In this document: one piece after another, positions 1 to 64,000 of the stretch | Numbering within the stretch: the first letter of the stretch is position 1 | Layout: the number at the start of each line of letters is the position of its first letter | Source of the DNA: Polyangium spumosum | GTDB lineage: Bacteria; Myxococcota_A; Polyangia; Polyangiales; Polyangiaceae | Assembly: GCF_009649845.1 (NCBI RefSeq) | Contig: NZ_WJIE01000008.1 | Coordinates: 124,001-188,000, forward strand | Length of the DNA: 64,000 bases | Reading direction: 5' to 3' | Position numbers and translations under genes: made by a program | The notes under the pieces: model-generated | Seen by the model: the letters and a program-made list of their open reading frames with translations, nothing else | Database searches by the model: none | Told to the model about the DNA's origin: nothing

Positions 1-1
1 G

Positions 2-1984
2 CAGCTCTCGAAGAACACGGAAGGCAACCTCTTCCCGAAGCAGGTCGATTTCGCGAAGACGATCCACTCCTCGGGCAACGAGTTGCTCGGCCTGATCAAC
101 GACATCCTCGACCTGTCGAAGATCGAGTCGGGCACCGTCGTCGTCGACGTCGGGGAGGTCTGGTTCCGCGACCTCGCCGACTACGTGGAGCGCACATTCC
201 GGCACGTCGCGGAGGCGAAGAAGCTCGAGTTCGAGCTCGACTTCTCGCCCACGCTGCCGCGCTCGATCCACACCGACGCCAAGCGCCTGCAGCAGGTGCT
301 CAAGAACCTGCTCTCGAACGCCTTCAAGTTCACCGAGCGCGGCAAGGTGCGCCTCGAGGTCCGCACGGTCTCGGACGGCTACAGCCCCGAGAACGAGCAC
401 ATCGGCCGCGCGGGATGGGCGATCGCGTTCAGCGTGCACGACACCGGCATCGGCATCTCGCCCGACAAGCAGCAGATCATCTTCGAGGCCTTCCAGCAGG
501 CGGACGGCTCGACGAGCCGCAAGTACGGCGGCACGGGCCTCGGCCTCGCCATCAGCCGCGGCATCGCGAACCTGCTCGGCGGCGAGCTGCGCCTGTCGAG
601 CCAACCAGGTCGCGGCAGCACGTTCACGCTCTTCGTGCCGCACGTGTACGCGGCGCCGCAGCGCGTGTCCCGGGCGCGCCCGGCCGTGATCCACGACCCG
701 AGCCAGGTGATCGCGGCCTTCGAGGTGCCCGAGCCGCTCCTCATCGACGCGCCGCCGCTCATGCCGGTCAGCATCGACGACGATCGCACGTCCATCCGGC
801 CCGGCGAGCGCTCGTTGCTCGTCGTCGAGAACGACCTCGCCTTCGCGCGGCTCATCGTGGAGGTCGCGCGCGAGCGCGGGATCAAGGCCGTGGTCGCGCA
901 TCGCGGGGCCGACGCGCTCTCCATGGCGCGCGAGCTCAAGCCCGCCGCGGTCTCGCTCGATCTGCACCTGCCCGACATCGACGGCCTGCGTGTCCTCGAT
1001 CGGCTGAAGCACGACCTCGGCATGCGGCACGTGCCCGTGCAGGTGATCACGACGGACGTCGACGAGCGCGAGCGAGCCTTGCGGATGGGCGCGCGGGACG
1101 TGCTGCCGAAGCCGGTGCGCACGCGCGAAGCGCTCTCGGAGGCGATCGAGCGTATCGTCCAGTTCCTCGACGCGCCGCGGCGCACGCTGCTCGTCGTCGA
1201 GCCGGACGGGCCGGACCGCGCGGCCAAGATGAACCTGCTCGAGCACGGCCTCGTCGACGTCCTCGTCGCGAGCTCGATCGACGAGGCCATCGAGGTGCTC
1301 TCCGTGGAGCGGCCGGACGCCGTCGTCACGGCGGTCGATCTGCCCGACGGACACGGGCTCGATCTCGTGCGGCGCGCCTCGGGGATCGAGGCGATCGAGA
1401 ACGTCCCCTTCATCGTGCACGTGCCCGGCGCGATGTCCTCGGCCGACGAGGAGCGGATCGAGCGCCTCGGCCACATCGGGGTCCTCAAGCACAGCCGCTC
1501 GGAGGAGCGCCTGATCGACGAGGTCGCGCTCTTCCTGCACCTTCCGGTCGAGAGGTTGTCGCCTGCGCAACGGCAGGCGCTCGAGCGGCTTCACAGCTCG
1601 CAGGAGGTGCTCGCTGGCAAGCGCGTGCTCATCGTCGACGACGACATCCGCAACATCTTCGCCATGACGACCATCCTCGAAGAGCAGGGGATGGTGACGC
1701 AGGCGGCGGAGACGGGGCGGGACGCGATCAAGGTGCTCGAGGAGCGCACGGATTTCGACGTCGTCCTCATGGACATCATGATGCCGGAGATGGATGGATA
1801 CGATACGATCCGAGCGATTCGCGGGCGCGAGGAGTGGCGCGCGCTCCCGATCGTCGCGGTGACCGCCAAGGCCATGAAGGGCGATCGCGAGAAATGCTTC
1901 GAGGCGGGGGCGACCGACTACATCGCGAAGCCCGTGGACCCCGAGCAGCTCTTCGCGAGGCTCCGGTTCTGGCTGCACCGATGA
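2..1984 (+). CDS. Hybrid histidine kinase with three receiver domains (5' end outside window)
   Basis: The open frame is already running at base 2, so the N-terminal sensor part and start lie upstream of the window. The visible protein begins inside the HisKA dimerisation helix (LINDILDLSKIESG). An HATPase_c domain follows, with N box (QVLKNLLSNAFKFT), G1 (DTGIGI) and G2 (GTGLGLAI) motifs. Three receiver domains come next; counted from the Met at base 83 their likely phospho-acceptors are Asp293, Asp419 and Asp564. REC1 and REC3 look intact. REC2 is degenerate: the usual acidic pair reads VVEPDG and the acceptor sits in TAVDLPD. REC3 (VLIVDDD, MDIMMPEMDG, KPVD) is the most canonical and so the likely output. 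The next kinase gene starts 31 bp downstream, which suggests a phosphorelay operon. Function inferred from domains; stimulus unknown. Confidence 0.93.
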   Translation, partial: QLSKNTEGNLFPKQVDFAKTIHSSGNELLGLINDILDLSKIESGTVVVDVGEVWFRDLADYVERTFRHVAEAKKLEFELDFSPTLPRSIHTDAKRLQQVLKNLLSNAFKFTERGKVRLEVRTVSDGYSPENEHIGRAGWAIAFSVHDTGIGISPDKQQIIFEAFQQADGSTSRKYGGTGLGLAISRGIANLLGGELRLSSQPGRGSTFTLFVPHVYAAPQRVSRARPAVIHDPSQVIAAFEVPEPLLIDAPPLMPVSIDDDRTSIRPGERSLLVVENDLAFARLIVEVARERGIKAVVAHRGADALSMARELKPAAVSLDLHLPDIDGLRVLDRLKHDLGMRHVPVQVITTDVDERERALRMGARDVLPKPVRTREALSEAIERIVQFLDAPRRTLLVVEPDGPDRAAKMNLLEHGLVDVLVASSIDEAIEVLSVERPDAVVTAVDLPDGHGLDLVRRASGIEAIENVPFIVHVPGAMSSADEERIERLGHIGVLKHSRSEERLIDEVALFLHLPVERLSPAQRQALERLHSSQEVLAGKRVLIVDDDIRNIFAMTTILEEQGMVTQAAETGRDAIKVLEERTDFDVVLMDIMMPEMDGYDTIRAIRGREEWRALPIVAVTAKAMKGDREKCFEAGATDYIAKPVDPEQLFARLRFWLHR

Positions 1985-2015
1985 GCGGAATGCCCCCCAG
2001 CAGAGGAGCCTTCGC

Positions 2016-4118
2016 ATGAAGCACGCTCGCGACAAGGTCGGCATTCTCGTCGTGGACGACCGCAGGGACAGGCTCCTGGCCGTGGAGACCATGCTGGCCG
2101 AGCTCGGCGAGCGGGTCGTCCTCGCGCAGAGCGGGCGGGACGCGCTGCGTTACCTCCTGCAGGAGGACTTCGCGGTCATCCTGCTCGACGTCGACATGCC
2201 GATCATGGACGGCTTCGAGACGGCGCGGCTCATCCGGCAACGCAAGCGTTCGAAGCAGACGCCGATCATCTTCCTGACGGCGTTCGGGGACGCGATCCAG
2301 GCGGAGCAGGGCTACGCGCTCGGCGCCGTCGACTACATGCTCGTCCCCGTCGATCCGGACATCCTGCGCGCGAAGGTCTCGGTCTTCGTGGAGCTCTACC
2401 GCAAGACCGAGGAGGCGAACCTCGCGGCGCAGGCGATCGCCAGGAAGGCCGGCCAGCTCGCGGCGCTCGCGCGTGCGTCGCTCACGATCAACGCCGCGCG
2501 CTCGATCGAGGCGACGCTCGACGCCATCGCCGCGGGCACGCGCGCGGCGCTCGGGGCGCGGGCGTCGTTCGTGGCGCTCGTCAGCGGATCGAAGCACGGG
2601 ACGGCCTCGTCCACGGCCGACGGGACCTCTGTGGCGCGGGTGATCCCTCAGGATCCCACGACGGACTGGATCTACACGCGTGTCGTCACCGCGGGGGGCG
2701 TGGTCACGCTCTCCGCGTCGGAGCGCGCGCAGAGGGATCCCGGGCCCGCGGACGAGGTCGGCCCGCTCATGGCTGCGCCGCTCTTCGGATCGGACGGCGC
2801 GTGTGTCGGCTGGATCGAGGTGACGAACGGCGAGGCCGACGGCTTCGGCGAGGACGACGAGTCGCTGCTGCTCCTCTCCTCGCAGCTCGCCTCGGTCGCG
2901 CTGCAGAACCTCCTCCACGCGGAGGAGCGCGAGGTGAGCCGCCTCAAGGACGAGTTCCTCGCGACGCTCTCGCACGAGCTGCGCACCCCGCTGACGGCGA
3001 TCATCGGCTGGACGCGGATCCTGCGCGAGACGCAGCCCGACGCGGCCAAGCTCGCGCGCGGGCTCGAGGTGATCGATCGCAACGCGGGGGCGCAGAACAA
3101 GCTCATCGAGGACCTGCTCGACGTCTCGCGCATCGTCACGGGCAAGATGAGCATGGAGCAGCGGCAGGTGCGGATCGCGCCGCTCGTCGAGGCCTCCGTC
3201 GACGCGGTGCGCCCCGCTGCGCAGGCGAAGGACATCACGCTCGTCGTGAGCTCGACCGCGGGCAAGGACGCGGCCCTGGGTGATCCGGAGCGGCTGCGGC
3301 AGGTCGCGACGAACCTGCTCTCGAACGCCATCAAGTTCACCCCACGCGGCGGTCGCATCGAGGTCCGGCTCAGACGGGTCGGCGACGAGCTCGAGCTCGT
3401 CGTCGCGGACAACGGTGAGGGTATCCGCCCCGACTTCCTCCCTTACGTCTTCGATCGTTTCCGTCAGGGCGACAGCTCGAGCCGCCGCATGCACGGCGGG
3501 CTCGGCATCGGCCTCGCGGTCGTGCGGCACATCGTGGTCTCGCACGGCGGGACGGTGACGGCGCACAGCGACGGGCCGCGCCAGGGCTCGACGTTCACCG
3601 TGCGCCTCCCCTCGGCGTTCGTGCTTCGCGAGGGCGACGGTCCCACGCCTCCGCCCTACGGCAAGTCGCGCCTCCCGCTGCCCGATCTGAGCGGGCTCCG
3701 CGTGCTCGTGGTCGACGATGACCAGGACACGCGCGAGATCCTTCGCCAGGTCCTCGCCGCGCATCGCGCCGACGTGCGGATCGCGGGCACGGTGCGTGAG
3801 GCCATCGCGGAGCTCGACGCCGCGCGGCCGCACGTGCTCGTGAGTGACATCGCGATGCCGGGCGAGGACGGATACGATTTCATCGATTTCGTGCGGCGTC
3901 GCGCGCCGGAGCGTGGGGGTGCCGTCCCTGCGCTCGCTCTCACGGCGCACGCGCGCGCGGAGGATCAGGCCCGAGCGCTCGCGGCTGGCTTCCAGCGCCA
4001 CGCCGCCAAACCCATCGACCCTGCCGAGCTCGTGCGCGCCGTCGCCGGGCTCGTCGGAGCTCCCTGCTCGCGCGTGGAGACCGTGGAGGCCGTGGCGGCC
4101 CTCCGCGAGGTCCCCTGA
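2016..4118 (+). CDS. Hybrid histidine kinase, REC-GAF-HisKA-HATPase-REC
   Basis: This 700-residue soluble protein begins with a receiver domain (VVDDRRD, acceptor Asp58 in LLDVDMP). A GAF-like region follows at about 150-300. The HisKA H box contains His320 (LSHELRTPL), and the HATPase domain shows NLLSNAIKFT, DNGEGI and GLGIGLAVV. A second receiver sits at the C-terminus (VVDDDQD, acceptor in VSDIAMPGEDG). No membrane segment is visible, so it probably receives phosphate or signal from a partner, most simply the kinase encoded 31 bp upstream. The start follows a GAGGAG ribosome-binding site. The domain order is typical of myxobacterial relay kinases. The pathway cannot be named from sequence. 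Confidence 0.93.
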   Translation: MKHARDKVGILVVDDRRDRLLAVETMLAELGERVVLAQSGRDALRYLLQEDFAVILLDVDMPIMDGFETARLIRQRKRSKQTPIIFLTAFGDAIQAEQGYALGAVDYMLVPVDPDILRAKVSVFVELYRKTEEANLAAQAIARKAGQLAALARASLTINAARSIEATLDAIAAGTRAALGARASFVALVSGSKHGTASSTADGTSVARVIPQDPTTDWIYTRVVTAGGVVTLSASERAQRDPGPADEVGPLMAAPLFGSDGACVGWIEVTNGEADGFGEDDESLLLLSSQLASVALQNLLHAEEREVSRLKDEFLATLSHELRTPLTAIIGWTRILRETQPDAAKLARGLEVIDRNAGAQNKLIEDLLDVSRIVTGKMSMEQRQVRIAPLVEASVDAVRPAAQAKDITLVVSSTAGKDAALGDPERLRQVATNLLSNAIKFTPRGGRIEVRLRRVGDELELVVADNGEGIRPDFLPYVFDRFRQGDSSSRRMHGGLGIGLAVVRHIVVSHGGTVTAHSDGPRQGSTFTVRLPSAFVLREGDGPTPPPYGKSRLPLPDLSGLRVLVVDDDQDTREILRQVLAAHRADVRIAGTVREAIAELDAARPHVLVSDIAMPGEDGYDFIDFVRRRAPERGGAVPALALTAHARAEDQARALAAGFQRHAAKPIDPAELVRAVAGLVGAPCSRVETVEAVAALREVP

Positions 4119-4141
4119 CGCGCCGACCCTGACGAGGTGCA

Positions 4142-4582
4142 ATGGGTGGTGACCAGCACGATCGTGGCTCGAAACCGGATGGGGGGATCAAAGGATTCTC
4201 GGGGCCCATTCCGACGGAGCTCGCGCGCTTCATCACGGAGCACGTCTCCTCGCTCGAGCAGCTCGAGGTGATGTGCCTCCTGCGCGACACCGCGCCGCGG
4301 GAGTGGCGCGCCGACGAGGTGAGCCGCGAGCTCGGATCGAGCTTGATGTCGATCGGGAATCGCCTCGCCCACCTCGCGAGCAAGCATTTCATCAAGGTTC
4401 GCCACGCCGAGCGCGGGCCCGTGTATCAGCACGGCCCTGCATCCGAGGAAATTGCGGTGCTCATCGACGCCGCGGCGCGGCTCTACAAGGAGAGACGGCT
4501 CGCCGTGATCGATCTCGTGTATGGGCGCCCCGAGAGTGACATCCGCGCGTTCGCGGATGCCTTCATGCTCAAGAAGAAGTGA
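4142..4582 (+). CDS. Small winged-helix-like protein in kinase operon
   Basis: This is a 146-residue protein. Its central region (LEQLEVMCLLRDTAP, then WRADEVSRELG and IGNRLAHLASKHFIKV) has the helix pattern of a winged helix-turn-helix, followed by a charged C-terminal helix ending KKK. It starts 23 bp after the upstream kinase behind a GAGGTG ribosome-binding site, and its stop overlaps the region just before the next gene, so it is almost certainly co-transcribed. It may be a DNA-binding or protein-interaction output of the kinases. No named family was recognised, and DNA binding is an inference from the fold-like pattern. Confidence 0.75.
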   Translation: MGGDQHDRGSKPDGGIKGFSGPIPTELARFITEHVSSLEQLEVMCLLRDTAPREWRADEVSRELGSSLMSIGNRLAHLASKHFIKVRHAERGPVYQHGPASEEIAVLIDAAARLYKERRLAVIDLVYGRPESDIRAFADAFMLKKK

Positions 4583-4590
4583 GAGGGAAC

Positions 4591-4854
4591 ATGATACCGG
4601 CCATCGTGTACGTCCTCTGCTCGCTCACCAGCCTCGTCGCGATGACGTTGCTCCTGCGTGCTTATGCCGCGCGCCGGGTCCGCCTCCTGCTCTGGAGCGG
4701 CCTCTGCTTCGCCGGGCTCGCGCTGAACAACGTCCTCCTGTTCGTGGATCTGAGCGTCATCCCTCGTTACGACCTCTCCACGCTCCGGCAGGTCCCAGCG
4801 CTGATGGGCGTCTCGTTTCTCATCTATGGCCTGGTTTATGACTTGCGCGACTGA
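4591..4854 (+). CDS. DUF5985 family small membrane protein
   Basis: The 87-residue product has three hydrophobic helices (IVYVLCSLTSLVAMTLLL, LLLWSGLCFAGLALNN and a C-terminal MGVSFLIYGLVYDL) and a short Arg-rich loop. It matches my recollection of the DUF5985 family of tiny inner-membrane proteins. ATG 4591 is preferred because it follows AGAGGG; an overlapping GTG at 4579 is possible and would add four residues. It sits between the winged-helix-like gene and a second DUF5985 gene in the same kinase operon, which suggests a membrane partner of the signalling system. Biochemical role unknown. Confidence 0.8.
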   Translation: MIPAIVYVLCSLTSLVAMTLLLRAYAARRVRLLLWSGLCFAGLALNNVLLFVDLSVIPRYDLSTLRQVPALMGVSFLIYGLVYDLRD

Positions 4855-4883
4855 GGCGCGCCGACGCGGGTGAGGCGGAGGAG

Positions 4884-5171
4884 ATGAACGAATTGATCAG
4901 CGGAGCGCTCGTCCTGGGATTCGCGGTGATCGCCCTGTTTTTCCTGCGCTTCTGGCGCAGCACGCGGGATCGGATCTTCGCCATCTTCGCACTCTCGTTT
5001 TCGCTCATGGCCGTGAACCGGCTCGTCCTGGCGGCCGCGAATCTGCCCGAGGACAACTACCCTTACGTGTACCTCATGCGCCTCCTCGCGAACGCGCTCA
5101 TCATCTACGCGGTCGTCGACAAGAACCGCGCCCACAAGAGCGCCGCGTCGACGCCGCTGCCGCGCCCCTGA
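4884..5171 (+). CDS. DUF5985 family small membrane protein (second copy)
   Basis: This 95-residue protein has an N-terminal helix (LISGALVLGFAVIALFFLRFW), a basic loop (RSTRDR), a second helix (IFAIFALSFSLMAVNRLVL) and a third near the C-terminus. FLRFWRSTRDR is the hallmark stretch of DUF5985 as I know the family. A GGAGGAG-type ribosome-binding site precedes ATG 4884. It is divergent from, but related in plan to, the DUF5985 gene 29 bp upstream, so the two may form a heteromeric membrane unit. It is the last gene of the operon; the next gene converges 7 bp away. Confidence 0.82.
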   Translation: MNELISGALVLGFAVIALFFLRFWRSTRDRIFAIFALSFSLMAVNRLVLAAANLPEDNYPYVYLMRLLANALIIYAVVDKNRAHKSAASTPLPRP

Positions 5172-5178
5172 CGGCGAT

Positions 5179-6381
5179 CTAGCGCGCGCGGCGCCGCTCG
5201 AGGCGCGCGCGTTCGCCCCAGGGGCACGCGAAATCGCCCGGCTTCGTGAGGATCCAGAGCGTCGGCACGGGCGGCGGCTCCTCGGGGAACGGGCCCTCGC
5301 CGTCCGTGAAATACACGATTCCGTCGGGCACGTGCGCCCGCCAGAAGCTCTCGGCGAACACCTTCCGCAGATCCGTACCGCCGCGCCCCTGCACGTCCGC
5401 GAGCTTGCCCGCGAACGGGTAGACGCGCTGGATCTCGCAGTCGCATTCGACCACCGTGATCCGCGCCTCCTCCGCGAGCTCTGCGAGCTGCTTCGAGATC
5501 TCCGCGAGCTCGGCGTCCGTCATGCTCATCGACGTATCGATCGTCACGAGCACCCGCGGCTTCGTCATGGCCCGCGGCGACCACGCGCGCCCCGGCACCT
5601 CGCCGATTCGCGAGGGGAAACGCCGGCTCGGGCGCGCGAACGTGCCCACGGGCGTGCGCCTCCGCGACGTGAACATCCGCAGCGCCGTCTTCCAGTCGAC
5701 GAAACATTCGGGCGGGCCGAGCACGCCGTCGAGCTCCGCGAGCAGCCGGCCCGGCTCCTTTCCTGCGAGCAGCCTGCGCTCGGGTGGCCCCTCCGGCCCG
5801 ACGTCTCCGGCGGCGTCCACGGCGCGCGCCACGAGCATCCGGGCTTGCTCCACCGCGCCGGGCGCCCCCGCCGCGCGCCGCAGCAGCCTGTGCTCGTCGA
5901 CGCTCTCGCCGCCCGGCGCGTGTTTGGCCGTGAATCGCCCGGCCCGCGCCGCTTCGAGCAGCTTCTCGTAGCGCTCCAGGCTGCTTTGCCCTGCGCGGAT
6001 CCCGAACGCCGTGTATTTCTGCCACGTGATCGGGTCGGGCAAGGGCTCCTCGATGAACTCGTTTGCGCTCATCTCGAGGGCGAGCTCGAGCAGCTCCGGC
6101 TCGGTCGGCTCCGCGAATTTGGGGTGCGAGAGGTGGCCGAGCACCACGTGGTGCACCTCGTGCAGGAGCACGCCGCGCAGCCATTGCGGCTCGCGCAGGA
6201 ACGAGTCCACGTTCACGTGCAGGAAGAACCGCCCCTCGTGCAGCGAGACGGCCATCCGCTTCACCGATGGATCGGCGACGGGCGTCATCTTCGCGAGCAC
6301 GGCCGCGTAATACGGGTACCGCCGCGCGAAATCGCTCGTCTGCACGAAATCGTCGAGGAAGGCGCGGACGGGATCGACCAC
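5179..6381 (-). CDS. VWA-like / putative metallopeptidase domain protein (DUF2201 type)
   Basis: The protein has 400 residues. The N-terminal half carries a zinc-protease-like HEVHH motif at residues 74-78 (LLHEVHHVVLGH). The C-terminal half looks like a von Willebrand A domain with a MIDAS-type DTSMS motif (VTIDTSMSMTD) and a later TDGEG. This combination is typical of VWA-like metallopeptidase proteins encoded beside MoxR ATPases. The start is GTG at 6381, chosen because CGAGGAG lies just upstream. It begins 16 bp after the MoxR gene, so the two form one unit. The likely role is a metal-binding partner remodelled by the ATPase; actual protease activity is not established. Confidence 0.85.
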   Translation of the reverse strand: MVDPVRAFLDDFVQTSDFARRYPYYAAVLAKMTPVADPSVKRMAVSLHEGRFFLHVNVDSFLREPQWLRGVLLHEVHHVVLGHLSHPKFAEPTEPELLELALEMSANEFIEEPLPDPITWQKYTAFGIRAGQSSLERYEKLLEAARAGRFTAKHAPGGESVDEHRLLRRAAGAPGAVEQARMLVARAVDAAGDVGPEGPPERRLLAGKEPGRLLAELDGVLGPPECFVDWKTALRMFTSRRRTPVGTFARPSRRFPSRIGEVPGRAWSPRAMTKPRVLVTIDTSMSMTDAELAEISKQLAELAEEARITVVECDCEIQRVYPFAGKLADVQGRGGTDLRKVFAESFWRAHVPDGIVYFTDGEGPFPEEPPPVPTLWILTKPGDFACPWGERARLERRRAR

Positions 6382-6397
6382 CGTTCTCCTCGTCGCC

Positions 6398-7726
6398 TCA
6401 ACCGGGGCGGATGGGGGTGATGCCGAGGCGCTTGCACGTCGCCACGAGATCGAGCGCCCAGCGCTCGGGCAGCTCGGCGAGGAGCACGCCGAGGCTCGCG
6501 CGCACCACGTTGCTGCGCTTCACCTCCGCGAGCTTCGTTTGCCGTTCGAGGTGCGACGAGAGCGCCGTCACCGCGAGCCCCACGCGGTGCTGCTTGAAGG
6601 GATCGGCGGCCCACGTCTTCAGTTTCCGCTGCGCGGGGCTGTTCGCGTATCGCTCGCAGAGCTCCTCGGGGCGCACGTCGACGAGCGAGGTCGTCGTGGG
6701 GTTGCGCCCGAGCGCCTCCACGAGTTTGTCGCGTTGATCCCCGGGCAGATCCGCGAGCAAGGCCTCGAACGAGGCGAGCGTGATTTGCCGCTCGGCCGCG
6801 AGCACGCCGGCCTCGGGCCCTTCGAGCAGGCGCACGAGGCGCGTCGTGATCTCGTCGATACGATCGGTCTGCCCCGACTCGGTGAAACCTCGCACCGTGC
6901 GCGAGAGCTCCGAGCGGTGATCGTAGTCGGCGAGCAGCGCGCGCACGTCGAAGGGCAGGCGGCTCGACCATACGCCGCGGCTCGAGACGACGAGCTCGAT
7001 CCACGACGAGGGCAAATACCCCGAGAGCGCGTCGCGCAAGAGGCCCACGTTCTCGATTTCGTCGGGCCTGAGCGTCTTCAGCAGGTGCGAGACGTACGTC
7101 CACGTCCGCGGGGGCACGTCGTCGAGCACGCGCTCGTGCGCCTGGGCGATCGTGATGATCCCCGGGTGCACGTCGTTCACCTGCGCCCACGCGAGCCAGC
7201 TCGGCCGGTCGGCGCGCACGGGCAGGCTCAAAAAGCGGGCCCTTAGCGCCTTGTCGAGGGGCGTGACGTGATACCCCTCGCTCTCGGGGTTGACGGCGGC
7301 GAAGCAGGCCCAGCCCGCCGGCAGCTCGTATCCGTGCAGCCGGCGCGCGCCGAGGAGCTGCAGGGCCGGCTGCTGGATGTATCGCTCGGCGCGGTTCAGC
7401 TCCTCGAGCATGAGGATGCCTGCGCCGTCCTGCGGCAGGATGTCGGGCACGGCGTACCGCGTGCGGCCGTCTTGAATGACGGGCAGGCCCACGAGGTCCG
7501 GCGGCTCGAGCAGCGACAGGTCGAGCACCACGTGGGCGATACCGAGCCGATGGGCGAGCTTCTTGACGATCTCGCTCTTGCCGATCCCGGTCGGACCTTC
7601 GAGCAACACGGGGCGGCGCGCTCGATAGGCGAGCTCGAGCACGGCCTCGAGGCGAGGGCCGACGGGGATGTGCGCGGTGCGGCTTTCCAGGACGGGAGTG
7701 GGGGGAGACTTGGCCACGGGAAACAT
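6398..7726 (-). CDS. MoxR-family AAA+ ATPase
   Basis: This 442-residue AAA+ ATPase has Walker A GPTGIGKSE at residues 44-52, Walker B ILMLEELNR at about 105-113, and a downstream sensor-type Asn (FAAVNPES). The C-terminal 180 residues are a helical extension. MoxR ATPases act as chaperones or activators of VWA-domain partners, and the partner is encoded directly downstream. The frame is open further upstream, but ATG 7726 is the first start that leaves room for a promoter between this gene and the divergent carotenoid oxygenase gene at 7857. Substrate complex unknown. Confidence 0.9.
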   Translation of the reverse strand: MFPVAKSPPTPVLESRTAHIPVGPRLEAVLELAYRARRPVLLEGPTGIGKSEIVKKLAHRLGIAHVVLDLSLLEPPDLVGLPVIQDGRTRYAVPDILPQDGAGILMLEELNRAERYIQQPALQLLGARRLHGYELPAGWACFAAVNPESEGYHVTPLDKALRARFLSLPVRADRPSWLAWAQVNDVHPGIITIAQAHERVLDDVPPRTWTYVSHLLKTLRPDEIENVGLLRDALSGYLPSSWIELVVSSRGVWSSRLPFDVRALLADYDHRSELSRTVRGFTESGQTDRIDEITTRLVRLLEGPEAGVLAAERQITLASFEALLADLPGDQRDKLVEALGRNPTTTSLVDVRPEELCERYANSPAQRKLKTWAADPFKQHRVGLAVTALSSHLERQTKLAEVKRSNVVRASLGVLLAELPERWALDLVATCKRLGITPIRPG

Positions 7727-7856
7727 TCGGCTAGCACGTACGCGGGCCGCTGCCACGGGCCTTCTCGGGCCTTGCGCCCCGATACCACGTTCCTTATCCT
7801 CTCGGGCTCGCGTACGTGGGGGCGCGCGAGCCGCCCCGTCCGCGCCGGAGACCGCC

Positions 7857-9296
7857 ATGACGATGTCTTTGACTTCGAGCGCAGAGAGCCCCGCGACGCC
7901 GCCGTATCTTTCCGGCAACTACGCGCCGGTCGATCACGAGATCACGGCGCATGATCTCCCCGTCGTCGGTGAGGTCCCGCGTGACCTCGCGGGCGTGTTC
8001 GTGCGCAACGGCTCGAACCCGCGGTTCCGGCAGAAGGGCCGTTATCACTGGTTCGACGGTGACGGCATGATCCACGCGCTCCGGTTCGAGGACGGCCGCG
8101 CGAGTTATGCGAATCGGTGGGTGCGCACGTGGGCGTTCCAGGAGGAGGAGAAGGCCGGCGCGTCCCTCTGGACGGGCGTGACGGAGCGGCCGGATTTCAC
8201 GAATCCGCGTGGCGCCTTCAAGGACACCTCGAATACCGATCTCTGCTTCCACGGGGGCCGGCTCTATTCGCTCTGGTGGCTCGGCGGCGCGGCGTACGTC
8301 GTCAATCCGATCTCGCTCGAGACCTCGGGCACCGAGACGTTCGGCGGCAAGATGCCCACGATCTCGGCGCACCCCAAGGTCGACATGGTCACGGGCGAGC
8401 TCATGCTCTTCGATTACAAGCCCTTCCCGCCGTACCTCACGTACGCCGTCGTCTCGCCCGGGGGCGAGCTCGTGCACAAGACCGAGATCGACCTGCCCGG
8501 CCCGCGGCTCCAGCACGACCTCGCGATCACCGAGCGCTTCACGCTCTTCTTCGACATGTCGATGCAATGGGATCCGAAGCTGCTCGAGGTGGGCAAGACG
8601 CGCGTCACGTACCTCCGGGACCGGCCCGCGCGTATCGGCGTCCTGCCGCGCCACGCGCCGGGCTCGGCCATTCGCTGGTTCGAGACCGAGCCGTTTTACA
8701 TGTACCACACCATCAATGCGTGGGAGGAGGGGGACCGCATCGTGCTCGTCGGCTGCAAGATCGACGCGCCCGTCGCCTTTGACCCGCAGAACCCCGCGCG
8801 CGAGGTGCCCACGATCGGGTTCTTGCGGCTCGAGCCGAACCTCTATCGCTGGGAGCTCGACACGAAGACGGGGAGCGTGAAGGAGACGCGCCTCGACGAC
8901 GTGCTCACCGAGTTCCCCCGCATGGACAACCGCGCCCTCGGCCGCAAGACGCGGTACAGCTACAACCCGCGTATCCCGGCGTCGGCGCCGACGCTGCTCT
9001 TCGACGGCGTGGTCAAGTACGATTACGAGGCGGGGACGAGCGCGGCCCATTCGTATCCCGCGGGCCGCTTCGGAAGCGAGGTCGTGTTCGCGCCGCGCGT
9101 GGGCGCGTCGGGCGAGGACGACGGGTATCTCGTGTCGTTCGTCGTCTGCGAGGCGACCGGCGAGAGCGAGGTCTACGTGCTCGACGCGAAGGACGTCACG
9201 CGGGCGCCCCTCGCCCGGGTGAAGCTCCCGCAACGCGTGCCCACCGGATACCACGCGTGGTGGATACCGGCGGAGCAGATCCCCGCCACGGCGTAG
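7857..9296 (+). CDS. Carotenoid oxygenase (RPE65/CCD family)
   Basis: The 479-residue product belongs to the carotenoid cleavage dioxygenase family, non-haem Fe(II) enzymes that split carotenoids or stilbenes with O2. The N-terminal signature (LSGNYAPV, VFVRNGSNP, HWFDGDGMIH) is clear. The four conserved iron-ligating histidines are at about His172 (SAHPK), His220 (QHDLA), His284 (MYHTIN) and His466 (GYHAWW). ATG 7857 is preferred over the longer open frame because family similarity begins just after it. It is followed 60 bp later by a thiolase gene in the same direction. The substrate cannot be decided; apocarotenoid production is one possibility. Confidence 0.93.
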   Translation: MTMSLTSSAESPATPPYLSGNYAPVDHEITAHDLPVVGEVPRDLAGVFVRNGSNPRFRQKGRYHWFDGDGMIHALRFEDGRASYANRWVRTWAFQEEEKAGASLWTGVTERPDFTNPRGAFKDTSNTDLCFHGGRLYSLWWLGGAAYVVNPISLETSGTETFGGKMPTISAHPKVDMVTGELMLFDYKPFPPYLTYAVVSPGGELVHKTEIDLPGPRLQHDLAITERFTLFFDMSMQWDPKLLEVGKTRVTYLRDRPARIGVLPRHAPGSAIRWFETEPFYMYHTINAWEEGDRIVLVGCKIDAPVAFDPQNPAREVPTIGFLRLEPNLYRWELDTKTGSVKETRLDDVLTEFPRMDNRALGRKTRYSYNPRIPASAPTLLFDGVVKYDYEAGTSAAHSYPAGRFGSEVVFAPRVGASGEDDGYLVSFVVCEATGESEVYVLDAKDVTRAPLARVKLPQRVPTGYHAWWIPAEQIPATA

Positions 9297-9355
9297 CGCC
9301 CACCTTCGCGTGTCGGGTTGCCTCCGGGGCCACGAGCGCCATAGAGTCGCGAACC

Positions 9356-10630
9356 ATGACCGCATCCCCCCGCGTCGCGCCGCGTGAACGCTCGCTCCCC
9401 CCGGTCTTCGTCCTCGGCGGCGACCAGACGGATTTCGCCAGAAATGTCACCCGCGAGGGCAAAGGGCTCTTCGACCTCCTCGGCGAGGCTGCGGTCTGCG
9501 CCCTCGAATACACGGGCGTCCCGGCGCGCGATATCGACGTGGGGCACGTGGGCAGCTTCCTCCCCGAGCTCTATACGGGCCAGAGCCACCTCGGCGGCCT
9601 GCTCGCCGAGGTGCACCCGGACCTCGCCGGTATCCCCGTCACGCGGCACGAGGCCGCCTGCGCCTCGGGCGGCGTCGCCGTGCTCGCGGCGATGGCCGAT
9701 CTCCAGGCGGGGCGATACGACGTCGCCCTCGTCGCGGGCGTGGAGCTCATGCGCGTGTTGCCCGGCTTCGAGTCGCAGCAGAAGCTCGGCGCCGCCGCGT
9801 GGGTGCCGCGCGAGACGGAGGGCATCGCTTATCCATGGCCGGAGCTCTTCAGCCACGTGGCCGAGGAATACGAGCGGCGTCACGGCCTCCGGCGCGAGCA
9901 CCTCGCCGCGCTCGCGCGGAACAACTATGACAATGCGCGGAGGAACCCGCGCGCGCAGACCCGCAAATGGACGTTGCCCGAGGGCGCGCTCGGCGAGGAC
10001 GACAAGGAAAACCCGGTGATCGCAGGCCGCACGCGCCGCTACGACGCGAGCCCCGTGACCGACGGATCCGCCTGCGTGGTCCTCGCCTCGGCGGACTACG
10101 CGGCCGGCTGGGCGCAGCGGCGCGGCGTGCCCGTCGCGGGCCTCGCGCGGATCGAGGGGTACGGCCATCGGACGGCGCGAATGGGCATGAAGGACAAACT
10201 CACGGCGAGCCGGGGCGAGCCGTACGTGTTCCCGCACGTCCGCGGCGCGGTGCTCGACGCCTTCTCGCGGGCGAGGATCGAGGGGCCGAGCGCGCTCTCC
10301 GCCGTCGAGCTCCACGATTGTTTCACGATCTCCCATTACATGGGCATCGACCACCTCGGCCTGGCCCCGCCGGGCGAGCCGTTCCGGGTCATCGAGGACG
10401 GCACGGTCCTCCGCGGCGGGAAGCTGCCCGTGAACCCCGGCGGCGGGCTCATGGGAATCGGCCACCCGGTGGGCGCGACGGGGGTGCGGATGCTGCTCGA
10501 CGCGCAAAAACAAGTGACGGGCGAGGCGGGAGAGAACCAGGTGCCAGGGGCGAGGCGGGTCGCGACGCTGAACATCGGCGGGAGCGCGACGACGGCGGTG
10601 GTGCTCGTCGTGGGCCGAGCCGATTCCTGA
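9356..10630 (+). CDS. Thiolase-family acyl-CoA acetyltransferase
   Basis: The protein has 424 residues and a thiolase fold. It shows the N-terminal nucleophile Cys102 in EAACASGG, the central HDCFTI histidine and the GIGHPVGATG loop near the C-terminus, which holds the second catalytic His. The lack of a usual C-terminal CxG-type active site and the HDCFT motif resemble the SCP-x/acetyl-CoA acetyltransferase subgroup rather than classic PhaA. The start at ATG 9356 is chosen because the open frame before it overlaps the upstream stop and shows no family similarity. It may be co-transcribed with the carotenoid oxygenase gene. Probable role: chain shortening or condensation of acyl-CoA; substrate unknown. 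Confidence 0.9.
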   Translation: MTASPRVAPRERSLPPVFVLGGDQTDFARNVTREGKGLFDLLGEAAVCALEYTGVPARDIDVGHVGSFLPELYTGQSHLGGLLAEVHPDLAGIPVTRHEAACASGGVAVLAAMADLQAGRYDVALVAGVELMRVLPGFESQQKLGAAAWVPRETEGIAYPWPELFSHVAEEYERRHGLRREHLAALARNNYDNARRNPRAQTRKWTLPEGALGEDDKENPVIAGRTRRYDASPVTDGSACVVLASADYAAGWAQRRGVPVAGLARIEGYGHRTARMGMKDKLTASRGEPYVFPHVRGAVLDAFSRARIEGPSALSAVELHDCFTISHYMGIDHLGLAPPGEPFRVIEDGTVLRGGKLPVNPGGGLMGIGHPVGATGVRMLLDAQKQVTGEAGENQVPGARRVATLNIGGSATTAVVLVVGRADS

Positions 10631-10766
10631 GCTCCGAGCAGCCCGAGCCGCTTCCGTCCCCGCTCCCGTTCCCGATAGCGTGTATTCGTGTCGACCGTTT
10701 TTCCCGCTTGAATGGGCGTGGCCCAGACGACTGGACATCGAACCGGGTGGCCCGAAGGAATGGGCA

Positions 10767-10825
10767 CCTGGTGGGACTCCGGAGCGGCCGAGCATGGTGA
10801 CTCGGCCGCCCGGGAGACATCCAGG
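10767..10825 (+). promoter_or_regulatory. Nested hairpin leader upstream of Gly-rich lipoprotein
   Basis: Three nested complementary pairs lie 32-90 bp before the ATG at 10857: CCTGG/CCAGG outermost, CCGG/CCGG, and CGGCCGAG/CTCGGCCG around an 8-nt loop at 10793-10800. A smaller CGGG/CCCG hairpin sits just upstream. The arrangement suggests a folded 5' leader. I could not match it to a known riboswitch class. Confidence 0.35.
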
Positions 10826-10856
10826 GGGCAAAGAGAAAAACGGGAGGTCACCCGCT

Positions 10857-11384
10857 ATGCATTCCATGTCGAAGCTCGGGACGCTGCTCGCGCTGTCTGC
10901 ATCGATGGTCATGCTCTGTACGGGGTGTGTTACGGAGGCTTCCGCGGCCGACACCGAGGACGATCTCGTGAACGCCGAGGCGGAGGCCGTCGCGGACGAG
11001 AGCGACGTGTCCCTGGACGATAGCCTCGCCGTGGCGGACGAGGACGCCGACGTCGAGGACGCAGATGAAGAAGCCACGGCGGAAGACGCCGCGGCCCTGT
11101 CGAGTTACGGGTGGGGCCCCGGCCGATTCGGCGGCCCCGGCCGGTTCCTCGGCCCCGGCCGATTCTTCGGCGGCGGTGCTTGCGGCGTGGGTTGTGGCGG
11201 CGCGATCGGCGGCTGGGGCGGTTATGCCGGCTTCGGCGGCTGCCTGGGCGCCGGCATCGGCGGCATCGGCGGCTGCGGCGTCGGCGTCGGCTGCGGCGTC
11301 GGGTGGGGCGGCATCGCGGCCGCCCCCTGCGTCCCGCCTGTCGGAATCGGCGGCTGCGGCCCTTGCGACGGGCTGTACTGGTGA
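10857..11384 (+). CDS. Acidic/Gly-Cys-rich putative lipoprotein
   Basis: The 175-residue product has a hydrophobic signal and lipobox-like CTGC near residue 24, a strongly acidic middle segment of Asp, Glu and Ala, and then about 90 residues dominated by Gly with regularly spaced Cys, Phe and Tyr. Short GPGRF motifs repeat three times at the start of the Gly-rich part. It is probably exported and lipid-anchored. The start at ATG 10857 follows GGGAGG; ATG 10866 is an alternative. No family recognised. Composition resembles structural or surface-coat proteins, but that is only a resemblance. Confidence 0.72.
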   Translation: MHSMSKLGTLLALSASMVMLCTGCVTEASAADTEDDLVNAEAEAVADESDVSLDDSLAVADEDADVEDADEEATAEDAAALSSYGWGPGRFGGPGRFLGPGRFFGGGACGVGCGGAIGGWGGYAGFGGCLGAGIGGIGGCGVGVGCGVGWGGIAAAPCVPPVGIGGCGPCDGLYW

Positions 11385-11436
11385 TGCGCTAGCGATCTCC
11401 GACGCGCGCTCCGTCCCCCCCGCGCGCGCGGCCCCG

Positions 11437-12108
11437 TCATTCGGTCGAGCCCGATTTCTTCGGCTTGCTCGGCCGGTCGGGGATCACCGTGTGAATCTCG
11501 GCCTCGGTGAATCCCTCGACCTTGTAAAGCCGCTTCAGATTGGCGAGGTCCGCGTGGACGACCTTGGCGAGCGAGGTGCGCACGCGGCCGAGGATCTTCA
11601 CCTGCGCGGCGGGCTTGCGGGCGGCCTCGACGGCGGTGCGCAGGGCCTCCCCCTCCAATTTGATCTCGTTCGCGGCGGCCTGGGCCGTCTGCGGCGAGAG
11701 CTTGGGGTGGATGCCCGCGTCCAGGAGCTCCACGAGGATATCCATCCGGTCGGGTTGTCCATCCGTGTCGCCTTCCGCGTAATAGGCGATTCCGTCGGGG
11801 AAGAGGACCGAGAGGGCGGCGTCGTGCGCGGGGCGGCCGACCTCGTTCCAGATGATATCGTGGTTCTTGCCGAGGACGGCGTCGGCGCTCCGGTTTCGGG
11901 CGTCGATCTTCGCGGCGAGCGGCCCGAGCGCCTCCTTCGCGAATTTGAGCTTCGTCTCGACGTTGTGCACGAGCGCGAGCGAGGGGCCGAGGCGCTGCTC
12001 GGCGAGCTCTTGCCAGCGCCCACCGCGGGCCTTCGCATTCGTGAGCGTATCCCCCGCGTCCCCGAGAATGATGTCGCTGGCCGCGTCCCTCCGGACGATC
12101 TCTCCCAT
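11437..12108 (-). CDS. Conserved hypothetical helical protein
   Basis: This is a 223-residue, mostly helical and charged protein without signal peptide or membrane segment. ATG 12108 follows a clear GGAGGAG site; the frame is open 51 bp further upstream but lacks a site there. The C-terminal part (ILGRVRTSLAKVVHADLANLKRLYKVEGF) looks like a helical bundle and ends in a Lys/Ser tail. No domain was recognised. It converges on the Gly-rich lipoprotein gene with a 52-bp gap. Confidence 0.7.
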   Translation of the reverse strand: MGEIVRRDAASDIILGDAGDTLTNAKARGGRWQELAEQRLGPSLALVHNVETKLKFAKEALGPLAAKIDARNRSADAVLGKNHDIIWNEVGRPAHDAALSVLFPDGIAYYAEGDTDGQPDRMDILVELLDAGIHPKLSPQTAQAAANEIKLEGEALRTAVEAARKPAAQVKILGRVRTSLAKVVHADLANLKRLYKVEGFTEAEIHTVIPDRPSKPKKSGSTE

Positions 12109-12912
12109 GACTCCTCCATTGCTGCGCTGGAGACGTGTCCCCAGCACCGGAGCGGGCACACTACAACGTGGGCGGGAGGGGTGAGAAGGGCGAAAACGCC
12201 GGAAGTGTGCGCCGGGAGGGGTTCACGGCGGCGTGAGATCGGAGCGGCGCCCTCGGGGGGGCACGTCGGGGCGCCGTGAAGCGGGGAAGGGAGGGTGGAG
12301 ACGCGGATCCACGGCGGTGTGGATCGAGGTCGGCCGGGTGGGATCGGCGATCCACGGCGGTGTGGATCGAGGTCGGCCGGGTGGGATCGGCGATCCACGG
12401 CACCGTGGGACGCGGGAAGGAGGCCGCGGAGGCTGGTTCGCGGGGAGGGGGAGCGGGAGGCGGCGGCGGGGAGGCAGGTTCGGGGCGGGGTGGGAGGAGG
12501 GGGGCCGAGGGGGGAGGTGGTTTCGGGGCGCTTGGAGGTGGGGGAAGCGCGGATCCGGGGCGGAGCGCATGCGGTGGCGGGCGTGGCGGTCGGCGTGGCA
12601 CCCCGGATGTCCCAGGAAAAGGCCGCTCCCCGCCGGCTCCCGCGGCGGCGCGCGGCGATCCGGGCGCTGTGGCGCTGTGGCGCCGCGTGTTCGGCGGCTC
12701 TTCGCTGCAGGCGGCGGGCGCTCGATCCATGACGCCGCGCTTCGACGAGCTCGCGCGCGGCGCGGCGCGCGTCGATCGCCGCGCGCGCCGCGTGGCATGT
12801 CCATTGCTGATGGCCCCCGCGTGATCGCGCGGCACGGGGGACGCTTGCTTCACGCGTCCGAGCACGCCGTACCGGCGACGTGAAACCACTTCTTCCATTT
12901 CGGAGCGATGCA
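12109..12912. other. 804-bp very GC-rich intergenic region
   Basis: Open frames cross this stretch on both strands, but they are low-complexity Pro/Arg or Gly/Arg translations without ribosome-binding sites or domain signals, so I do not call genes. It contains the 43-bp tandem repeat at 12306 and presumably the promoter of the lipoprotein gene at 12913. Confidence 0.6.
12306..12401. repeat. 43-bp tandem repeat, two full copies plus a partial third
   Basis: A unit beginning GATCCACGGCGGTGTGGATC starts at 12306 and again at 12349, with identical sequence over 43 bp. A third start at 12392 matches for only about 10 bp before diverging. Each unit contains the dyad GATCCAC/GTGGATC. Confidence 0.85.
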
Positions 12913-13683
12913 ATGAAGAGCCTCACCTACCGGAGCGCCCTCGGGGGCGCGCTTGCTCTCGTGTTCTCGTGCGCGGTCGGCTGTGCCGTGGATGCGGAGA
13001 CCGCCGCCGAAGACCCCGCGCCGCGCGGGATCGAGGAGGTCGACGATCCCGCGGAGGACGTGGCGGAGGCGCAGCAAGAGATCACCGCTTGTTATCAGGA
13101 GTATCCCCACGGCGGCAGCTTGGTGCCGCAATATTTCGAGGAGACGTTGGGCTGCTACTGCGGGGCGGGATATATCCGTGACTCCGCGCAGGTGTGGAAC
13201 GTCGGAAACGGGGACTGCTTCTCCCTCGGCTGGGCGTCCGCCGACCCGAAGGATTGCCGTGTTCGTGTGGGCGTCCAGAACTCCGGCGGCTTCGCGAATG
13301 GTACCTGCTACGTGAACGTCCAGCAGAAGGACAGCCGGTGTCCCCACGACAAGTGCACGGTCGGAGAGGCGCTCGCCAGCGTGTGCAGCCCGGAGGTCGC
13401 GAGCATCTGCGCCGCGGATCCCTTCTGCTGCACGAATAGCTGGGACAGCCAGTGTGTCGCGCAGTCGCGTACGGTCGCCAATAGCCTGGTCTGCCCCGAG
13501 GCCGCGGGGTCCTGCGCGCATACGCTCTGCGCCACGGGCGCGAAGCTCACGTCGGGCTGCGACGTGGCCCAGGCCAACTGCGTCGCGAGCATCTGCGCGG
13601 CCGATCCATTCTGCTGCAACAACCAATGGGACAGCATCTGCGTCGGCCAGGTCGCCAGCGTCTGCGGCAAGAGCTGCAACTGA
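12913..13683 (+). CDS. Cys-rich lipoprotein with two repeated CC-WD modules
   Basis: The 256-residue product has a lipoprotein signal (AVGCAV near residue 21) and an acidic linker. A unique Cys-containing region spans about 60-145, followed by two copies of a roughly 50-residue module. The module core reads ICAADPFCC-x4-WD-x2-C and starts with a Cys-rich lead-in (HDKCTVGEAL; HTLCATGAKL). The Cys spacing suggests a disulphide-stabilised secreted domain. A third copy of the same module ends the lipoprotein encoded at 15131, on the other side of the sigma-54 regulator gene. Start ATG 12913 precedes the signal peptide. Function unknown. Confidence 0.85.
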   Translation: MKSLTYRSALGGALALVFSCAVGCAVDAETAAEDPAPRGIEEVDDPAEDVAEAQQEITACYQEYPHGGSLVPQYFEETLGCYCGAGYIRDSAQVWNVGNGDCFSLGWASADPKDCRVRVGVQNSGGFANGTCYVNVQQKDSRCPHDKCTVGEALASVCSPEVASICAADPFCCTNSWDSQCVAQSRTVANSLVCPEAAGSCAHTLCATGAKLTSGCDVAQANCVASICAADPFCCNNQWDSICVGQVASVCGKSCN

Positions 13684-13689
13684 GCAGGG

Positions 13690-15069
13690 TCATCGCCGGA
13701 AGCGCTCGGCGTCGATGCCGTGACGCTTCAGCCAGCGCTGGATCTGCGTCCGCGCCTTGCCCATCTCGTTCGCCACGGCGGTGATGTTCCCCTTGTGCTT
13801 GCGGAGCAGCCTCTCGAGCTCCTCTCGCAGCGCGGCGTCCGGCCCTTCGAGCGCGCGTTGCACCGCCGGGGGGAGGTGATCGAGCTCCACGTGCCCTTGT
13901 TCTCCGGCGAGCACGACCGCCGTCCCGAGGCATTTCTCCAGCTCCCGCACGTTGCCCGGCCAATCATGGCGGAGCATCGCCCGCGCCGCGCGGGGGTGGA
14001 TCTGGATCCGCGCGGCCTGCTCCGGGGGGAGGCGGGCGAGGAGCGCGCCGATGAGCAGGCCGAGATCCTCGCGGCGCGCGCGGAGCGGAGGGAGCTCGAC
14101 CTTGTGGCCGGCCAGGCGGTTCCAGAGGTCCGCGCGGAACACGCCCGTGGCGACCATCTGCTCCAGGGGCCGATGCGTCGCCGCGATCACCCGGAGATCG
14201 ACGGCGACCGAGCGCGCGCCGCCGATGGGGCGGACCTCGCGCTCCTGCAGGGTCCGCAGCAAGGCCGCCTGCGCCGGGGGCGGAAGGTCGCCGATTTCAT
14301 CGAGGAACAACGTGCCACGATCGGCGCTGCGGACGAGGCCGAGGCGGTCCTCCGTCGCGCCCGAAAAAGCGCCCTTCTTGTGGCCGAAGAGCTCGGCCTC
14401 GACGAGATCCTTGGGGAGCGCGCCGCAATTGACAGCGACGAAATCGCCGGTCCGCCCGGAGAGCCCGTGGAAGGCGCGCGCCATCACCTCCTTGCCGGTG
14501 CCGGTCTCCCCCTGGAGGATCACCGAGACGGTCGAGCGCGCAATGGGAACGAGCCTCTCGAAGGCGCGATGGAGCTCGGGGAGCACGGTGGCGAGGCCCG
14601 GGGCCGGCGGGCGCAGGGCGGTCCGGTCGAGGACGGGAGGATCGTCCGGGTCGCAGGGGAGGGCCTCCCGGTAGAGGAAAAAGGTCTGTCCGAGCTCGAT
14701 CAGGTCGCCGTCTTCGAGCTCGGCGCGTGTCGTTCGAACGTTGTCGACCAGCGTGCCGTTCTTGGATCCGAGGTCGTCGAGGACCCAGCGCTGGAGCAGC
14801 TTGCCGAGGCGCGCGTGGGTCGAGGACATGCGGCGATCATCGACACGAATCGCGAGGCGGCGGGCGCCCGGGGCGGTCGTCGATTCGATCTGTCGGGCGG
14901 ATCCGCGGCCGATGTCGAGCTCGTCGATCTTCGCGAGCGAGAAACGCGCCGGGCATGCGAGCGGGTGGTGAGCTTCGAGGACGAGGAAGAGGTGGGGGCG
15001 ATGGTGGGTGTCGCCGATCTCCTTGGGCTCCTCGGTGGAGGAGAGCGTGCTCTCCGGAGCGTCGTTCAT
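13690..15069 (-). CDS. FHA-domain sigma-54-dependent transcriptional activator
   Basis: The 459-residue regulator begins with a forkhead-associated domain (LDIGRG, SSTHARL, DLGSKNGTLV), which binds phosphothreonine. The sigma-54 AAA+ domain follows: Walker A GETGTGKE, the sigma-54 contact loop as GAFSGA (usual form GAFTGA), and Walker B TLFLDEIGDL. A Fis-type helix-turn-helix sits at the C-terminus (ITAVANEMGKARTQIQRWL). The FHA input suggests control by Ser/Thr kinases; two are encoded in this window. ATG 15069 is chosen, with ATG 15090 possible. It is divergent from the lipoprotein gene at 15131, a plausible target. Confidence 0.95.
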   Translation of the reverse strand: MNDAPESTLSSTEEPKEIGDTHHRPHLFLVLEAHHPLACPARFSLAKIDELDIGRGSARQIESTTAPGARRLAIRVDDRRMSSTHARLGKLLQRWVLDDLGSKNGTLVDNVRTTRAELEDGDLIELGQTFFLYREALPCDPDDPPVLDRTALRPPAPGLATVLPELHRAFERLVPIARSTVSVILQGETGTGKEVMARAFHGLSGRTGDFVAVNCGALPKDLVEAELFGHKKGAFSGATEDRLGLVRSADRGTLFLDEIGDLPPPAQAALLRTLQEREVRPIGGARSVAVDLRVIAATHRPLEQMVATGVFRADLWNRLAGHKVELPPLRARREDLGLLIGALLARLPPEQAARIQIHPRAARAMLRHDWPGNVRELEKCLGTAVVLAGEQGHVELDHLPPAVQRALEGPDAALREELERLLRKHKGNITAVANEMGKARTQIQRWLKRHGIDAERFRR

Positions 15070-15130
15070 CGCGTTTGCTGCATACACCATCCCGAGGCGC
15101 GCGGGCACGGGTCTTGTAAAGGCGCGGGGC

Positions 15131-16615
15131 ATGAGCTTTCGATACCTCCTCGCCACGTTCGCCCTCGTTCCCGTCGCCGTCGTCATGGGGTGCGGGTCCG
15201 GAGAGATGATGGAAGAAGTCGCCACGGCCTCGACGCGGCAGGCCCTGGGCGACCCGAACTTCGAGATGCCGCAGAATGGACTCGACCCGGACACGGTCCT
15301 GGTGAACCTCGAACTCCTGGCGGCATGGAAGGACCACCCGCTCAGCAGCGCGGGGTTCAGCGCCATGCTCGCGCAAGACCCGTCGTTCGCCGATCGCTTC
15401 GACACGGGGACGAGCACGAGCGCCGAGGAGATCATGGCGGACATCGTCTCCTGCGCGCTCGATTCGACGCGGGTGGTCACGGCCTCCACGCCTTCGGAGA
15501 TTCATAGCTGGAGGGGCCAGTTCGGCCTTTGCGGCAGCACGGCGTCGGCGGGGAGCTGGTGGGACGCCCCGCCCACGAAGGCGTGTCTCGAGCTCGTCTC
15601 GGGTTGTGTCCTCGCGCGGATGAACAAGCTCGGCAGGCAGGTGCCCATTTCGATCCACGTACCGAGCGCCGACGACCAGCGCCTGCACAGGGTCCGAGCC
15701 CAGCGGACGCGCCGTGACAGAACGAGCATCGGGAGCTTCCAAGCATGCCCATTCGGCGTGTTCGGCCCGACGGATACGTGCGGCTGGCGAGCGGAATTCG
15801 TGGGGATCTGCCAGCGGGGCGCCCAGGTGACCCTGCAGCGCAATGGAGCGAGCCAGGTGCGTGTGTGCAAAGGCATTCACGGCTGCGAAAAGGGCGAGCA
15901 GGCCTCCGGTTACCCTGGTTTCCTGCCTCATGCGGGCTTCGTGGCGCAGTTCCACGGGAGCGAGCCCATCACGTTCACGTGCCCCACGGACGTGGGCGTC
16001 GGACCGAGCGGCCGGCCCGACCACACGTACTTCAGCATCATGGCCGCGCGTGTCCCTTTGTCGTCGCCCCTGGAATCGGATCCCGTCACGGGCTCGGGCA
16101 GCACCTTCACCTATCCCGCGAAGGAGCGGGAGGTGTTCACCTATCCCGAGGGCGCGTTTTACGGGGATGTCTTCTCCGGATCGAAGGAGAATTACGGGTA
16201 CGTCTGCCACAGCGAGCTCTGGCGTTCGGGCAAGGCGCACCTCGCCGATCGGCTCTGCGCCGATCCGGACGATGACGATTGCGACGCGCTCCTCGGACAC
16301 GCCGCCTGCCTCGACGTCTGTGAAAAGGGGCTCGTGTCCCCGGAGGAGGCCTACGCCGCGTGCGAGGGCGGCGCTCGTGACTGGGACGGGGCCACCGTGT
16401 TCCTCAACGATCCCCACGACCTCTCCAGCGACCCGGCGGCCTCCGCGACCCAGTGCACCCCGCATGACGAGTGCACCACCGGCGCGCCGCTCCCCCATGG
16501 ATGCAGCCCCGTCGTGAAGAGCGTCTGCGCCGTCGATCCCTATTGCTGCACCACGGCCTGGGACGCCATCTGCGTCAGCGAGGCCCAGAGCGTGTCCGGG
16601 AAGGTTTGCGACTGA
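15131..16615 (+). CDS. Lipoprotein with C-terminal CC-WD cysteine module
   Basis: This 494-residue protein begins with a lipoprotein signal (LVPVAVVMGCG). The body resembles a secreted enzyme or adhesin with scattered Cys pairs and a middle region rich in aromatic residues and Gly. The last 50 residues (CTPHDECTTGAPL, VCAVDPYCC-x4-WD-x2-C) are the same module found twice in the lipoprotein encoded at 12913. ATG 15131 precedes the signal sequence. Its start faces the FHA/sigma-54 regulator start across 61 bp. No catalytic signature was recognised. Confidence 0.85.
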   Translation: MSFRYLLATFALVPVAVVMGCGSGEMMEEVATASTRQALGDPNFEMPQNGLDPDTVLVNLELLAAWKDHPLSSAGFSAMLAQDPSFADRFDTGTSTSAEEIMADIVSCALDSTRVVTASTPSEIHSWRGQFGLCGSTASAGSWWDAPPTKACLELVSGCVLARMNKLGRQVPISIHVPSADDQRLHRVRAQRTRRDRTSIGSFQACPFGVFGPTDTCGWRAEFVGICQRGAQVTLQRNGASQVRVCKGIHGCEKGEQASGYPGFLPHAGFVAQFHGSEPITFTCPTDVGVGPSGRPDHTYFSIMAARVPLSSPLESDPVTGSGSTFTYPAKEREVFTYPEGAFYGDVFSGSKENYGYVCHSELWRSGKAHLADRLCADPDDDDCDALLGHAACLDVCEKGLVSPEEAYAACEGGARDWDGATVFLNDPHDLSSDPAASATQCTPHDECTTGAPLPHGCSPVVKSVCAVDPYCCTTAWDAICVSEAQSVSGKVCD

Positions 16616-16634
16616 ATCCTTCGTCGATTCTTGC

Positions 16635-19600
16635 TCACCGCGCCTGCGCCTCGACGAGCCGGCGCATCTCCGCCACCACGGGCACGGTCTCGTCCGCGAC
16701 CGACCACGCGTCGAGGACCTGCTGCGCGAGCTGCCGCGCCCGGTCGTTTTCCCCTCGCCGGGCCGCGCGGCGCGCGGCGCGCACCCGCGCGAGGCTCGCG
16801 CCGTTGAGCTCCGACGAACGATCGGCGATCGCCGCCTCCAGGCGGGCGACGAGCTCATTCTCGCCCATTCGCTCGAACGTCTCCACCATCGGCTCCGCGA
16901 GCACCTCGACGAACGGGCCCGGCGTCCGGAGCAAGGGCCGGAAGGCGCGGGCGGCGCCGGCGAAGTCGCCGTTCGCGTGACGCTCCGCCCCGTCGGTGAA
17001 GGCGTCCGCGTCCGGGAGGGCGCTGTACGAGAGGCGCGGCCGGAGCTCACGGATCCGGGCAAAGCAGCGGCGAGACACGGCAGGCGAGGCGTGCGCGCAA
17101 ATGGCCGGGAGCCGGAGCGGGACATCGAGGTACGCGCCGTCGAGCGGCGGAGGTTCGGGATCGAGGAAATGTCCCACGAGGAAATCGGCCATCTCCCGCG
17201 CGCGGCCGAGGACGAGCGCGATCTGGAGGGCGCGCCAGCCGATGTCGAAGCGCTGCACGCGTAGCCATCCAGCGTCGTCCGGGGAGACGAGCATGGCTCG
17301 CCTCGCGCGCGCGAGGGCCGCGCCGAAGCGCGCCTCGCTCGCCTCGATACGCACGAGGAGCAAATCGCTGCCCACGCGGTGGACGGGATGACCCCCGGTC
17401 GCGAGCGCGAGCGCAATGCCGCGCGCCTCCTCCCGCGCGCCCGAGGCGAGCAATTTGTCCGCGAGCGTGCCCGCCACGGACGTGTCGAGGGGGGAAAGGG
17501 TATAGGCGCGTCGCGCATACCCGAGCGTGGTGGCCTCATCGCCCGGCCTCTTCGCCTGGAACAACCAGCCGTAGCTGTTCCAGGGCACCCACGCCTGCAT
17601 CGCCCGCAACGTCGCGTCCGCGCTCGCGGTTCCATAGACCACCGAGAGGAGCTGGAGCCAGGGCGCGCACCCCTCGCCGATCGGGTTTCTCGGCTCCGCC
17701 TGGACCGCGAGCAGCGCCATGTCGGCGGCGCGCTTCGGGTCGGACGATTGAAGCAGGCAGGAGAGCGTCGCCGCGAGCGTCGAGCGCCCGAGCGGCGCGA
17801 GCTCGCGCGCGAAATGCCGCTCGAGCTCGGCGATCGTGGCCGGATCGTCGACGCGAAGCGCGACGTGCTCGACGCGCGCGCGCGCGGCGAGCTCGCCCGG
17901 CGAGGCGAGGGGGCCGCGCGGAGGCAGCGCCACGCGCGGGAGCGGGAGGCCGAGCGTGTAGGCGCAATGGCGAGCCTCGGCGGGACCCATCTCCGCGAGG
18001 TCGGCGCTTTTCGCCGCGACGCGGGCGCATTCGTCCGGGAGCCCGCCCGCATTGTTGCTCATGGCCGCGGAGAGGTCGAAGAGCGCGAGGGCCCCGTCGA
18101 CGTCACGAGCGCGCGAGTAGTCCGCGAATGCGGGATCGAGGGCGGACGAGACCGGGAGCGCGCCCCGCTCGGCGAGAGGATTCATCACGCGCCGCACGGC
18201 TTCGTGGAGCGCACGGCCGGCGCCCGCGGAGCGGTCCATTTCGGTCCCGTCGGGCCGACGGAGGGTGACGGTGATCCGGAAGCCCGCGCCCTCGCGGACG
18301 ACCTCTCCGTCGACGTAGGCGGATGCCCGCCGGCGGGCCTCCTCGACCGCCCTCGCGCGCGCGTCGGCGGCGGCGTAGGGATCCTCGGGGAACCGGTCCA
18401 CGGGCTGCGCCGGGAGGGCGAGGAGCTCGGCGGGGAGGAGCGTCTGGCCAGAAGAACCGCCGCGCAGGATACGCGCTCGTTCGCAGAAGAGAGACGCCGC
18501 CGCGGCGCCGAGCCATCCTGCCGGCGCGTCGACGCCCGCTACGTCGAAGGGCGGGCACGCCAGCACGGAGGTCGGAGGTGCCGCGGGCGCGACAGCAGGG
18601 GGGCCGGCCTGCGCGGGCGCGCGCCGATCGATGACGGACGCGCCGCCGATCGCGACGAGAATGCCGCCGGCGATCACGAGCAGCGCGATACCCTGCTTTC
18701 GTGATCGGACGGGCGCAGGTGATGCCCTCTGCGGGGGCGATTCCCCGGGGGACGCCGGCCCGCCCTCGGCCATGGACGTGGACGCGCCGAGATCGAACGT
18801 CGAATGCGTGGCCGTCGCGTCCTCGGGCGGCAAGGATTCGGTTCGTCCGGGGATCGATGGCGAGCCCTCGTCCTCGGCCGCGCAGGCTTTCGGCGCGGCC
18901 GCAGCGCTCTCCGCCGGCGGCGGCGCCGCGTCGTCGAATGCAGGGCGGGGCAGGGGGAGGTGATCCATCTCGACGATGCCGAGCACGTCGCCGAGCGCGC
19001 GCACCGCCGCGGTCGCCGTGGGGAACCGCCGGTCCGGATCGACGGCGGTCGCCTTGGCGAACCAGGCATCGAAGCCCGCGGGCAAAAGGACGCCGTTCCT
19101 GTTCCTGGCCGCGCGCGCGCTCGCCGGCTCGACCGGACCGTACGCCGCGCTGAGCGCGAAGGCGACGAGGTTGTCGTCCTCTTTCCTCTCATCGGCCCAG
19201 TACGCTTCGCCGACGAGGAACGTATAGGCCATCATCCCGAGCGCGTGGATGTCCGTCGCCGCCGAGACGCGCTGGCCACGGAATTGCTCGGGCGCCATGT
19301 AGAGCGGCGTCCCGACGGTCTGGGTCGCGCCTCCACCGGCGGTGCTCTCGGCGATGATCTTTGCCACGCCGAAATCGAGGATCTTGATGCGCCGCTCGCC
19401 ATCCTCGCGCACGCTGAGGAAGAGATTCGCGGGCTTGAGGTCGCGATGAACGATGCCCGCCCGGTGCGTCGCGTCGAGCGCGAGCGCCGTCTGCTGGAGG
19501 CACGAAAGGGCCTCCTCGGGCGAGAATCGCCCCACGCGCTGGAGACATCGTCCGAGCTCCTCGCCGCGGAGCAGCTCCATGACGAGGAACGGCGCGCCGG

Positions 19601-19859
19601 TCGCGTCGTCGACCCCCGCGTCGAAGACCTCCACGAGGTACGGGCTCTCGACGCGCGCCGTCACCCGCGCCTCGAGCTCGAACCGCCGCCGCAGCTCGGG
19701 GCGCTCGATGATGTGGGAGAGCATCACCTTGAGCGCGCACCGGCGATCCGTGCCGAGGTGGCGAGCCTCGTACACCGCGCCCATGGCGCCCGCAGCGAGG
19801 CGGCAGAGCAGCCGGTAACGACCGGCGAAGGTTGCTCCTTCCACCACCTCGAAGGACAT
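16635..19859 (-). CDS. Transmembrane Ser/Thr protein kinase with large C-terminal domain
   Basis: The 1,074-residue product has an N-terminal Hanks-type kinase: glycine loop AGAMGAVY, catalytic Lys44, HRDLKPAN with Asp140, DFG with Asp162, and MAPEQF. A Pro/Ala-rich juxtamembrane stretch (300-385) leads to one transmembrane helix at about 390-410 (IALLVIAGGILVAIGGASVI). The remaining 660 residues are probably extracytoplasmic, with helical Ala-rich repeats resembling TPRs that may sense envelope signals. ATG 19859 lies 56 bp after the ceramidase-like gene. Substrates are unknown; the FHA regulator encoded nearby is an attractive but untested one. Confidence 0.93.
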   Translation of the reverse strand: MSFEVVEGATFAGRYRLLCRLAAGAMGAVYEARHLGTDRRCALKVMLSHIIERPELRRRFELEARVTARVESPYLVEVFDAGVDDATGAPFLVMELLRGEELGRCLQRVGRFSPEEALSCLQQTALALDATHRAGIVHRDLKPANLFLSVREDGERRIKILDFGVAKIIAESTAGGGATQTVGTPLYMAPEQFRGQRVSAATDIHALGMMAYTFLVGEAYWADERKEDDNLVAFALSAAYGPVEPASARAARNRNGVLLPAGFDAWFAKATAVDPDRRFPTATAAVRALGDVLGIVEMDHLPLPRPAFDDAAPPPAESAAAAPKACAAEDEGSPSIPGRTESLPPEDATATHSTFDLGASTSMAEGGPASPGESPPQRASPAPVRSRKQGIALLVIAGGILVAIGGASVIDRRAPAQAGPPAVAPAAPPTSVLACPPFDVAGVDAPAGWLGAAAASLFCERARILRGGSSGQTLLPAELLALPAQPVDRFPEDPYAAADARARAVEEARRRASAYVDGEVVREGAGFRITVTLRRPDGTEMDRSAGAGRALHEAVRRVMNPLAERGALPVSSALDPAFADYSRARDVDGALALFDLSAAMSNNAGGLPDECARVAAKSADLAEMGPAEARHCAYTLGLPLPRVALPPRGPLASPGELAARARVEHVALRVDDPATIAELERHFARELAPLGRSTLAATLSCLLQSSDPKRAADMALLAVQAEPRNPIGEGCAPWLQLLSVVYGTASADATLRAMQAWVPWNSYGWLFQAKRPGDEATTLGYARRAYTLSPLDTSVAGTLADKLLASGAREEARGIALALATGGHPVHRVGSDLLLVRIEASEARFGAALARARRAMLVSPDDAGWLRVQRFDIGWRALQIALVLGRAREMADFLVGHFLDPEPPPLDGAYLDVPLRLPAICAHASPAVSRRCFARIRELRPRLSYSALPDADAFTDGAERHANGDFAGAARAFRPLLRTPGPFVEVLAEPMVETFERMGENELVARLEAAIADRSSELNGASLARVRAARRAARRGENDRARQLAQQVLDAWSVADETVPVVAEMRRLVEAQAR

Positions 19860-19915
19860 CGCGACCTCGACGGGAGGATGACTCGGCGCTCTTGGGGGCG
19901 CCTACGCTTTCCGCT

Positions 19916-21553
19916 TCACTCCGCGTACATCTTCACGAACTCTTGCGTGATGATCGGCCCCGCCTGGTACCCCGACGAGTTCTCCTCGCCATACTGATCA
20001 TCATCGGCCACGTAATCATACGGCGGCACCTGATCCCACTGCGGCAAGGGGATGACGTACCCGATCGCGTCATTCGCGTTGTTCACCATCACCTTGATCG
20101 AGCCCTCCGGCAGCACCGATTGCACCGGCACCTCGGCGAGCGCGTCGGGGTAATCGGCGCCGTCGGGGCTCTCGATGTACGAGCTCCCGCCCGGCGTGAG
20201 CAGCCATAGCTCCGTGTAGAGCTCGCCCGGCGCCGTCGCGATCGCCACCGGCCCGATGTGGATCCCGTTCACCTCGGAGGCGATGACCACGTCGCCACTC
20301 AACAAGAGCCCCGCTCCGAGCCCCGGCCGCTCCGCCTCGGTCACCCGCTTCCCGTCCCACCAGTACACCTCCCGCGGCATGAGGCCCGAGAGCACCGCGA
20401 TGCCGAGGGATATATTCGTGGCCGGCAGCAGGAACGAGCGCCGCCGGAACGCGAGCGACGGCGCGTCGTCCTTCACCGTGCTGCCACCTTCGAGCGCCGC
20501 GATCGCCGCCTCCGCCGCGCCCTTGCCGACGTACTCCGCCCGCTCCCACGTCCCCTGCTCGCACGTCTCCATGCCCGCGAAATCGGGGCAACCGACGATA
20601 CCGATCGTCGTCGTGAGGCCCCCGAGCAGGCCGCTGAAGAAGACCGTGGGCGCCCCGGGCCACTTCGCCTCCATCGTCTCGCGCAGGTAATGCGGGTAGT
20701 CCGAGGTCAAGAGGGTGTTCTTCGATCCGAGCGCCTCGGGGTGGTTGCCCCAGAAGACCATGTTCGTCATCACCGCGCCGCTCTCGTCCTGGAATTGCAG
20801 CGTCGTGATGTTCTGATCGATCACGAACGGCCTGCGCGTGTCGTTCACGAGCTCCGGCGCCTGCGCCTGCGCGACCACGAGTTTGGCCTTCTTCTGCGCC
20901 GCCTTCGCCTCCTTCAGCGCGAGGACCGTCTGCTTGACGATATGGTCCATGTAGGCCGGATCGATGCCCGAGGTGCTCGGGTCACGGCCCCACATGCCCA
21001 TCGTGTCGCGCGCCTCGTGCACGTGCGTCGAGGCCACGAGGACGTGATCGAAATCGAGGCCCTCGGCCGCCGCGGCCTGCCGGATGTCGAGCACGTACTC
21101 CTGGAAATACCCCACGAGGTCGAGCGAGACCATACCCACCGAGACGTCGCCCTGCTCCAGCACGACCACCCGCGCCCAGACGTCGTCGTGCACCCCCGTC
21201 GCCGCCCGGCCATTGCCGAAACCAGCGAGCCAGACGCCGTCCCACCGCCCATTGCCGTTTTTATCCTCGTACGCCTCGCCCTCGTCCCACTCGCCATTCT
21301 GGTTCGTGTCCGTCCAGGTCTCGATCGTGGGCGTGATTTTTTGCGCCGAGGCGCCGACGCGTAGATCCCCCTCGGCCTTTTCGCAGCCGACGGCCCCCGG
21401 GCAGTTGAGGTTCGTCGCCCGGCCCTGCGCGTCGACGATCGGCGTGGGCGTGGCGGCCGGGGGCTCTTTCGTTTCTCCGCCTCCACAACCCGCGAGCGCG
21501 GGGGCGAGGATAGACGCGACGAGGAGCGAGAAGGGGGAGCGGAGCGAGCGCAT
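19916..21553 (-). CDS. Neutral-ceramidase-like lipoprotein
   Basis: This 545-residue lipoprotein (lipobox LAGC at about residue 21) has a Pro/Thr linker and then a domain resembling the N-terminal domain of neutral/alkaline ceramidases: LAGFGNGRAATGVHDD, VSLDLVG, and ASTHVHEARD, which matches the family's SxHTHSGPG metal/active-site stretch only loosely. Near residue 90 is an Asp/Asn-rich DTNQNGEWDEGE-DKNGNGRWDG segment of calcium-loop type, unusual for ceramidases. ATG 21553 gives the correct signal. It follows the M23 peptidase gene by 65 bp. Amide hydrolysis of a lipid is inferred only. Confidence 0.65.
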   Translation of the reverse strand: MRSLRSPFSLLVASILAPALAGCGGGETKEPPAATPTPIVDAQGRATNLNCPGAVGCEKAEGDLRVGASAQKITPTIETWTDTNQNGEWDEGEAYEDKNGNGRWDGVWLAGFGNGRAATGVHDDVWARVVVLEQGDVSVGMVSLDLVGYFQEYVLDIRQAAAAEGLDFDHVLVASTHVHEARDTMGMWGRDPSTSGIDPAYMDHIVKQTVLALKEAKAAQKKAKLVVAQAQAPELVNDTRRPFVIDQNITTLQFQDESGAVMTNMVFWGNHPEALGSKNTLLTSDYPHYLRETMEAKWPGAPTVFFSGLLGGLTTTIGIVGCPDFAGMETCEQGTWERAEYVGKGAAEAAIAALEGGSTVKDDAPSLAFRRRSFLLPATNISLGIAVLSGLMPREVYWWDGKRVTEAERPGLGAGLLLSGDVVIASEVNGIHIGPVAIATAPGELYTELWLLTPGGSSYIESPDGADYPDALAEVPVQSVLPEGSIKVMVNNANDAIGYVIPLPQWDQVPPYDYVADDDQYGEENSSGYQAGPIITQEFVKMYAE

Positions 21554-21618
21554 GCCAATGTTGGTACAGCGAATCCGCCGCGCTTGGCAAGCGGCGCGCG
21601 CCGCTCCGCGAGGGAGCT

Positions 21619-22401
21619 TCAATCGTGCGGCAAATTGCTCGACCAGCGGTGCAGGTGCGCGGTCGGATCCATGAGGTCCGCGCGGCGCTGGTAGGACGCG
21701 CCGCTCTCCGTCTTCGCCCCGCCCGAGCGTTGCGTGAGGGGGCCGGAGACGTCGCCCTTGTACATCTCGAGGTGGAGCATGTCGCTCGGGACCTTGATGC
21801 CCACGAGGTGGCCGACCTTGGCGATGCGTTGCCCCGCCTTGACCTTGTCACCTTGCTTCACGGTCGTGAACTTCTGGATCTCGCCGTACCGGATGACGAA
21901 CGAGCCGTGGTGCACCTCGAGCGCGTACGTCTCGCAGTAGAACGGATACGGCCCGAGGATCACCTCGCCGTCGGCGATGGCGTGCACCCACGTGCCGAGC
22001 GAGGCGTAGAGGTCACAGCCGGCGTGCGCGCGCGCGCCGCCGCTCCTGCGTGAGCCGAACGATCGCGGCGGGCTCGTCCAGTTCGACGTGGGCAGCTTGC
22101 TCAAGGGAAAACACTCGCTGCCCGTGATGATGGGCGTGTCGCGCACCGACGTGCCGACGGGCGTGCTCTTTTTCTGCATCAGCGCCGCCCACGTCTTCGG
22201 TCCGACGATGCCGTCGTCGGGGACGAGCCCCTGGCGCCGCTGAAAGCTCCGCACGGCCCTCTCCGTGCCGGGGCCGAACTGGCCGTCGGGCTTCACGTCG
22301 AACCCCCAGCCCACGAGCGCGCGCTGGAGGACCTTCACCTCGTCCCGCAGGTGCGGGGACTTGTCGGCGTAACCTGCCGAGAGCCGGAGCGTCGGGTACA
22401 T
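21619..22401 (-). CDS. Peptidoglycan-binding M23 family peptidase
   Basis: The 260-residue protein has an N-terminal PG_binding_1 domain (EVKVLQRALVGWGFDV, DGQFGPGTERAVRSFQRRQGL, GIVGPKTWAAL). The C-terminal half is a LytM/M23 zinc endopeptidase-like domain with HAGCDLYA and HLEMY, the usual metal-ligand stretches (HxxxD and HxH-like). The second ligand reads HLEMY rather than HLHF, so activity is uncertain. No signal peptide is evident at the predicted ATG 22401. The likely role is cutting or binding peptidoglycan cross-links. The downstream ceramidase-like and kinase genes run in the same direction. Confidence 0.85.
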   Translation of the reverse strand: MYPTLRLSAGYADKSPHLRDEVKVLQRALVGWGFDVKPDGQFGPGTERAVRSFQRRQGLVPDDGIVGPKTWAALMQKKSTPVGTSVRDTPIITGSECFPLSKLPTSNWTSPPRSFGSRRSGGARAHAGCDLYASLGTWVHAIADGEVILGPYPFYCETYALEVHHGSFVIRYGEIQKFTTVKQGDKVKAGQRIAKVGHLVGIKVPSDMLHLEMYKGDVSGPLTQRSGGAKTESGASYQRRADLMDPTAHLHRWSSNLPHD

Positions 22402-22565
22402 GGGCGCATTCTAAACGAATCACCCCTCGGTGCGGCAAGACGTCGTGTTGCCGTCCTGTCGGCGCAAGCTGTGCCAGGCGCGGCGTCAGGGCCAGACGCG
22501 GCGCGGCGCGGGTGCGTCGCGAATCGATTTTTCCGCTGGCATGGCGCGTGCTGCAGCGTAGGGGC

Positions 22566-23177
22566 ATGATGCGGAAACAGATTCGTTCGCTTGTTATGGT
22601 TCTTTCGCTCGCCGTGACCGCCGCGTTCCTCCAGGGCTGCGAGAACGAGGACGAGTGCAACTGCGGCGCGCCGCCGCCGGACAACACCGGCGGCTTCGGC
22701 GGGGAAGGCGGCGCCGGAGGAGAAGGCGGCGCAGGTGGCCCAGGCGGCGCGGGTGGGCAAGGCGGCGTCGGAGGAGAAGGCGGCGCAGGAGGTCAGGGCG
22801 GCGAGGGCGGAGGTGGCAGCGCGCTCTGCGAGGATCGGACGGGCGGCGCGCTCGTGACGTTCGACGTCGTGGGGTACTCGTTCACGGTCTGGATCACGAA
22901 CCAGGTGTTCATCGACGAGGCGATCCAGTTGAAGGAGTCGGGCATGACGCGCGTGCCGAACTTCGAGGTGGTCGTCGACGGGCGGGACTGCGATCCGCAG
23001 TGGACCTTCCACGTGGACCCGGAGAAGGTGGGCTTCGCGGACTTCACGATCGAGCTCTGCGACGGCACGCCGCAGTACGTCGAGGAGAACACGGCGGAGT
23101 GGCTCGAGCAGGTCGGCAACTACTGTCCGTGGAGCGCGAAGGTCACGAACGTGGAGGTGCGTCCGGCGACGCCGTGA
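22566..23177 (+). CDS. Lipoprotein with Gly-Gly-X linker
   Basis: This 203-residue lipoprotein (lipobox FLQGC) has a linker of about 45 residues built from GGxGG/GEGGAGG repeats, a common spacer in myxobacterial surface lipoproteins. A globular domain of about 110 residues with several Cys follows (LCEDRTGGALVTFDVVGYSFTVW). ATG 22566 and 22569 are adjacent; the first is used. No family recognised. It is followed by the palindromic intergenic element at 23207. Confidence 0.78.
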   Translation: MMRKQIRSLVMVLSLAVTAAFLQGCENEDECNCGAPPPDNTGGFGGEGGAGGEGGAGGPGGAGGQGGVGGEGGAGGQGGEGGGGSALCEDRTGGALVTFDVVGYSFTVWITNQVFIDEAIQLKESGMTRVPNFEVVVDGRDCDPQWTFHVDPEKVGFADFTIELCDGTPQYVEENTAEWLEQVGNYCPWSAKVTNVEVRPATP

Positions 23178-23254
23178 CCTCGCGCGCGGCCCCGGACCCC
23201 GCGGGGGGCTGTCCGCCCCCTCGACCCCCGACCAGGCACGGCCTGGACCGAAGG

Positions 23255-23285
23255 TCGAAGAACTGCGCGATGCGCAGTTCTTCGA
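23255..23285. repeat. Perfect 14-bp stem hairpin (core AACTGCGC)
   Basis: Arms 23255-23268 and 23272-23285 are exact complements around the 3-nt loop GAT. It lies downstream of the lipoprotein gene, so it could also end its transcript. Confidence 0.85.
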
Positions 23286-23375
23286 ACAGCCGGTGGCAAG
23301 ACCTCCCACGACCTTGCCTACCGAGACCGCCGCGCTGCCGGTTCCGCAGGCAACGCGGCCTCTTCGTCGGCCTGC

Positions 23376-23406
23376 TGGGAAAACTGCGCGGAGCGCAGTT
23401 TTCCCA
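23376..23406. repeat. Perfect 14-bp stem hairpin, second copy of core
   Basis: Arms 23376-23389 and 23393-23406 are exact complements around the loop GGA. It shares AACTGCGC/GCGCAGTT with the hairpin at 23255, but the outer arm differs (TGGGAA instead of TCGAAG), as expected if paired changes preserve the stem. Confidence 0.85.
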
Positions 23407-23617
23407 CCTGAGGTCCAGGGCTTGCCCTGGTCCGGGGGTGCAGGGGGGCGGACAGCCCTCCTGCTGGGGCCTGGGGCAACGCCCCAGCGAGTGGGCGCGC
23501 GGGAGATGCAGAAAAACGGGGAGGCGTGCTCGGCCGCATTGACGCGAGGTGCGGCGCGCTCGACGAACATGGCAGCGCGCTCGTGCGGCAGACGGCCGGA
23601 GCGCGGGAGGGGGGCAC

Positions 23618-25663
23618 ATGAGGAAATCGAGGATCGGGGCCGCGTGGGCGCTCGGGCTCATCGCCACGTCGTTTGTCGCGGAGGGCGCGTCGGCCGAGGA
23701 GCTCGCGTTGCGGCGGGTGATGCTCTCGACGGGCGGCGTCGGGTACTTCGAGCACGAGGCGCGGGTGACGGGCAACGCCGAGCTCACGCTCGACGTCCGG
23801 CTCGATCAGGTGAGCGACGTGCTGAAGAGCCTCCTCGCGGTCGACGAGCAAGGCAGGCTGGGACAAGCGAGCCTTCCGGGGCGGGCGCCGCTGTCCGAGT
23901 TCTTCCGGGATCTGCCGTTCTCCCAGGAGGACCTCTCGTCCACGGCGTCGCTCTTGCGCGCGCTGCGCGGGCAGATGCTGCGGGTCTCGGCGCACGGCGC
24001 GACGATGGAGGGGCGGCTCGTCGCGGTGACGGAGGAGAAGGTCTCGCTCGGCGAGGGGCAAGGCACGATCGTGCGGCACCGGCTGTCGCTCTTGACGGCG
24101 ACGGGCATGCGGCAGGTCGTGCTCGAGCAGGCGGACCAGATCGAGATCGTGGACGCGCGGCTGCGCGCGCAGGTGGAGGGAGCGCTGGCCGCGATCGCGG
24201 AGCATGCGGCGCAGGATCGGCGGACGATCTCGATCGACGTCGCGGGGCAAGGGGAGCGGGTCGTGCGCGTCGGCTACGTGGTCGCGGCGCCGCTGTGGAA
24301 GGCGACGTATCGGCTGGTGGTGCCGGAGGCGGAGGAAGGCGAGGCGCGGATCGAAGGCTGGGCCTTGCTGGAGAACATGAGCGGGCAGGACTGGAACGAC
24401 GTCGAGCTGTCGGTGGCGTCGGGCAACCCCGTGACCCTGCGGCAGGCGATCTACGAAGCATATTTCGTGAATCGACCGGAGGTGCCGGTGGAGGTGCTCG
24501 GGCGCAGGTTGCCGCCGGTCGACGTGGGGGTCGTGCCGGACGCCGAGGAGAAGTCGGAGGAGGACGCGCGCCGCGTGATGCGTGGTTACATGGCCGCGCC
24601 CTCGGCGGCCGACAGCGTGATGCTCGAGGCGCAGCCGGTCGGGGGGGCGATGGCCGAGGTGCCGTCGATCGCCACGCCGGCGGAGGGCGCGACGCAGGTC
24701 GTGTTCCGCTTCCCGGAGCCGGTGGATCTGGCGCGTGGTCAATCGCTGCTCGTGCCGATCGTGAGCGATACGATCCCGGTCGAGCGGGTCTCGTGGTACC
24801 GGCACGACGTGGACGCGCGGAACCCGCTCGCGTCGGTGCGGCTCGTGAACGAGAGCGGGACGGGCCTGCCGCCGGGCGTGCTCGCGATCTACGAGGACGC
24901 GGAGGAGGCGGGTGAGCCGCTCTCGTTCGTCGGCGACGCGCGGCTCGGCGCGCTGCCGGAGGGGGAGGACCGGCTCGTGAGTTACGCGGTGGACCTCGAC
25001 GTGCGCGTGGACCGCGAGGAGAAGTTCGCGCAGTTCGTCGCGGGCGCGCGGATCGCGAGAGGCGTGCTCGAGGTGCGTCGCGTGGAGAGGCGCACGACGA
25101 CGTACGAGATCAAGGGCGCGACGGACGAGCCGCGGGTCCTCGTCGTGGAGCACCCGCGTATCCCTGGCTTCACGCTGACGTCGCCCACGGAGGGCGTGCT
25201 CGGGACGACGGAGACACACGTGCGGATCCGTCGAGAGGTCCCGGCAGGACAAACGGTGGCGATGGACGTGGTGCTCGAGCGGCCGATCGAGCAAAGCATC
25301 GTGATCGGGTCGATCACGCCGCAGGAGCTCGGGGTGGTGCTCTCGTCCACGGAGCTGTCGGCGAACATGCGGAGCGCGCTCGAGCAGGTGGCGGAGCTGC
25401 AGAAGACGCTCGCGTCGAGGGAGCAGGCGCTCGCGCTCCTGCGGAGCGAGCGGCAGAGGCTGGTGAGTGATCAGGATCGGCTGCGGCGCAACCTCGCGGC
25501 CTCGCCGCAGGGGAGCGAGCTGCACACGCGTTACCTGACGGCGCTCGCGGCGACGGAGGATCGGATCGGCGAGATCGATCGGTCGATCGACGCGGCAGAG
25601 GCAGCCGTGCGTGTCGCGAAGGAGGAGCTCGCCGACTACATCGGGAGCTTGACGATCCTCTGA
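23618..25663 (+). CDS. DUF4139 domain-containing exported protein
   Basis: The 681-residue protein has an N-terminal signal (WALGLIATSFVAEGASA). It shows the two parts of the DUF4139 family: an N-terminal beta-rich segment (VMLSTGGVGYFEHEA) and a later domain (YVVAAPLWKATYRLV, ALLENMSGQDWNDVELSVASG). A C-terminal coiled coil spans about 600-660 (SREQALALLRSERQRLVS). Related proteins contribute to envelope or mucosal surface functions, but no reaction is known. ATG 23618 is preceded by GGGAGGGG. Transcription is probably closed by the hairpin at 25665. Confidence 0.88.
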   Translation: MRKSRIGAAWALGLIATSFVAEGASAEELALRRVMLSTGGVGYFEHEARVTGNAELTLDVRLDQVSDVLKSLLAVDEQGRLGQASLPGRAPLSEFFRDLPFSQEDLSSTASLLRALRGQMLRVSAHGATMEGRLVAVTEEKVSLGEGQGTIVRHRLSLLTATGMRQVVLEQADQIEIVDARLRAQVEGALAAIAEHAAQDRRTISIDVAGQGERVVRVGYVVAAPLWKATYRLVVPEAEEGEARIEGWALLENMSGQDWNDVELSVASGNPVTLRQAIYEAYFVNRPEVPVEVLGRRLPPVDVGVVPDAEEKSEEDARRVMRGYMAAPSAADSVMLEAQPVGGAMAEVPSIATPAEGATQVVFRFPEPVDLARGQSLLVPIVSDTIPVERVSWYRHDVDARNPLASVRLVNESGTGLPPGVLAIYEDAEEAGEPLSFVGDARLGALPEGEDRLVSYAVDLDVRVDREEKFAQFVAGARIARGVLEVRRVERRTTTYEIKGATDEPRVLVVEHPRIPGFTLTSPTEGVLGTTETHVRIRREVPAGQTVAMDVVLERPIEQSIVIGSITPQELGVVLSSTELSANMRSALEQVAELQKTLASREQALALLRSERQRLVSDQDRLRRNLAASPQGSELHTRYLTALAATEDRIGEIDRSIDAAEAAVRVAKEELADYIGSLTIL

Positions 25664-25664
25664 G

Positions 25665-25714
25665 GCCTCACCCACCCAACCCCCCTCTCCACTGCGTGGC
25701 GAGGGGGGTGAGGC
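25665..25714. terminator. GC-rich bulged hairpin after DUF4139 gene
   Basis: GCCTCA at 25665-25670 pairs with TGAGGC at 25709-25714, and CCCCCCTC at 25679-25686 pairs with GAGGGGGG at 25701-25708, around a 14-nt loop with one bulge. There is no T run, so termination may be weak or factor-assisted. Confidence 0.5.
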
Positions 25715-25746
25715 TGGGCTTGAAAGTGGCGCGGATCCTGGCGAAC

Positions 25747-26844
25747 ATGGCGTCCATGTTCGATGCGCAGAGGATCCTGGGCGCGCTGGTCTCGGATGGA
25801 GTCGACGGCGGGGGTTTCCGCGATTCCCGCCGTCGTCGGCGTCATCGCGAGGACGACGGAATCGGCGCGGGGACGTTGCTCGCGGGAGCGGCCGGGGTCG
25901 CGGCGGCGGGCGGGCTCGCGTACATGGCGTATCAGCATTTCAAGCAGCCGGCGGCGCCGCAGATGCCGGGCGCGCCGGGGATGCACGGGATGCACGGCGC
26001 GCCGGGGATGCACGGGATGCACGGCGCGCCGGGGATGCAGGCCATGCCCGGAGCGCCGGCGCAACAAGGGTTCTTCGGGCAATTGATGGGATCGTCGTCC
26101 GGGCCGATCGCGCCGGGGGCGCCTCCGGGGGGCGGGACGAATTTCGGCGTGCCGGTCTACCACAACGACCCGTCCACGTGGGGGACGAGCGCGCCCGCGG
26201 CGCCCGCGCAGGGACACGCGCCCTGGGGCGGCCCGCCGGCCGGCGCGCCGCAGCCGGCACCTCAATGGGGGGCTCCGCCAAACCCGGGCCCGCAGCCGGG
26301 CTGGGGTGGGCCTCCGCCGGGGCCACCTGCGGCGCCGCCCGCGCCGCCAGCACAATGGGGAGCTCCGCCGAACGTGGCGCCGCCCGCGCCGCCCGCGCAA
26401 TGGGGAGCTCCGCCAAACCCGGTCGCCGCCGCGCCCGCGCCCGCGCCCGCACCCGCGCCCGCCGCGCCCGCGCCCGCTGCCGATATGCAGGCCGACGCCA
26501 TGCTCCTCATCCGCGCCATGATCACCGCCGCCTTCATCGACGGCCAGATCGACCCGGACGAGCGGGCACGTATCCTCGACCGCGTCGCGCGCGCCGGCCT
26601 CGGCCCCGAGGATCAAGCCGCGCTCGCCCGCGAGCTCGAAGCCCCGCAGCCGCCGTTCGCGCTCGTCGGGCAGATTCGTTCTCCCCAGATGGCCGAGCAA
26701 TTCTACGTCGTCTCCCTCCTCTCCGCGGGCACCGAATCCGAGGCCGAGCGCTCGTACCTCAAAGGGCTGCCCTCCATGCTCGGGCTCCGGCCCGACGACG
26801 TCGCCCGCTTGCACAGCGGCCTCGGCATTCCGCCCCTCCCGTGA
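25747..26844 (+). CDS. DUF533/TerB-like protein with long Pro/Ala-rich linker
   Basis: The 365-residue product starts with a short helix typical of DUF533 proteins (FDAQRILGALVSD). A hydrophobic Ala/Gly segment follows (GTLLAGAAGVAAAGGLAYMAY), then a linker of about 170 residues with MHGMHGAPG repeats and PPAPPAQWGAPP-type repeats. The C-terminal domain of about 110 residues (MLLIRAMITAAFIDGQIDPDERARI) is the TerB-like DUF533 fold. ATG 25747 is used; ATG 25756 would be equally good. Role unknown. The repetitive linker DNA is prone to slippage, so length may vary between strains. Confidence 0.82.
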   Translation: MASMFDAQRILGALVSDGVDGGGFRDSRRRRRHREDDGIGAGTLLAGAAGVAAAGGLAYMAYQHFKQPAAPQMPGAPGMHGMHGAPGMHGMHGAPGMQAMPGAPAQQGFFGQLMGSSSGPIAPGAPPGGGTNFGVPVYHNDPSTWGTSAPAAPAQGHAPWGGPPAGAPQPAPQWGAPPNPGPQPGWGGPPPGPPAAPPAPPAQWGAPPNVAPPAPPAQWGAPPNPVAAAPAPAPAPAPAAPAPAADMQADAMLLIRAMITAAFIDGQIDPDERARILDRVARAGLGPEDQAALARELEAPQPPFALVGQIRSPQMAEQFYVVSLLSAGTESEAERSYLKGLPSMLGLRPDDVARLHSGLGIPPLP

Positions 26845-26878
26845 CGATGGTCCCTCCGGGACGATATTCCCCTGCGTC

Positions 26879-27310
26879 ATGACGCCCGGCCCGAATGGCC
26901 CACGCCACTCTTTCGAGGACCACACGGCCGAGGTCCGGCTCGTCCTCTGCGCGCCCACGCTCCCCGAGCTCTTCGCCGAGGCCGGCCGCGCCCTCGCCGA
27001 GCTCGCCGTCGGGGAGGGGACGCCGCTGCCCGAGCCCACCGGCGAGCCCGTTTCCATCTCGCTCACCTCGGTCGACCGCGACGCGTTGCTCGTCGATTGG
27101 CTGAACGAGCTCGTCTATCACACCGAGGTTGATGCCCGGGCGTACGTGACCTTCCGCTTCGACGAGCTCGACCAGGATCACCTCGTGGCCCAGGTTCGTG
27201 GCGCCGAGGTCCCGGGGCTCCGGCCCCTCGTCAAAGCCGCCACCCTGCACGACGTCCACATCACGGAGGATTCGAATGGCTACTCGGTCCGCGTCGTCCT
27301 CGATATCTGA
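26879..27310 (+). CDS. Archease, RtcB cofactor
   Basis: This 143-residue archease is recognised by the N-terminal FEDHTAEVRL (family DHTADV), the middle LLVDWLNELVYHTEV and the C-terminal VKAATLHDVHI. Archease is a metal-dependent activator that speeds guanylylation and turnover of the RNA ligase RtcB. The gene overlaps rtcB by 35 bp in a different frame, which makes translational coupling likely and strongly supports the functional pairing. Confidence 0.93.
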   Translation: MTPGPNGPRHSFEDHTAEVRLVLCAPTLPELFAEAGRALAELAVGEGTPLPEPTGEPVSISLTSVDRDALLVDWLNELVYHTEVDARAYVTFRFDELDQDHLVAQVRGAEVPGLRPLVKAATLHDVHITEDSNGYSVRVVLDI

Positions 27311-28757
27311 ATCCGAACGGGCGGCGCCGCCTCCTCCCTTCGTCGAGGTCGCCCCCTCCGTGTACGAGATTCCGACTTCGTATCGCAGCGACATGCGCGT
27401 GCCGGCCCGTATCTTCGCGAGCCCGGAGACGCTGCCCGGCTTGCTCTCCGACCATTCGGTCGAGCAGCTCGTGAACGTCACGACGCTGCCCGGCATCGTG
27501 GGCGCCGCCTGCGGAATGCCCGACATGCACGAGGGGTACGGTTTTCCCGTGGGAGGCGTGGCCGCGACGGAGCTGCCGGACGGCGTGATCTCGCCCGGCG
27601 GGATCGGGTTCGACATCAACTGCGGCGTGCGGCTGCTCGTGTCGAATCTCGACCGCGCGAGGATCTCCGGTCGCGTGGAGGGCCTCGTGCACGAGCTCTC
27701 GCGCAGCGTGCCCTCGGGCGCCGGGCGCGGGGGGCGGTGGTCGTTTTCGGGCAAGAAGCTCGAGCACATCCTCGAAGGTGGCGCCGCCGCGCTCGTCCGC
27801 GAGCACGAGGTCGGGACGGAGACCGACCTCGCGGCCATCGAGTCCGGCGGCGTGCTCGAAGGCGCCGACGCGTCGGCCGTCTCGGAGCGCGCCCGGGAGC
27901 GCGGGGCCGATCAGCTCGGCACGCTGGGGAGCGGGAACCATTTCCTCGAGGTGCAGGTCGTCGACGAGGTGTTCGACGAGGCCGCGGCCGGGCGCCTCGG
28001 GCTCTCGGTCGGGCGGGTGACGGTGCTCGTGCATTCGGGATCCCGCGGGCTCGGGCATCAGGTGTGCACGGACCACGTGCGCCTCATGGACGCAGTGATG
28101 CAGAGGTACGGCATTCACGTGCCGGACAGGCAGCTCGCCTGCGCGCCGCTCTCCTCGCCCGAGGGGCAGAGGTATTTCGCGGCCATGTGCGCCGCCGCCA
28201 ATTTCGGGTTCGCCAATCGCCACCTCATCGCGCACATCGTCCGCGAGGTGTTCCGGCGGATGTTCGGCGAGCGGGACGGTTTTTTGCGCTTGATCTACGA
28301 CGTCGGGCACAACACGGCGAAGATCGAGAAATACCAGGGGAAGAAGGTCTGCGTGCACCGCAAGGGCGCGACGCGCGCGTTCGGGCCCGGGAGCCGGGAC
28401 GTGCCGCTGGCCTATCGCGACCTCGGTCAGCCCGTGTTCATCCCGGGCAGCATGGGGACCTCGTCCTTCGTCTGCGTGGGGACCGCGCACGCGAGCGAGG
28501 TTTCATTCGGGAGCACCTGCCACGGCGCCGGGCGGCAAATGAGCCGCGCCGCCGCGAAAAAGAAGGTGACGGGCCACGTGCTGCGCAAGGAGCTCGAGGC
28601 CCGCGGGATCGTCATTCGTTGCGCGTCGAACGCCGAACTCGCCGAGGAGGCGCCCGCGGCGTACAAGGACGTCGATCGGGTGGTCGACGTCGTGGCCGCC
28701 GCAGGGATCGCCAGGAAGGTCGCGCGGCTGCGGCCGATCGGCGTGGTCAAAGGTTAG
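27276..28757 (+). CDS. rtcB: RtcB RNA-splicing ligase
   Basis: The 493-residue ligase joins RNA 2',3'-cyclic phosphate or 3'-phosphate ends to 5'-OH ends, using GTP and Mn2+. Family landmarks are MPDMHEGYGFPVGGVAA, GGIGFDINCGVR (metal Cys), GSGNHFLEVQ, HSGSRGLG, and CHGAGRQMSR with the guanylylated His. ATG 27276 has GGAGGA just upstream and lies inside the archease gene; later ATGs would remove conserved N-terminal sequence (MRVPARI). The pair probably serves RNA repair or tRNA healing. Its stop meets the convergent ABC gene stop. Confidence 0.96.
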   Translation: MATRSASSSISESERAAPPPPFVEVAPSVYEIPTSYRSDMRVPARIFASPETLPGLLSDHSVEQLVNVTTLPGIVGAACGMPDMHEGYGFPVGGVAATELPDGVISPGGIGFDINCGVRLLVSNLDRARISGRVEGLVHELSRSVPSGAGRGGRWSFSGKKLEHILEGGAAALVREHEVGTETDLAAIESGGVLEGADASAVSERARERGADQLGTLGSGNHFLEVQVVDEVFDEAAAGRLGLSVGRVTVLVHSGSRGLGHQVCTDHVRLMDAVMQRYGIHVPDRQLACAPLSSPEGQRYFAAMCAAANFGFANRHLIAHIVREVFRRMFGERDGFLRLIYDVGHNTAKIEKYQGKKVCVHRKGATRAFGPGSRDVPLAYRDLGQPVFIPGSMGTSSFVCVGTAHASEVSFGSTCHGAGRQMSRAAAKKKVTGHVLRKELEARGIVIRCASNAELAEEAPAAYKDVDRVVDVVAAAGIARKVARLRPIGVVKG

Positions 28758-29383
28758 TCCGCGCGGAGCTTGCCGGCCGAGAGCCGGACCCGCGTCGCGC
28801 CGATCGCCTCGGCGAACGCGGGATCGTGTGTCGCGACGAGGATCGTCGTGCCCGCCTCGCGGCGCTCTTTCATCAGCGCGGTGAGCTCGCGGACGCCCGC
28901 TGCGTCGAGGCCGTTCGTCGGCTCGTCCAGCAAAAGCAGCCGCACGTCGCCGAGGAGCGCCGCGCACAAGCAGCTCCGGCGCCGCTGGCCGAGGGAGAGC
29001 CCGCCGAAGGGCCGGTCCCAGTACGCGTGGAGCCCGAGCCGCTCGAGCCGCGCCTCGTCCGGGGCCGGGACACGCTTCAATGCAGCGACGAGCGCGGCGA
29101 GCTCGCGCGGCGAGAGGTGGGCGGGGGCGTCCGCGGCCTCGGGCACGTAACCGACGTGCCCGCGCGCGGCGGCGGCCGAGCCGAGGATCGAGGCGCCGCC
29201 CAGCGTCGCGCGGCCCCGATCGGCGTCGAGCACGCCGGCGAGGATGCGGAGCAGCGTGGACTTGCCGGCGCCATTGTCGCCGAAGAGGGCCACGGCCTCG
29301 CCAGGATCGGCCACGAGGTCCACGCCGTCGAGGACGAGCCGCCCGCCGAGCCGCTTTTTCAATTCCACGATCGAGAGCGTCAA
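28754..29383 (-). CDS. ABC transporter ATP-binding protein
   Basis: The 209-residue nucleotide-binding protein shows Walker A GDNGAGKST, signature LSLGQRRR, Walker B LLLLDEP and the switch His in ATHD. It is short and of the bacterial exporter type. Its start overlaps the permease gene stop by 4 bp (ATGA), so the two are translated together. The LSLGQ signature, instead of LSGGQ, is a common variant of CcmA-like ATPases. Cargo unknown. Confidence 0.93.
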   Translation of the reverse strand: MTLSIVELKKRLGGRLVLDGVDLVADPGEAVALFGDNGAGKSTLLRILAGVLDADRGRATLGGASILGSAAAARGHVGYVPEAADAPAHLSPRELAALVAALKRVPAPDEARLERLGLHAYWDRPFGGLSLGQRRRSCLCAALLGDVRLLLLDEPTNGLDAAGVRELTALMKERREAGTTILVATHDPAFAEAIGATRVRLSAGKLRAD

Positions 29384-30621
29384 GCCGCACCTCGGAGCCT
29401 GCGTAGCACTTCGGCGCGCCGCGCGGATCGGTGAAGCAGGAGGAGCGCGACAGCGGAGGAGAGGGCGAGCGAGCCTTCACCCGCGAGCGACGCCGCGGTC
29501 GCGCCAAACGCGGCCCAGACGAGCGCCTGGACCATGCCGCGATCGCCGCGCCGGGGAGAGGCCTCGGCCTCCCGCGCGCCCCCGACGAGGACCGCGCCCG
29601 TGGCGAGCCCAAACACGACGGAGAGCGCGACGAGGCGCGCCGTGAGCAGGAGCGGCGCGTGAAGGCCAAATGCGGCCACGAGGGCGAGCACGAGCCCGCT
29701 CGCCGCCCCGAGGAGGCCGCCGGCGAGGGCGGCGGCGAGCGCGCGGGCCGCGGGGGCCGTGCCCGTGGCGTCGCAGAGCCACGACGCAGCGCGCTCGGAC
29801 CGCACCACGGCCGCGGCCGCCCCCGAGAGGCCCGGGGAGAGCGCGACAGCCGCGAGGCCGAGGGCGAGCGCGCCGATCGACGCGTCCGCCTCGAGATCGT
29901 GCCCGCGGGCCGCGAGCGGGAGCACGAGCCCGGCGAGCGCCGCGAGCGAGAGCGCGCGCCCGAGCACCGCAGGTTCGCCGCGCAGGACGCCGAGGAGGAA
30001 CGTCGAGGCGAGCGCGCCGAGCGGAGAGCGACCAAAGAAGCCACGGTTCGCGCGGGCCGAAGCCTCGGGCGCGCGGCGGAAGGCCTCCGGAATGGAGAGG
30101 CACGCCGCGACGAGGGCGAGCGCGAGCGCGAGCGGCGAGGCCGAGGCGAACACGGCGCCGCCCACGAAGGCCGCGGCGAGGGCCGAAAGCGCGCCCCACG
30201 GCCGCGTGGCGCAGAGCGCGTGCCCAGCGAGGGCCGCGAGCCCGGCCGTGGCGGCCGAGACGAGCCCTTCGCCGCAGCCGAAGAGCAGCATCCACGGCGC
30301 CTCCACGACGAGCGCACACGCCGCACCAGCGAGGTGAAACACGAGGCGCGGGGCGGGCAACCAGCGGAGGTAGGTGCCCGAAGGAGGAACGAGCGCGGCG
30401 CGGGCGGCGGGCAGGCCGAGGACGAGCCATCCGGCCCAGAGGACGGCCAGGAGGGTGGGGGAGGCGCGCATCACGGCGAGCGCCTCGGGGGGGCTCATCC
30501 CGTTCGGGCCGAAGAGGACCGACGCGACGATGAAGATGCCGAGGAGGAGCGGCGCCGCGAGCGGATAAGCCGCGCGGGCGCCGAGGACGACGAGGATCTT
30601 CGCGAGAGCGAGGTTTCGCAT
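29380..30621 (-). CDS. ABC transporter permease-like membrane protein
   Basis: This very hydrophobic 413-residue protein has about ten Ala/Leu-rich helices (e.g. LLLGIFIVASVLFG, LLAVLWAGWLVLGL, LVLALVAAFGLHAPLLLTARLVALSVVFGLATGAVLVGG) and no soluble domain. It overlaps the ATPase gene by 4 bp, so it is the likely membrane half of the transporter. No named permease family was recognised; assignment rests on topology and neighbour. The extreme Ala/Leu content of the region makes antisense open frames long but not meaningful. Confidence 0.82.
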   Translation of the reverse strand: MRNLALAKILVVLGARAAYPLAAPLLLGIFIVASVLFGPNGMSPPEALAVMRASPTLLAVLWAGWLVLGLPAARAALVPPSGTYLRWLPAPRLVFHLAGAACALVVEAPWMLLFGCGEGLVSAATAGLAALAGHALCATRPWGALSALAAAFVGGAVFASASPLALALALVAACLSIPEAFRRAPEASARANRGFFGRSPLGALASTFLLGVLRGEPAVLGRALSLAALAGLVLPLAARGHDLEADASIGALALGLAAVALSPGLSGAAAAVVRSERAASWLCDATGTAPAARALAAALAGGLLGAASGLVLALVAAFGLHAPLLLTARLVALSVVFGLATGAVLVGGAREAEASPRRGDRGMVQALVWAAFGATAASLAGEGSLALSSAVALLLLHRSARRAEVLRRLRGAA

Positions 30622-30736
30622 CGCACGCCCCTCCCGTGTGCGCGCGGAGGGCAGGATAGCGGGGAGCGTCGGGCAGGAAAAGGCGGGGAAGGAGGCCGGC
30701 CGCGTGGAGGGCGGCCGGCCCGGGAGGGGAGCCGGA

Positions 30737-33700
30737 TCAGGGCGTGGTGCAGAAGATGGCGGCCCAGTTGTTCAGGGTGCCCGTATCCGAGCCGGTGTCG
30801 TCCGCGACGCGGAGCCTCCAGCGGCCCTGGGCGAGGGTGCCGTTGTACGACGTGAACGCCGTCTCGGGCTTGAAGCAGCCCGAGAAGGGCCCGGAGCCGG
30901 CGGTGACCGCCGTGGCGCAGGTCGTGTCGAGGATCGTGGCCGTGTAGTTGTCGAACGAGCCGCCGTTGTCCGACGAGACGTCGATCTCGGCGCCGATCGG
31001 CGGCATCAGCCATATCCGGAGGTCCGAGTCCCAGGTGTGGGTGATGTTCAGGAGCAGGGCCACGCGGTTGATCGTCCCCACGCTCGCCACGCCGGCGAAG
31101 CTGTTGATGCCCGTCAGGTTGTTGTCCGGGATCGGGATCGGCGTGTCGTACGACCGGACGACGACGAGCCGCTGGCCCGCCGCGCAGGCCGGGAAGTAGG
31201 CCGGGAGCGTGCAGTCCGAGTCGGCGGCGTCGATGATCGCGTCGCCGTCGTTGTCGATGCCGTCGTTGCAGTACTGCTCGACCGGCGTGCACACGCTCGG
31301 GGCCCCGAGGCACTTGAAGTTCGGCTCGTTCAAGCACGTGGCCGAGCAGCCGTCGCCGCTCGTCAGGTTGCCGTCGTCGCAGGCGTCGTTGCCGTCGAGG
31401 ACGCCGTTGCCGCAGCTCAAGGTGCAGACGCTGGGCTCGCCCGTGCAGATGAAGCCCTGCTCGATGTTGCAGATCGAGGAGCAGCCGTCGCCGTTCGTCA
31501 GGTTGCCGTCGTCGCAGACGTCGTCGCCGTTGATCACGCCGTCGCCGCAGCTCAGGGCGCAGACGCTCGGCGAGCCCGTGCACTGGTAGTCGGGCTCGAC
31601 GGTGCAGGTCGAGGTGCAGCCGTCGCCGTTCGTCAGGTTGCCGTCGTCGCAGACCTCGGTGCCCGTGACCGCGCCGTCACCGCAGAGCGCGTTGAACGTC
31701 ACCTGGAGCTGATAGCCGGCGATCACCGCGTTGTTGCCGAGCTCCTCCACGCGCACGTAATACGTGCCCGGGGCGAGCTTGCGCGCCGCCGTGTCGGCCG
31801 AGGCCGTCGAGTCGATCAACGAGCAGGTGTTGATGCCGTCGTCGTCGTCCGACATGATGATCGTGTTGCAGTCCGGGCCGCGGAGCTCGATCTTCGTGTC
31901 GTTGCCCGTGGTGCAGGAGCCGACCGACGGGACGAAGGTCTCGATCTTCACGTCCGCCTGGGCGGGCACGGTGAACGAGTAGAAGTCCAGATCGCCGGCG
32001 GGCGTGATCTTCGCGGTGATCGCGAAGGGCGGCAGGAGCGGGCCGCTCGCGGTCGCGCACGTGCCGTTCGGCTCGGCCTCGATCAGGACGCAGGTGCTGG
32101 GCGCGCCATAACACGCATGAAGAGGCTCGGCCTGGCAGTTCGGCGCGCAGCCGTCGCCGGCCGTCGCGTTGGCGTCGTCGCAGGTCTCGACGCCCAGGTT
32201 GACGTAGCCGTCGCCGCAGGTCGCGACGACGCAGCCGGCGACGCAGCCGTCGTCGTCGCTCATGTTGCCGTCGTCGCACGCCTCGGCGCCGGCCTGGATG
32301 CCGTCGCCGCAGACGGTGCCGCAGACGCTCGGCTCGCCGTTACAAGCATAACCGAGCTCGGCCTGGCAGTTCGGCGCGCAGCCGTCGCCGGACATCATGT
32401 TCGTGTCGTCGCAGGTCTCGGTGCCCTTCACGAGGCCATCGCCGCAGATCGCGCTGCAGACGCTCGGCGTGCCGGTGCAGAGCCAGCCCGGCTCGACCCC
32501 GCACGCGGCGTCGCAGCCGTCGCCGGCCGTCGCATTGCCGTCGTCGCAGGCCTCGGCGCCCGTCATGACGCCGTCGCCGCAGAGCGAGATGGCGCAGACG
32601 TTGCCCGAGCAGATGTCGCTCGCGCAGTCGGCGTTCACGAGGCAAGCCTTGTCGAGGTCGCAGGGCGGGCAGGCGCCGCCGCCGCAATCCGCGTCCGTCT
32701 CGGCGCCGTTCTTCGTGGCGTCCGTGCACGTCGGCATCTGGCAAACGTTGCCCGTGCAGACGCCGCTCTGGCAGTCGGTCGGCGCATTGCAGGTGATGCC
32801 GTCGGCGCAGGGCGCGCAGTCCGGGCCGCCGCAATCGACGCCCGACTCGCCGCCGTTCTGGATCGTGTCCATGCACGTCGCGGCCTCGCAGGTGCCGCCC
32901 GCGCAGATCTTGCTCGCGCAATCCGAGTCGACCGAGCAAATCAGGCCGGCGTCGCAGGGCGCGCAGTTCGGTCCGCCGCAGTCGACGTCCGTCTCGTTGC
33001 GGTTCTTGACCTGGTCGGTGCAGGTCGGCAGGCAGATCGAGCCGGAGCAGGAGCCGCCCACGCAATCGGAGTCCACGACGCAGCCGAGGCCGGGGTCGCA
33101 GGGGTCGCAGGTGGTGCCGCCGCAATCGACGTCCGTCTCCTCGCCATTCTCGATCGTATCCGTGCAGGTGGGCGCCAGGCAGATGCCGGCGTCACACACG
33201 CCGCTCTCGCAATCGGACGCCACCCCGCAGACGAGGCCGTCGGCGCAGGGGGCGCAGGCGCCGCCGCCGCAGTCCACGTCGGTCTCGGCGCCGTTCTTCA
33301 CGGTATCGCCGCACCCGGCGGGGACGCAGACGTTGCCCGCGCATACGTTCTCGGGGCAGTCCGAGGGCGCGAGGCACTCGACGCACTGGCCCGCGCCGTC
33401 GCAGAGCTTGCCGTCGTTCGTGGCGCACGCTTCGCCGGCCGCGAGCGGGTTGTTCTCCGGCGTCCCCGCATTGCAGACGTCCTCGGTGCAATCGTTCTGG
33501 TCGTCGAGGATGTCGGTGTCGTCGTTCTCGAGCGTGAGCTCGCCCTGGCCGTCGCAGATCTCGCGGGCGCAGTCACCGGGCATCTGCGTGTCGCTCGGCG
33601 TGCCCATGGGCGCGAGCACTTCGCCGCAGACGCCCGCCGTGCAGGTGCGCGTCCGGCAGACGGTGTCGGCCCCGGGGCAATCGTCGGCCGTCATGCACCC

Positions 33701-33898
33701 GGTCATGCCGCCGGCCCCGCCCATGCCGCCCGCGCCGCCCATCCCGCCGGCGCCGCCGGTCGGCTCGATTTGCGACCGATCCGGCTTCGAGACGACCTCG
33801 CAGCCCGTCGTCGCGCTCATGCTCACCGCGAGGAGCGCGAAGGTCGCCGTGGCGTACCTCGTGATTCCCAAGCTTCTCCATCGACTCATGGGCGACAT
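30737..33898 (-). CDS. Large Cys-rich lipoprotein with DUF4215-type repeats, PPC and P domains
   Basis: The 1,053-residue lipoprotein has lipobox ATTGC after a signal, then a Gly-Gly-Met spacer. A first set of Cys repeats of the form NGAETDVDCGG-C-PC is followed by DUF4215-like repeats of the form CGDGxxxxxEACDDGNxxxGDGC. A pre-peptidase C-like beta domain comes next (AEPNGTCATA, DLDFYSFTVPA), then more DUF4215 repeats. The C-terminal part is a proprotein-convertase P-like domain (ITHTWDSDLRIWLM, GRWRLRVADDTG). It is probably a secreted adhesive or scaffold protein with many disulphides. ATG 33898 is preferred; ATG 33889 is possible. Function unknown. Confidence 0.9.
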   Translation of the reverse strand: MSPMSRWRSLGITRYATATFALLAVSMSATTGCEVVSKPDRSQIEPTGGAGGMGGAGGMGGAGGMTGCMTADDCPGADTVCRTRTCTAGVCGEVLAPMGTPSDTQMPGDCAREICDGQGELTLENDDTDILDDQNDCTEDVCNAGTPENNPLAAGEACATNDGKLCDGAGQCVECLAPSDCPENVCAGNVCVPAGCGDTVKNGAETDVDCGGGACAPCADGLVCGVASDCESGVCDAGICLAPTCTDTIENGEETDVDCGGTTCDPCDPGLGCVVDSDCVGGSCSGSICLPTCTDQVKNRNETDVDCGGPNCAPCDAGLICSVDSDCASKICAGGTCEAATCMDTIQNGGESGVDCGGPDCAPCADGITCNAPTDCQSGVCTGNVCQMPTCTDATKNGAETDADCGGGACPPCDLDKACLVNADCASDICSGNVCAISLCGDGVMTGAEACDDGNATAGDGCDAACGVEPGWLCTGTPSVCSAICGDGLVKGTETCDDTNMMSGDGCAPNCQAELGYACNGEPSVCGTVCGDGIQAGAEACDDGNMSDDDGCVAGCVVATCGDGYVNLGVETCDDANATAGDGCAPNCQAEPLHACYGAPSTCVLIEAEPNGTCATASGPLLPPFAITAKITPAGDLDFYSFTVPAQADVKIETFVPSVGSCTTGNDTKIELRGPDCNTIIMSDDDDGINTCSLIDSTASADTAARKLAPGTYYVRVEELGNNAVIAGYQLQVTFNALCGDGAVTGTEVCDDGNLTNGDGCTSTCTVEPDYQCTGSPSVCALSCGDGVINGDDVCDDGNLTNGDGCSSICNIEQGFICTGEPSVCTLSCGNGVLDGNDACDDGNLTSGDGCSATCLNEPNFKCLGAPSVCTPVEQYCNDGIDNDGDAIIDAADSDCTLPAYFPACAAGQRLVVVRSYDTPIPIPDNNLTGINSFAGVASVGTINRVALLLNITHTWDSDLRIWLMPPIGAEIDVSSDNGGSFDNYTATILDTTCATAVTAGSGPFSGCFKPETAFTSYNGTLAQGRWRLRVADDTGSDTGTLNNWAAIFCTTP

Positions 33899-34164
33899 GC
33901 CCTTTCTCCCCATCGGCGCCATGAAAGCGCGAGGGACCACACGGTCCGCCGGCCCAGGGGACGCCGGCCTTTCCGGTTTGCCAAAGCGAGACCTCATCAC
34001 AGCCGAAAAACCCGGTCAAGGGGTAGATCGGCCCGGAAGCACCCCCGTCCCCGCGATTTCGGGGCTATGGGGCAGCTCCTTCCGCCGCATGCTCCCGCTT
34101 CCCCGCGGCTCTGCGGTCTGCCCCACGCAACCGCTCGGCATGCCGGAGGGGCAGGGTTTGGGAT

Positions 34165-35268
34165 TCAGCCGGGCGCGTCAGGGGGCGCCGGCGCTGCGGC
34201 TCGCTTCTGCTTGAGGTAGAAAAAATCCCGGGGGGCGGGCTTCGTGACGTAGCCGCTCTTCGTGTATTCGACTTTCTCGATCAGCGTCGAGACGACCGCG
34301 GGCGGGGTCGAACGGTCGTACAGGAGGAACCGCGTATACGACCAGTTGATGTCGAGCTCCGCGGCGGACACGGCGCCCGCCGATTTCATCGCCGCTGCGA
34401 GGTCACGCGCCCATACCCACTCGCCGATCGCGAAGAGGAGCGTCGTCCCGTCCGCGTGGAGCCCGAGCGCCGTGCGGCGAATCTCGCGATTTCCGCCCTC
34501 GGCCGCGCCCCAGAGCCGCGCGGTGTCCTCGTTCGGCAGCCGCGGGTGGAGCGCGCCGTCCTCGATGAGGCAGGGCGGCGTCTGCCGGTAGGCGCGGATC
34601 TCCGCCGCGAGGGGCGCGAGCGCCGGGAAGCTCGCGATACGCACCGACCCGTCGCCGAGGATCGCCGCCGTGCAGCCCTCCTCCCGCGGCGGCAGGAAGA
34701 CGTCGCCGTCGACCATCATCCCCCATTTGCCGTGCCTCGCCATGAACCCGCCATTGAACACCGCAATCAGCGAGGGCAGATCGGCCGCAGGGACGAGGCC
34801 GGGGCGTCGATCTTTTGACACCCCGCTCGACGTGGGCTCCTCCGTGCCGGCGACGAGGTGCAGCTCGACCTTGCGCAGATCGACGGCCACGACGACGACG
34901 TACGGGTGGGGTTTGACCGGGTGCGGGTGGACGACCGCGCGCGCGAGCGCCCCCGTGCCTTGCGCCGCGCCCTCCTCGAGGAGCGTGAAGGCGCCGTCGC
35001 CGGGTTTGGCGGTGCGGGTGTGGGGCGGCGTGAACGCGGGGGGCGGAAAGGGAGGACCTGAATTCGTGGGAGCAGGAACCTTTGGTGCAGCAGCGATCGC
35101 CGGGGCGCTCGTTTCCGCAGGCTCCGGCGGAGGTGTCGTGACGGCGGGCGCCGCGGGGCTCGCCGCGGCGCGGGGCGGCGGCGGCGCCGAATGGTCGAGG
35201 GGCGGAGGCGCCGCGGAGCACGCCGAGGCGAGGATCGAAAGGAAGCACGGGAAGAACCGGCGGACCAT
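34165..35268 (-). CDS. Lipoprotein with phosphodiester-glycosidase-like domain
   Basis: The 367-residue protein has a lipoprotein signal (LASACSA) and a Pro/Ala-rich linker of about 70 residues. The remaining domain resembles DUF2233/NAGPA phosphodiester glycosidases: VVVAVDLRKVELHLVAG, AVFNGGFMARHGKWGMMVDG, RRTALGLHADGTTLLFAIG, and AGAVSAAELDINWS, which corresponds to the family's Asp-rich active-site strand. Such enzymes uncover sugar phosphodiesters; activity here is inferred. It faces the M36 protease gene across a 271-bp gap that must contain both promoters. Confidence 0.68.
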   Translation of the reverse strand: MVRRFFPCFLSILASACSAAPPPLDHSAPPPPRAAASPAAPAVTTPPPEPAETSAPAIAAAPKVPAPTNSGPPFPPPAFTPPHTRTAKPGDGAFTLLEEGAAQGTGALARAVVHPHPVKPHPYVVVVAVDLRKVELHLVAGTEEPTSSGVSKDRRPGLVPAADLPSLIAVFNGGFMARHGKWGMMVDGDVFLPPREEGCTAAILGDGSVRIASFPALAPLAAEIRAYRQTPPCLIEDGALHPRLPNEDTARLWGAAEGGNREIRRTALGLHADGTTLLFAIGEWVWARDLAAAMKSAGAVSAAELDINWSYTRFLLYDRSTPPAVVSTLIEKVEYTKSGYVTKPAPRDFFYLKQKRAAAPAPPDAPG

Positions 35269-35539
35269 GCTGCGTCGCCATTAGCACAAGTCGCGCGCCG
35301 AGCACCTGGATTGCGAAAGAAAAGCAGCGCGGCAGGAATTTCCAGGCTGCGGACGGCGGAATCTTGCATCATCGTGCGAATGCGTGCGTTGGCGCGCGCC
35401 GCGACGCGGAGAGACCATAACGTTTCCGCCGGAATCCGCTTCCCTCGCGCGCTACAAACGAGTACGCCTGTCTCTTGATCGTCTCCCCGCCCGCTTCACA
35501 TTGAAGGGTCGGGAGCGTCTCCTTTGTTGGAGGATTTCG

Positions 35540-38500
35540 ATGAAGCGCTCCGTTCGTTGTCTCACCATGCTCACGGCGCTGGTCGGGGCTTCCTTTGCGC
35601 ATGCGAAGGAGCTGCCGAACTTTGATGCTTCGTATCGCGCGCAGCCCATTCCCGCCGGGGCCTCGCGCGTCGTGTCTCCCGTCGGCATCCACGTCACGTC
35701 GGTGCAGCCGCGCACCGGCGCTCCGGCTTTTTTCTGGGCGTCGCGTGATCAGGGCGGGACGAAGGCGCTCGTCGCCTCGACCAAGCCCGACATCGCCGCG
35801 CGCAAGGCGCTCGTGAACGTGGCTCCGATGCTGCGGCTCCCCGAGGCCGCCATCCAGGCCACGGTCGTGCGCGAAATTCATCATCGCGACGAGGGAGGTG
35901 TCGTCGTCCGCCTCGCGCAGGAGATCGACGGCATCGAGGTCCATCGCGGCGGGGCGAACGTGCTGCTCGATCGCAGCCACCGCCTCGTGGCGGCCTCGAA
36001 CCACCTCCACCCGTCCGGGTTTGCCGGGAACAAGCGGGTCTCGCGCACCTTCGTCGTGACGCCCCAGGGCGCGCTCGCCAGCGCGTTCCGGGATTTCCAC
36101 GGCGCGGACCTCCCCGTCGCGAACCTCGTCCCCCGCGGCGAAAAAGGTCGATACCAGACCTTCGATCTCCTGCCCACCGAGGGCCACGAGCTCGGCGGCC
36201 CCGCGCGCGTGAAGAAGGTGTATTTCCCGCTGCCGGATCGCCTCGTCCCCGCTTACTACCTCGAAATCCGTCCGCGCGAGGTGGGCCAGAAAGAATCGGG
36301 GCTCTATGGCTACGTGATCGCGGCCGACGACGGGCGCGTCCTCTATCGACAGAATCTGTCACACGACGCGGCGTTCAATTACAGGGTCTGGGCCGATTCC
36401 ACCGGCGACAAACGCCCCCTCGACGGCCCGCAGGCCGATTTCACCCCGCACCCGACGGGCGTGCCCGACGGCACCGCGCCTCCGTTCATCGCGCCGTCGC
36501 TCGTCTCGATGGACGGGTTCAACAAGAACCCCCAGGGCACGTTCGATCCGTGGCTGCCCTCCGGGGCGACCTCGACGTCGGGCAACAACGTCGACGCCTA
36601 CGCCGATCACAACACGCCGGACGGCTTCGGCAGTGGCGACGTGCGCCCGCTCGTGACCTCGCCCGGGGTGTTCGATCGGACGTACGACGTCAACGCGGCG
36701 CCGACGTCGAGCCAGAACCAGATCATGGCGGCCGCCACGCAGCTCTTTTACGTGAACAACTGGCTGCACGATTACTGGTACGACTCGGGCTTCAACGAGG
36801 CCGCCGGCAACGCGCAGAAGAGCAACTTCGGCCGCGGCGGCGAGGAGGGCGACCCGCTGCTCGCGGAGGCGCAGGACAGCGCGTTCAACAGCCAGGCCCG
36901 CAACAACGCGAACATGCAGACGCCCGCTGACGGCGACTCGCCGATCATGCAGATGTACCTCTGGTCGGGCGCGGCCACGCGGAGCCTCACGACGAACCCC
37001 GGCGGCAAGGCCTACGGCACGGAGGTCGCGGAGTTCGGGCCGCAGACCTTCAACCAGATGGGCGCCCTCTCGCTCGTCGACGACCAGTCCACGGCCACGA
37101 CGAACGAGACGCCCGGCACCTTCGGCGACGGCTGCCAGGCCATCCAGAACAACGTGAGCGGCAAGATCGTCGTCATCGATCGCGGCTCGTGCACGTTCAA
37201 GCAGAAGGCCGTCAACGCGCAGGCCGCGGGCGCCATCGGCATGATCCTCGCCAACAACCAGAACGAGGCGAGCCCGCCGTACATGCCGAACGGCCAGCCG
37301 AACGGGAACGTGTCGATCCCGGTCATGTCCGTCACGCTCGCCTCGGGCACCGCGATCAAGCAGGCCATGGTGGGCGGTGATCTGACGGCCACGATGGTCC
37401 GCTCGGCCGCGGGCGTCGAGCGCGACGGCACCATCGACAACCACATCGTCGCGCACGAGTGGGGCCACTACCTGCACAACCGGCTCGCGTACTGCGGCGC
37501 CCAGCAATGCGCCGGCATGGGCGAGGGCTGGGGTGATTTCGTCGCGCTCCACATGAGCCTGCGCGAGGGCGACGATCTCGACGGCGTCTTTGGCATGAGC
37601 GTCTACGCCACCGCGACGCTCGGCGACAGCGGCTACTACGGCATTCGGCGCGTCCCGTACTCGACCGACATGACGAAAAACGGCCTGTCGTTCCGCCACA
37701 TCATGGACGGCGTGGCGCTGCCGGATCACCCGATGGCCACGATCCCGGCGCCGAACTCCGAGGTGCACAACGCGGGCGAGATCTGGGCGACGATGATGTT
37801 CGAGGCCACGATCGCGCTCCTCAAGCGGAGCCAGGAGGCGGGATCGCCCTACGACTTCGAAGGGGGCCGCAGGCGCATGGCCGACTATGTGGTCACGGCG
37901 CTGAAGATGGTCCCGCCGGACGCGACGTTCCTCGAGCAGCGCGACGCGCTCCTCGCGGCCGCCGCCGCGGTCGACGTGAAGGACATGGAGGCCATCGCTC
38001 AGGCCTTCGCCAAGCGCGGCGCGGGCTCGTGCGCGGTCTCGCCGCCGCGCGACTCGCAGGACAACGCGGGCGTGGTCGAGAGCTTCGAGGTCAAAGCGAC
38101 GGTCTCGGACCTCGCGGGCGACCTCGACGACGCCATCCAGTCCTGCGACTCCGACGGTCGCCTCGACGCCCAGGAGCAGGGCCGCGTCACGATCGAGGTC
38201 AAGAACACGGGCGTCGCTCCGCTCACCGACGCGGTCGCGACCGTCGCGGCGCAACAAGCGGGCATCTCGTTCCCGAACGGCGCTTCGGTGCAGCTCCCGA
38301 CGATCCCGCCCTTCGGCTCGGCCAAGGCGACGATCGACGTCGCCCTCGACGGCTCGATCGCGGGCATCGGCTCCGTGTCGCTCGACATCGGCGTGACGAG
38401 CGCCCAGACGTGCAACGCGAAGACCACGCTCGTCCAGGTGCCGTACATCAACTACGACAACGTGCCGACCTCGGCGACGATCGAGACCGCCGAGAGCGAC

Positions 38501-39529
38501 ATCGAGACGTGGACGAAGTCGGGCGACGGCGCGGACAAGGTCTGGAGCCGCATCCAGAACGGGCCGCCGAACCACGTCTTCCACGGCGTGGACTCCGGCT
38601 CCATCAGCGACACCTCGCTCGAGTCGCCGCCCATCGTCGCGGGCCCGGGGCCGCTCACGATCACCGTGAAGCACCGCCACGAGTTCGAGGTCGGTCCGGC
38701 GCCGCAGGGCGGCGGGCAGGTCAACTACGACGGCGCGGTGATCGAGATCTCGACGGACGGCGGTCAGAGCTGGCAGGACGCGAGCCAGTTCGGGAACGTG
38801 CCTTATAACGGCACGATCACGGACATCTCCGACAACCCGCTCGGCAACCGCCAGGGCATCGTCAACCGCAACGGCGCCTGGCCGGGCTTCAGCACGATGA
38901 ACCTGAACTTCGGCTCCGCGCTCGTGGGCCAGACGTTCAAGCTGCGCTTCCGGATCGGCACCGATCCGGCGGCCGGCGCGTACGGCTGGGAGATCGACGA
39001 CGTCGACGTGCAGGGCGCGGTGAACAAGCCGTTCGCGTCGATCGTCGAGGACAGCACGAACTGCGTGGGCCTGCCCGTGGCGAACGCCGGCGAGGACCTC
39101 GTGGTGTCGAGCGGGGATCAGGTCGAGCTCGACGGCTCGGGCAGCAGCGATCCGGACGGCGACGCGCTCACGTACAAGTGGACGCAGACGGCCGGGCTCG
39201 AGGTCGCGCTCATGACCGGCGACGGCCCGAAGCCCACGTTCGTCGCGCCCACCGTGGACGTCGACGCGACCCTCACGTTCCAGCTCACCGTCTCCGACGG
39301 CAAGGGCATGGCGAGCGACCTCGTGAACGTGGTCGTGAAGCCGGGCGCGGGGAACGGCGGCGCGGGCGTCGGCGGCAACGGCGGCGGCGGCCCGGTCCTG
39401 AACGACGATGCCGGCTGCAGCTGCTCGGTCGTCGGTGACGAGCAGAAGAGCCCCGTCCTGCCCGCGGCGGCCGCCCTCGGCCTGCTCGGCGCCGTGGCCG
39501 CCCGGCTGCGTCGTCGGACCCGCAAGTAA
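35540..39529 (+). CDS. Secreted M36 (fungalysin-like) metalloprotease with MYXO-CTERM-type tail
   Basis: The 1,329-residue preproprotease has a signal (LTALVGASFAHA) and a propeptide-like region. The M36 catalytic domain holds zinc motif HEWGH at about residue 639 and the downstream GEGWGDF. A PA-type inserted domain lies before the zinc motif (IVVIDRGSCTFKQKAVNAQAAGA). Beta-sandwich modules and a PKD-like domain follow (AGEDLVVSSGDQVELDGSGSSDPDGD). The C-terminus is a Gly-rich spacer, a Cys pair (GCSC at about 1292), a hydrophobic helix and an Arg cluster. That matches the MYXO-CTERM sorting signal, which would anchor the protein at the surface. GGAGG precedes ATG 35540. Confidence 0.94.
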   Translation: MKRSVRCLTMLTALVGASFAHAKELPNFDASYRAQPIPAGASRVVSPVGIHVTSVQPRTGAPAFFWASRDQGGTKALVASTKPDIAARKALVNVAPMLRLPEAAIQATVVREIHHRDEGGVVVRLAQEIDGIEVHRGGANVLLDRSHRLVAASNHLHPSGFAGNKRVSRTFVVTPQGALASAFRDFHGADLPVANLVPRGEKGRYQTFDLLPTEGHELGGPARVKKVYFPLPDRLVPAYYLEIRPREVGQKESGLYGYVIAADDGRVLYRQNLSHDAAFNYRVWADSTGDKRPLDGPQADFTPHPTGVPDGTAPPFIAPSLVSMDGFNKNPQGTFDPWLPSGATSTSGNNVDAYADHNTPDGFGSGDVRPLVTSPGVFDRTYDVNAAPTSSQNQIMAAATQLFYVNNWLHDYWYDSGFNEAAGNAQKSNFGRGGEEGDPLLAEAQDSAFNSQARNNANMQTPADGDSPIMQMYLWSGAATRSLTTNPGGKAYGTEVAEFGPQTFNQMGALSLVDDQSTATTNETPGTFGDGCQAIQNNVSGKIVVIDRGSCTFKQKAVNAQAAGAIGMILANNQNEASPPYMPNGQPNGNVSIPVMSVTLASGTAIKQAMVGGDLTATMVRSAAGVERDGTIDNHIVAHEWGHYLHNRLAYCGAQQCAGMGEGWGDFVALHMSLREGDDLDGVFGMSVYATATLGDSGYYGIRRVPYSTDMTKNGLSFRHIMDGVALPDHPMATIPAPNSEVHNAGEIWATMMFEATIALLKRSQEAGSPYDFEGGRRRMADYVVTALKMVPPDATFLEQRDALLAAAAAVDVKDMEAIAQAFAKRGAGSCAVSPPRDSQDNAGVVESFEVKATVSDLAGDLDDAIQSCDSDGRLDAQEQGRVTIEVKNTGVAPLTDAVATVAAQQAGISFPNGASVQLPTIPPFGSAKATIDVALDGSIAGIGSVSLDIGVTSAQTCNAKTTLVQVPYINYDNVPTSATIETAESDIETWTKSGDGADKVWSRIQNGPPNHVFHGVDSGSISDTSLESPPIVAGPGPLTITVKHRHEFEVGPAPQGGGQVNYDGAVIEISTDGGQSWQDASQFGNVPYNGTITDISDNPLGNRQGIVNRNGAWPGFSTMNLNFGSALVGQTFKLRFRIGTDPAAGAYGWEIDDVDVQGAVNKPFASIVEDSTNCVGLPVANAGEDLVVSSGDQVELDGSGSSDPDGDALTYKWTQTAGLEVALMTGDGPKPTFVAPTVDVDATLTFQLTVSDGKGMASDLVNVVVKPGAGNGGAGVGGNGGGGPVLNDDAGCSCSVVGDEQKSPVLPAAAALGLLGAVAARLRRRTRK

Positions 39530-39532
39530 CCG

Positions 39533-40315
39533 TCAAGGACTCGAGGCGGCGGCCCTCTGCGCCGCTGCCTCGAGCGCCTTCTGCCAATCCTGCCGCATCG
39601 CTCCCGTCACCGTGTGCCCCACCCCGGGGTAGGTGCGGAGCTCCGCCGAAAACCCCACCGCCACGAGCGCACGCACGGTCTGCTCGGCGCCCTCGAGCGG
39701 CACGATCGTGTCCGCGTCGCCGTGGAACGCGAGGACCTTCGGGGCCACCTTGCCCATCGGCCACGAGGTCGGGTAGAGCGGCGGCGCGAGCAGGCCGGCG
39801 ATGGGCAGCGCCTCGCCGACGCGCTCGGGGTGCCGCGCCGCGAGCGTGAAGCTCAGCATCCCTCCCTGGGAAAACCCCGTCACGATGGGCCTGCCGCGCG
39901 TGGGCCGCGTCCGTTCGAGCTCCTCGAGCAGCGCCGCGAGCCCGTCGGCCGCGCGCCCGGTGCCCTCCGCGAGCTTCGTGGGTTCGAAGCGCGCGAGCGG
40001 GAACCAGGAGAAGCCTTGCCCCTGCGGGGTCGTGCCGTACGGGATCACGACCCGCATGCGCGCTTGGAAGCCGTCGAAGAGCCGAACGAACGACTCCGGA
40101 CGATCGCCGAGCCCGTGGATCGCCACGATGAGCGGCAACCGCTCGTTTGCGTCGGCGCCGCCCGTCACGCGCTCGATGTAGCGGATCTTCTGCGCCGGCT
40201 CCGCGCCGGCCTTCGCGGGCCCGCTGCCGGGGGAAGGCTCCGGGGGCGTGTCCCTCCCGCACGCAGGGGCGAGGAGCACGAAGGTGAGGAGGAGGGCGCG
40301 ATGTGTGAGGTTCAT
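39533..40315 (-). CDS. Alpha/beta-hydrolase (carboxylesterase-like) lipoprotein
   Basis: The 260-residue lipoprotein (VLLAPACG) has an esterase/phospholipase-type alpha/beta-hydrolase fold. It shows LIVAIHGLGD near the start, the nucleophile elbow GFSQGG, Asp in HGDADTIVP and the catalytic His in GVGHTV. Its ATG overlaps the stop of the large membrane protein gene by 4 bp, so it is the second gene of that unit. It is probably a surface or periplasmic esterase; substrate unknown. The frame is open far upstream, but the signal peptide fixes the start at 40315. Confidence 0.88.
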   Translation of the reverse strand: MNLTHRALLLTFVLLAPACGRDTPPEPSPGSGPAKAGAEPAQKIRYIERVTGGADANERLPLIVAIHGLGDRPESFVRLFDGFQARMRVVIPYGTTPQGQGFSWFPLARFEPTKLAEGTGRAADGLAALLEELERTRPTRGRPIVTGFSQGGMLSFTLAARHPERVGEALPIAGLLAPPLYPTSWPMGKVAPKVLAFHGDADTIVPLEGAEQTVRALVAVGFSAELRTYPGVGHTVTGAMRQDWQKALEAAAQRAAASSP

Positions 40316-43300
40316 GCGGACGCTCGGCGCGCGGCGCGCTCTCGTTCGAGCCGCGGGGGCGGGAGGATCGACGCGCCGAAGAGCACACGCCGCGGCGCCT
40401 CGCCCGCGGTCTCTTCGCGCCAGGACAGGGCCCACTCGGCCCACGGGATGTGTTGATCGCGGAAGAGGATCTTCCGAAGGTCGAGCGGCTTGGGCTCGAT
40501 CTGCGGCCGCTCGCCGCGCACGATCGGCGGCACGAGGGGGCCGCTGAAGCCGGCGTCGAGCGTGTAGACGAGCTCGGTCCGGTATCCCTCGCCCGGCCAG
40601 AGCACGAGGCCCTCGTCGGCGACGTCGTAGGGCACGTCCTCGCCGAGCGCCGCGCGGATCTGCTCGCGCACGAGATCTACCCCGGCGATGCGGTAAAACC
40701 CGGCGATCGCGTTCTCGAACAGGATCCGATCCGAGGCGTCGAGCGCGTCCACGAACCCTGGCTCGGCCACGCTCGCGACGACGAGCCCGCTCTGCTCCTC
40801 GATCGCGATCACCGCCTTCGCCTTGGAGATCGCGTCGCAGCCGAGCTCGAGCAGCAGTCGGTTCGATCCGAGCTCCACGTTCTGCACGGTGATCACGCCC
40901 GCGCGGAAGCGAGGGCAGGCCGCGAGCAGGCCGCTCACCTCGCGCTCGGCGGTGCGCCGCACGGTCTCGCGTAGATCGTCGAGCTCCTCCTGCAGGCCCC
41001 GCAGCGCGCCGTGTCCACGCTCGATCCCGCGCGACGCGTCGAGATCGGCGCGACGCGCGGCGCGCCGCAGCTTCCCGTGGAGCTTGGGCACGGTGCCCGA
41101 GTGGAACCCCGGCCGCATGAGCGTGCCCACGGTCTCGCCGTGATGGCCGATCGGCACGGGCGCGAGGTTCTTCGCGCGGTTCTCGCGGTAGAGGCGGAAG
41201 TTCTCCTTGAACTCCCAGACGAGGAAGCCGAACACGCTCGGGAAGAGGAAGACCGTCGTGCCCGCGATCGTCCCGCCGATCACGGGGCCGAGCGGGGCGA
41301 GCGCGTGGTTCATGACCGTCAGCATCTCCGCGAGCTGCTGCAGCAACATCTTCTGCGCGACCGTGACCACCGGGAAGTGCTTCACCGGGTTGATCTCGGG
41401 CTCGATCAGCAGCGTGACGTAGAGGCGGATCACGTACGCCACGAAGAACCACACGAGCCCGAGCGCGGCCTTGAGCGGGATCGTGGCGCGTTTGTCGCCC
41501 TCGCGGAACCGCAAGAACTCGTCGACGCGGTAGAGCGTGCGCTCCGAGAGCTCCAGCATCGCGCGGAAGACGCCCATCACCAGCCGGAAGAGCCCCGGCA
41601 GCGCGCGGCCCTTCACGGCCTCCCAGCCGAGCGCGATCTGATCGAACACGATCTCCTGCGCGACGAGGCCCGCGCGCGTGTTCAAAAGGACGCTCGCCGC
41701 CACGAACACGCCGGCCGCGCCGAGGGGACCGAGCACGCCGGGCACGTCGCGCAAGGGCGTGGCGAAGTAGAGGATCGTCGCGACGACGAGCGGCAGGATC
41801 ACGTACCGCGCGAGCGCGCGGGCGAGGCCACTCTCCAGCACGGCGCGGATCGGCGCGAGGGAGAAGACCCAGCGCGGCAGGCGCACGAAGACGGCGGCGA
41901 GCGCGTGGCCGAGCACCGAGAGGAGCCGCATCGCGCCCGAGCGCAGGGCCTCGCTGTGGATGAGCCCGAAGAGCATGGCGCTCATCACGAGCAAGGACGC
42001 CTCGTTCACGAGCTTCGGCGCCGCCAGGCCGAGCTTCTGCGCGGCCGGCCCGACCATGTGCTGCAGGCCCTCCAGCACCACGAACGCGCCGCCCGCCGGC
42101 AGGATCACGAAGAGCGTGACGAACCTGCCGACCTTCGTCCCGAAGAACACGCTGGAGGCCTTCTGCAGGCCCCGCAGGTACACCTCGCCGCGGCGGTAGA
42201 CGCCGTCGAGCGAGACGTCGAGCGCCTTGTCGGCGAGCAGCAGCGGATCCCCGCGGAAGAGCTCACCCGGGCCTGCGACGTCGCCCATCTTGAGCTGGCT
42301 GCGCGACATCGCGTCGCGGAGCTGGCCGATGCTCAAGAACCCACGCGCCACCACCTGATCGCAGAGCTCCTCGACGAGCTTCTTCCGCGCCACGCGCTCG
42401 GGCACGCTCGCGGGCCTTAGCCCCACGCCGTCGAGCGTCCCCTCGAGGACCGGCCGCAGCGTCTTGCGCACGTTCTCCTCGGCGCGCCGAACCGCCATCC
42501 TGAGGAGGCGCGCCACGAGGCGCCGATCCGCCGAGGGCATCTCCACGTGCCGGAGCTTCGCGAGCGCGCTCCGCAGGTGCCGCGCGACCTTGAGCGGCCG
42601 CGTCGCCGGGAGCTTGCGCACGATCGGGCGATCGCCGAGCGAGAGCGCCCACGTCACGAGGTCGACCGCCGACGCCCCGCGCTCGTGCGCCACGCAGGCC
42701 CGCTGCAGGTCGTAGAGCAGCCGCGCCTCGACCGGGTACCGCAGCGCCTGCCGCTCGCTCGCCGTCACCACGAGCGGCATGAGCGACGAGCTCCACGGCA
42801 CCCGCGGCGCGCTCTCGGCGCTCTCGCCGGGGCCCACGAGCGCCGCGTCGAGCCGCGCGCCGAGCGCCTCGAGATCCCGCTGCACCTGCGCGCGTAACTT
42901 GACCTGCTGGTCCTCGCCCGCCGCGGGCATCGCCGCGAGCAGCGAGAGCGCGGCGCGCACGTGGTTGCCCTCGGCGCGCGCCTCCTCGGCCTGGACCACG
43001 AGCTTCTGCGCCGCCGCCACCGTCGTCGCCCGCCGCGACAGGAACGCCGGCAGGACGTCGAGCACGGGCAGGGCCGAGTACGTGGGCGTCGTCGACTCCT
43101 TGCCGGACGGCGAATCGACCGGCTCCTTCGCTCCCTCGGGCCGGCACGCGGCGAGCAGCGCGCGCGCGTCGACGTCGCCGCCGATCACGGCGAGCGCCCG
43201 CGACGTGTCCCGCAGCGTGGGGAACGTCCTCGCCACGAGGCGCGGCGCGAAGTGGTGGAGCTCCAGGAGCAGCGCCGCGAACTCCGTGTAGACCTCGGCG

Positions 43301-43767
43301 TCGTCGGCCGGCGGCAAGAGCAGGTCGTCGGCGCGCAACACCCTGCGGATCTCGTCGAACTCGGTCTGCCCGATCCGATCGATCCGCGCCCGGATGCCCG
43401 CCTCGTCGAGCGCGCCGCGGCGCCGCGTGGCCTCCAGCGCGAGGTGCACGCGCCCGTGGAACGCCCCGCGCCAGAGCCTCGTCAGCACCTCGGCCGGCGT
43501 CGCCTCGAGGACCTCCGAGCCCTTCGGCCTGGGCAGGAGCACCACGTGCTCGGGCAGGTTTTTTCCGGCGTCCCCGAGCTCCGCGGCGGGCACGAGCGCG
43601 AAGAGCTCGTCGCGGCCGAGCGCGTAACACGACGCGTGCGGCACCTGCAGCCCGATGCCCACGATCCGCCGGTGGCGCTTGATCACGCGGGCGACGAGGC
43701 GGCCGTCCACCACGAGCGTCCCGGTCTCCGCGCTTCGCAGGCTTCGCTCGAGGGGGGTCGTGTCCAT
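40312..43767 (-). CDS. Large multi-pass membrane protein of unknown function
   Basis: This 1,151-residue protein has a soluble N-terminal half of about 520 residues, rich in Arg, Ala and Leu helices. Six or so membrane helices lie between about 530 and 900 (e.g. FVTLFVILPAGGAFVVLEGL, YVILPLVVATILYFA, VIGGTIAGTTVFLFPSVFGF). A soluble C-terminal part of about 230 residues contains repeated beta elements (VITVQNVELGSNRLLLELG). ATG 43767 is preferred, as it is followed immediately by a typical charged N-terminus. No family recognised; only topology can be stated. The esterase gene overlaps its 3' end. Confidence 0.82.
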   Translation of the reverse strand: MDTTPLERSLRSAETGTLVVDGRLVARVIKRHRRIVGIGLQVPHASCYALGRDELFALVPAAELGDAGKNLPEHVVLLPRPKGSEVLEATPAEVLTRLWRGAFHGRVHLALEATRRRGALDEAGIRARIDRIGQTEFDEIRRVLRADDLLLPPADDAEVYTEFAALLLELHHFAPRLVARTFPTLRDTSRALAVIGGDVDARALLAACRPEGAKEPVDSPSGKESTTPTYSALPVLDVLPAFLSRRATTVAAAQKLVVQAEEARAEGNHVRAALSLLAAMPAAGEDQQVKLRAQVQRDLEALGARLDAALVGPGESAESAPRVPWSSSLMPLVVTASERQALRYPVEARLLYDLQRACVAHERGASAVDLVTWALSLGDRPIVRKLPATRPLKVARHLRSALAKLRHVEMPSADRRLVARLLRMAVRRAEENVRKTLRPVLEGTLDGVGLRPASVPERVARKKLVEELCDQVVARGFLSIGQLRDAMSRSQLKMGDVAGPGELFRGDPLLLADKALDVSLDGVYRRGEVYLRGLQKASSVFFGTKVGRFVTLFVILPAGGAFVVLEGLQHMVGPAAQKLGLAAPKLVNEASLLVMSAMLFGLIHSEALRSGAMRLLSVLGHALAAVFVRLPRWVFSLAPIRAVLESGLARALARYVILPLVVATILYFATPLRDVPGVLGPLGAAGVFVAASVLLNTRAGLVAQEIVFDQIALGWEAVKGRALPGLFRLVMGVFRAMLELSERTLYRVDEFLRFREGDKRATIPLKAALGLVWFFVAYVIRLYVTLLIEPEINPVKHFPVVTVAQKMLLQQLAEMLTVMNHALAPLGPVIGGTIAGTTVFLFPSVFGFLVWEFKENFRLYRENRAKNLAPVPIGHHGETVGTLMRPGFHSGTVPKLHGKLRRAARRADLDASRGIERGHGALRGLQEELDDLRETVRRTAEREVSGLLAACPRFRAGVITVQNVELGSNRLLLELGCDAISKAKAVIAIEEQSGLVVASVAEPGFVDALDASDRILFENAIAGFYRIAGVDLVREQIRAALGEDVPYDVADEGLVLWPGEGYRTELVYTLDAGFSGPLVPPIVRGERPQIEPKPLDLRKILFRDQHIPWAEWALSWREETAGEAPRRVLFGASILPPPRLERERAARRASA

Positions 43768-44012
43768 GCGGAGGAGCGTGGCAGCGGGGACGCCTCCGCC
43801 GCGCGCTGCACCCACGCCCATTACACCACGGAGCGCGGAGGCACAACGACCCGGGCGGAAGGCATCCTGCCCTGCGGGGCTGCCCGACCTCGGGAGACGG
43901 CATGCCCGAATCTCGCGGCGCGCCGCGGAGCCGCATGGGCATGGGGGCGCTGGCGCGTGGCTCTCGGCTATGTCCGAAGCGGGCGTGCGGCGCCGTGGAG
44001 AGGAGACGACGC

Positions 44013-44612
44013 ATGCCGCACGGAATCCATCGGTCCCTGGGCCGCGCCTTCGCGCTTTTTGTGCTCGCGTTCGCGGGCGCCGCTGGTTGCGGCACGGACG
44101 CGGGGGAGCGCCCCGGTCAGGCCGCCGAGGAGCCCTCGGAGCCGCTCACGCACGGGCAGATCCTCGCCGTCGTGTCGACCCTCGACCAGGGCGAGATCGC
44201 GGCCGCCGACAACGCGCGGATCCGGGCGAGCGACAACGCCGTCCGCACCTACGCGCAGCGCATCCTCGCCGATCACAAGGAAGCGGAGACCCGCATCCAG
44301 GTGCTCCAGGCGATGCTCCGCGTGCAGCAAGAGGGGAGCGAGCTCCAGGCCGACGTCCGGCGGCAGAGCGAGCAGGCGGCCGAGCTTCTGCGGCAGACGC
44401 CGGACGCCCAGTTCAACGCCACCTACCTGGACACGCAGATCGGCATGCACCAGCGGACGATCACCCTCTTCGACGCGCAGCTCATCCCGCAAGCCGAGTC
44501 GCTGGAGCTCCAGACCTTCCTGCGCGACCTGCGGGAGGAGCTCACCAAGCACCTCGCCCTGGCGCGTTACCTTCGCAAGCGGTACCCGACGCCTCCGGGC
44601 GGCGGGATCTGA
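44013..44612 (+). CDS. DUF4142 family lipoprotein
   Basis: The 199-residue lipoprotein (GAAGCG) has a DUF4142 helical domain: ILAVVSTLDQGEIAAADNARI, AVRTYAQRILADHKEAE, and a C-terminal helix (FLRDLREELTKHLALARYL). Members are predicted envelope proteins with a ferritin-like helical bundle and no proven activity. Start at ATG 44013 with a GGAGAGGAG site. A strong two-tier hairpin closes the gene at 44637. Confidence 0.9.
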   Translation: MPHGIHRSLGRAFALFVLAFAGAAGCGTDAGERPGQAAEEPSEPLTHGQILAVVSTLDQGEIAAADNARIRASDNAVRTYAQRILADHKEAETRIQVLQAMLRVQQEGSELQADVRRQSEQAAELLRQTPDAQFNATYLDTQIGMHQRTITLFDAQLIPQAESLELQTFLRDLREELTKHLALARYLRKRYPTPPGGGI

Positions 44613-44636
44613 CGCGAGCGCCCCGGACATCACGAA

Positions 44637-44700
44637 GGGCCTCCCGAGCGCCAAGATCGGACAGGGAACGTCCGATCTTGGTGTCGATTTCGGGAGGCCC
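44637..44700. terminator. Strong two-tier hairpin terminator
   Basis: GGGCCTCCCG (44637-44646) pairs with CGGGAGGCCC (44691-44700), and inside it CCAAGATCGGA (44651-44661) pairs with TCCGATCTTGG (44671-44681). It lies 25 bp after the DUF4142 stop and before the HAD gene. A short C/T-rich run follows. Confidence 0.75.
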
Positions 44701-44889
44701 CCTCCCATTGCATGATAATCTCGCGACCACGGCTTCCGTCATGGCCGGCGAGCCTCGCATTTTCGGGCTCGCCGCGGCCTGCGGGCCATTCTTTTCTTTA
44801 TCGACCGGCCTCCCGCGGGAAGGATACGGATCCCATGCTTGTCTTGAAAAACTCTAGCCCCGGCCTCCCGGCCGCGCCGTGGACGCGCC

Positions 44890-45786
44890 ATGCCGCCGCT
44901 CGGTGATCGCCGGATGTACCTGCCGCGTATCGCGGCCCCGCGCTGGGTGGTCTTCGCCGATTTCGACGAGACGTACCTCGCGCACGACGGCTCGCCCGAG
45001 CGCCGCCGCGATCGGCGCTCGCTCGAGCAGCTCCTCCTCGAGGAGGCCGCCTCGCTCGGCCTCGTCTTCGGCTGGGTCGCCGACGGGCCCATCGACCTCG
45101 TCGCCGCCACCGTCGGCACCCACGGCCTGCGCGTCGTGCCCCATTTCATCGCGAGCTCCTGGGGCGCCGAGCTCGATTTTTTCTCCCGCGAGGAGGGCCG
45201 CCGCCCCGTCGCCGAGTGGGACGCGCGCGTCGCGCAGAGCGGCTTCTCCCGCGCCCGCGTCGAAGGCGCGATCGACGACCTCCTCCGCCGCGGCATTCCC
45301 CTCGTCCGCCGCGAGCAGGCGGGCCGGCGCATCGATAGTTACATGTTCCAGCCGAACGGGCGCGGCCCGCGGCCGGAGATCACCTCGACCGTGCACAAGG
45401 TCGCCGAGCGCCACGGGATCGGCGTCCACGTCTACCCTTGCCACCCCGCGCTCGGCGAGCCCAGCGGCGCGCATGACGTGGATTTCGTGCCGCGTGGCGT
45501 CGGAAAACGCCAGGTCGTCGATTTCATCCTCGATCGCCTCGGCGTCCCGCGCTCACGGGCCTTCGGCTTCGGCGACGACGTGGGCGACGTCGACATGCTC
45601 TCCGCCGTCGAGCACGGCTACCTCGTCGACAACGCCACCGACGACGCCAGGCGCCGCTTCTCCCGCACCGCCGGCGCCAGTTATGCCCGCGGGATCCTCG
45701 ACGTGATCGAGCGCCGCGTTGCTCCCGAGGGGGACGCCTCGCGTCCCCCTCTTGGCCAGGCAAAGCCTGGCCAATTCACCCCCTAG
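44890..45786 (+). CDS. HAD-superfamily phosphatase
   Basis: The 298-residue HAD hydrolase has motif I VFADFDETYL (nucleophile Asp followed by DET) and motif IV FGFGDDVGDVDML, of the Cof/sucrose-phosphatase-like subgroup. It has a cap region between them. The last 18 residues (after ERRVAPEG) are encoded by two back-to-back DNA hairpins and look like an added tail rather than part of the fold. Start ATG 44890; ATG 44914 is possible. Substrate unknown, probably a sugar phosphate. Confidence 0.85.
   Translation: MPPLGDRRMYLPRIAAPRWVVFADFDETYLAHDGSPERRRDRRSLEQLLLEEAASLGLVFGWVADGPIDLVAATVGTHGLRVVPHFIASSWGAELDFFSREEGRRPVAEWDARVAQSGFSRARVEGAIDDLLRRGIPLVRREQAGRRIDSYMFQPNGRGPRPEITSTVHKVAERHGIGVHVYPCHPALGEPSGAHDVDFVPRGVGKRQVVDFILDRLGVPRSRAFGFGDDVGDVDMLSAVEHGYLVDNATDDARRRFSRTAGASYARGILDVIERRVAPEGDASRPPLGQAKPGQFTP
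45727..45774. repeat. Two tandem perfect hairpins inside the HAD gene's 3' end
   Basis: GAGGGGGACGC/GCGTCCCCCTC (45727-45751, loop CTC) is followed at once by TTGGCCAGGC/GCCTGGCCAA (45752-45774, loop AAA). The HAD stop codon comes only at 45784. They may end transcription while also encoding the protein tail. Confidence 0.8.
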
Positions 45787-45971
45787 AGGCGAGCTCGCTA
45801 CGCGACCTCGTAGAGCGCATCCGCGTTTGAACAGGGCCCCCGCGACACCGCTGTCAGGCCCGCGCCCGGGGTCTCCGAGCACGATCCCTTCTCGAATCCA
45901 TGGAATACGCGGATGGCACATGCCTTGCTGGCCGTGCCGAGCCTTCCTCATTTCCGCATGAAGGAGACGAA

Positions 45972-47555
45972 ATGCCGATGGAACGACCTTTCGCGGCGCG
46001 TCGCGCGCTGCTGCACCCCCTTTGGCTTGGATCTTTGGCCCTGCTCGCCCTGAACGACCACGTCCTCAAGGGCGCGGGCATTCTCCCCGGCGCGATCACG
46101 GGCAAATTGAGCGATTTCGCCGGGCTCGTCGTCGCGCCGGCCCTGCTCGCGGCGCTGCTCCGCCTCTCGAGCCGCCGCGGCCTCTTCCTCGCGCACCTCG
46201 CGACGGGCGCCGTCTTCGCCGCCATCAACCTCTCGCCCGCCGTGGCGCGCGCCTTCGAGGCCCTCGCGGCGCTCACACCCTTCCCCTGGCAGATCACCGT
46301 CGATCCCACGGATCTCGTGGCGCTGCCCGCGCTCGCCCTCGCGTGGCAGGTCCTGCTCCCGGCCATGCAGCGACCGCTGCCCGAGCGCCCCGTCGCCCAG
46401 CGCGCCGCCGTCGTCCTCGGCTCGCTCGCCTGCGCGGCGACCAGCGAGCCCGTCGACCCTCCGCCGCCCTGCGGCCCCGATTTCTGCGGCGGCGTCGTCC
46501 CCACCGAGCCCGGCGCGCTCGCCCTGCTCAACACCACGACCGGCGAGCGCCTCGTGCGCGTGCGCCCGCTCAAGGACACGGTCGAGGTCGATTGCCCGAC
46601 CTTACTCGCGGACCCCGAATCCGCCCTCTCGCGCGAGCTCTTCGCCCCCGCCGACGCCTGGCTCCTCCAGGCGGGTCGGGGTTTGCCTCTCCAGAACAAT
46701 GAAACCGCCGGGTGTGTCGCTTACCTCATCGACGCCGACGGCCTCTCGCCCACGCTGCTCGCCTGGTCCTCCTCCACGTTCCCCACCCAGCAGATCGCCA
46801 CGGCGACGAATGGGGAGGATGGCCGCGGGATCCCGCTCACCCTCGATTCCAACGGGAAACTCTCGGTGGGCCCTCACGCCGCGGTCTTCAAGGCCCCCGC
46901 GCTCGAAGATCCTCCGGTCGCCCCCGGCTGCGCCTCGCCCGACGAGACCGTCGGCATCGAGTGGTCCACGCCGCTGCCCGTCGGCGGGCCCTGGCTCGTC
47001 GAAGGCGTCACCTCGTCGCCCGACGATTGCCACGCCATCGAGCTCCAGAACAAGGCGACGATGTACATCTGCGTCCCCGGATCGGCCATGCCCTTCCAGG
47101 CCGGCGACAGCATCGAGGTGAACGAGCTCGAGATCGCCGGCGGCTCCTACACCGAGGCGGTCGGCGAGGCGCCTTCCGGCAAGGGCCTCCTGATTCGCAG
47201 CGCCACGCATACGCTCCTCGCCGTGCGCGGCAACGTGCTCGCGCGGTACGAGCTCACGGGTTCGTCCGAGCCGCTCAGCGAGCCCACCATCGAATCCGAG
47301 CTCGCCAAGGGCTGCGCCGGCACGCACGACGCATGCGGCAGCCTGCTCGTCCCGCTCGAGGTCGGCTACCTCGGCGATCACGTCCCCTCGATCACCTTCC
47401 TGCGCGCGGGCAAGAGCCTCACGCTCGCGGACGGTTATGGCACGGTGCACCTCGTGCGCGCCGAGGCCATGCCCATCCGCGACACCGACTGCCCGCCCTT
47501 CGCGCGCGCCAGCCGCCATTACGAATCCGTCCTCGTGATCAACGCGGGGCCTTGA
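45972..47555 (+). CDS. Exported protein of unknown function with N-terminal membrane helices
   Basis: The 527-residue protein has three or four hydrophobic helices in its first 150 residues (LLHPLWLGSLALLALNDHVL, GLVVAPALLAALLRL, AAINLSPAVARAFEALAAL, LVALPALALAWQVLLPAM). A long soluble beta-rich domain with several Cys follows (LFAPADAWLLQAGRGL, AVGEAPSGKGLLIRSATHTLLA). AAGGAGA precedes ATG 45972. The VWA lipoprotein gene starts 18 bp downstream, so the two are probably co-transcribed. No family recognised. Confidence 0.8.
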   Translation: MPMERPFAARRALLHPLWLGSLALLALNDHVLKGAGILPGAITGKLSDFAGLVVAPALLAALLRLSSRRGLFLAHLATGAVFAAINLSPAVARAFEALAALTPFPWQITVDPTDLVALPALALAWQVLLPAMQRPLPERPVAQRAAVVLGSLACAATSEPVDPPPPCGPDFCGGVVPTEPGALALLNTTTGERLVRVRPLKDTVEVDCPTLLADPESALSRELFAPADAWLLQAGRGLPLQNNETAGCVAYLIDADGLSPTLLAWSSSTFPTQQIATATNGEDGRGIPLTLDSNGKLSVGPHAAVFKAPALEDPPVAPGCASPDETVGIEWSTPLPVGGPWLVEGVTSSPDDCHAIELQNKATMYICVPGSAMPFQAGDSIEVNELEIAGGSYTEAVGEAPSGKGLLIRSATHTLLAVRGNVLARYELTGSSEPLSEPTIESELAKGCAGTHDACGSLLVPLEVGYLGDHVPSITFLRAGKSLTLADGYGTVHLVRAEAMPIRDTDCPPFARASRHYESVLVINAGP

Positions 47556-47573
47556 TTTCAGGAGGAAACCACC

Positions 47574-49142
47574 ATGGACCATCGACTCGGTACAGCGCTC
47601 CTCTCGACCCTCCTCGCTTCGCTCGTGCTCACCGGCTGCGCGGACGCGGGCTCGGATCAATCCTTCGGCTCCGGCGGCAACCCCACGGAGCCCGGCGGCG
47701 GCGCGACGGGCGTCTCGCAGGGCGGCGCCCAGGATTTTGGCCTCTTCCGGAAGATCCTCGAGGCGGGCGAGATTCCCGGCCCCGGCACGCTCGACGACCT
47801 CGGCTTCTTCGCCGAGCACAAGCTCGATTACGCCCCGCCGAGCTGCGGCAACGACGTCTGCATGCACGGCCTGCTCGGCGTGATGGGGAACATGATCACC
47901 GGCTCGAATTGCACCCTCGTCCAGATCGGCATGAACTCGCCGATCGACGTGGGCAATTTGCAGCGCCCGCCCCTGCACCTCGTCATCGCCGTCGACGTGA
48001 GCGGCTCCATGTCCGGCGAGCCCATGGATTACGTGAAGGCGGGCCTCGTCGAGATGATCCCGTCCCTGAAGTCCACGGATCGCGTCTCCCTCGTCACGTA
48101 CTCGACGAGCGCGAACCTCGTCCTCGATCACGTGAGCGCCTCCGATACCCAGGCGCTCCAGAGCGCGTTCCAGGGCCTCTTCGCGGCTGGCTCGACGAAC
48201 CTCTACGACGGCCTGTTCACCGCGTTCTCCGTCGCGGATCAGCATTTTGATCCGACGTTCCAGAACCGCGTCCTCTACCTCTCGGACGGCGTGGCCACCG
48301 CGGGCCTGCAGAACCCGAGCAAGCTCACCTCGCTCGCCGAGGCGTACGCGAAGAAGGGCATCGGCGTCACGACGATCGGCGTCGGCGCGGATTTCGACGT
48401 GGAGGTCATGCGTGATCTCAGCGAGGTCGGCGCGGGCAATTTTTACTTCCTCGAAGATCCGAAGGCCGTCGTCGAGGTCTTCACCGACGAGGTCAATACC
48501 TTCCTCGTGCCCGTCGCGCTCGACGTGAACATCGACGTGAGCGTCGGCGGCGGTTATGTCGTCCGGGGTGTGTACGGGACGAACGGCTGGCAGACGGCCG
48601 AGGGCGGCGGGAACATCAACATCCCGAGCCTCTTCCTCGCTGGCCGCACGAGCTCGGACGAGCCCATCTCCGAGGGCCGGCGCGGCGGCGGCGGCGCCAT
48701 GATCCTCGAGCTCGTCCCGCGCTCGGGCGCGATCAGCGTGCCCGATCCCTACGAGGTCGGCTCGCTCGGTTTGTCGTACAAGGACCCGCTCACGGGCCAG
48801 ACGAAGACCCAGTTCACGAACATCAAGGCGCCGCACCTCTACGACGAGCCCGAGACGCATTTCAGTGACGACACCGTCGAGAAGGGGTTCGTCATGCTGA
48901 ACATCTATGCTGGCTTCAAGCTCGCCGCCGAGCTCACGGCCGACAGCGATCCGCGCACCGCGCGCCGCACGCTCGAGGCGCTCCGCCCGAATGTCGACGG
49001 GTGGCTCGCGGAGAACCCCGATCCGGACATCCAGGACGACCTCAAGTACATCGACATGTTCATCAACAACCTGAAGGTCGTCGAGGCAACCACCACGCCC
49101 TACGAGCCCGCCGATCCGCCGCCGCCCTGGCCCGCGGATTGA
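47574..49142 (+). CDS. VWA-domain lipoprotein
   Basis: This 522-residue lipoprotein (LVLTGC) contains a von Willebrand A domain at about 135-330 with an intact MIDAS (AVDVSGSMSG), the downstream Thr region (STNLYDGLFTA) and LYLSDGVAT. C-terminal sheets and helices follow that resemble the tail of chloride-channel-like VWA proteins. AGGAGG precedes ATG 47574, 18 bp after the upstream gene. It probably binds a protein ligand at the outer membrane via a divalent metal. Partner unknown. Confidence 0.9.
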   Translation: MDHRLGTALLSTLLASLVLTGCADAGSDQSFGSGGNPTEPGGGATGVSQGGAQDFGLFRKILEAGEIPGPGTLDDLGFFAEHKLDYAPPSCGNDVCMHGLLGVMGNMITGSNCTLVQIGMNSPIDVGNLQRPPLHLVIAVDVSGSMSGEPMDYVKAGLVEMIPSLKSTDRVSLVTYSTSANLVLDHVSASDTQALQSAFQGLFAAGSTNLYDGLFTAFSVADQHFDPTFQNRVLYLSDGVATAGLQNPSKLTSLAEAYAKKGIGVTTIGVGADFDVEVMRDLSEVGAGNFYFLEDPKAVVEVFTDEVNTFLVPVALDVNIDVSVGGGYVVRGVYGTNGWQTAEGGGNINIPSLFLAGRTSSDEPISEGRRGGGGAMILELVPRSGAISVPDPYEVGSLGLSYKDPLTGQTKTQFTNIKAPHLYDEPETHFSDDTVEKGFVMLNIYAGFKLAAELTADSDPRTARRTLEALRPNVDGWLAENPDPDIQDDLKYIDMFINNLKVVEATTTPYEPADPPPPWPAD

Positions 49143-49203
49143 CGTCGCCCGCCGTCGTCCGGGGCGCGTGCAAGGCGCCCCGGAATCCCTTATCCTCGCC
49201 TTC

Positions 49204-49647
49204 ATGAAGCACAGGCACATGTTCGTCGCGCTCGCGGCCGCCTTGCTCTTCGCCCTGCCCGGGTGCAAGAAGCCCGGCGACGCCGCGGGCGAGCACGGCG
49301 CCGAGGCCGAGGCGTTTGGTCGGCTCTCGATCGACGAGGTCGAGGCCAAGATGAAGGAGGCGAAGGAGGGCAAGCTCGCCTTCCACGTCATCGACAACAA
49401 CGCGAAGTCGACCTACGACAAGGGCCACCTGCCCGGCGCGAAATGGGTCGATCACGAGAACGTGCGGGCCGAGGACCTCCCCGCGGACAAGGAGGCCACG
49501 CTCGTCTTCTATTGCTCGAACGAACGGTGAACGGCTTGCCATGAGGGCGCGGTCGGCGCCCTGAAGCTCGGTTACAAGAAGGTCTTCATCATGCCCGCCG
49601 GGATCGCCGGCTGGAGGAGGGCCGGCAAGCCCGTCGAGAGACTTTAG
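49204..49647 (+). CDS. Rhodanese-like lipoprotein with in-frame TGA, probable selenoprotein
   Basis: ATG 49204 opens a lipoprotein (LFALPGC) with a rhodanese domain (FHVIDNNAKSTYDKGHLPGAKWVDH). The first stop is TGA at 49528. The same frame continues beyond it: TACHEGAVGALKLGYKKVF, then IMPAGIAGWRRAGKPVERL, stopping at TAG 49645. The continuation is exactly the second half of a rhodanese domain. The TGA stands where the loop CxNxxC-x-A-S/C needs the catalytic Cys (CSNER-[TGA]-TAC), giving a 147-residue protein with Sec109. A SECIS-like hairpin follows. If the TGA is read as stop, the gene makes only 108 residues and lacks the active site. Sec insertion is inferred; Cys-to-stop decay is the alternative. 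Confidence 0.68.
49534..49567 (+). promoter_or_regulatory. Candidate bacterial SECIS element just after TGA 49528
   Basis: AGGGCGC (49544-49550) pairs perfectly with GCGCCCT (49556-49562) around the loop GGTCG. A lower GCTT/AAGC pair (49534-49537, 49564-49567) extends it. Bacterial SECIS hairpins lie inside the coding region just after UGA and carry GGUC-type apical loops bound by SelB. Here the loop starts 20 nt after the TGA, close to the spacing in E. coli fdhF as I recall it. Confidence 0.6.
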
Positions 49648-49802
49648 CTCCGAAGAGGGCGGCGGCGGCAGGCGACATCGAAGCGATGGTGATTCACCCA
49701 ACCGCGCCCCCTGTCGCATCGGTCACATCGGGGGGGATCGTCGCATCGTTTGTCCAAGGGGTTTGTCTTGATGCTGGGGCTGTGGTAGGGACCTCTCGAC
49801 GC

Positions 49803-49816
49803 ACTCGTGCGCGAGT
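49803..49816. promoter_or_regulatory. Dyad just upstream of XRE regulator gene
   Basis: ACTCG (49803-49807) and CGAGT (49812-49816) flank a 4-nt spacer, immediately before the AGGAGG site of the XRE gene. It could be an autoregulatory operator. The 180-bp gap around it holds no gene. Confidence 0.35.
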
Positions 49817-49827
49817 AGGAGGAACCT

Positions 49828-50169
49828 GTGCCCCGACGAACCGTAGCAAAACCATTCTGCCTGAAGGTTGGCGCTCGTATCCGCGAGCTACGAAAGGAGC
49901 ACGGCAAGTCCTTGCAGGACCTCGCCGATGCCTCCGCGATCTCGAAAGGTCACCTGTCGAGCATCGAGCAGGGCCTCGCGGCGATCACCATCGAGACGGT
50001 CGAGCGCATCGCACGCGCGCTCGACATACCCCCTTATTGCGTCATGACGTTCCCGGCGGACGACGAGGTGAACCGTATCGCGGATCTCGCCCGCAAGGTG
50101 CCGAAGGGCGAGCGCCGAAAGCTCCGGAAAGACCTCGAGGCGCGCACGGCGCGCGAGCCCTCGAAGTAA
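49828..50169 (+). CDS. XRE-family transcriptional regulator
   Basis: This 113-residue protein has a classic Cro/C1-type helix-turn-helix at about 15-68: RIRELRKEHGKSLQDLADASAISKGHLSSIEQG. A basic C-terminal tail follows (PKGERRKLRKDLEARTAR). GTG 49828 is chosen because AGGAGG lies 5 bp before it. It converges with the small gene on the other strand at 50182, leaving 12 bp. Targets are unknown; a short dyad overlapping its leader suggests autoregulation. Confidence 0.88.
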   Translation: MPRRTVAKPFCLKVGARIRELRKEHGKSLQDLADASAISKGHLSSIEQGLAAITIETVERIARALDIPPYCVMTFPADDEVNRIADLARKVPKGERRKLRKDLEARTAREPSK

Positions 50170-50181
50170 ATTTCCGGCTGC

Positions 50182-50589
50182 TCATGCCGCGCGCTTGCGC
50201 GCGAACACTTCCACGGTGATGTTGAACGCGGCGCGGTGCAGTGCATCCGCCGCGCGTGTGGCTTCTTCCGCGGTCGCGGCATGGCCACGGAACACGTCCC
50301 GGCCTTCCGCGTCGATCACCCCCGCCTCCACGTAGACGCGGCCATCACTCCCAAGCGCGAGTTTGTGGAGCAGCGCCCACACGAGCAAGTCCGCCGCGGT
50401 CAACTTCATGGCTTCCTCGGCATGTAATGCGTAGCCGACGAACACCGGGCGATCCGGAGGCGGCGGTTCGTCCTCCAGCTGGAAATAAAGCGTGCCGTCG
50501 CTGGCGAGCGCGAACTCCGTGGCCACCTCCAGAGGTTCGGGCCGCTCGGGAGCGGGGGGAACCCTTCTCTCGCTGGGCTTCCTGGGCAT
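50182..50589 (-). CDS. Small hypothetical protein
   Basis: The 135-residue protein has a Pro/Arg-rich start (MPRKPSERRVPPAPERPEP) followed by a compact alpha/beta region containing two similar segments: ALASDGTLYFQLED and ALGSDGRVYVEAGV. Each is followed by helix-forming AEEAxK/AEEATRAAD, so it looks like an internal duplication. AAAGGAG precedes ATG 50589; the frame is open upstream without a site. No family recognised. Presence of the duplication suggests a real protein. Confidence 0.72.
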   Translation of the reverse strand: MPRKPSERRVPPAPERPEPLEVATEFALASDGTLYFQLEDEPPPPDRPVFVGYALHAEEAMKLTAADLLVWALLHKLALGSDGRVYVEAGVIDAEGRDVFRGHAATAEEATRAADALHRAAFNITVEVFARKRAA

Positions 50590-50723
50590 GGTTCTGTCTC
50601 CTTTGCATGAACTCGTGAGGGAGCGAGATGCTCGCCCCCTCGAGGACAAACAATGCGCCAGCGAGCACGAGGTAACGCGACCGCCGACGATTGGCAGGAG
50701 AGTGTCCGAACCCGAGGCGGGGA

Positions 50724-51893
50724 TCAGTCGATGAGGTAAAACGGGTGGAGGCAGCAGAAGGTGACGGCTCTGGTCACGTCCTTCTTGGCCTCGCCCTTCG
50801 GCGCTCCCCCTGTCGCACTGCACGTACCCGGCACGTAGTCAAGGTCGGTGATCGCCTTGCCAGCGATGGCATGCCCCGGCGGGAGGATCGGCACACACTG
50901 GTCGTGGGGGGACAACAAGCCGAGCTGCTCCGACTGGGAGGAGCAGGAGGGCCCCTCATACAGGCGAACCGATGCCGCGCATGCGCTCCCTTCGGGCGGC
51001 CCGCATGCGCACGCCTCGCAGTCGCGATCGTCGAACACCGCGTCCTCGGGGTACATCTCGTACCGGTCCCAGTTGTAGTTGTCCGGGCAGGGCGCGTCCG
51101 CCCCTTCACGAACGACACACTGGAGCCACCCAGGCCCGGGATCACTGGCGCAATACCGCGTGCCAGCGTCGTTCGGCGCGCAGGCGTCGTCGTCCGTGTT
51201 GTTCATGCACGCGAGGCCCGCGAGCTTCCACTCGGTCTTCTTGGTGAAAGCGGGCTTCTCGCTCTTGGGGCTGCACCCCTCCTCGTTGGTCGGTCCGGGG
51301 AGCGGTGAGGCCCACACGGACTGGGCGCACGGCTCCCCGCCGCACTGGGCACCGGCCGGAAGGGCGTTTTCGCTCGTGCAGGAGCCATCCCAACCGGCCG
51401 GACCATCAAAAGGGAGGCTTACGGCCCCACTTTCCCCGCACGCCCCCGCGCGGATCTCGAACGTCTCCGGCAGTCCTGTGCACGCGCCTGTCGAGGGGCC
51501 GCATTCGCAAGGCTCGCACGCGGCAGGGGCATCGAGGTCCGCGAAGAGGCGGAATTTCTCGCTCGTGGCGCCTTCGGGGCACTTGGCCGGAAGCGTGCCG
51601 GGCGCCCCGACGAACAACGAGACCGCGACCTCCGACCAGTACCCGGCGTTTCCGCTGGGTACCGGGACGCACCGGCCTGGGCACGCGGATTGCCCAGCGT
51701 CGGGCTCGCCGGGGCCTGCCTCCGTGTTGGTCCCGGCGTCCCCCGCGTCGCTTCCGGCGTCCGGAAGACACTCGGGGTCGGGGAACAGGGCGTCGGGATC
51801 ACACTCCCCCACCGCGAAGGAGGGTGGCGTCGTGCACGACGCAAGGAGGAGCCCCAAGCTGAAAACGAGCAAAAAAACAAGAGGTGTTCGCAT
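50724..51893 (-). CDS. Cys-rich lipoprotein, last gene of sigma-factor operon
   Basis: The 389-residue lipoprotein (LLLASC) has an Asp/Gly/Pro-rich spacer (PDAGSDAGDAGTNTEAGPGEPDAG) and a secreted domain with many paired Cys (e.g. CEPCECGPSTGAC, CEACACGPPEGSAC). Two related segments containing C-x2-C-x-C-GP suggest an internal repeat. ATG 51893 lies 2 bp after the upstream PEGA/porin-like gene's stop, so translation is coupled. Probably a surface protein; function unknown. Confidence 0.82.
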   Translation of the reverse strand: MRTPLVFLLVFSLGLLLASCTTPPSFAVGECDPDALFPDPECLPDAGSDAGDAGTNTEAGPGEPDAGQSACPGRCVPVPSGNAGYWSEVAVSLFVGAPGTLPAKCPEGATSEKFRLFADLDAPAACEPCECGPSTGACTGLPETFEIRAGACGESGAVSLPFDGPAGWDGSCTSENALPAGAQCGGEPCAQSVWASPLPGPTNEEGCSPKSEKPAFTKKTEWKLAGLACMNNTDDDACAPNDAGTRYCASDPGPGWLQCVVREGADAPCPDNYNWDRYEMYPEDAVFDDRDCEACACGPPEGSACAASVRLYEGPSCSSQSEQLGLLSPHDQCVPILPPGHAIAGKAITDLDYVPGTCSATGGAPKGEAKKDVTRAVTFCCLHPFYLID

Positions 51894-51895
51894 GT

Positions 51896-53122
51896 TCAAA
51901 ACTCCCATCCCGCGCCCAGTTGCGCGCCGAGCATGACCGGCGGGTGATCCGACAGGACCGTTGTACCAACCACCACCTTCACCCCGCTCGACAAGCCGAG
52001 GACATCGGCCGCCGCCTGGAGCGTGAAGGACTGCGTGACTCGAACCTTGGCGCCGACACGTCCACCCACGCCGGGCTTGACAAACGAAAAACTCGCGGGT
52101 TTGTAGCTCTGCCCGGAGTACTCGACGTTGAGCACGCCGAGGTGCGCGAGCGCGCAGCCGTAGAACCACCTGTAGTGTCCGCACACGCTGGCGAGCCCGC
52201 CAGCCGTCATGGCCGTGATTTGCCGACTCGCGACGCCCGACGTCAGCCACGCGGCGCGGGCTTCGAGCCCGATCGACACGTTTTCGTTCGGCTGCAAGCT
52301 GCCACCGATCATCGCGCCCACGGCAGGCGACCACGACGCCACGCCAAACACCACCACCGGCCCCGCCCCGATGAAGCCACGTAGCCCCTTTTTTTCGCCC
52401 GTCGCCTTCGATGGATCGTCGTAGCCGAACGGGTCTTCCTGCTTCGTGAACTCCGGCCCGGCCACCACCGCCGGCAACGTCGCAGTCGGGTCCTTCTCCG
52501 GCACGTGGACCGCCGGCTCCTGCTCCACCGTGCGCGCCGTCAGGGGAACGGGAACCTTCATGTTCTTCCCCTTCACGCCCGTGAACTTCACGACGGCCTC
52601 TTCGAAGCCGTCGAGGGTCGCGCGGATCTCGTGTTCTCCTCCGGCGACGAACGTCCAGAAGGCCGAACGCCCAAGCGCATTCCGATCGACGCCGTCCACC
52701 ATCACACGCGCGCCAGCGTGCGAGACGATCACCTCGACCCACGTGCCGTGCGCGCGCGCCACCTCGTGCGCCTCGAAAAAACGCCTGCGCTCTGCACGCT
52801 CCGCGGGTGTCGCGGCGGGAGCCTGATGGAGCGCGTGGAGCAGGAGCTCGGCCGCGTCCTCGGGCCTGCCGCCCTCGACCAGCACGAGCCCGAGGCGCCC
52901 CGAGACGAGCGGATCGGACCGCACGTTGAGCGCCTGCCGGTACGCCCTTCCGGCTTCACGCAGCCGCCCCGCGGCGCGCTCGTGGTCTCCGAGCTGCGCG
53001 AACGCCTGGAACCGCAGCTCCGTGTCCGCCTCGGGGCTCTCGTCGGTGGCGCTGGGGAGGCTCTGCGCCCACGCCGCGGGTGACGCGAAAAGCAAGATCG
53101 AACCGAACACGATCGCGCGCAT
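51896..53122 (-). CDS. Periplasmic/outer-membrane protein with TPR-, PEGA-like and barrel-like parts
   Basis: The 408-residue protein has a cleavable signal (LLFASPAAWAQ). TPR-like helices follow (FQAFAQLGDHERAAGRLREAGRAYRQAL), then a PEGA-like beta domain at about 125-190 (VIVSHAGARVMVDGVDRNALG, EHEIRATLDGFEE). The C-terminal half consists of amphipathic strands ending in Phe (LGAQLGAGWEF), resembling an outer-membrane barrel. It lies between the sigma factor gene and the Cys-rich lipoprotein gene in one operon. Probable envelope structural role; no named family. Confidence 0.82.
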   Translation of the reverse strand: MRAIVFGSILLFASPAAWAQSLPSATDESPEADTELRFQAFAQLGDHERAAGRLREAGRAYRQALNVRSDPLVSGRLGLVLVEGGRPEDAAELLLHALHQAPAATPAERAERRRFFEAHEVARAHGTWVEVIVSHAGARVMVDGVDRNALGRSAFWTFVAGGEHEIRATLDGFEEAVVKFTGVKGKNMKVPVPLTARTVEQEPAVHVPEKDPTATLPAVVAGPEFTKQEDPFGYDDPSKATGEKKGLRGFIGAGPVVVFGVASWSPAVGAMIGGSLQPNENVSIGLEARAAWLTSGVASRQITAMTAGGLASVCGHYRWFYGCALAHLGVLNVEYSGQSYKPASFSFVKPGVGGRVGAKVRVTQSFTLQAAADVLGLSSGVKVVVGTTVLSDHPPVMLGAQLGAGWEF

Positions 53123-53157
53123 GAACCGGATCCTTAACACAATCGACGGCTCGGCTC

Positions 53158-54069
53158 CTAGAAGGACGAGTCCGCGGACGAACCCGTCTGGTCTGCGGAC
53201 AAACCCACCGCCGGGGCGCCTTGCTTGTCGCTGTCGACCAGGGGACGCCGCGGTTTCGTCTGCTTTTGCTTCTTCGGCGTGGGCGGCGCGATGACGGGCA
53301 CCGATGCACCAGCGTGCTCGAACGAGGGCACCGGCTTGGCAGCGTGCGCGACCTCCGCGGCGGACGCTGCCACGACGCGCGCCGCACCCGTGGCCACGGC
53401 GTGAAGCTCGCCGTCAGGCTCGCGCGGCGAGGAGAGCGCGAGCGACGCGAACACCATGGCCATGAGGAACGCCCAGACATGCCCGAGCCGGTGAACCCAG
53501 ACGAAGAACAGCACGAGTACGGGATGCGGGACGGAAAACAGGTCATTGCCCAGCCGAGCCCGAAGGAACCTTCGGGCCCGAGAGAGCGCCACCTTCGACG
53601 CGTCCGCGGAGATCCCGAGCTTCGCCCCAGCCTCCGCGTGTGACCGCTCCTCGACGACGACCATCCACAGCACGGCGGCCTGCGCGGGAGGCATCTCTTG
53701 CACAGCGACGATCAATCGATCCATTGCCTGCTTGAGCTGCGCCGCGCGCTCCGGCGAGGGATCCGGCGACGCTGCCCTCTCGGCGTGTCCATCGTCGGGT
53801 TCGAAGACCTCCTGATGACGCCTGGTCGCGCGGCGCGACTCACCCATCACGTTCCGCGTGATCGTCACGAGCCACGGCTTCATCCCGTCCGGGTGCGGCG
53901 TGTAGTCCGGGAGCTTGCGGACGGCGTTCGTGTACACCCGCTGCACCTTGTCGTCCGCGGACTCACGCGTGTACGTCTCGTCGCTCTCGACGATGCGCTT
54001 GATCTCGAGCCGCAGGCCAAGGAGTTCGGCGAGCCAGCGGAGGGGCGGCGGCTTGGAAGAGGGGCCCAT
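53158..54069 (-). CDS. ECF-like sigma factor with C-terminal transmembrane tail
   Basis: This 303-residue sigma-70-family factor has region 2 at about 40-85 (VQRVYTNAVRKLP, WLVTITRNVMGESRR) and region 4 at about 115-170 (MPPAQAAVLWMVVVEERSHAEAGAKLGISADASKVALSRARR). Unusually, the same chain continues into a hydrophobic helix at about 182-214 (PVLVLFFVWVHRLGHVWAFL) and a Pro/Ala-rich tail of 90 residues. That tail resembles the membrane part of anti-sigma factors, so the protein may be membrane-held until released. It heads an operon with the PEGA/barrel and lipoprotein genes, its likely targets. ATG 54069 is preferred over the longer frame. Confidence 0.85.
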   Translation of the reverse strand: MGPSSKPPPLRWLAELLGLRLEIKRIVESDETYTRESADDKVQRVYTNAVRKLPDYTPHPDGMKPWLVTITRNVMGESRRATRRHQEVFEPDDGHAERAASPDPSPERAAQLKQAMDRLIVAVQEMPPAQAAVLWMVVVEERSHAEAGAKLGISADASKVALSRARRFLRARLGNDLFSVPHPVLVLFFVWVHRLGHVWAFLMAMVFASLALSSPREPDGELHAVATGAARVVAASAAEVAHAAKPVPSFEHAGASVPVIAPPTPKKQKQTKPRRPLVDSDKQGAPAVGLSADQTGSSADSSF

Positions 54070-54202
54070 GACCAGATCAATGTGGGGCGGGGCAGGAGGT
54101 AACAGGAAATCGACACGCCGACATCGTTGCTTCCCCCGGCGCGGCCGGGCCGGTATAAACGCGCCTGCCGTTTCGTAGGGGCAAACCGAGAGGAGCACGT
54201 CC

Positions 54203-56722
<2,520 letters not shown>

Positions 56723-56738
56723 GGGGCGCCCTTCGGGT

Positions 56739-56855
56739 CGTGTGCGCGTGACCTTCGAGGTTCGTGCGCTCACCTTCGAGACGTGCGCGCGAGACTTTGA
56801 GACGCGTGGGCGAGACTTGGAGACGCGTGCGCGAGACCTTCGAGGTTCGTGCGCT
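56739..56855. repeat. Left part of 21-22-bp tandem repeat array
   Basis: About five and a half units of the type ACGYGTGCGCGAGACCTTCG follow the kinase stop. Units alternate in order (GTTCGTGCGCTCACC..., ACGTGCGCGCGAGAC..., ACGCGTGGGCGAGAC..., ACGCGTGCGCGAGAC...), giving a higher-order repeat near 85 bp. The array breaks off exactly at the left end of the transposon. Confidence 0.88.
56848..56855. repeat. Left 8-bp target-site duplication CGTGCGCT
   Basis: CGTGCGCT directly precedes the element end and recurs at 60771-60778 directly after the right end. The sequence also occurs within the repeat array, so its origin as a true duplication is likely but not certain. Confidence 0.65.
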
Positions 56856-56873
56856 GGTAGTGGCCGGATATCC
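56856..56873. repeat. Left terminal inverted repeat
   Basis: Reads GGTAGTGGCCGGATATCC; the reverse complement of the right end reads GGTAGTGGCTGGATCCGG. Thirteen of the first 14 bases agree. Confidence 0.78.
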
Positions 56874-57000
56874 GTGAAAGTGGCTGGATGACGATCCGGC
56901 GAGCGCGTCTCGATCTACGCTTGTGCAAGACGCCGCCCCGATGGCGCAGACACACCACCGGGGCGACTTGACGCAACTTCGCAGACACGAGGTCACGCCC

Positions 57001-57354
57001 ATGCACGATCTGTCATGGCCCGGTAGCTACGGCCAAGAGAACGATCCGCCCTGCCCGCCCGATCCCCCCGAGACGCCGCGACGCCGCAAGTCGGGCGCGC
57101 TCATGCTCTCCGAGGACGAGGCGCGCCACGTGCGCGTCGCGATCCGCAAGCTGCGCCGCGCCTTCGGGAGCTTCCGCGCGCTCTCCGCCATGACCGGGAT
57201 CCCGGCGAGCACGTTGCGCCGCGCGGCGAACCCGAAAAGCTCGCCCACGGGCACGCTCGCGATCCGCATCGCCGCCGCCGCGGGCGTCGCGGTCGAGGTC
57301 CTTCTCGGCGGCAAGCTCGTCGTGACCACGCCGGTCATCGGGAGGGCAGCATGA
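57001..57354 (+). CDS. Small helix-turn-helix-like protein, passenger
   Basis: This 117-residue protein has a Pro-rich start (PPCPPDPPETPRRRKSG) and then a helical DNA-binding-like region (FGSFRALSAMTGIPASTLRRAANP, followed by GTLAIRIAAAAGVAVEVLLG). It resembles the helix-turn-helix and following helices of XRE repressors. ATG 57001 is preceded by GAGGT. Its stop overlaps the next start by 4 bp. A regulator of the element is a reasonable inference. Codon use is GC-rich like the host, unlike the next minus-strand operon. Confidence 0.7.
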   Translation: MHDLSWPGSYGQENDPPCPPDPPETPRRRKSGALMLSEDEARHVRVAIRKLRRAFGSFRALSAMTGIPASTLRRAANPKSSPTGTLAIRIAAAAGVAVEVLLGGKLVVTTPVIGRAA

Positions 57355-57596
57355 AGCGCTCGCGTGTCAGGGAACGCGAGCGCATCCGCGCCGCCGTGCA
57401 GACCACCGATCCGGCCGCGCTGGCCGTCTACGCGGGCGAGCTACGTCCCGTCGTGGCGAGCCTTCGGGCCCTCGCCGAAGATGCGACCGCAGAGCCCAGT
57501 AAGCGCGTCCACGCTCGCTCGTTCCTGCGTCGGGAGCTACTTCGCGGCATCCGCGAGTTGGAAGCGCGCATCGACGCTGCATCGCCCGTCCTGTAG
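57351..57596 (+). CDS. Small charged helical protein, passenger
   Basis: The 81-residue, Arg/Glu/Ala-rich, all-helical protein starts at an ATGA overlap with the gene before it, which indicates coupled translation. No motif or family was recognised. It may act with the helix-turn-helix protein. It ends 35 bp before the convergent membrane protein gene. Confidence 0.65.
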   Translation: MKRSRVRERERIRAAVQTTDPAALAVYAGELRPVVASLRALAEDATAEPSKRVHARSFLRRELLRGIRELEARIDAASPVL

Positions 57597-57631
57597 CCTC
57601 TGCCTGCCAATCCACTAATCCCTTGCTCGCG

Positions 57632-58462
57632 TCAGTTATTGCGGCGTCGTTTGCGCGCCTGCGCGGCTTCTACCTCCGCTGCCTCTACCTCCAATTCAGC
57701 TTGCGCCTCATCCGCCTCTGCACTTGTTCGCGTCGTCGCAGCGGCACGAACCCCAGATGGCGTGGACAATGCGCTTGCAGGCGGCGCTGTCGTCGCTTCA
57801 GGCTTCGCGGAAGTAGAGCCATTTTCGTCTGCGGATCCGTCGTTGCCATACTTGTCGATCCACGTACCTATACGGAAAACGGAAAAAGCCGCAGCGGCAC
57901 TGAGTGTCATTGAATACGTGAAGATCAAAAAGCCAATACCCCACAGCGCAATCGCCACTTGTCCAAGCGCAGCATCGGAAACGTGAAGAATAGATGAGAT
58001 AACAGCGAGCAACGAGTGCTTAGGTGTTCCGTGGCATGCCTTGGCCAGGGAAGCGGAGAGCAGGGCGAGCATCTGCACGATAATATAATGAACAAATGCC
58101 GAATTTACTTTAATAAACGGTGACTCCTCCGTCGTGCCGTCCGGCAACGTCTTTGGCCCTGAAATGGCGCTTCTAAAACCCTCGCTAAGGAATCCGACGA
58201 GCAACGCGTACCCGCCGAGTGTGAATCCAAGCAAGCTCGGGACAACCGAAATCACGAGATCCCACCACTCGGGCACAGTCCAGAATCCGTACGATAATGC
58301 ACAGATAACGAACGCGACATGGAAGTAGACCGAAGCGAATACATCGCCCCAGCCGCCATATGCGTGCCAATATCTCGCAATGATGCTGCCCACATTGCTG
58401 TAGGATTTTGCGAGCTTGGTCTTAACGAACCAAGTTCGCAACTTGCTGAACACGGTGCTCAT
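57632..58462 (-). CDS. Four-helix membrane protein in DUF4747 operon
   Basis: The 276-residue protein has four membrane helices at about 41-63, 67-92, 120-142 and 163-195, e.g. VYFHVAFVICALSYGFWTV and LGQVAIALWGIGFLIFTYSM. A C-terminal tail of about 75 residues is rich in Ala, Glu and Thr and ends KRRRNN. Its start overlaps the DUF4747-like gene's stop by 4 bp. The DNA is visibly AT-richer than the rest of the window, a sign of transfer. Membrane proteins paired with a cytosolic partner are common abortive-infection effectors, but no such family was recognised here. Confidence 0.78.
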   Translation of the reverse strand: MSTVFSKLRTWFVKTKLAKSYSNVGSIIARYWHAYGGWGDVFASVYFHVAFVICALSYGFWTVPEWWDLVISVVPSLLGFTLGGYALLVGFLSEGFRSAISGPKTLPDGTTEESPFIKVNSAFVHYIIVQMLALLSASLAKACHGTPKHSLLAVISSILHVSDAALGQVAIALWGIGFLIFTYSMTLSAAAAFSVFRIGTWIDKYGNDGSADENGSTSAKPEATTAPPASALSTPSGVRAAATTRTSAEADEAQAELEVEAAEVEAAQARKRRRNN

Positions 58463-59331
58463 TTTCTGACTTTCGTAAACACCGAGGTGAGAACCTCTTT
58501 CGCCGCTTGCACAAAGGCCACGTCCTTTAATGTCGTCACGGCATTGTAGAGTGTAGTTCCGATGAGCGGGTGATTCTCGGTTGATATTTTCTGCGGGCCT
58601 TTAGGCCCGACCCCTTCGGCAAACACGCGTCCGTTTGACATGGCCAAGCGTGCAAGCTTCCTTGTCTCATCGTCAGGCGTTAGCCCTTGCCCTTTCTCAC
58701 TGTCAAGAGTGAGCGTTAGTTTGCGCGCCCTTTGGCGCTCCAACCTCCTCTCGATTTCTTCGTCTTCGTCGCCGAAGTCATCCGGATTTGGTCGTGTGAC
58801 CATGATTCGCAGATGTTTGAGAGTCTGCATTTCGAAGATGCGCTCCAGCGTTTCTCGCTCTTGTTCAATCGTAACGGTAACCTCCGGCAATTCGCCACGA
58901 ACCTTCTTATTGTTGAGAATCAATCGCATAGCTCGGCACACACTGTGCGCGCCAAGTCCGCTATCCAGCTCGAACACGAATCGGTGCGATTGTGGCGCAA
59001 ATGCAAAAAAAGCCTGCTTCATGGACGGCTTGAGGTCTTCGGGCAGTTGGACCGACGCCACCTCATTCGGTGCCGCAGCTTCGCCTCGTTCGACGTTTAG
59101 CCAAGGCGCTTTGGGATCGAAATCGACAAAGCTGTTGAGGTGTCCTGTCCAAAGCTCAATATCATTGCTGGTAGACTTGCTGAACGAAGAGACGATCGCA
59201 TGTCGATCGCCATGTGCGAGGCCCACAACGCGCTCTTGTTTCGCACGAAGGAATAACTCGATGTACTGCGCGGGAGTGTGTGGGTGGGTCGTGATATTGA
59301 GCACAGCTACCTGCATTCGCTTCGGGCGCAT
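58459..59331 (-). CDS. DUF4747-like protein
   Basis: The 290-residue soluble protein resembles the DUF4747 family as I recall it: an N-terminal strand with HPHTPAQYIELF, a FDPKAPWLNVE region, HRFVFELDSGLGAHSVCRAM, a LRIMVTRPNPDDFGDEDEEIERRLERQ helix, and LTPDDETRKLARLAMSNGRV. The family has no known function. It is the first gene of a two-gene operon with the four-helix membrane protein, lies inside the transposon and is AT-richer than the host. ATG 59331 is used; ATG 59316 is an alternative. A role in phage defence or mobile-element conflict is only inferred from context. Confidence 0.72.
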   Translation of the reverse strand: MRPKRMQVAVLNITTHPHTPAQYIELFLRAKQERVVGLAHGDRHAIVSSFSKSTSNDIELWTGHLNSFVDFDPKAPWLNVERGEAAAPNEVASVQLPEDLKPSMKQAFFAFAPQSHRFVFELDSGLGAHSVCRAMRLILNNKKVRGELPEVTVTIEQERETLERIFEMQTLKHLRIMVTRPNPDDFGDEDEEIERRLERQRARKLTLTLDSEKGQGLTPDDETRKLARLAMSNGRVFAEGVGPKGPQKISTENHPLIGTTLYNAVTTLKDVAFVQAAKEVLTSVFTKVRK

Positions 59332-59462
59332 GCGCGCGACTCTACCACCGCCGCCATCTCGCGCATACTTTTTTGTATCTTCACGGCTTCGGGTGAGAAC
59401 CGGCTCCTTGTCTAACCTCGCGTGAACACCGTCTTTCGGTCGCTATCGCACCCTCTTGGATA

Positions 59463-59477
59463 GGACATTACGTGTCC
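59463..59477. promoter_or_regulatory. Dyad upstream of transposase gene
   Basis: GGACA (59463-59467) and TGTCC (59473-59477) flank TTACG. It lies in the 266-bp gap between the DUF4747-like gene and the transposase gene, where divergent promoters must be, and could be an operator. Only position and symmetry support this. Confidence 0.3.
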
Positions 59478-59597
59478 GATCTGTACGCCGATTCCCTGCG
59501 TTTTCGGCGCGTTTCGTGGTACCTTCTACCCATCGAACGGCGACGCGGTGAGGGCGCAGATGGGCGCCCGGTAGACCGTCGCCGTGGCGAGGAAGCC

Positions 59598-60713
59598 ATG
59601 GGAGCGTCCTTGGATGGATCGAAGCGCCTGCGTGTCCTCTCCGCGCTCGTGGACGGCAACTCTGAGCGCGCCACGGCCCGGATCGCGGGCGTCGACCGGG
59701 AGACGGTCGGGCGCCTGTCCTTGCAGTTCGGCACCGGCGCGGTGCACCTCCACAACGGCCTCGCGCGTCACCTCGCGGCGTCGCTGATTCAGGTCGACGA
59801 GATTTGGAGCTACGTCGGGAAGAAGCAGAAGCGCGTCACGCCCGAAGACCCGCCCTACGTAGGCGAGGCGTACACGTTCGTCGCCATGTCGGCCACGAGC
59901 CGTTTCGTCATCGGCTGGCACGTCGGGAAGCGAAACGAGGAGAGCGCGCGGGCCTTCATGGAGGATGTTCGCGCGCGGCTCTGCGTCATGCCCTCGATCG
60001 TGTCCGACGGGTTCGCCCCCTACATCGCCGCCGTGGGCGCGTCCTTCGGGCCCGGCGTGGACTACGCGCAGACGGTCAAGAACTACAGCCGCAAGGGGCG
60101 CCGCGACGATGACCACCGGTACGAGCCCGCGCGCGAGGCGCACTTCATCACGAAGCGGGCGATCTTCGGCGCGCCCGATCTCGAAACGGCGAGCACCGCC
60201 TACATGGAGCGCCAGAACGGCACGATGCGCCACCATATCGGACGCATGCGGCGCCTCTCGTACGCCTTCAGCAAGCGCCCCGAGAATCACCGCGCCGCCG
60301 TCTCGTTGGCCTACGTGCATTACAACATGTGCCATATCGTGAGCACGCTCCGCACGACGCCGGGAATGGCCGCACACGTGACCGATCATCTGTGGGAGAT
60401 GGAGGAGCTTCTGGACGCGCTCATGACGGCCAAGCCGTGCGACCCGCCGGCCAAGGAAGCGCTGCGCCATCGGGAGCCGGAAAGTCCGGCGCGCGAGCTG
60501 CCCGGCGGGCGTGGGTTCCTGCGCCTGGTCGGCGGGGGCAAGGGGGCGGAGCCGCGTCCTCATGTCGAGCCGCCTCCGGTCGCGCCCGTGCCGGTCGCCG
60601 CCCCCGTCGAGCCCGTCGCCGATCCGACCGGGCAGCTTGACCTCTTCGCGTGGCGCCCGAAGCCTCCCCCGAAGGGCCAGCTCTCCCTCTTCCCAAACGA
60701 CGAGCCCCGGTGA
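59598..60713 (+). CDS. IS1-family-like DDE transposase with C-terminal QLxLF motifs
   Basis: This 371-residue transposase has an N-terminal helix-turn-helix (NSERATARIAGVDRETVGRL) and a DDE core: first Asp in QVDEIWSYVGKKQKR, second Asp in SDGFAPY, Glu in YMERQNGTMRHHIGRMRRL. This pattern is typical of IS1-type enzymes. The last 90 residues are a Pro-rich extension ending with two beta-clamp-binding-like pentapeptides, QLDLF (346-350) and QLSLF (361-365). GAGGA precedes ATG 59598; the frame is open to 59472. It probably mobilises the whole element; no internal stop suggests it may still be active. Confidence 0.9.
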   Translation: MGASLDGSKRLRVLSALVDGNSERATARIAGVDRETVGRLSLQFGTGAVHLHNGLARHLAASLIQVDEIWSYVGKKQKRVTPEDPPYVGEAYTFVAMSATSRFVIGWHVGKRNEESARAFMEDVRARLCVMPSIVSDGFAPYIAAVGASFGPGVDYAQTVKNYSRKGRRDDDHRYEPAREAHFITKRAIFGAPDLETASTAYMERQNGTMRHHIGRMRRLSYAFSKRPENHRAAVSLAYVHYNMCHIVSTLRTTPGMAAHVTDHLWEMEELLDALMTAKPCDPPAKEALRHREPESPARELPGGRGFLRLVGGGKGAEPRPHVEPPPVAPVPVAAPVEPVADPTGQLDLFAWRPKPPPKGQLSLFPNDEPR

Positions 60714-60745
60714 AAGTGGCCGGGCGGATGTCCCGCCACTTTCAC
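60710..60745. terminator. Hairpin at transposase stop, subterminal repeat
   Basis: GTGAAAGTGGC (60710-60720) pairs with GCCACTTTCAC (60735-60745), and GGG/CCC extend it. The transposase TGA lies within the left arm. The same GTGAAAGTGGC occurs near the left end at 56874, so it may also be a transposase-binding repeat. Confidence 0.6.
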
Positions 60746-60752
60746 CTCGTGG

Positions 60753-60770
60753 CCGGATCCAGCCACTACC
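60753..60770. repeat. Right terminal inverted repeat
   Basis: Reads CCGGATCCAGCCACTACC on the plus strand, the complement of GGTAGTGGCTGGATCCGG. It is followed at once by the CGTGCGCT duplication and the resumed tandem array. Confidence 0.78.
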
Positions 60771-60778
60771 CGTGCGCT
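60771..60778. repeat. Right 8-bp target-site duplication CGTGCGCT
   Basis: Identical to 56848-56855 and adjacent to the element's right end. Confidence 0.65.
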
Positions 60779-60968
60779 CACCTTCGAGACGTGTGCGCGA
60801 GACTTTGAGACGCGTGGGCGAGACTTGAAGACGCGTGCGCGAGACCTTCGAGGTTCGTGCGCTCACCTTCGAGACGTGTGCGCGAGACCTGGAGACGCGT
60901 GGGCGGGACCTCGAGACGTGTGCGCGGGACTTCGAGACGTGTGCGCGAGACCCTCGAGACGCGTGCGG
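60771..60968. repeat. Right part of 21-22-bp tandem repeat array
   Basis: About nine units of the same family as the left array, in the same order for the first four to five, continue from the element's right end almost to the methyltransferase gene. On the minus strand they read as heptapeptides of the VSRTRLE/VSPTRLK kind, but I found no gene start there. Confidence 0.88.
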
Positions 60969-61014
60969 GTGGATGGCATGACACATCCGACCCGTGAACG
61001 GGTACAGAGAACCG

Positions 61015-62070
61015 ATGCATCACGGCACGTCTCCCTCCGGCAGCGGCGAAGGCGCTGCGGCAGCGGACTGGGCTCGCCTCTCGGAGGCTCTCTCCGCCTT
61101 CAAGCAGCGCCTCGCAGACATCGAATTCGGCGCTTTGCGCGCGGGGAGAGAGGTTGATGAGGCGACCGTTCGAGCTGTCGTCGTTCTGTTCCTGGAGCTG
61201 ATCCGGTTGCTCAATGAATCGACGGGGGACGGGTCGAGCCATCCGAGAGCCGTCCGGAAGGATCTCGGCCGGCGCGTACAGGTCGAGCTCTTGCCCTACA
61301 TCCTGCTCGGCAAGTTGTTCGAGCGTATGCATACGAAGCCGCGGGGTTACGCCGGCGATTACCTCACCATCCATCAAATGTACGAGAACCGTCCCCAGGG
61401 TGTCGGCCGCCTCGGTCCCCTCATGGATCGCTGTATCCTCGAGGTTCCGACCATCGTGGCGGTGCGGAACCGCCGGGGGCTTCTTGCGCGCGAGGTCCGC
61501 CGGGAGCTGCAAGCCCATCCCGATCGACCCGTTCGAGTGACGAGCCTCGCCTGCGGCCCGGCCCAGGAGTTATTCGACATTTACGAGGAGCTCGAGGATC
61601 CGTCGCGTCTGCGCAGCACGGGGATCGACATCGATTTCCAGGCGCTCGCGTTCGTCGCGGAGCGGCGCGACGACGCCGGCCTGCGAAAGTACATGGGGCT
61701 CGAACAGAGCAACCTCGTCTATCTCGCGCAGGGGCGGTCGACGCTCACGCTGCCCCCGCAGGATCTGATCTACAGCATTGGATTGATCGACTACTTCGAC
61801 GACGAGCTCGTGGTGCAATTGATGAATTATGCCTATCAGCTCCTCGCGCCCGGAGGACGTCTCATCCTCGGCAACTTCCATCCACGAAACATCGGCAAGG
61901 CCCTCGCCGATCACGTGCTCGACTGGGAGCTCGTCCACCGCACCGAGGCGGACATGGATAGGCTGTATGGCGCCTCGGCGTTCGGCAGGCCGTGTTCGAG
62001 GGTCGTGTTCGAAGAGCTCGGGATCAACCTGTTCGCCGAGTGCATCAAGGAAAGAACGGGAGGGGGATGA
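61015..62070 (+). CDS. SAM-dependent methyltransferase, PhcB-like
   Basis: The protein has 351 residues. The N-terminal helical region precedes RGYAGDYLTIHQMYENRP, and the C-terminal half is a class I methyltransferase with the SAM-binding strand VTSLACGPAQELFDI, acidic STGIDIDFQAL, and IYSIGLIDYFDD and GGRLILGNFHP. The architecture resembles proteins annotated as extracellular-factor 3-hydroxypalmitate methyl ester biosynthesis (PhcB-like), an autoinducer enzyme of Ralstonia; that link is from memory of the family. ATG 61015 is preferred; GTG 60994 would add seven residues. It lies just downstream of the tandem array. Confidence 0.82.
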   Translation: MHHGTSPSGSGEGAAAADWARLSEALSAFKQRLADIEFGALRAGREVDEATVRAVVVLFLELIRLLNESTGDGSSHPRAVRKDLGRRVQVELLPYILLGKLFERMHTKPRGYAGDYLTIHQMYENRPQGVGRLGPLMDRCILEVPTIVAVRNRRGLLAREVRRELQAHPDRPVRVTSLACGPAQELFDIYEELEDPSRLRSTGIDIDFQALAFVAERRDDAGLRKYMGLEQSNLVYLAQGRSTLTLPPQDLIYSIGLIDYFDDELVVQLMNYAYQLLAPGGRLILGNFHPRNIGKALADHVLDWELVHRTEADMDRLYGASAFGRPCSRVVFEELGINLFAECIKERTGGG

Positions 62071-62110
62071 GATCGTCGCGTCCACCTCCACGCGGCGTGG
62101 TCACCTCCGG

Positions 62111-62653
62111 TCACCTCCAGGGGCCGTGGAGCCAGTTGCCGGGGGCCTCGGGGTCCTGGCTGGTGAAGAACTCCACCACGCCTTCCTTCAGGTCGGCCTT
62201 CGACATCACCCCGGCGCCCCTGCGATCGAGGCGGCGGAACGATTCGACCGCGTTTGGCCGATCGACGCCGTGGCCGCACAGCCAATTGGCGAACTCCTCC
62301 GCCGAGATATTCCCGTCCCCGTCGGTGTCGACGCAATCGAACAGGATCGAGGTGGCCTGGCCGATCGTGAGGGCGAAGCTGTCGCCGCTCGACATCTGCC
62401 TGAAGCCTTGATCCCACTCCGCCCGGGTGATCCGCCCGTCCTTGTCCGCGTCCACGGGGATCAGGTGGGACCACATCTTCTCATAGGCGCCCTGGAGCTG
62501 GAGATGCATCTCCGACCGGATGGGGTGCCCGAGCCGGCCGGCGATCCAGGCGGCAGGACGGAAGAAATCCGCCTCGTCGATGTACCCGTTGCGGTTGGTG
62601 TCGAAGTTATCGAACATGCGCGTCATTTTTTGCGCAACGACGTCGATGGCCAT
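62111..62653 (-). CDS. EF-hand calcium-binding protein
   Basis: The 180-residue protein has three canonical EF-hand loops: DTNRNGYIDEADF, DADKDGRITRAEW and DTDGDGNISAEEF, plus a degenerate fourth near LDRRGAGVMSKADL. Helices flank each, as in calerythrin or CalD-like calcium sensors of bacteria. No signal peptide. AAGGAG precedes ATG 62653. It converges on the methyltransferase gene with 40 bp between. It probably buffers or senses Ca2+; a partner is not evident. Confidence 0.93.
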   Translation of the reverse strand: MAIDVVAQKMTRMFDNFDTNRNGYIDEADFFRPAAWIAGRLGHPIRSEMHLQLQGAYEKMWSHLIPVDADKDGRITRAEWDQGFRQMSSGDSFALTIGQATSILFDCVDTDGDGNISAEEFANWLCGHGVDRPNAVESFRRLDRRGAGVMSKADLKEGVVEFFTSQDPEAPGNWLHGPWR

Positions 62654-63000
62654 GTCGTGGGCTCCTTTGTTGTCGTCCGGATTCGTTACAGGTCGAGAAG
62701 GATTCGCGTGGTGGGTCGGACCGTGCTCGTCATCGGCGGGAGCGGGGTGCCATCGTCCCCCCTCGTTGGTGGATGTGCGATGGTAACGAGAGAAACCTGA
62801 CTTCTGTCAATAACGAAATTCGTGCCGCGGTCGGGAGCTTGGTACCCGAGGTCGGATCGGGAAGGCGAGGAGCTGGATCAGGAGGTCGGGATGGTGGCAT
62901 CCCGCCTGCGCCGGGAAAGCGGTTGACCGCGCGCTCGCCGTCGCCGTAGGCTTCGCCACCTGCGTCACGGGTCGCGCACCGGGACGGGGAGGGGCGGGGC
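62654..63000. other. 347-bp intergenic region between divergent genes
   Basis: It separates the EF-hand gene from the lipoprotein gene at 63001. It contains an AT-richer patch near 62790-62825 that could hold the divergent promoters. No open frame or repeat of note was seen. Confidence 0.5.
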
Positions 63001-63744
63001 ATGAGGAAGCGGCGACGGGCGGGGGTGACCTTGGCCGCGATGTGCATGGCGGCGTCGATGGTGCCGCTGGGATGCGGGGCGACGGACGAATACGTCGCCG
63101 TGCCCGACCGCCGGGCGAATGGTTCGCTCCCTTCGAGCACGGTGCGCGCGCTGCAAGCGTGCGTCGAGGCGGGGGGCCAGCGGCTTCGGCGCAACGGTTA
63201 CGAGGTCGAATTCGCGGTCGAGGTCCGGGGCGATCGCGTCACGGAGGTGAAGCCGAAGGGCGCACGGCTCGACGATACCGGCCTCGAACGGTGCATGATC
63301 GACGCGCTGCGAGGGATGGCGGACGCGGGGTTCTCGCCGGATCCGGACGAGCTGACCTCGCGCGGCGGCCTCTTGCCTGCACGAGGCGTGCTGGCGAACA
63401 CGTCGGTGTTGCCCCAGGTGTACCGGTTGATTCCGGTGGTCGTTGGGTCGTCCGGGACCATGATCGTCGTCGCGGTCGTGCTCCTCGTGGTGGTCGCGGT
63501 CGTGGCGTCGAGGGATGATACCGATGAGGAGGCCGAGAAGGAGCGGTGCAGGAAGGCGACCTATACCCCACTCGAGGCATGTTACAATGCGTGCGAAGCT
63601 ATCTGGAACATGGACAACGCGCGCTGCCGCAAGTTGTCAAATGCGAGGGACAGGGCCATTTGCTGGGCGCAATCGAACGAAGACCGGGCGAACTGTCGGC
63701 GGGCCTGCGAACGAGAGGCGATGAAGGACAAATGCGCACGATGA
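63001..63744 (+). CDS. Putative lipoprotein with central membrane helix and Cys-rich tail
   Basis: The 247-residue protein has an N-terminal basic signal ending near PLGCG (a weak lipobox). A domain at about 45-110 resembles the C-terminal domain of AgmX/TonB-like proteins (LQACVEAGGQRLRRNGYEVEFAVEV, LERCMIDALRGM). A hydrophobic helix spans about 150-169 (TMIVVAVVLLVVVAVVA), and a Cys/Arg/Asn-rich tail follows (CYNACEAIW, CRKLSNARDRAICW). The next gene overlaps its stop by 4 bp. This layout, a conserved N-terminus with a variable tail and a small downstream gene, recalls effector/immunity pairs, but no toxin domain was identified. Confidence 0.72.
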   Translation: MRKRRRAGVTLAAMCMAASMVPLGCGATDEYVAVPDRRANGSLPSSTVRALQACVEAGGQRLRRNGYEVEFAVEVRGDRVTEVKPKGARLDDTGLERCMIDALRGMADAGFSPDPDELTSRGGLLPARGVLANTSVLPQVYRLIPVVVGSSGTMIVVAVVLLVVVAVVASRDDTDEEAEKERCRKATYTPLEACYNACEAIWNMDNARCRKLSNARDRAICWAQSNEDRANCRRACEREAMKDKCAR

Positions 63745-64000
63745 AACGGATCGTCGCCGAGAGGATACTCGAGTTTCGTCACTCCCCGGAGTCCGAGCCT
63801 AAACGTGTCAGGGTGCGAATCGGCTCACCTCGAAGAGAAGGAAACGATTGGTCCGTCGTGTACGAGATACGCGGGCCCGGTAGGCGGCGAGAGAAGCGGA
63901 AGGTTTGGGGGGTCGATTCCTTGCAAGCGCTTCACATGGCCATGGGAAGCGTGCCCGTCGACGTGCGAGGAATCGAGATGTCGACGGGCGGCAAGGTGAC
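63741..64000 (+). CDS. DUF6968-like small protein (3' end outside window)
   Basis: ATG 63741 overlaps the upstream TGA (ATGA), and the frame stays open to the window edge for 86 codons. The visible sequence has a basic N-terminal strand (RVRVRIGSPRREGNDWSVVYEIRG) and VWGVDSLQALHMAM, which fits the DUF6968 pattern as I recall it (strand-turn-DW then GxDSxQAL). Immunity-like roles have been suggested for such small proteins next to lipoproteins; I infer this only from position. The 3' end is missing. Confidence 0.6.
   Translation, partial: MKRIVAERILEFRHSPESEPKRVRVRIGSPRREGNDWSVVYEIRGPGRRREKRKVWGVDSLQALHMAMGSVPVDVRGIEMSTGGKV

Follow-up and report, generated by a model that had tools for sequence, protein, structure and literature searches.

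A probable selenocysteine-containing, rhodanese-like envelope protein of Polyangium spumosum with a C-x4-U active-site loop

Gene and overall fold

An open frame on the forward strand of the 64-kb window (the whole stretch of DNA analyzed here) starts with ATG at 49204 and ends with TAG at 49645–49647, and the only in-frame stop inside it is TGA at 49528–49530 (codon 109). As judged by sequence comparison, this frame (49204–49647) is with high probability a genuine selenoprotein gene, in which the TGA would be read as selenocysteine (Sec). The readthrough product is a rhodanese-like protein of 147 residues, and the Pfam model PF00581 (Rhodanese) covers residues 49–139 (49348–49620) with 48 bits against a cut-off of 22.2. 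The initial annotation held that the frame continues through the TGA and completes a rhodanese domain, and this is borne out by the Pfam match and by the motifs LGYKKVF, MPAGIAGW, and GKPV, which are all in frame on the 3' side of the TGA. Any gene caller that halts at TGA is expected to report a fragment of 108 residues, and genes of this type are easily missed for that reason.

The product starts with a signal peptide that has ALPGC at its end and continues through a linker into the rhodanese domain. The N terminus begins with a hydrophobic segment, and the signal peptide (49204–49266) closes with a probable lipobox, whose Cys21 (codon 49264–49266) is shared by 90% or more of the 31 relatives aligned. 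The Pro at position −2 of ALPGC is unusual and deviates from the strict lipobox pattern; the lipoprotein assignment of the initial annotation is probable. One Sec form from a lake metagenome genome (L042) is devoid of the lipobox Cys, and its signal peptide looks ordinary. The protein is thus predicted from its sequence to be an exported, probably lipid-anchored, single-domain protein of the rhodanese fold.

A structural model was built with AlphaFold2 from the 31 aligned relatives, with Cys substituted for Sec, and the block-mean pLDDT values were 97–98 for residues 41–140. The top structural matches to the model were rhodaneses, with 3tp9 giving a Z score of 17.1 (rmsd 1.4, 101 aligned residues) and GlpE (1gmx) a Z score of 15.9 (rmsd 2.3, 105 aligned residues). 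An entry for the C63D mutant of YgaP was also among the matches.

Active-site loop

The loop reads C104-S-N-E-R-U109 and is followed by T-A-C112-H, so that it contains the motifs C-x4-U and U-x2-C. The codon for Cys104 (TGC, 49513–49515) occupies the canonical position of the catalytic Cys, the TGA (49528–49530) lies at +5 from it, and the codon for Cys112 (49537–49539) follows at +3 from the TGA. In the alignment with solved rhodaneses, FYCSNERU of the present protein corresponds to FYCGGGFR of 6mxv and FHCQAGKR of YgaP, and the loop Cys of both, the nucleophile in their families, coincides with Cys104. The same fold and the same correspondence of the loop Cys to Cys104 hold for GlpE and other single-domain rhodaneses. 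Sec109 is the final residue of the six-residue loop; 6mxv and YgaP have neither Sec nor Cys at this position but Arg. The initial annotation placed the TGA at the catalytic Cys itself. This assignment was rejected, because the loop Cys of the solved rhodaneses aligns with an intact Cys104, five residues before the TGA. Cys104 is invariant in the 31 aligned relatives and is present in 79 of 80 counted rows, the exception being L102, a seemingly decayed copy in which a TAG interrupts the frame and Gly has replaced the catalytic Cys. Judged from these alignments, the TGA replaces the second Cys of a C-x4-C motif that belongs to the subfamily itself.

Two residues could serve as the partner of Sec109. 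Of 20 Sec forms, 15 carry Cys three residues after Sec and 5 carry Ser there; Cys112 is therefore dispensable as a partner, and Cys104 is the better candidate. In the AlphaFold2 model, helix 111–121 starts directly after Sec109. A helix that begins right after the Sec is a typical setting for redox U-x-x-C motifs in other folds.

Alternation of TGA and Cys in the family

The family was defined as the matches with an E value of 1e-20 or better in the fetched loci, with repeats of a locus skipped. Among the 83 family sequences, the codon at the position of residue 109 is TGA in 21 (from 20 genomes) and Cys in 62, which answers the comparison with Cys homologs that the initial annotation had suggested. 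The loop pattern used for this count required Cys or TGA at +5 and failed on two matches, which were judged by eye: L103 carries TGA, and the second domain of L100 carries Cys. Since both failures also have one of the two, no third residue was found at +5. L100, L114, and L116 each contain two tandem family domains in one frame, both of the Cys form, and genome G414 has two Sec forms (L092 and L094) together with one Cys form (L080).

TGA at the loop codon occurs in 10 of 97 near genomes and in 17 of the 377 that make up the phylum set, with eight genomes common to both; the lake metagenome genome is included in the total of 20. The closest named relatives are Polyangium sp. y55x31, 6x1, and 15x6 (87–88% identical), in keeping with the myxobacterial host proposed at the outset. 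Among three other Polyangium orthologs, synonymous differences amount to 12–15 of 108 codons before the TGA and 0–1 of 36 after it, and, when the same three are set against the P. spumosum gene, to 5–10 of 108 and 1–2 of 36. A tree of 80 rows (without L102, L103, and the second domain of L100) requires at least six changes between Sec and Cys, although the underlying alignment has few columns and the tree leaves 33 of 77 inner branches unresolved.

The initial annotation regarded disabling mutations in relatives as damaging to its proposal, and none of the TGA-bearing family sequences has a further stop in the matched region. It is a negligible prospect that a nonsense mutation or a sequencing error placed the TGA in a gene that encodes Cys or is decaying: one base change does turn a Cys codon into TGA, and L102 does look decayed, but 20 genomes belonging to several families of the phylum carry TGA at this codon, which makes a sequencing error unlikely, and the absence of additional stops in the matched region and the few changes after the TGA do not fit a decaying gene.

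Among the matches listed, five weaker ones with a TGA were also read. In four of them, the TGA either ends the frame or lies beyond the limits of the domain. In the fifth (L147, genome G395), the TGA comes two residues after the loop Cys (YCLU), an arrangement that resembles the known CxU form, and this genome has selA; it is also the genome that carries the decayed-looking L102. TAG and TAA were considered as additional recoded stops and rejected: those read are terminal stops, except for the interior TAG of L102. Three rhodanese matches were found on plasmids, all with less than 60% identity and none spanning 80% of the query.

Selenocysteine machinery

The whole genome of P. spumosum (10.76 Mb, 61 contigs) was searched for the Sec machinery, whose absence would have spoken against the original proposal. 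All of the components sought were found. A tRNA-Sec scored 69.7 bits against a gathering score of 47, and ARAGORN reported the tRNA-SeC with anticodon tca. The selB gene is over its cut-off and adjoins the tRNA-Sec gene on the same contig; selA (490 bits) and selD (390 bits) are also over their cut-offs.

The machinery accompanies the TGA forms in the relatives as well. In the near genomes, selA is over the cut-off in 10/10 with TGA and in 36/97 overall, and tRNA-Sec in 10/10 and 41/97, respectively. In the phylum set, selA is present in 17/17 TGA genomes compared with 26/53 genomes that have Cys forms only (Fisher p = 5e-5, with kinship ignored). In this set, 239 genomes were counted as selA-positive, 238 being over the cut-off, and 11 weak or partial matches were treated as absent; when the five weak or partial matches among the Cys genomes were taken as present, the p value was 5e-4. 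Taken over both sets, selA is present in all 19 TGA genomes checked. Two genomes of the same genus (G002 and G004) have selA over the cut-off and gave no match to the rhodanese selenoprotein at an E value of 1e-5, so the gene has been lost or was never present there.

SECIS-like hairpin

A hairpin of 7 bp was predicted at 49544–49562, 20 nt after the TGA, with a folding energy of −14.1 kcal/mol, and thus lies where the initial annotation had placed one. It is composed of a stem (49544–49550 and 49556–49562) closed by the loop GGUCG (49551–49555). The bSECIS rules given in a recent review (PMC13188914) call for a loop of 3–9 nt, a stem of 4–16 bp, a G in the first two loop bases, a position 16–37 nt after the TGA, and an energy of −7.5 or lower, and the hairpin agrees with all of them. 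Taken alone, the hairpin of the P. spumosum gene is not significant: the z scores against shuffled sequences range from −0.10 to −1.26, and 36% of the synonymous recodings of the gene reach an equally long stem, because alanine codons in GC-rich DNA pair easily. Rfam gave no match at the gathering score in the 64-kb window.

The signal emerges from the family comparison. A qualifying hairpin, for which at least six uninterrupted pairs were demanded, is present in 21/21 Sec forms as against 7/59 Cys forms, with kinship ignored in this count. The 59 Cys forms are the 62 without L035 (in which the loop was mis-assigned), the decayed L102, and the second domain of L100. The spacing is 20 or 21 nt in 18 of the 21 Sec forms; in L019 and L022, the loop is further on, at 26 nt. 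Compared with their own recodings, the Sec forms fold better (mean z −0.75, n = 20), whereas no such advantage is seen in the Cys forms (mean z +0.23, n = 59). Within the ten sequences that share one register, compensatory changes affect a single one of the seven pairs, and pairing is frequently lost at the outermost position of the stem. The two groups also differ at the apex of the hairpin. The codon there encodes Val (10), Arg (8), or Gly (3) in the 21 Sec forms, whereas in the 59 Cys forms it encodes Glu (22), Lys (11), Ala (8), Arg (8), Gln (4), Ser (2), Asn (2), or Gly (2) and never Val, as though the choice of residue at the apex were dictated by the RNA signal.

These observations bear on two selenium-free alternatives, a true stop at the TGA and its readthrough with an ordinary amino acid. 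Readthrough of UGA is known in bacteria, and the case for Sec is a comparative one. However, Cys is the sole substitute for TGA (62/62), every TGA genome checked has selA, and the hairpin goes with the TGA forms. Moreover, TGA serves as an ordinary stop here, as the upstream gene terminates at TGA 49140–49142, and a 108-residue product would be deprived of the helix and strand that follow the loop. We consider termination or selenium-free readthrough very improbable. Sec insertion at 49528 is favored instead by the combination of the machinery, the alternation of TGA and Cys at one codon, and the hairpin, and this part of the initial proposal stands at the level of comparative evidence, as do the frame, the fold, and the retained Cys104.

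Comparison with known rhodanese-like selenoproteins

A literature search combining selenoprotein or selenocysteine with rhodanese, myxobacteria, or Myxococcota returned nothing relevant, the Myxococcota papers being judged by title. No NCBIfam model scored over its cut-off for the protein or for 10 relatives (8 Sec and 2 Cys forms). For the protein and for all ten relatives, the first-listed model was that of TsoB (NF045694), which was reportedly described by Haft and Tolstoy in 2025. The P. spumosum protein gave 40.5 bits with this model against a cut-off of 805 and matched profile positions 59–158 of 572 only. The model for GlpE, a classical thiosulfate sulfurtransferase (NF001195), gave 19.3 bits against a cut-off of 102.

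The initial annotation stated that rhodanese-like selenoproteins had been reported before, and this is correct: the 2026 review counts 119 selenoprotein families or subfamilies and gives five rhodanese-like forms with the motifs UxxS, UxxG, CxU, UxxG, and UxxxxU (PMC13188914). Form 5 is TsoB, which, like the present protein, has a rhodanese domain with two Sec/Cys positions five residues apart. TsoB has Sec at both positions (UxxxxU), whereas the first is Cys here, and it is a longer DsbD-like fusion (model length 572), whereas the P. spumosum protein has no DsbD-like part. The pair in TsoB would correspond residue by residue to Cys104 and Sec109. Form 3 (NF041203) likewise carries its Sec in the loop region of a rhodanese domain, but its motif is CxU in place of CxxxxU (CSNERU), and the P. 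spumosum protein scored 30.9 bits with this model against a cut-off of 115. Form 1 (UxxS, WP_010941598.1) combines PF00581 with one Sec, as is the case here; likened by motif only, its UxxS would fit a Sec at +5, as in the 5 of 20 Sec forms here that have Ser. The term CxxxxU was not found in the available text of the review. C-x4-U thus adds a Sec motif that is absent under that name from this text, as a variant of the known rhodanese-like selenoproteins, and form 1, compared by motif only, may share its Sec position (PMC13188914).

Proposed mechanism and biological role

With the high probability given above to the selenoprotein, SelB and Sec-tRNA-Sec would insert selenocysteine at UGA 49528 under the direction of the hairpin (49544–49562). 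For the folded protein, we propose a redox mechanism based on its loop motif and on analogy with known systems, and we give this mechanism about an even chance of being correct. Cys104 and Sec109 would make up a redox pair located at the edge of the rhodanese pocket. Here, Cys104 may accept sulfane sulfur or attack a disulfide, and Sec109 would then resolve the intermediate via a Cys–Sec bond with Cys104. A DsbD- or TlpA-like reductant of the envelope would regenerate the pair. Cys112 could assist but would not be required, as indicated by the Ser found in its place in some Sec forms. The role suggested by this analogy is thiol/selenol redox chemistry, or the handling or reduction of persulfides, in the envelope. 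TsoB, with its two Sec positions five apart and its DsbD-like fusion, agrees with an envelope redox role and does not demonstrate it (PMC13188914).

Provided that Sec is inserted, the protein could still act as a classical sulfurtransferase in which Cys104 alone carries the persulfide and Sec109 merely tunes the loop. The rhodanese fold and the retention of Cys104 are in line with this possibility. On the other hand, Cys or Sec occupies +5 in 83/83 family sequences, compared with the Arg of 6mxv and YgaP, and the repeated swaps are between Cys and Sec alone, which suggests thiol/selenol chemistry at this position. We lean against this explanation while regarding it as a serious one. The plain thiosulfate sulfurtransferase of the initial annotation is unsupported, because Cys104, the classical nucleophile, has been retained and Sec lies at +5.

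Clustering of neighboring open reading frames in 23 loci revealed no conserved partner gene beyond Ser/Thr-kinase-like frames. Neighbors were defined crudely, as stop-to-stop frames with a minimum length of 110 residues, so that shorter partners would be missed. The kinase-like gene starts 0.13–0.34 kb behind the rhodanese gene in three other Polyangium genomes. In P. spumosum, it comes about 4.5 kb later, and the intervening segment (49648–54203) holds an XRE-like regulator frame and others.

Returning to the proposed redox pair, we tentatively suggest, at somewhat less than even confidence, that the Myxococcota possess a family of envelope oxidoreductases of the rhodanese fold, in which a persulfide-binding Cys is combined with a resolving residue five positions further on that has repeatedly switched between Cys and Sec. 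These proteins may be free-standing counterparts of the rhodanese part of TsoB and would act outside the cytoplasm as electron donors for sulfane sulfur or disulfides. In the Sec versions, the SECIS element would impose Val, Arg, or Gly at its apex, where the Cys forms mostly have Glu, Lys, or Ala. The occurrence of related Sec and Cys versions within one phylum would offer a direct route to the contribution of Sec to a rhodanese fold, and the same family lets one ask to what extent a protein is dictated by an RNA signal located in its own gene.
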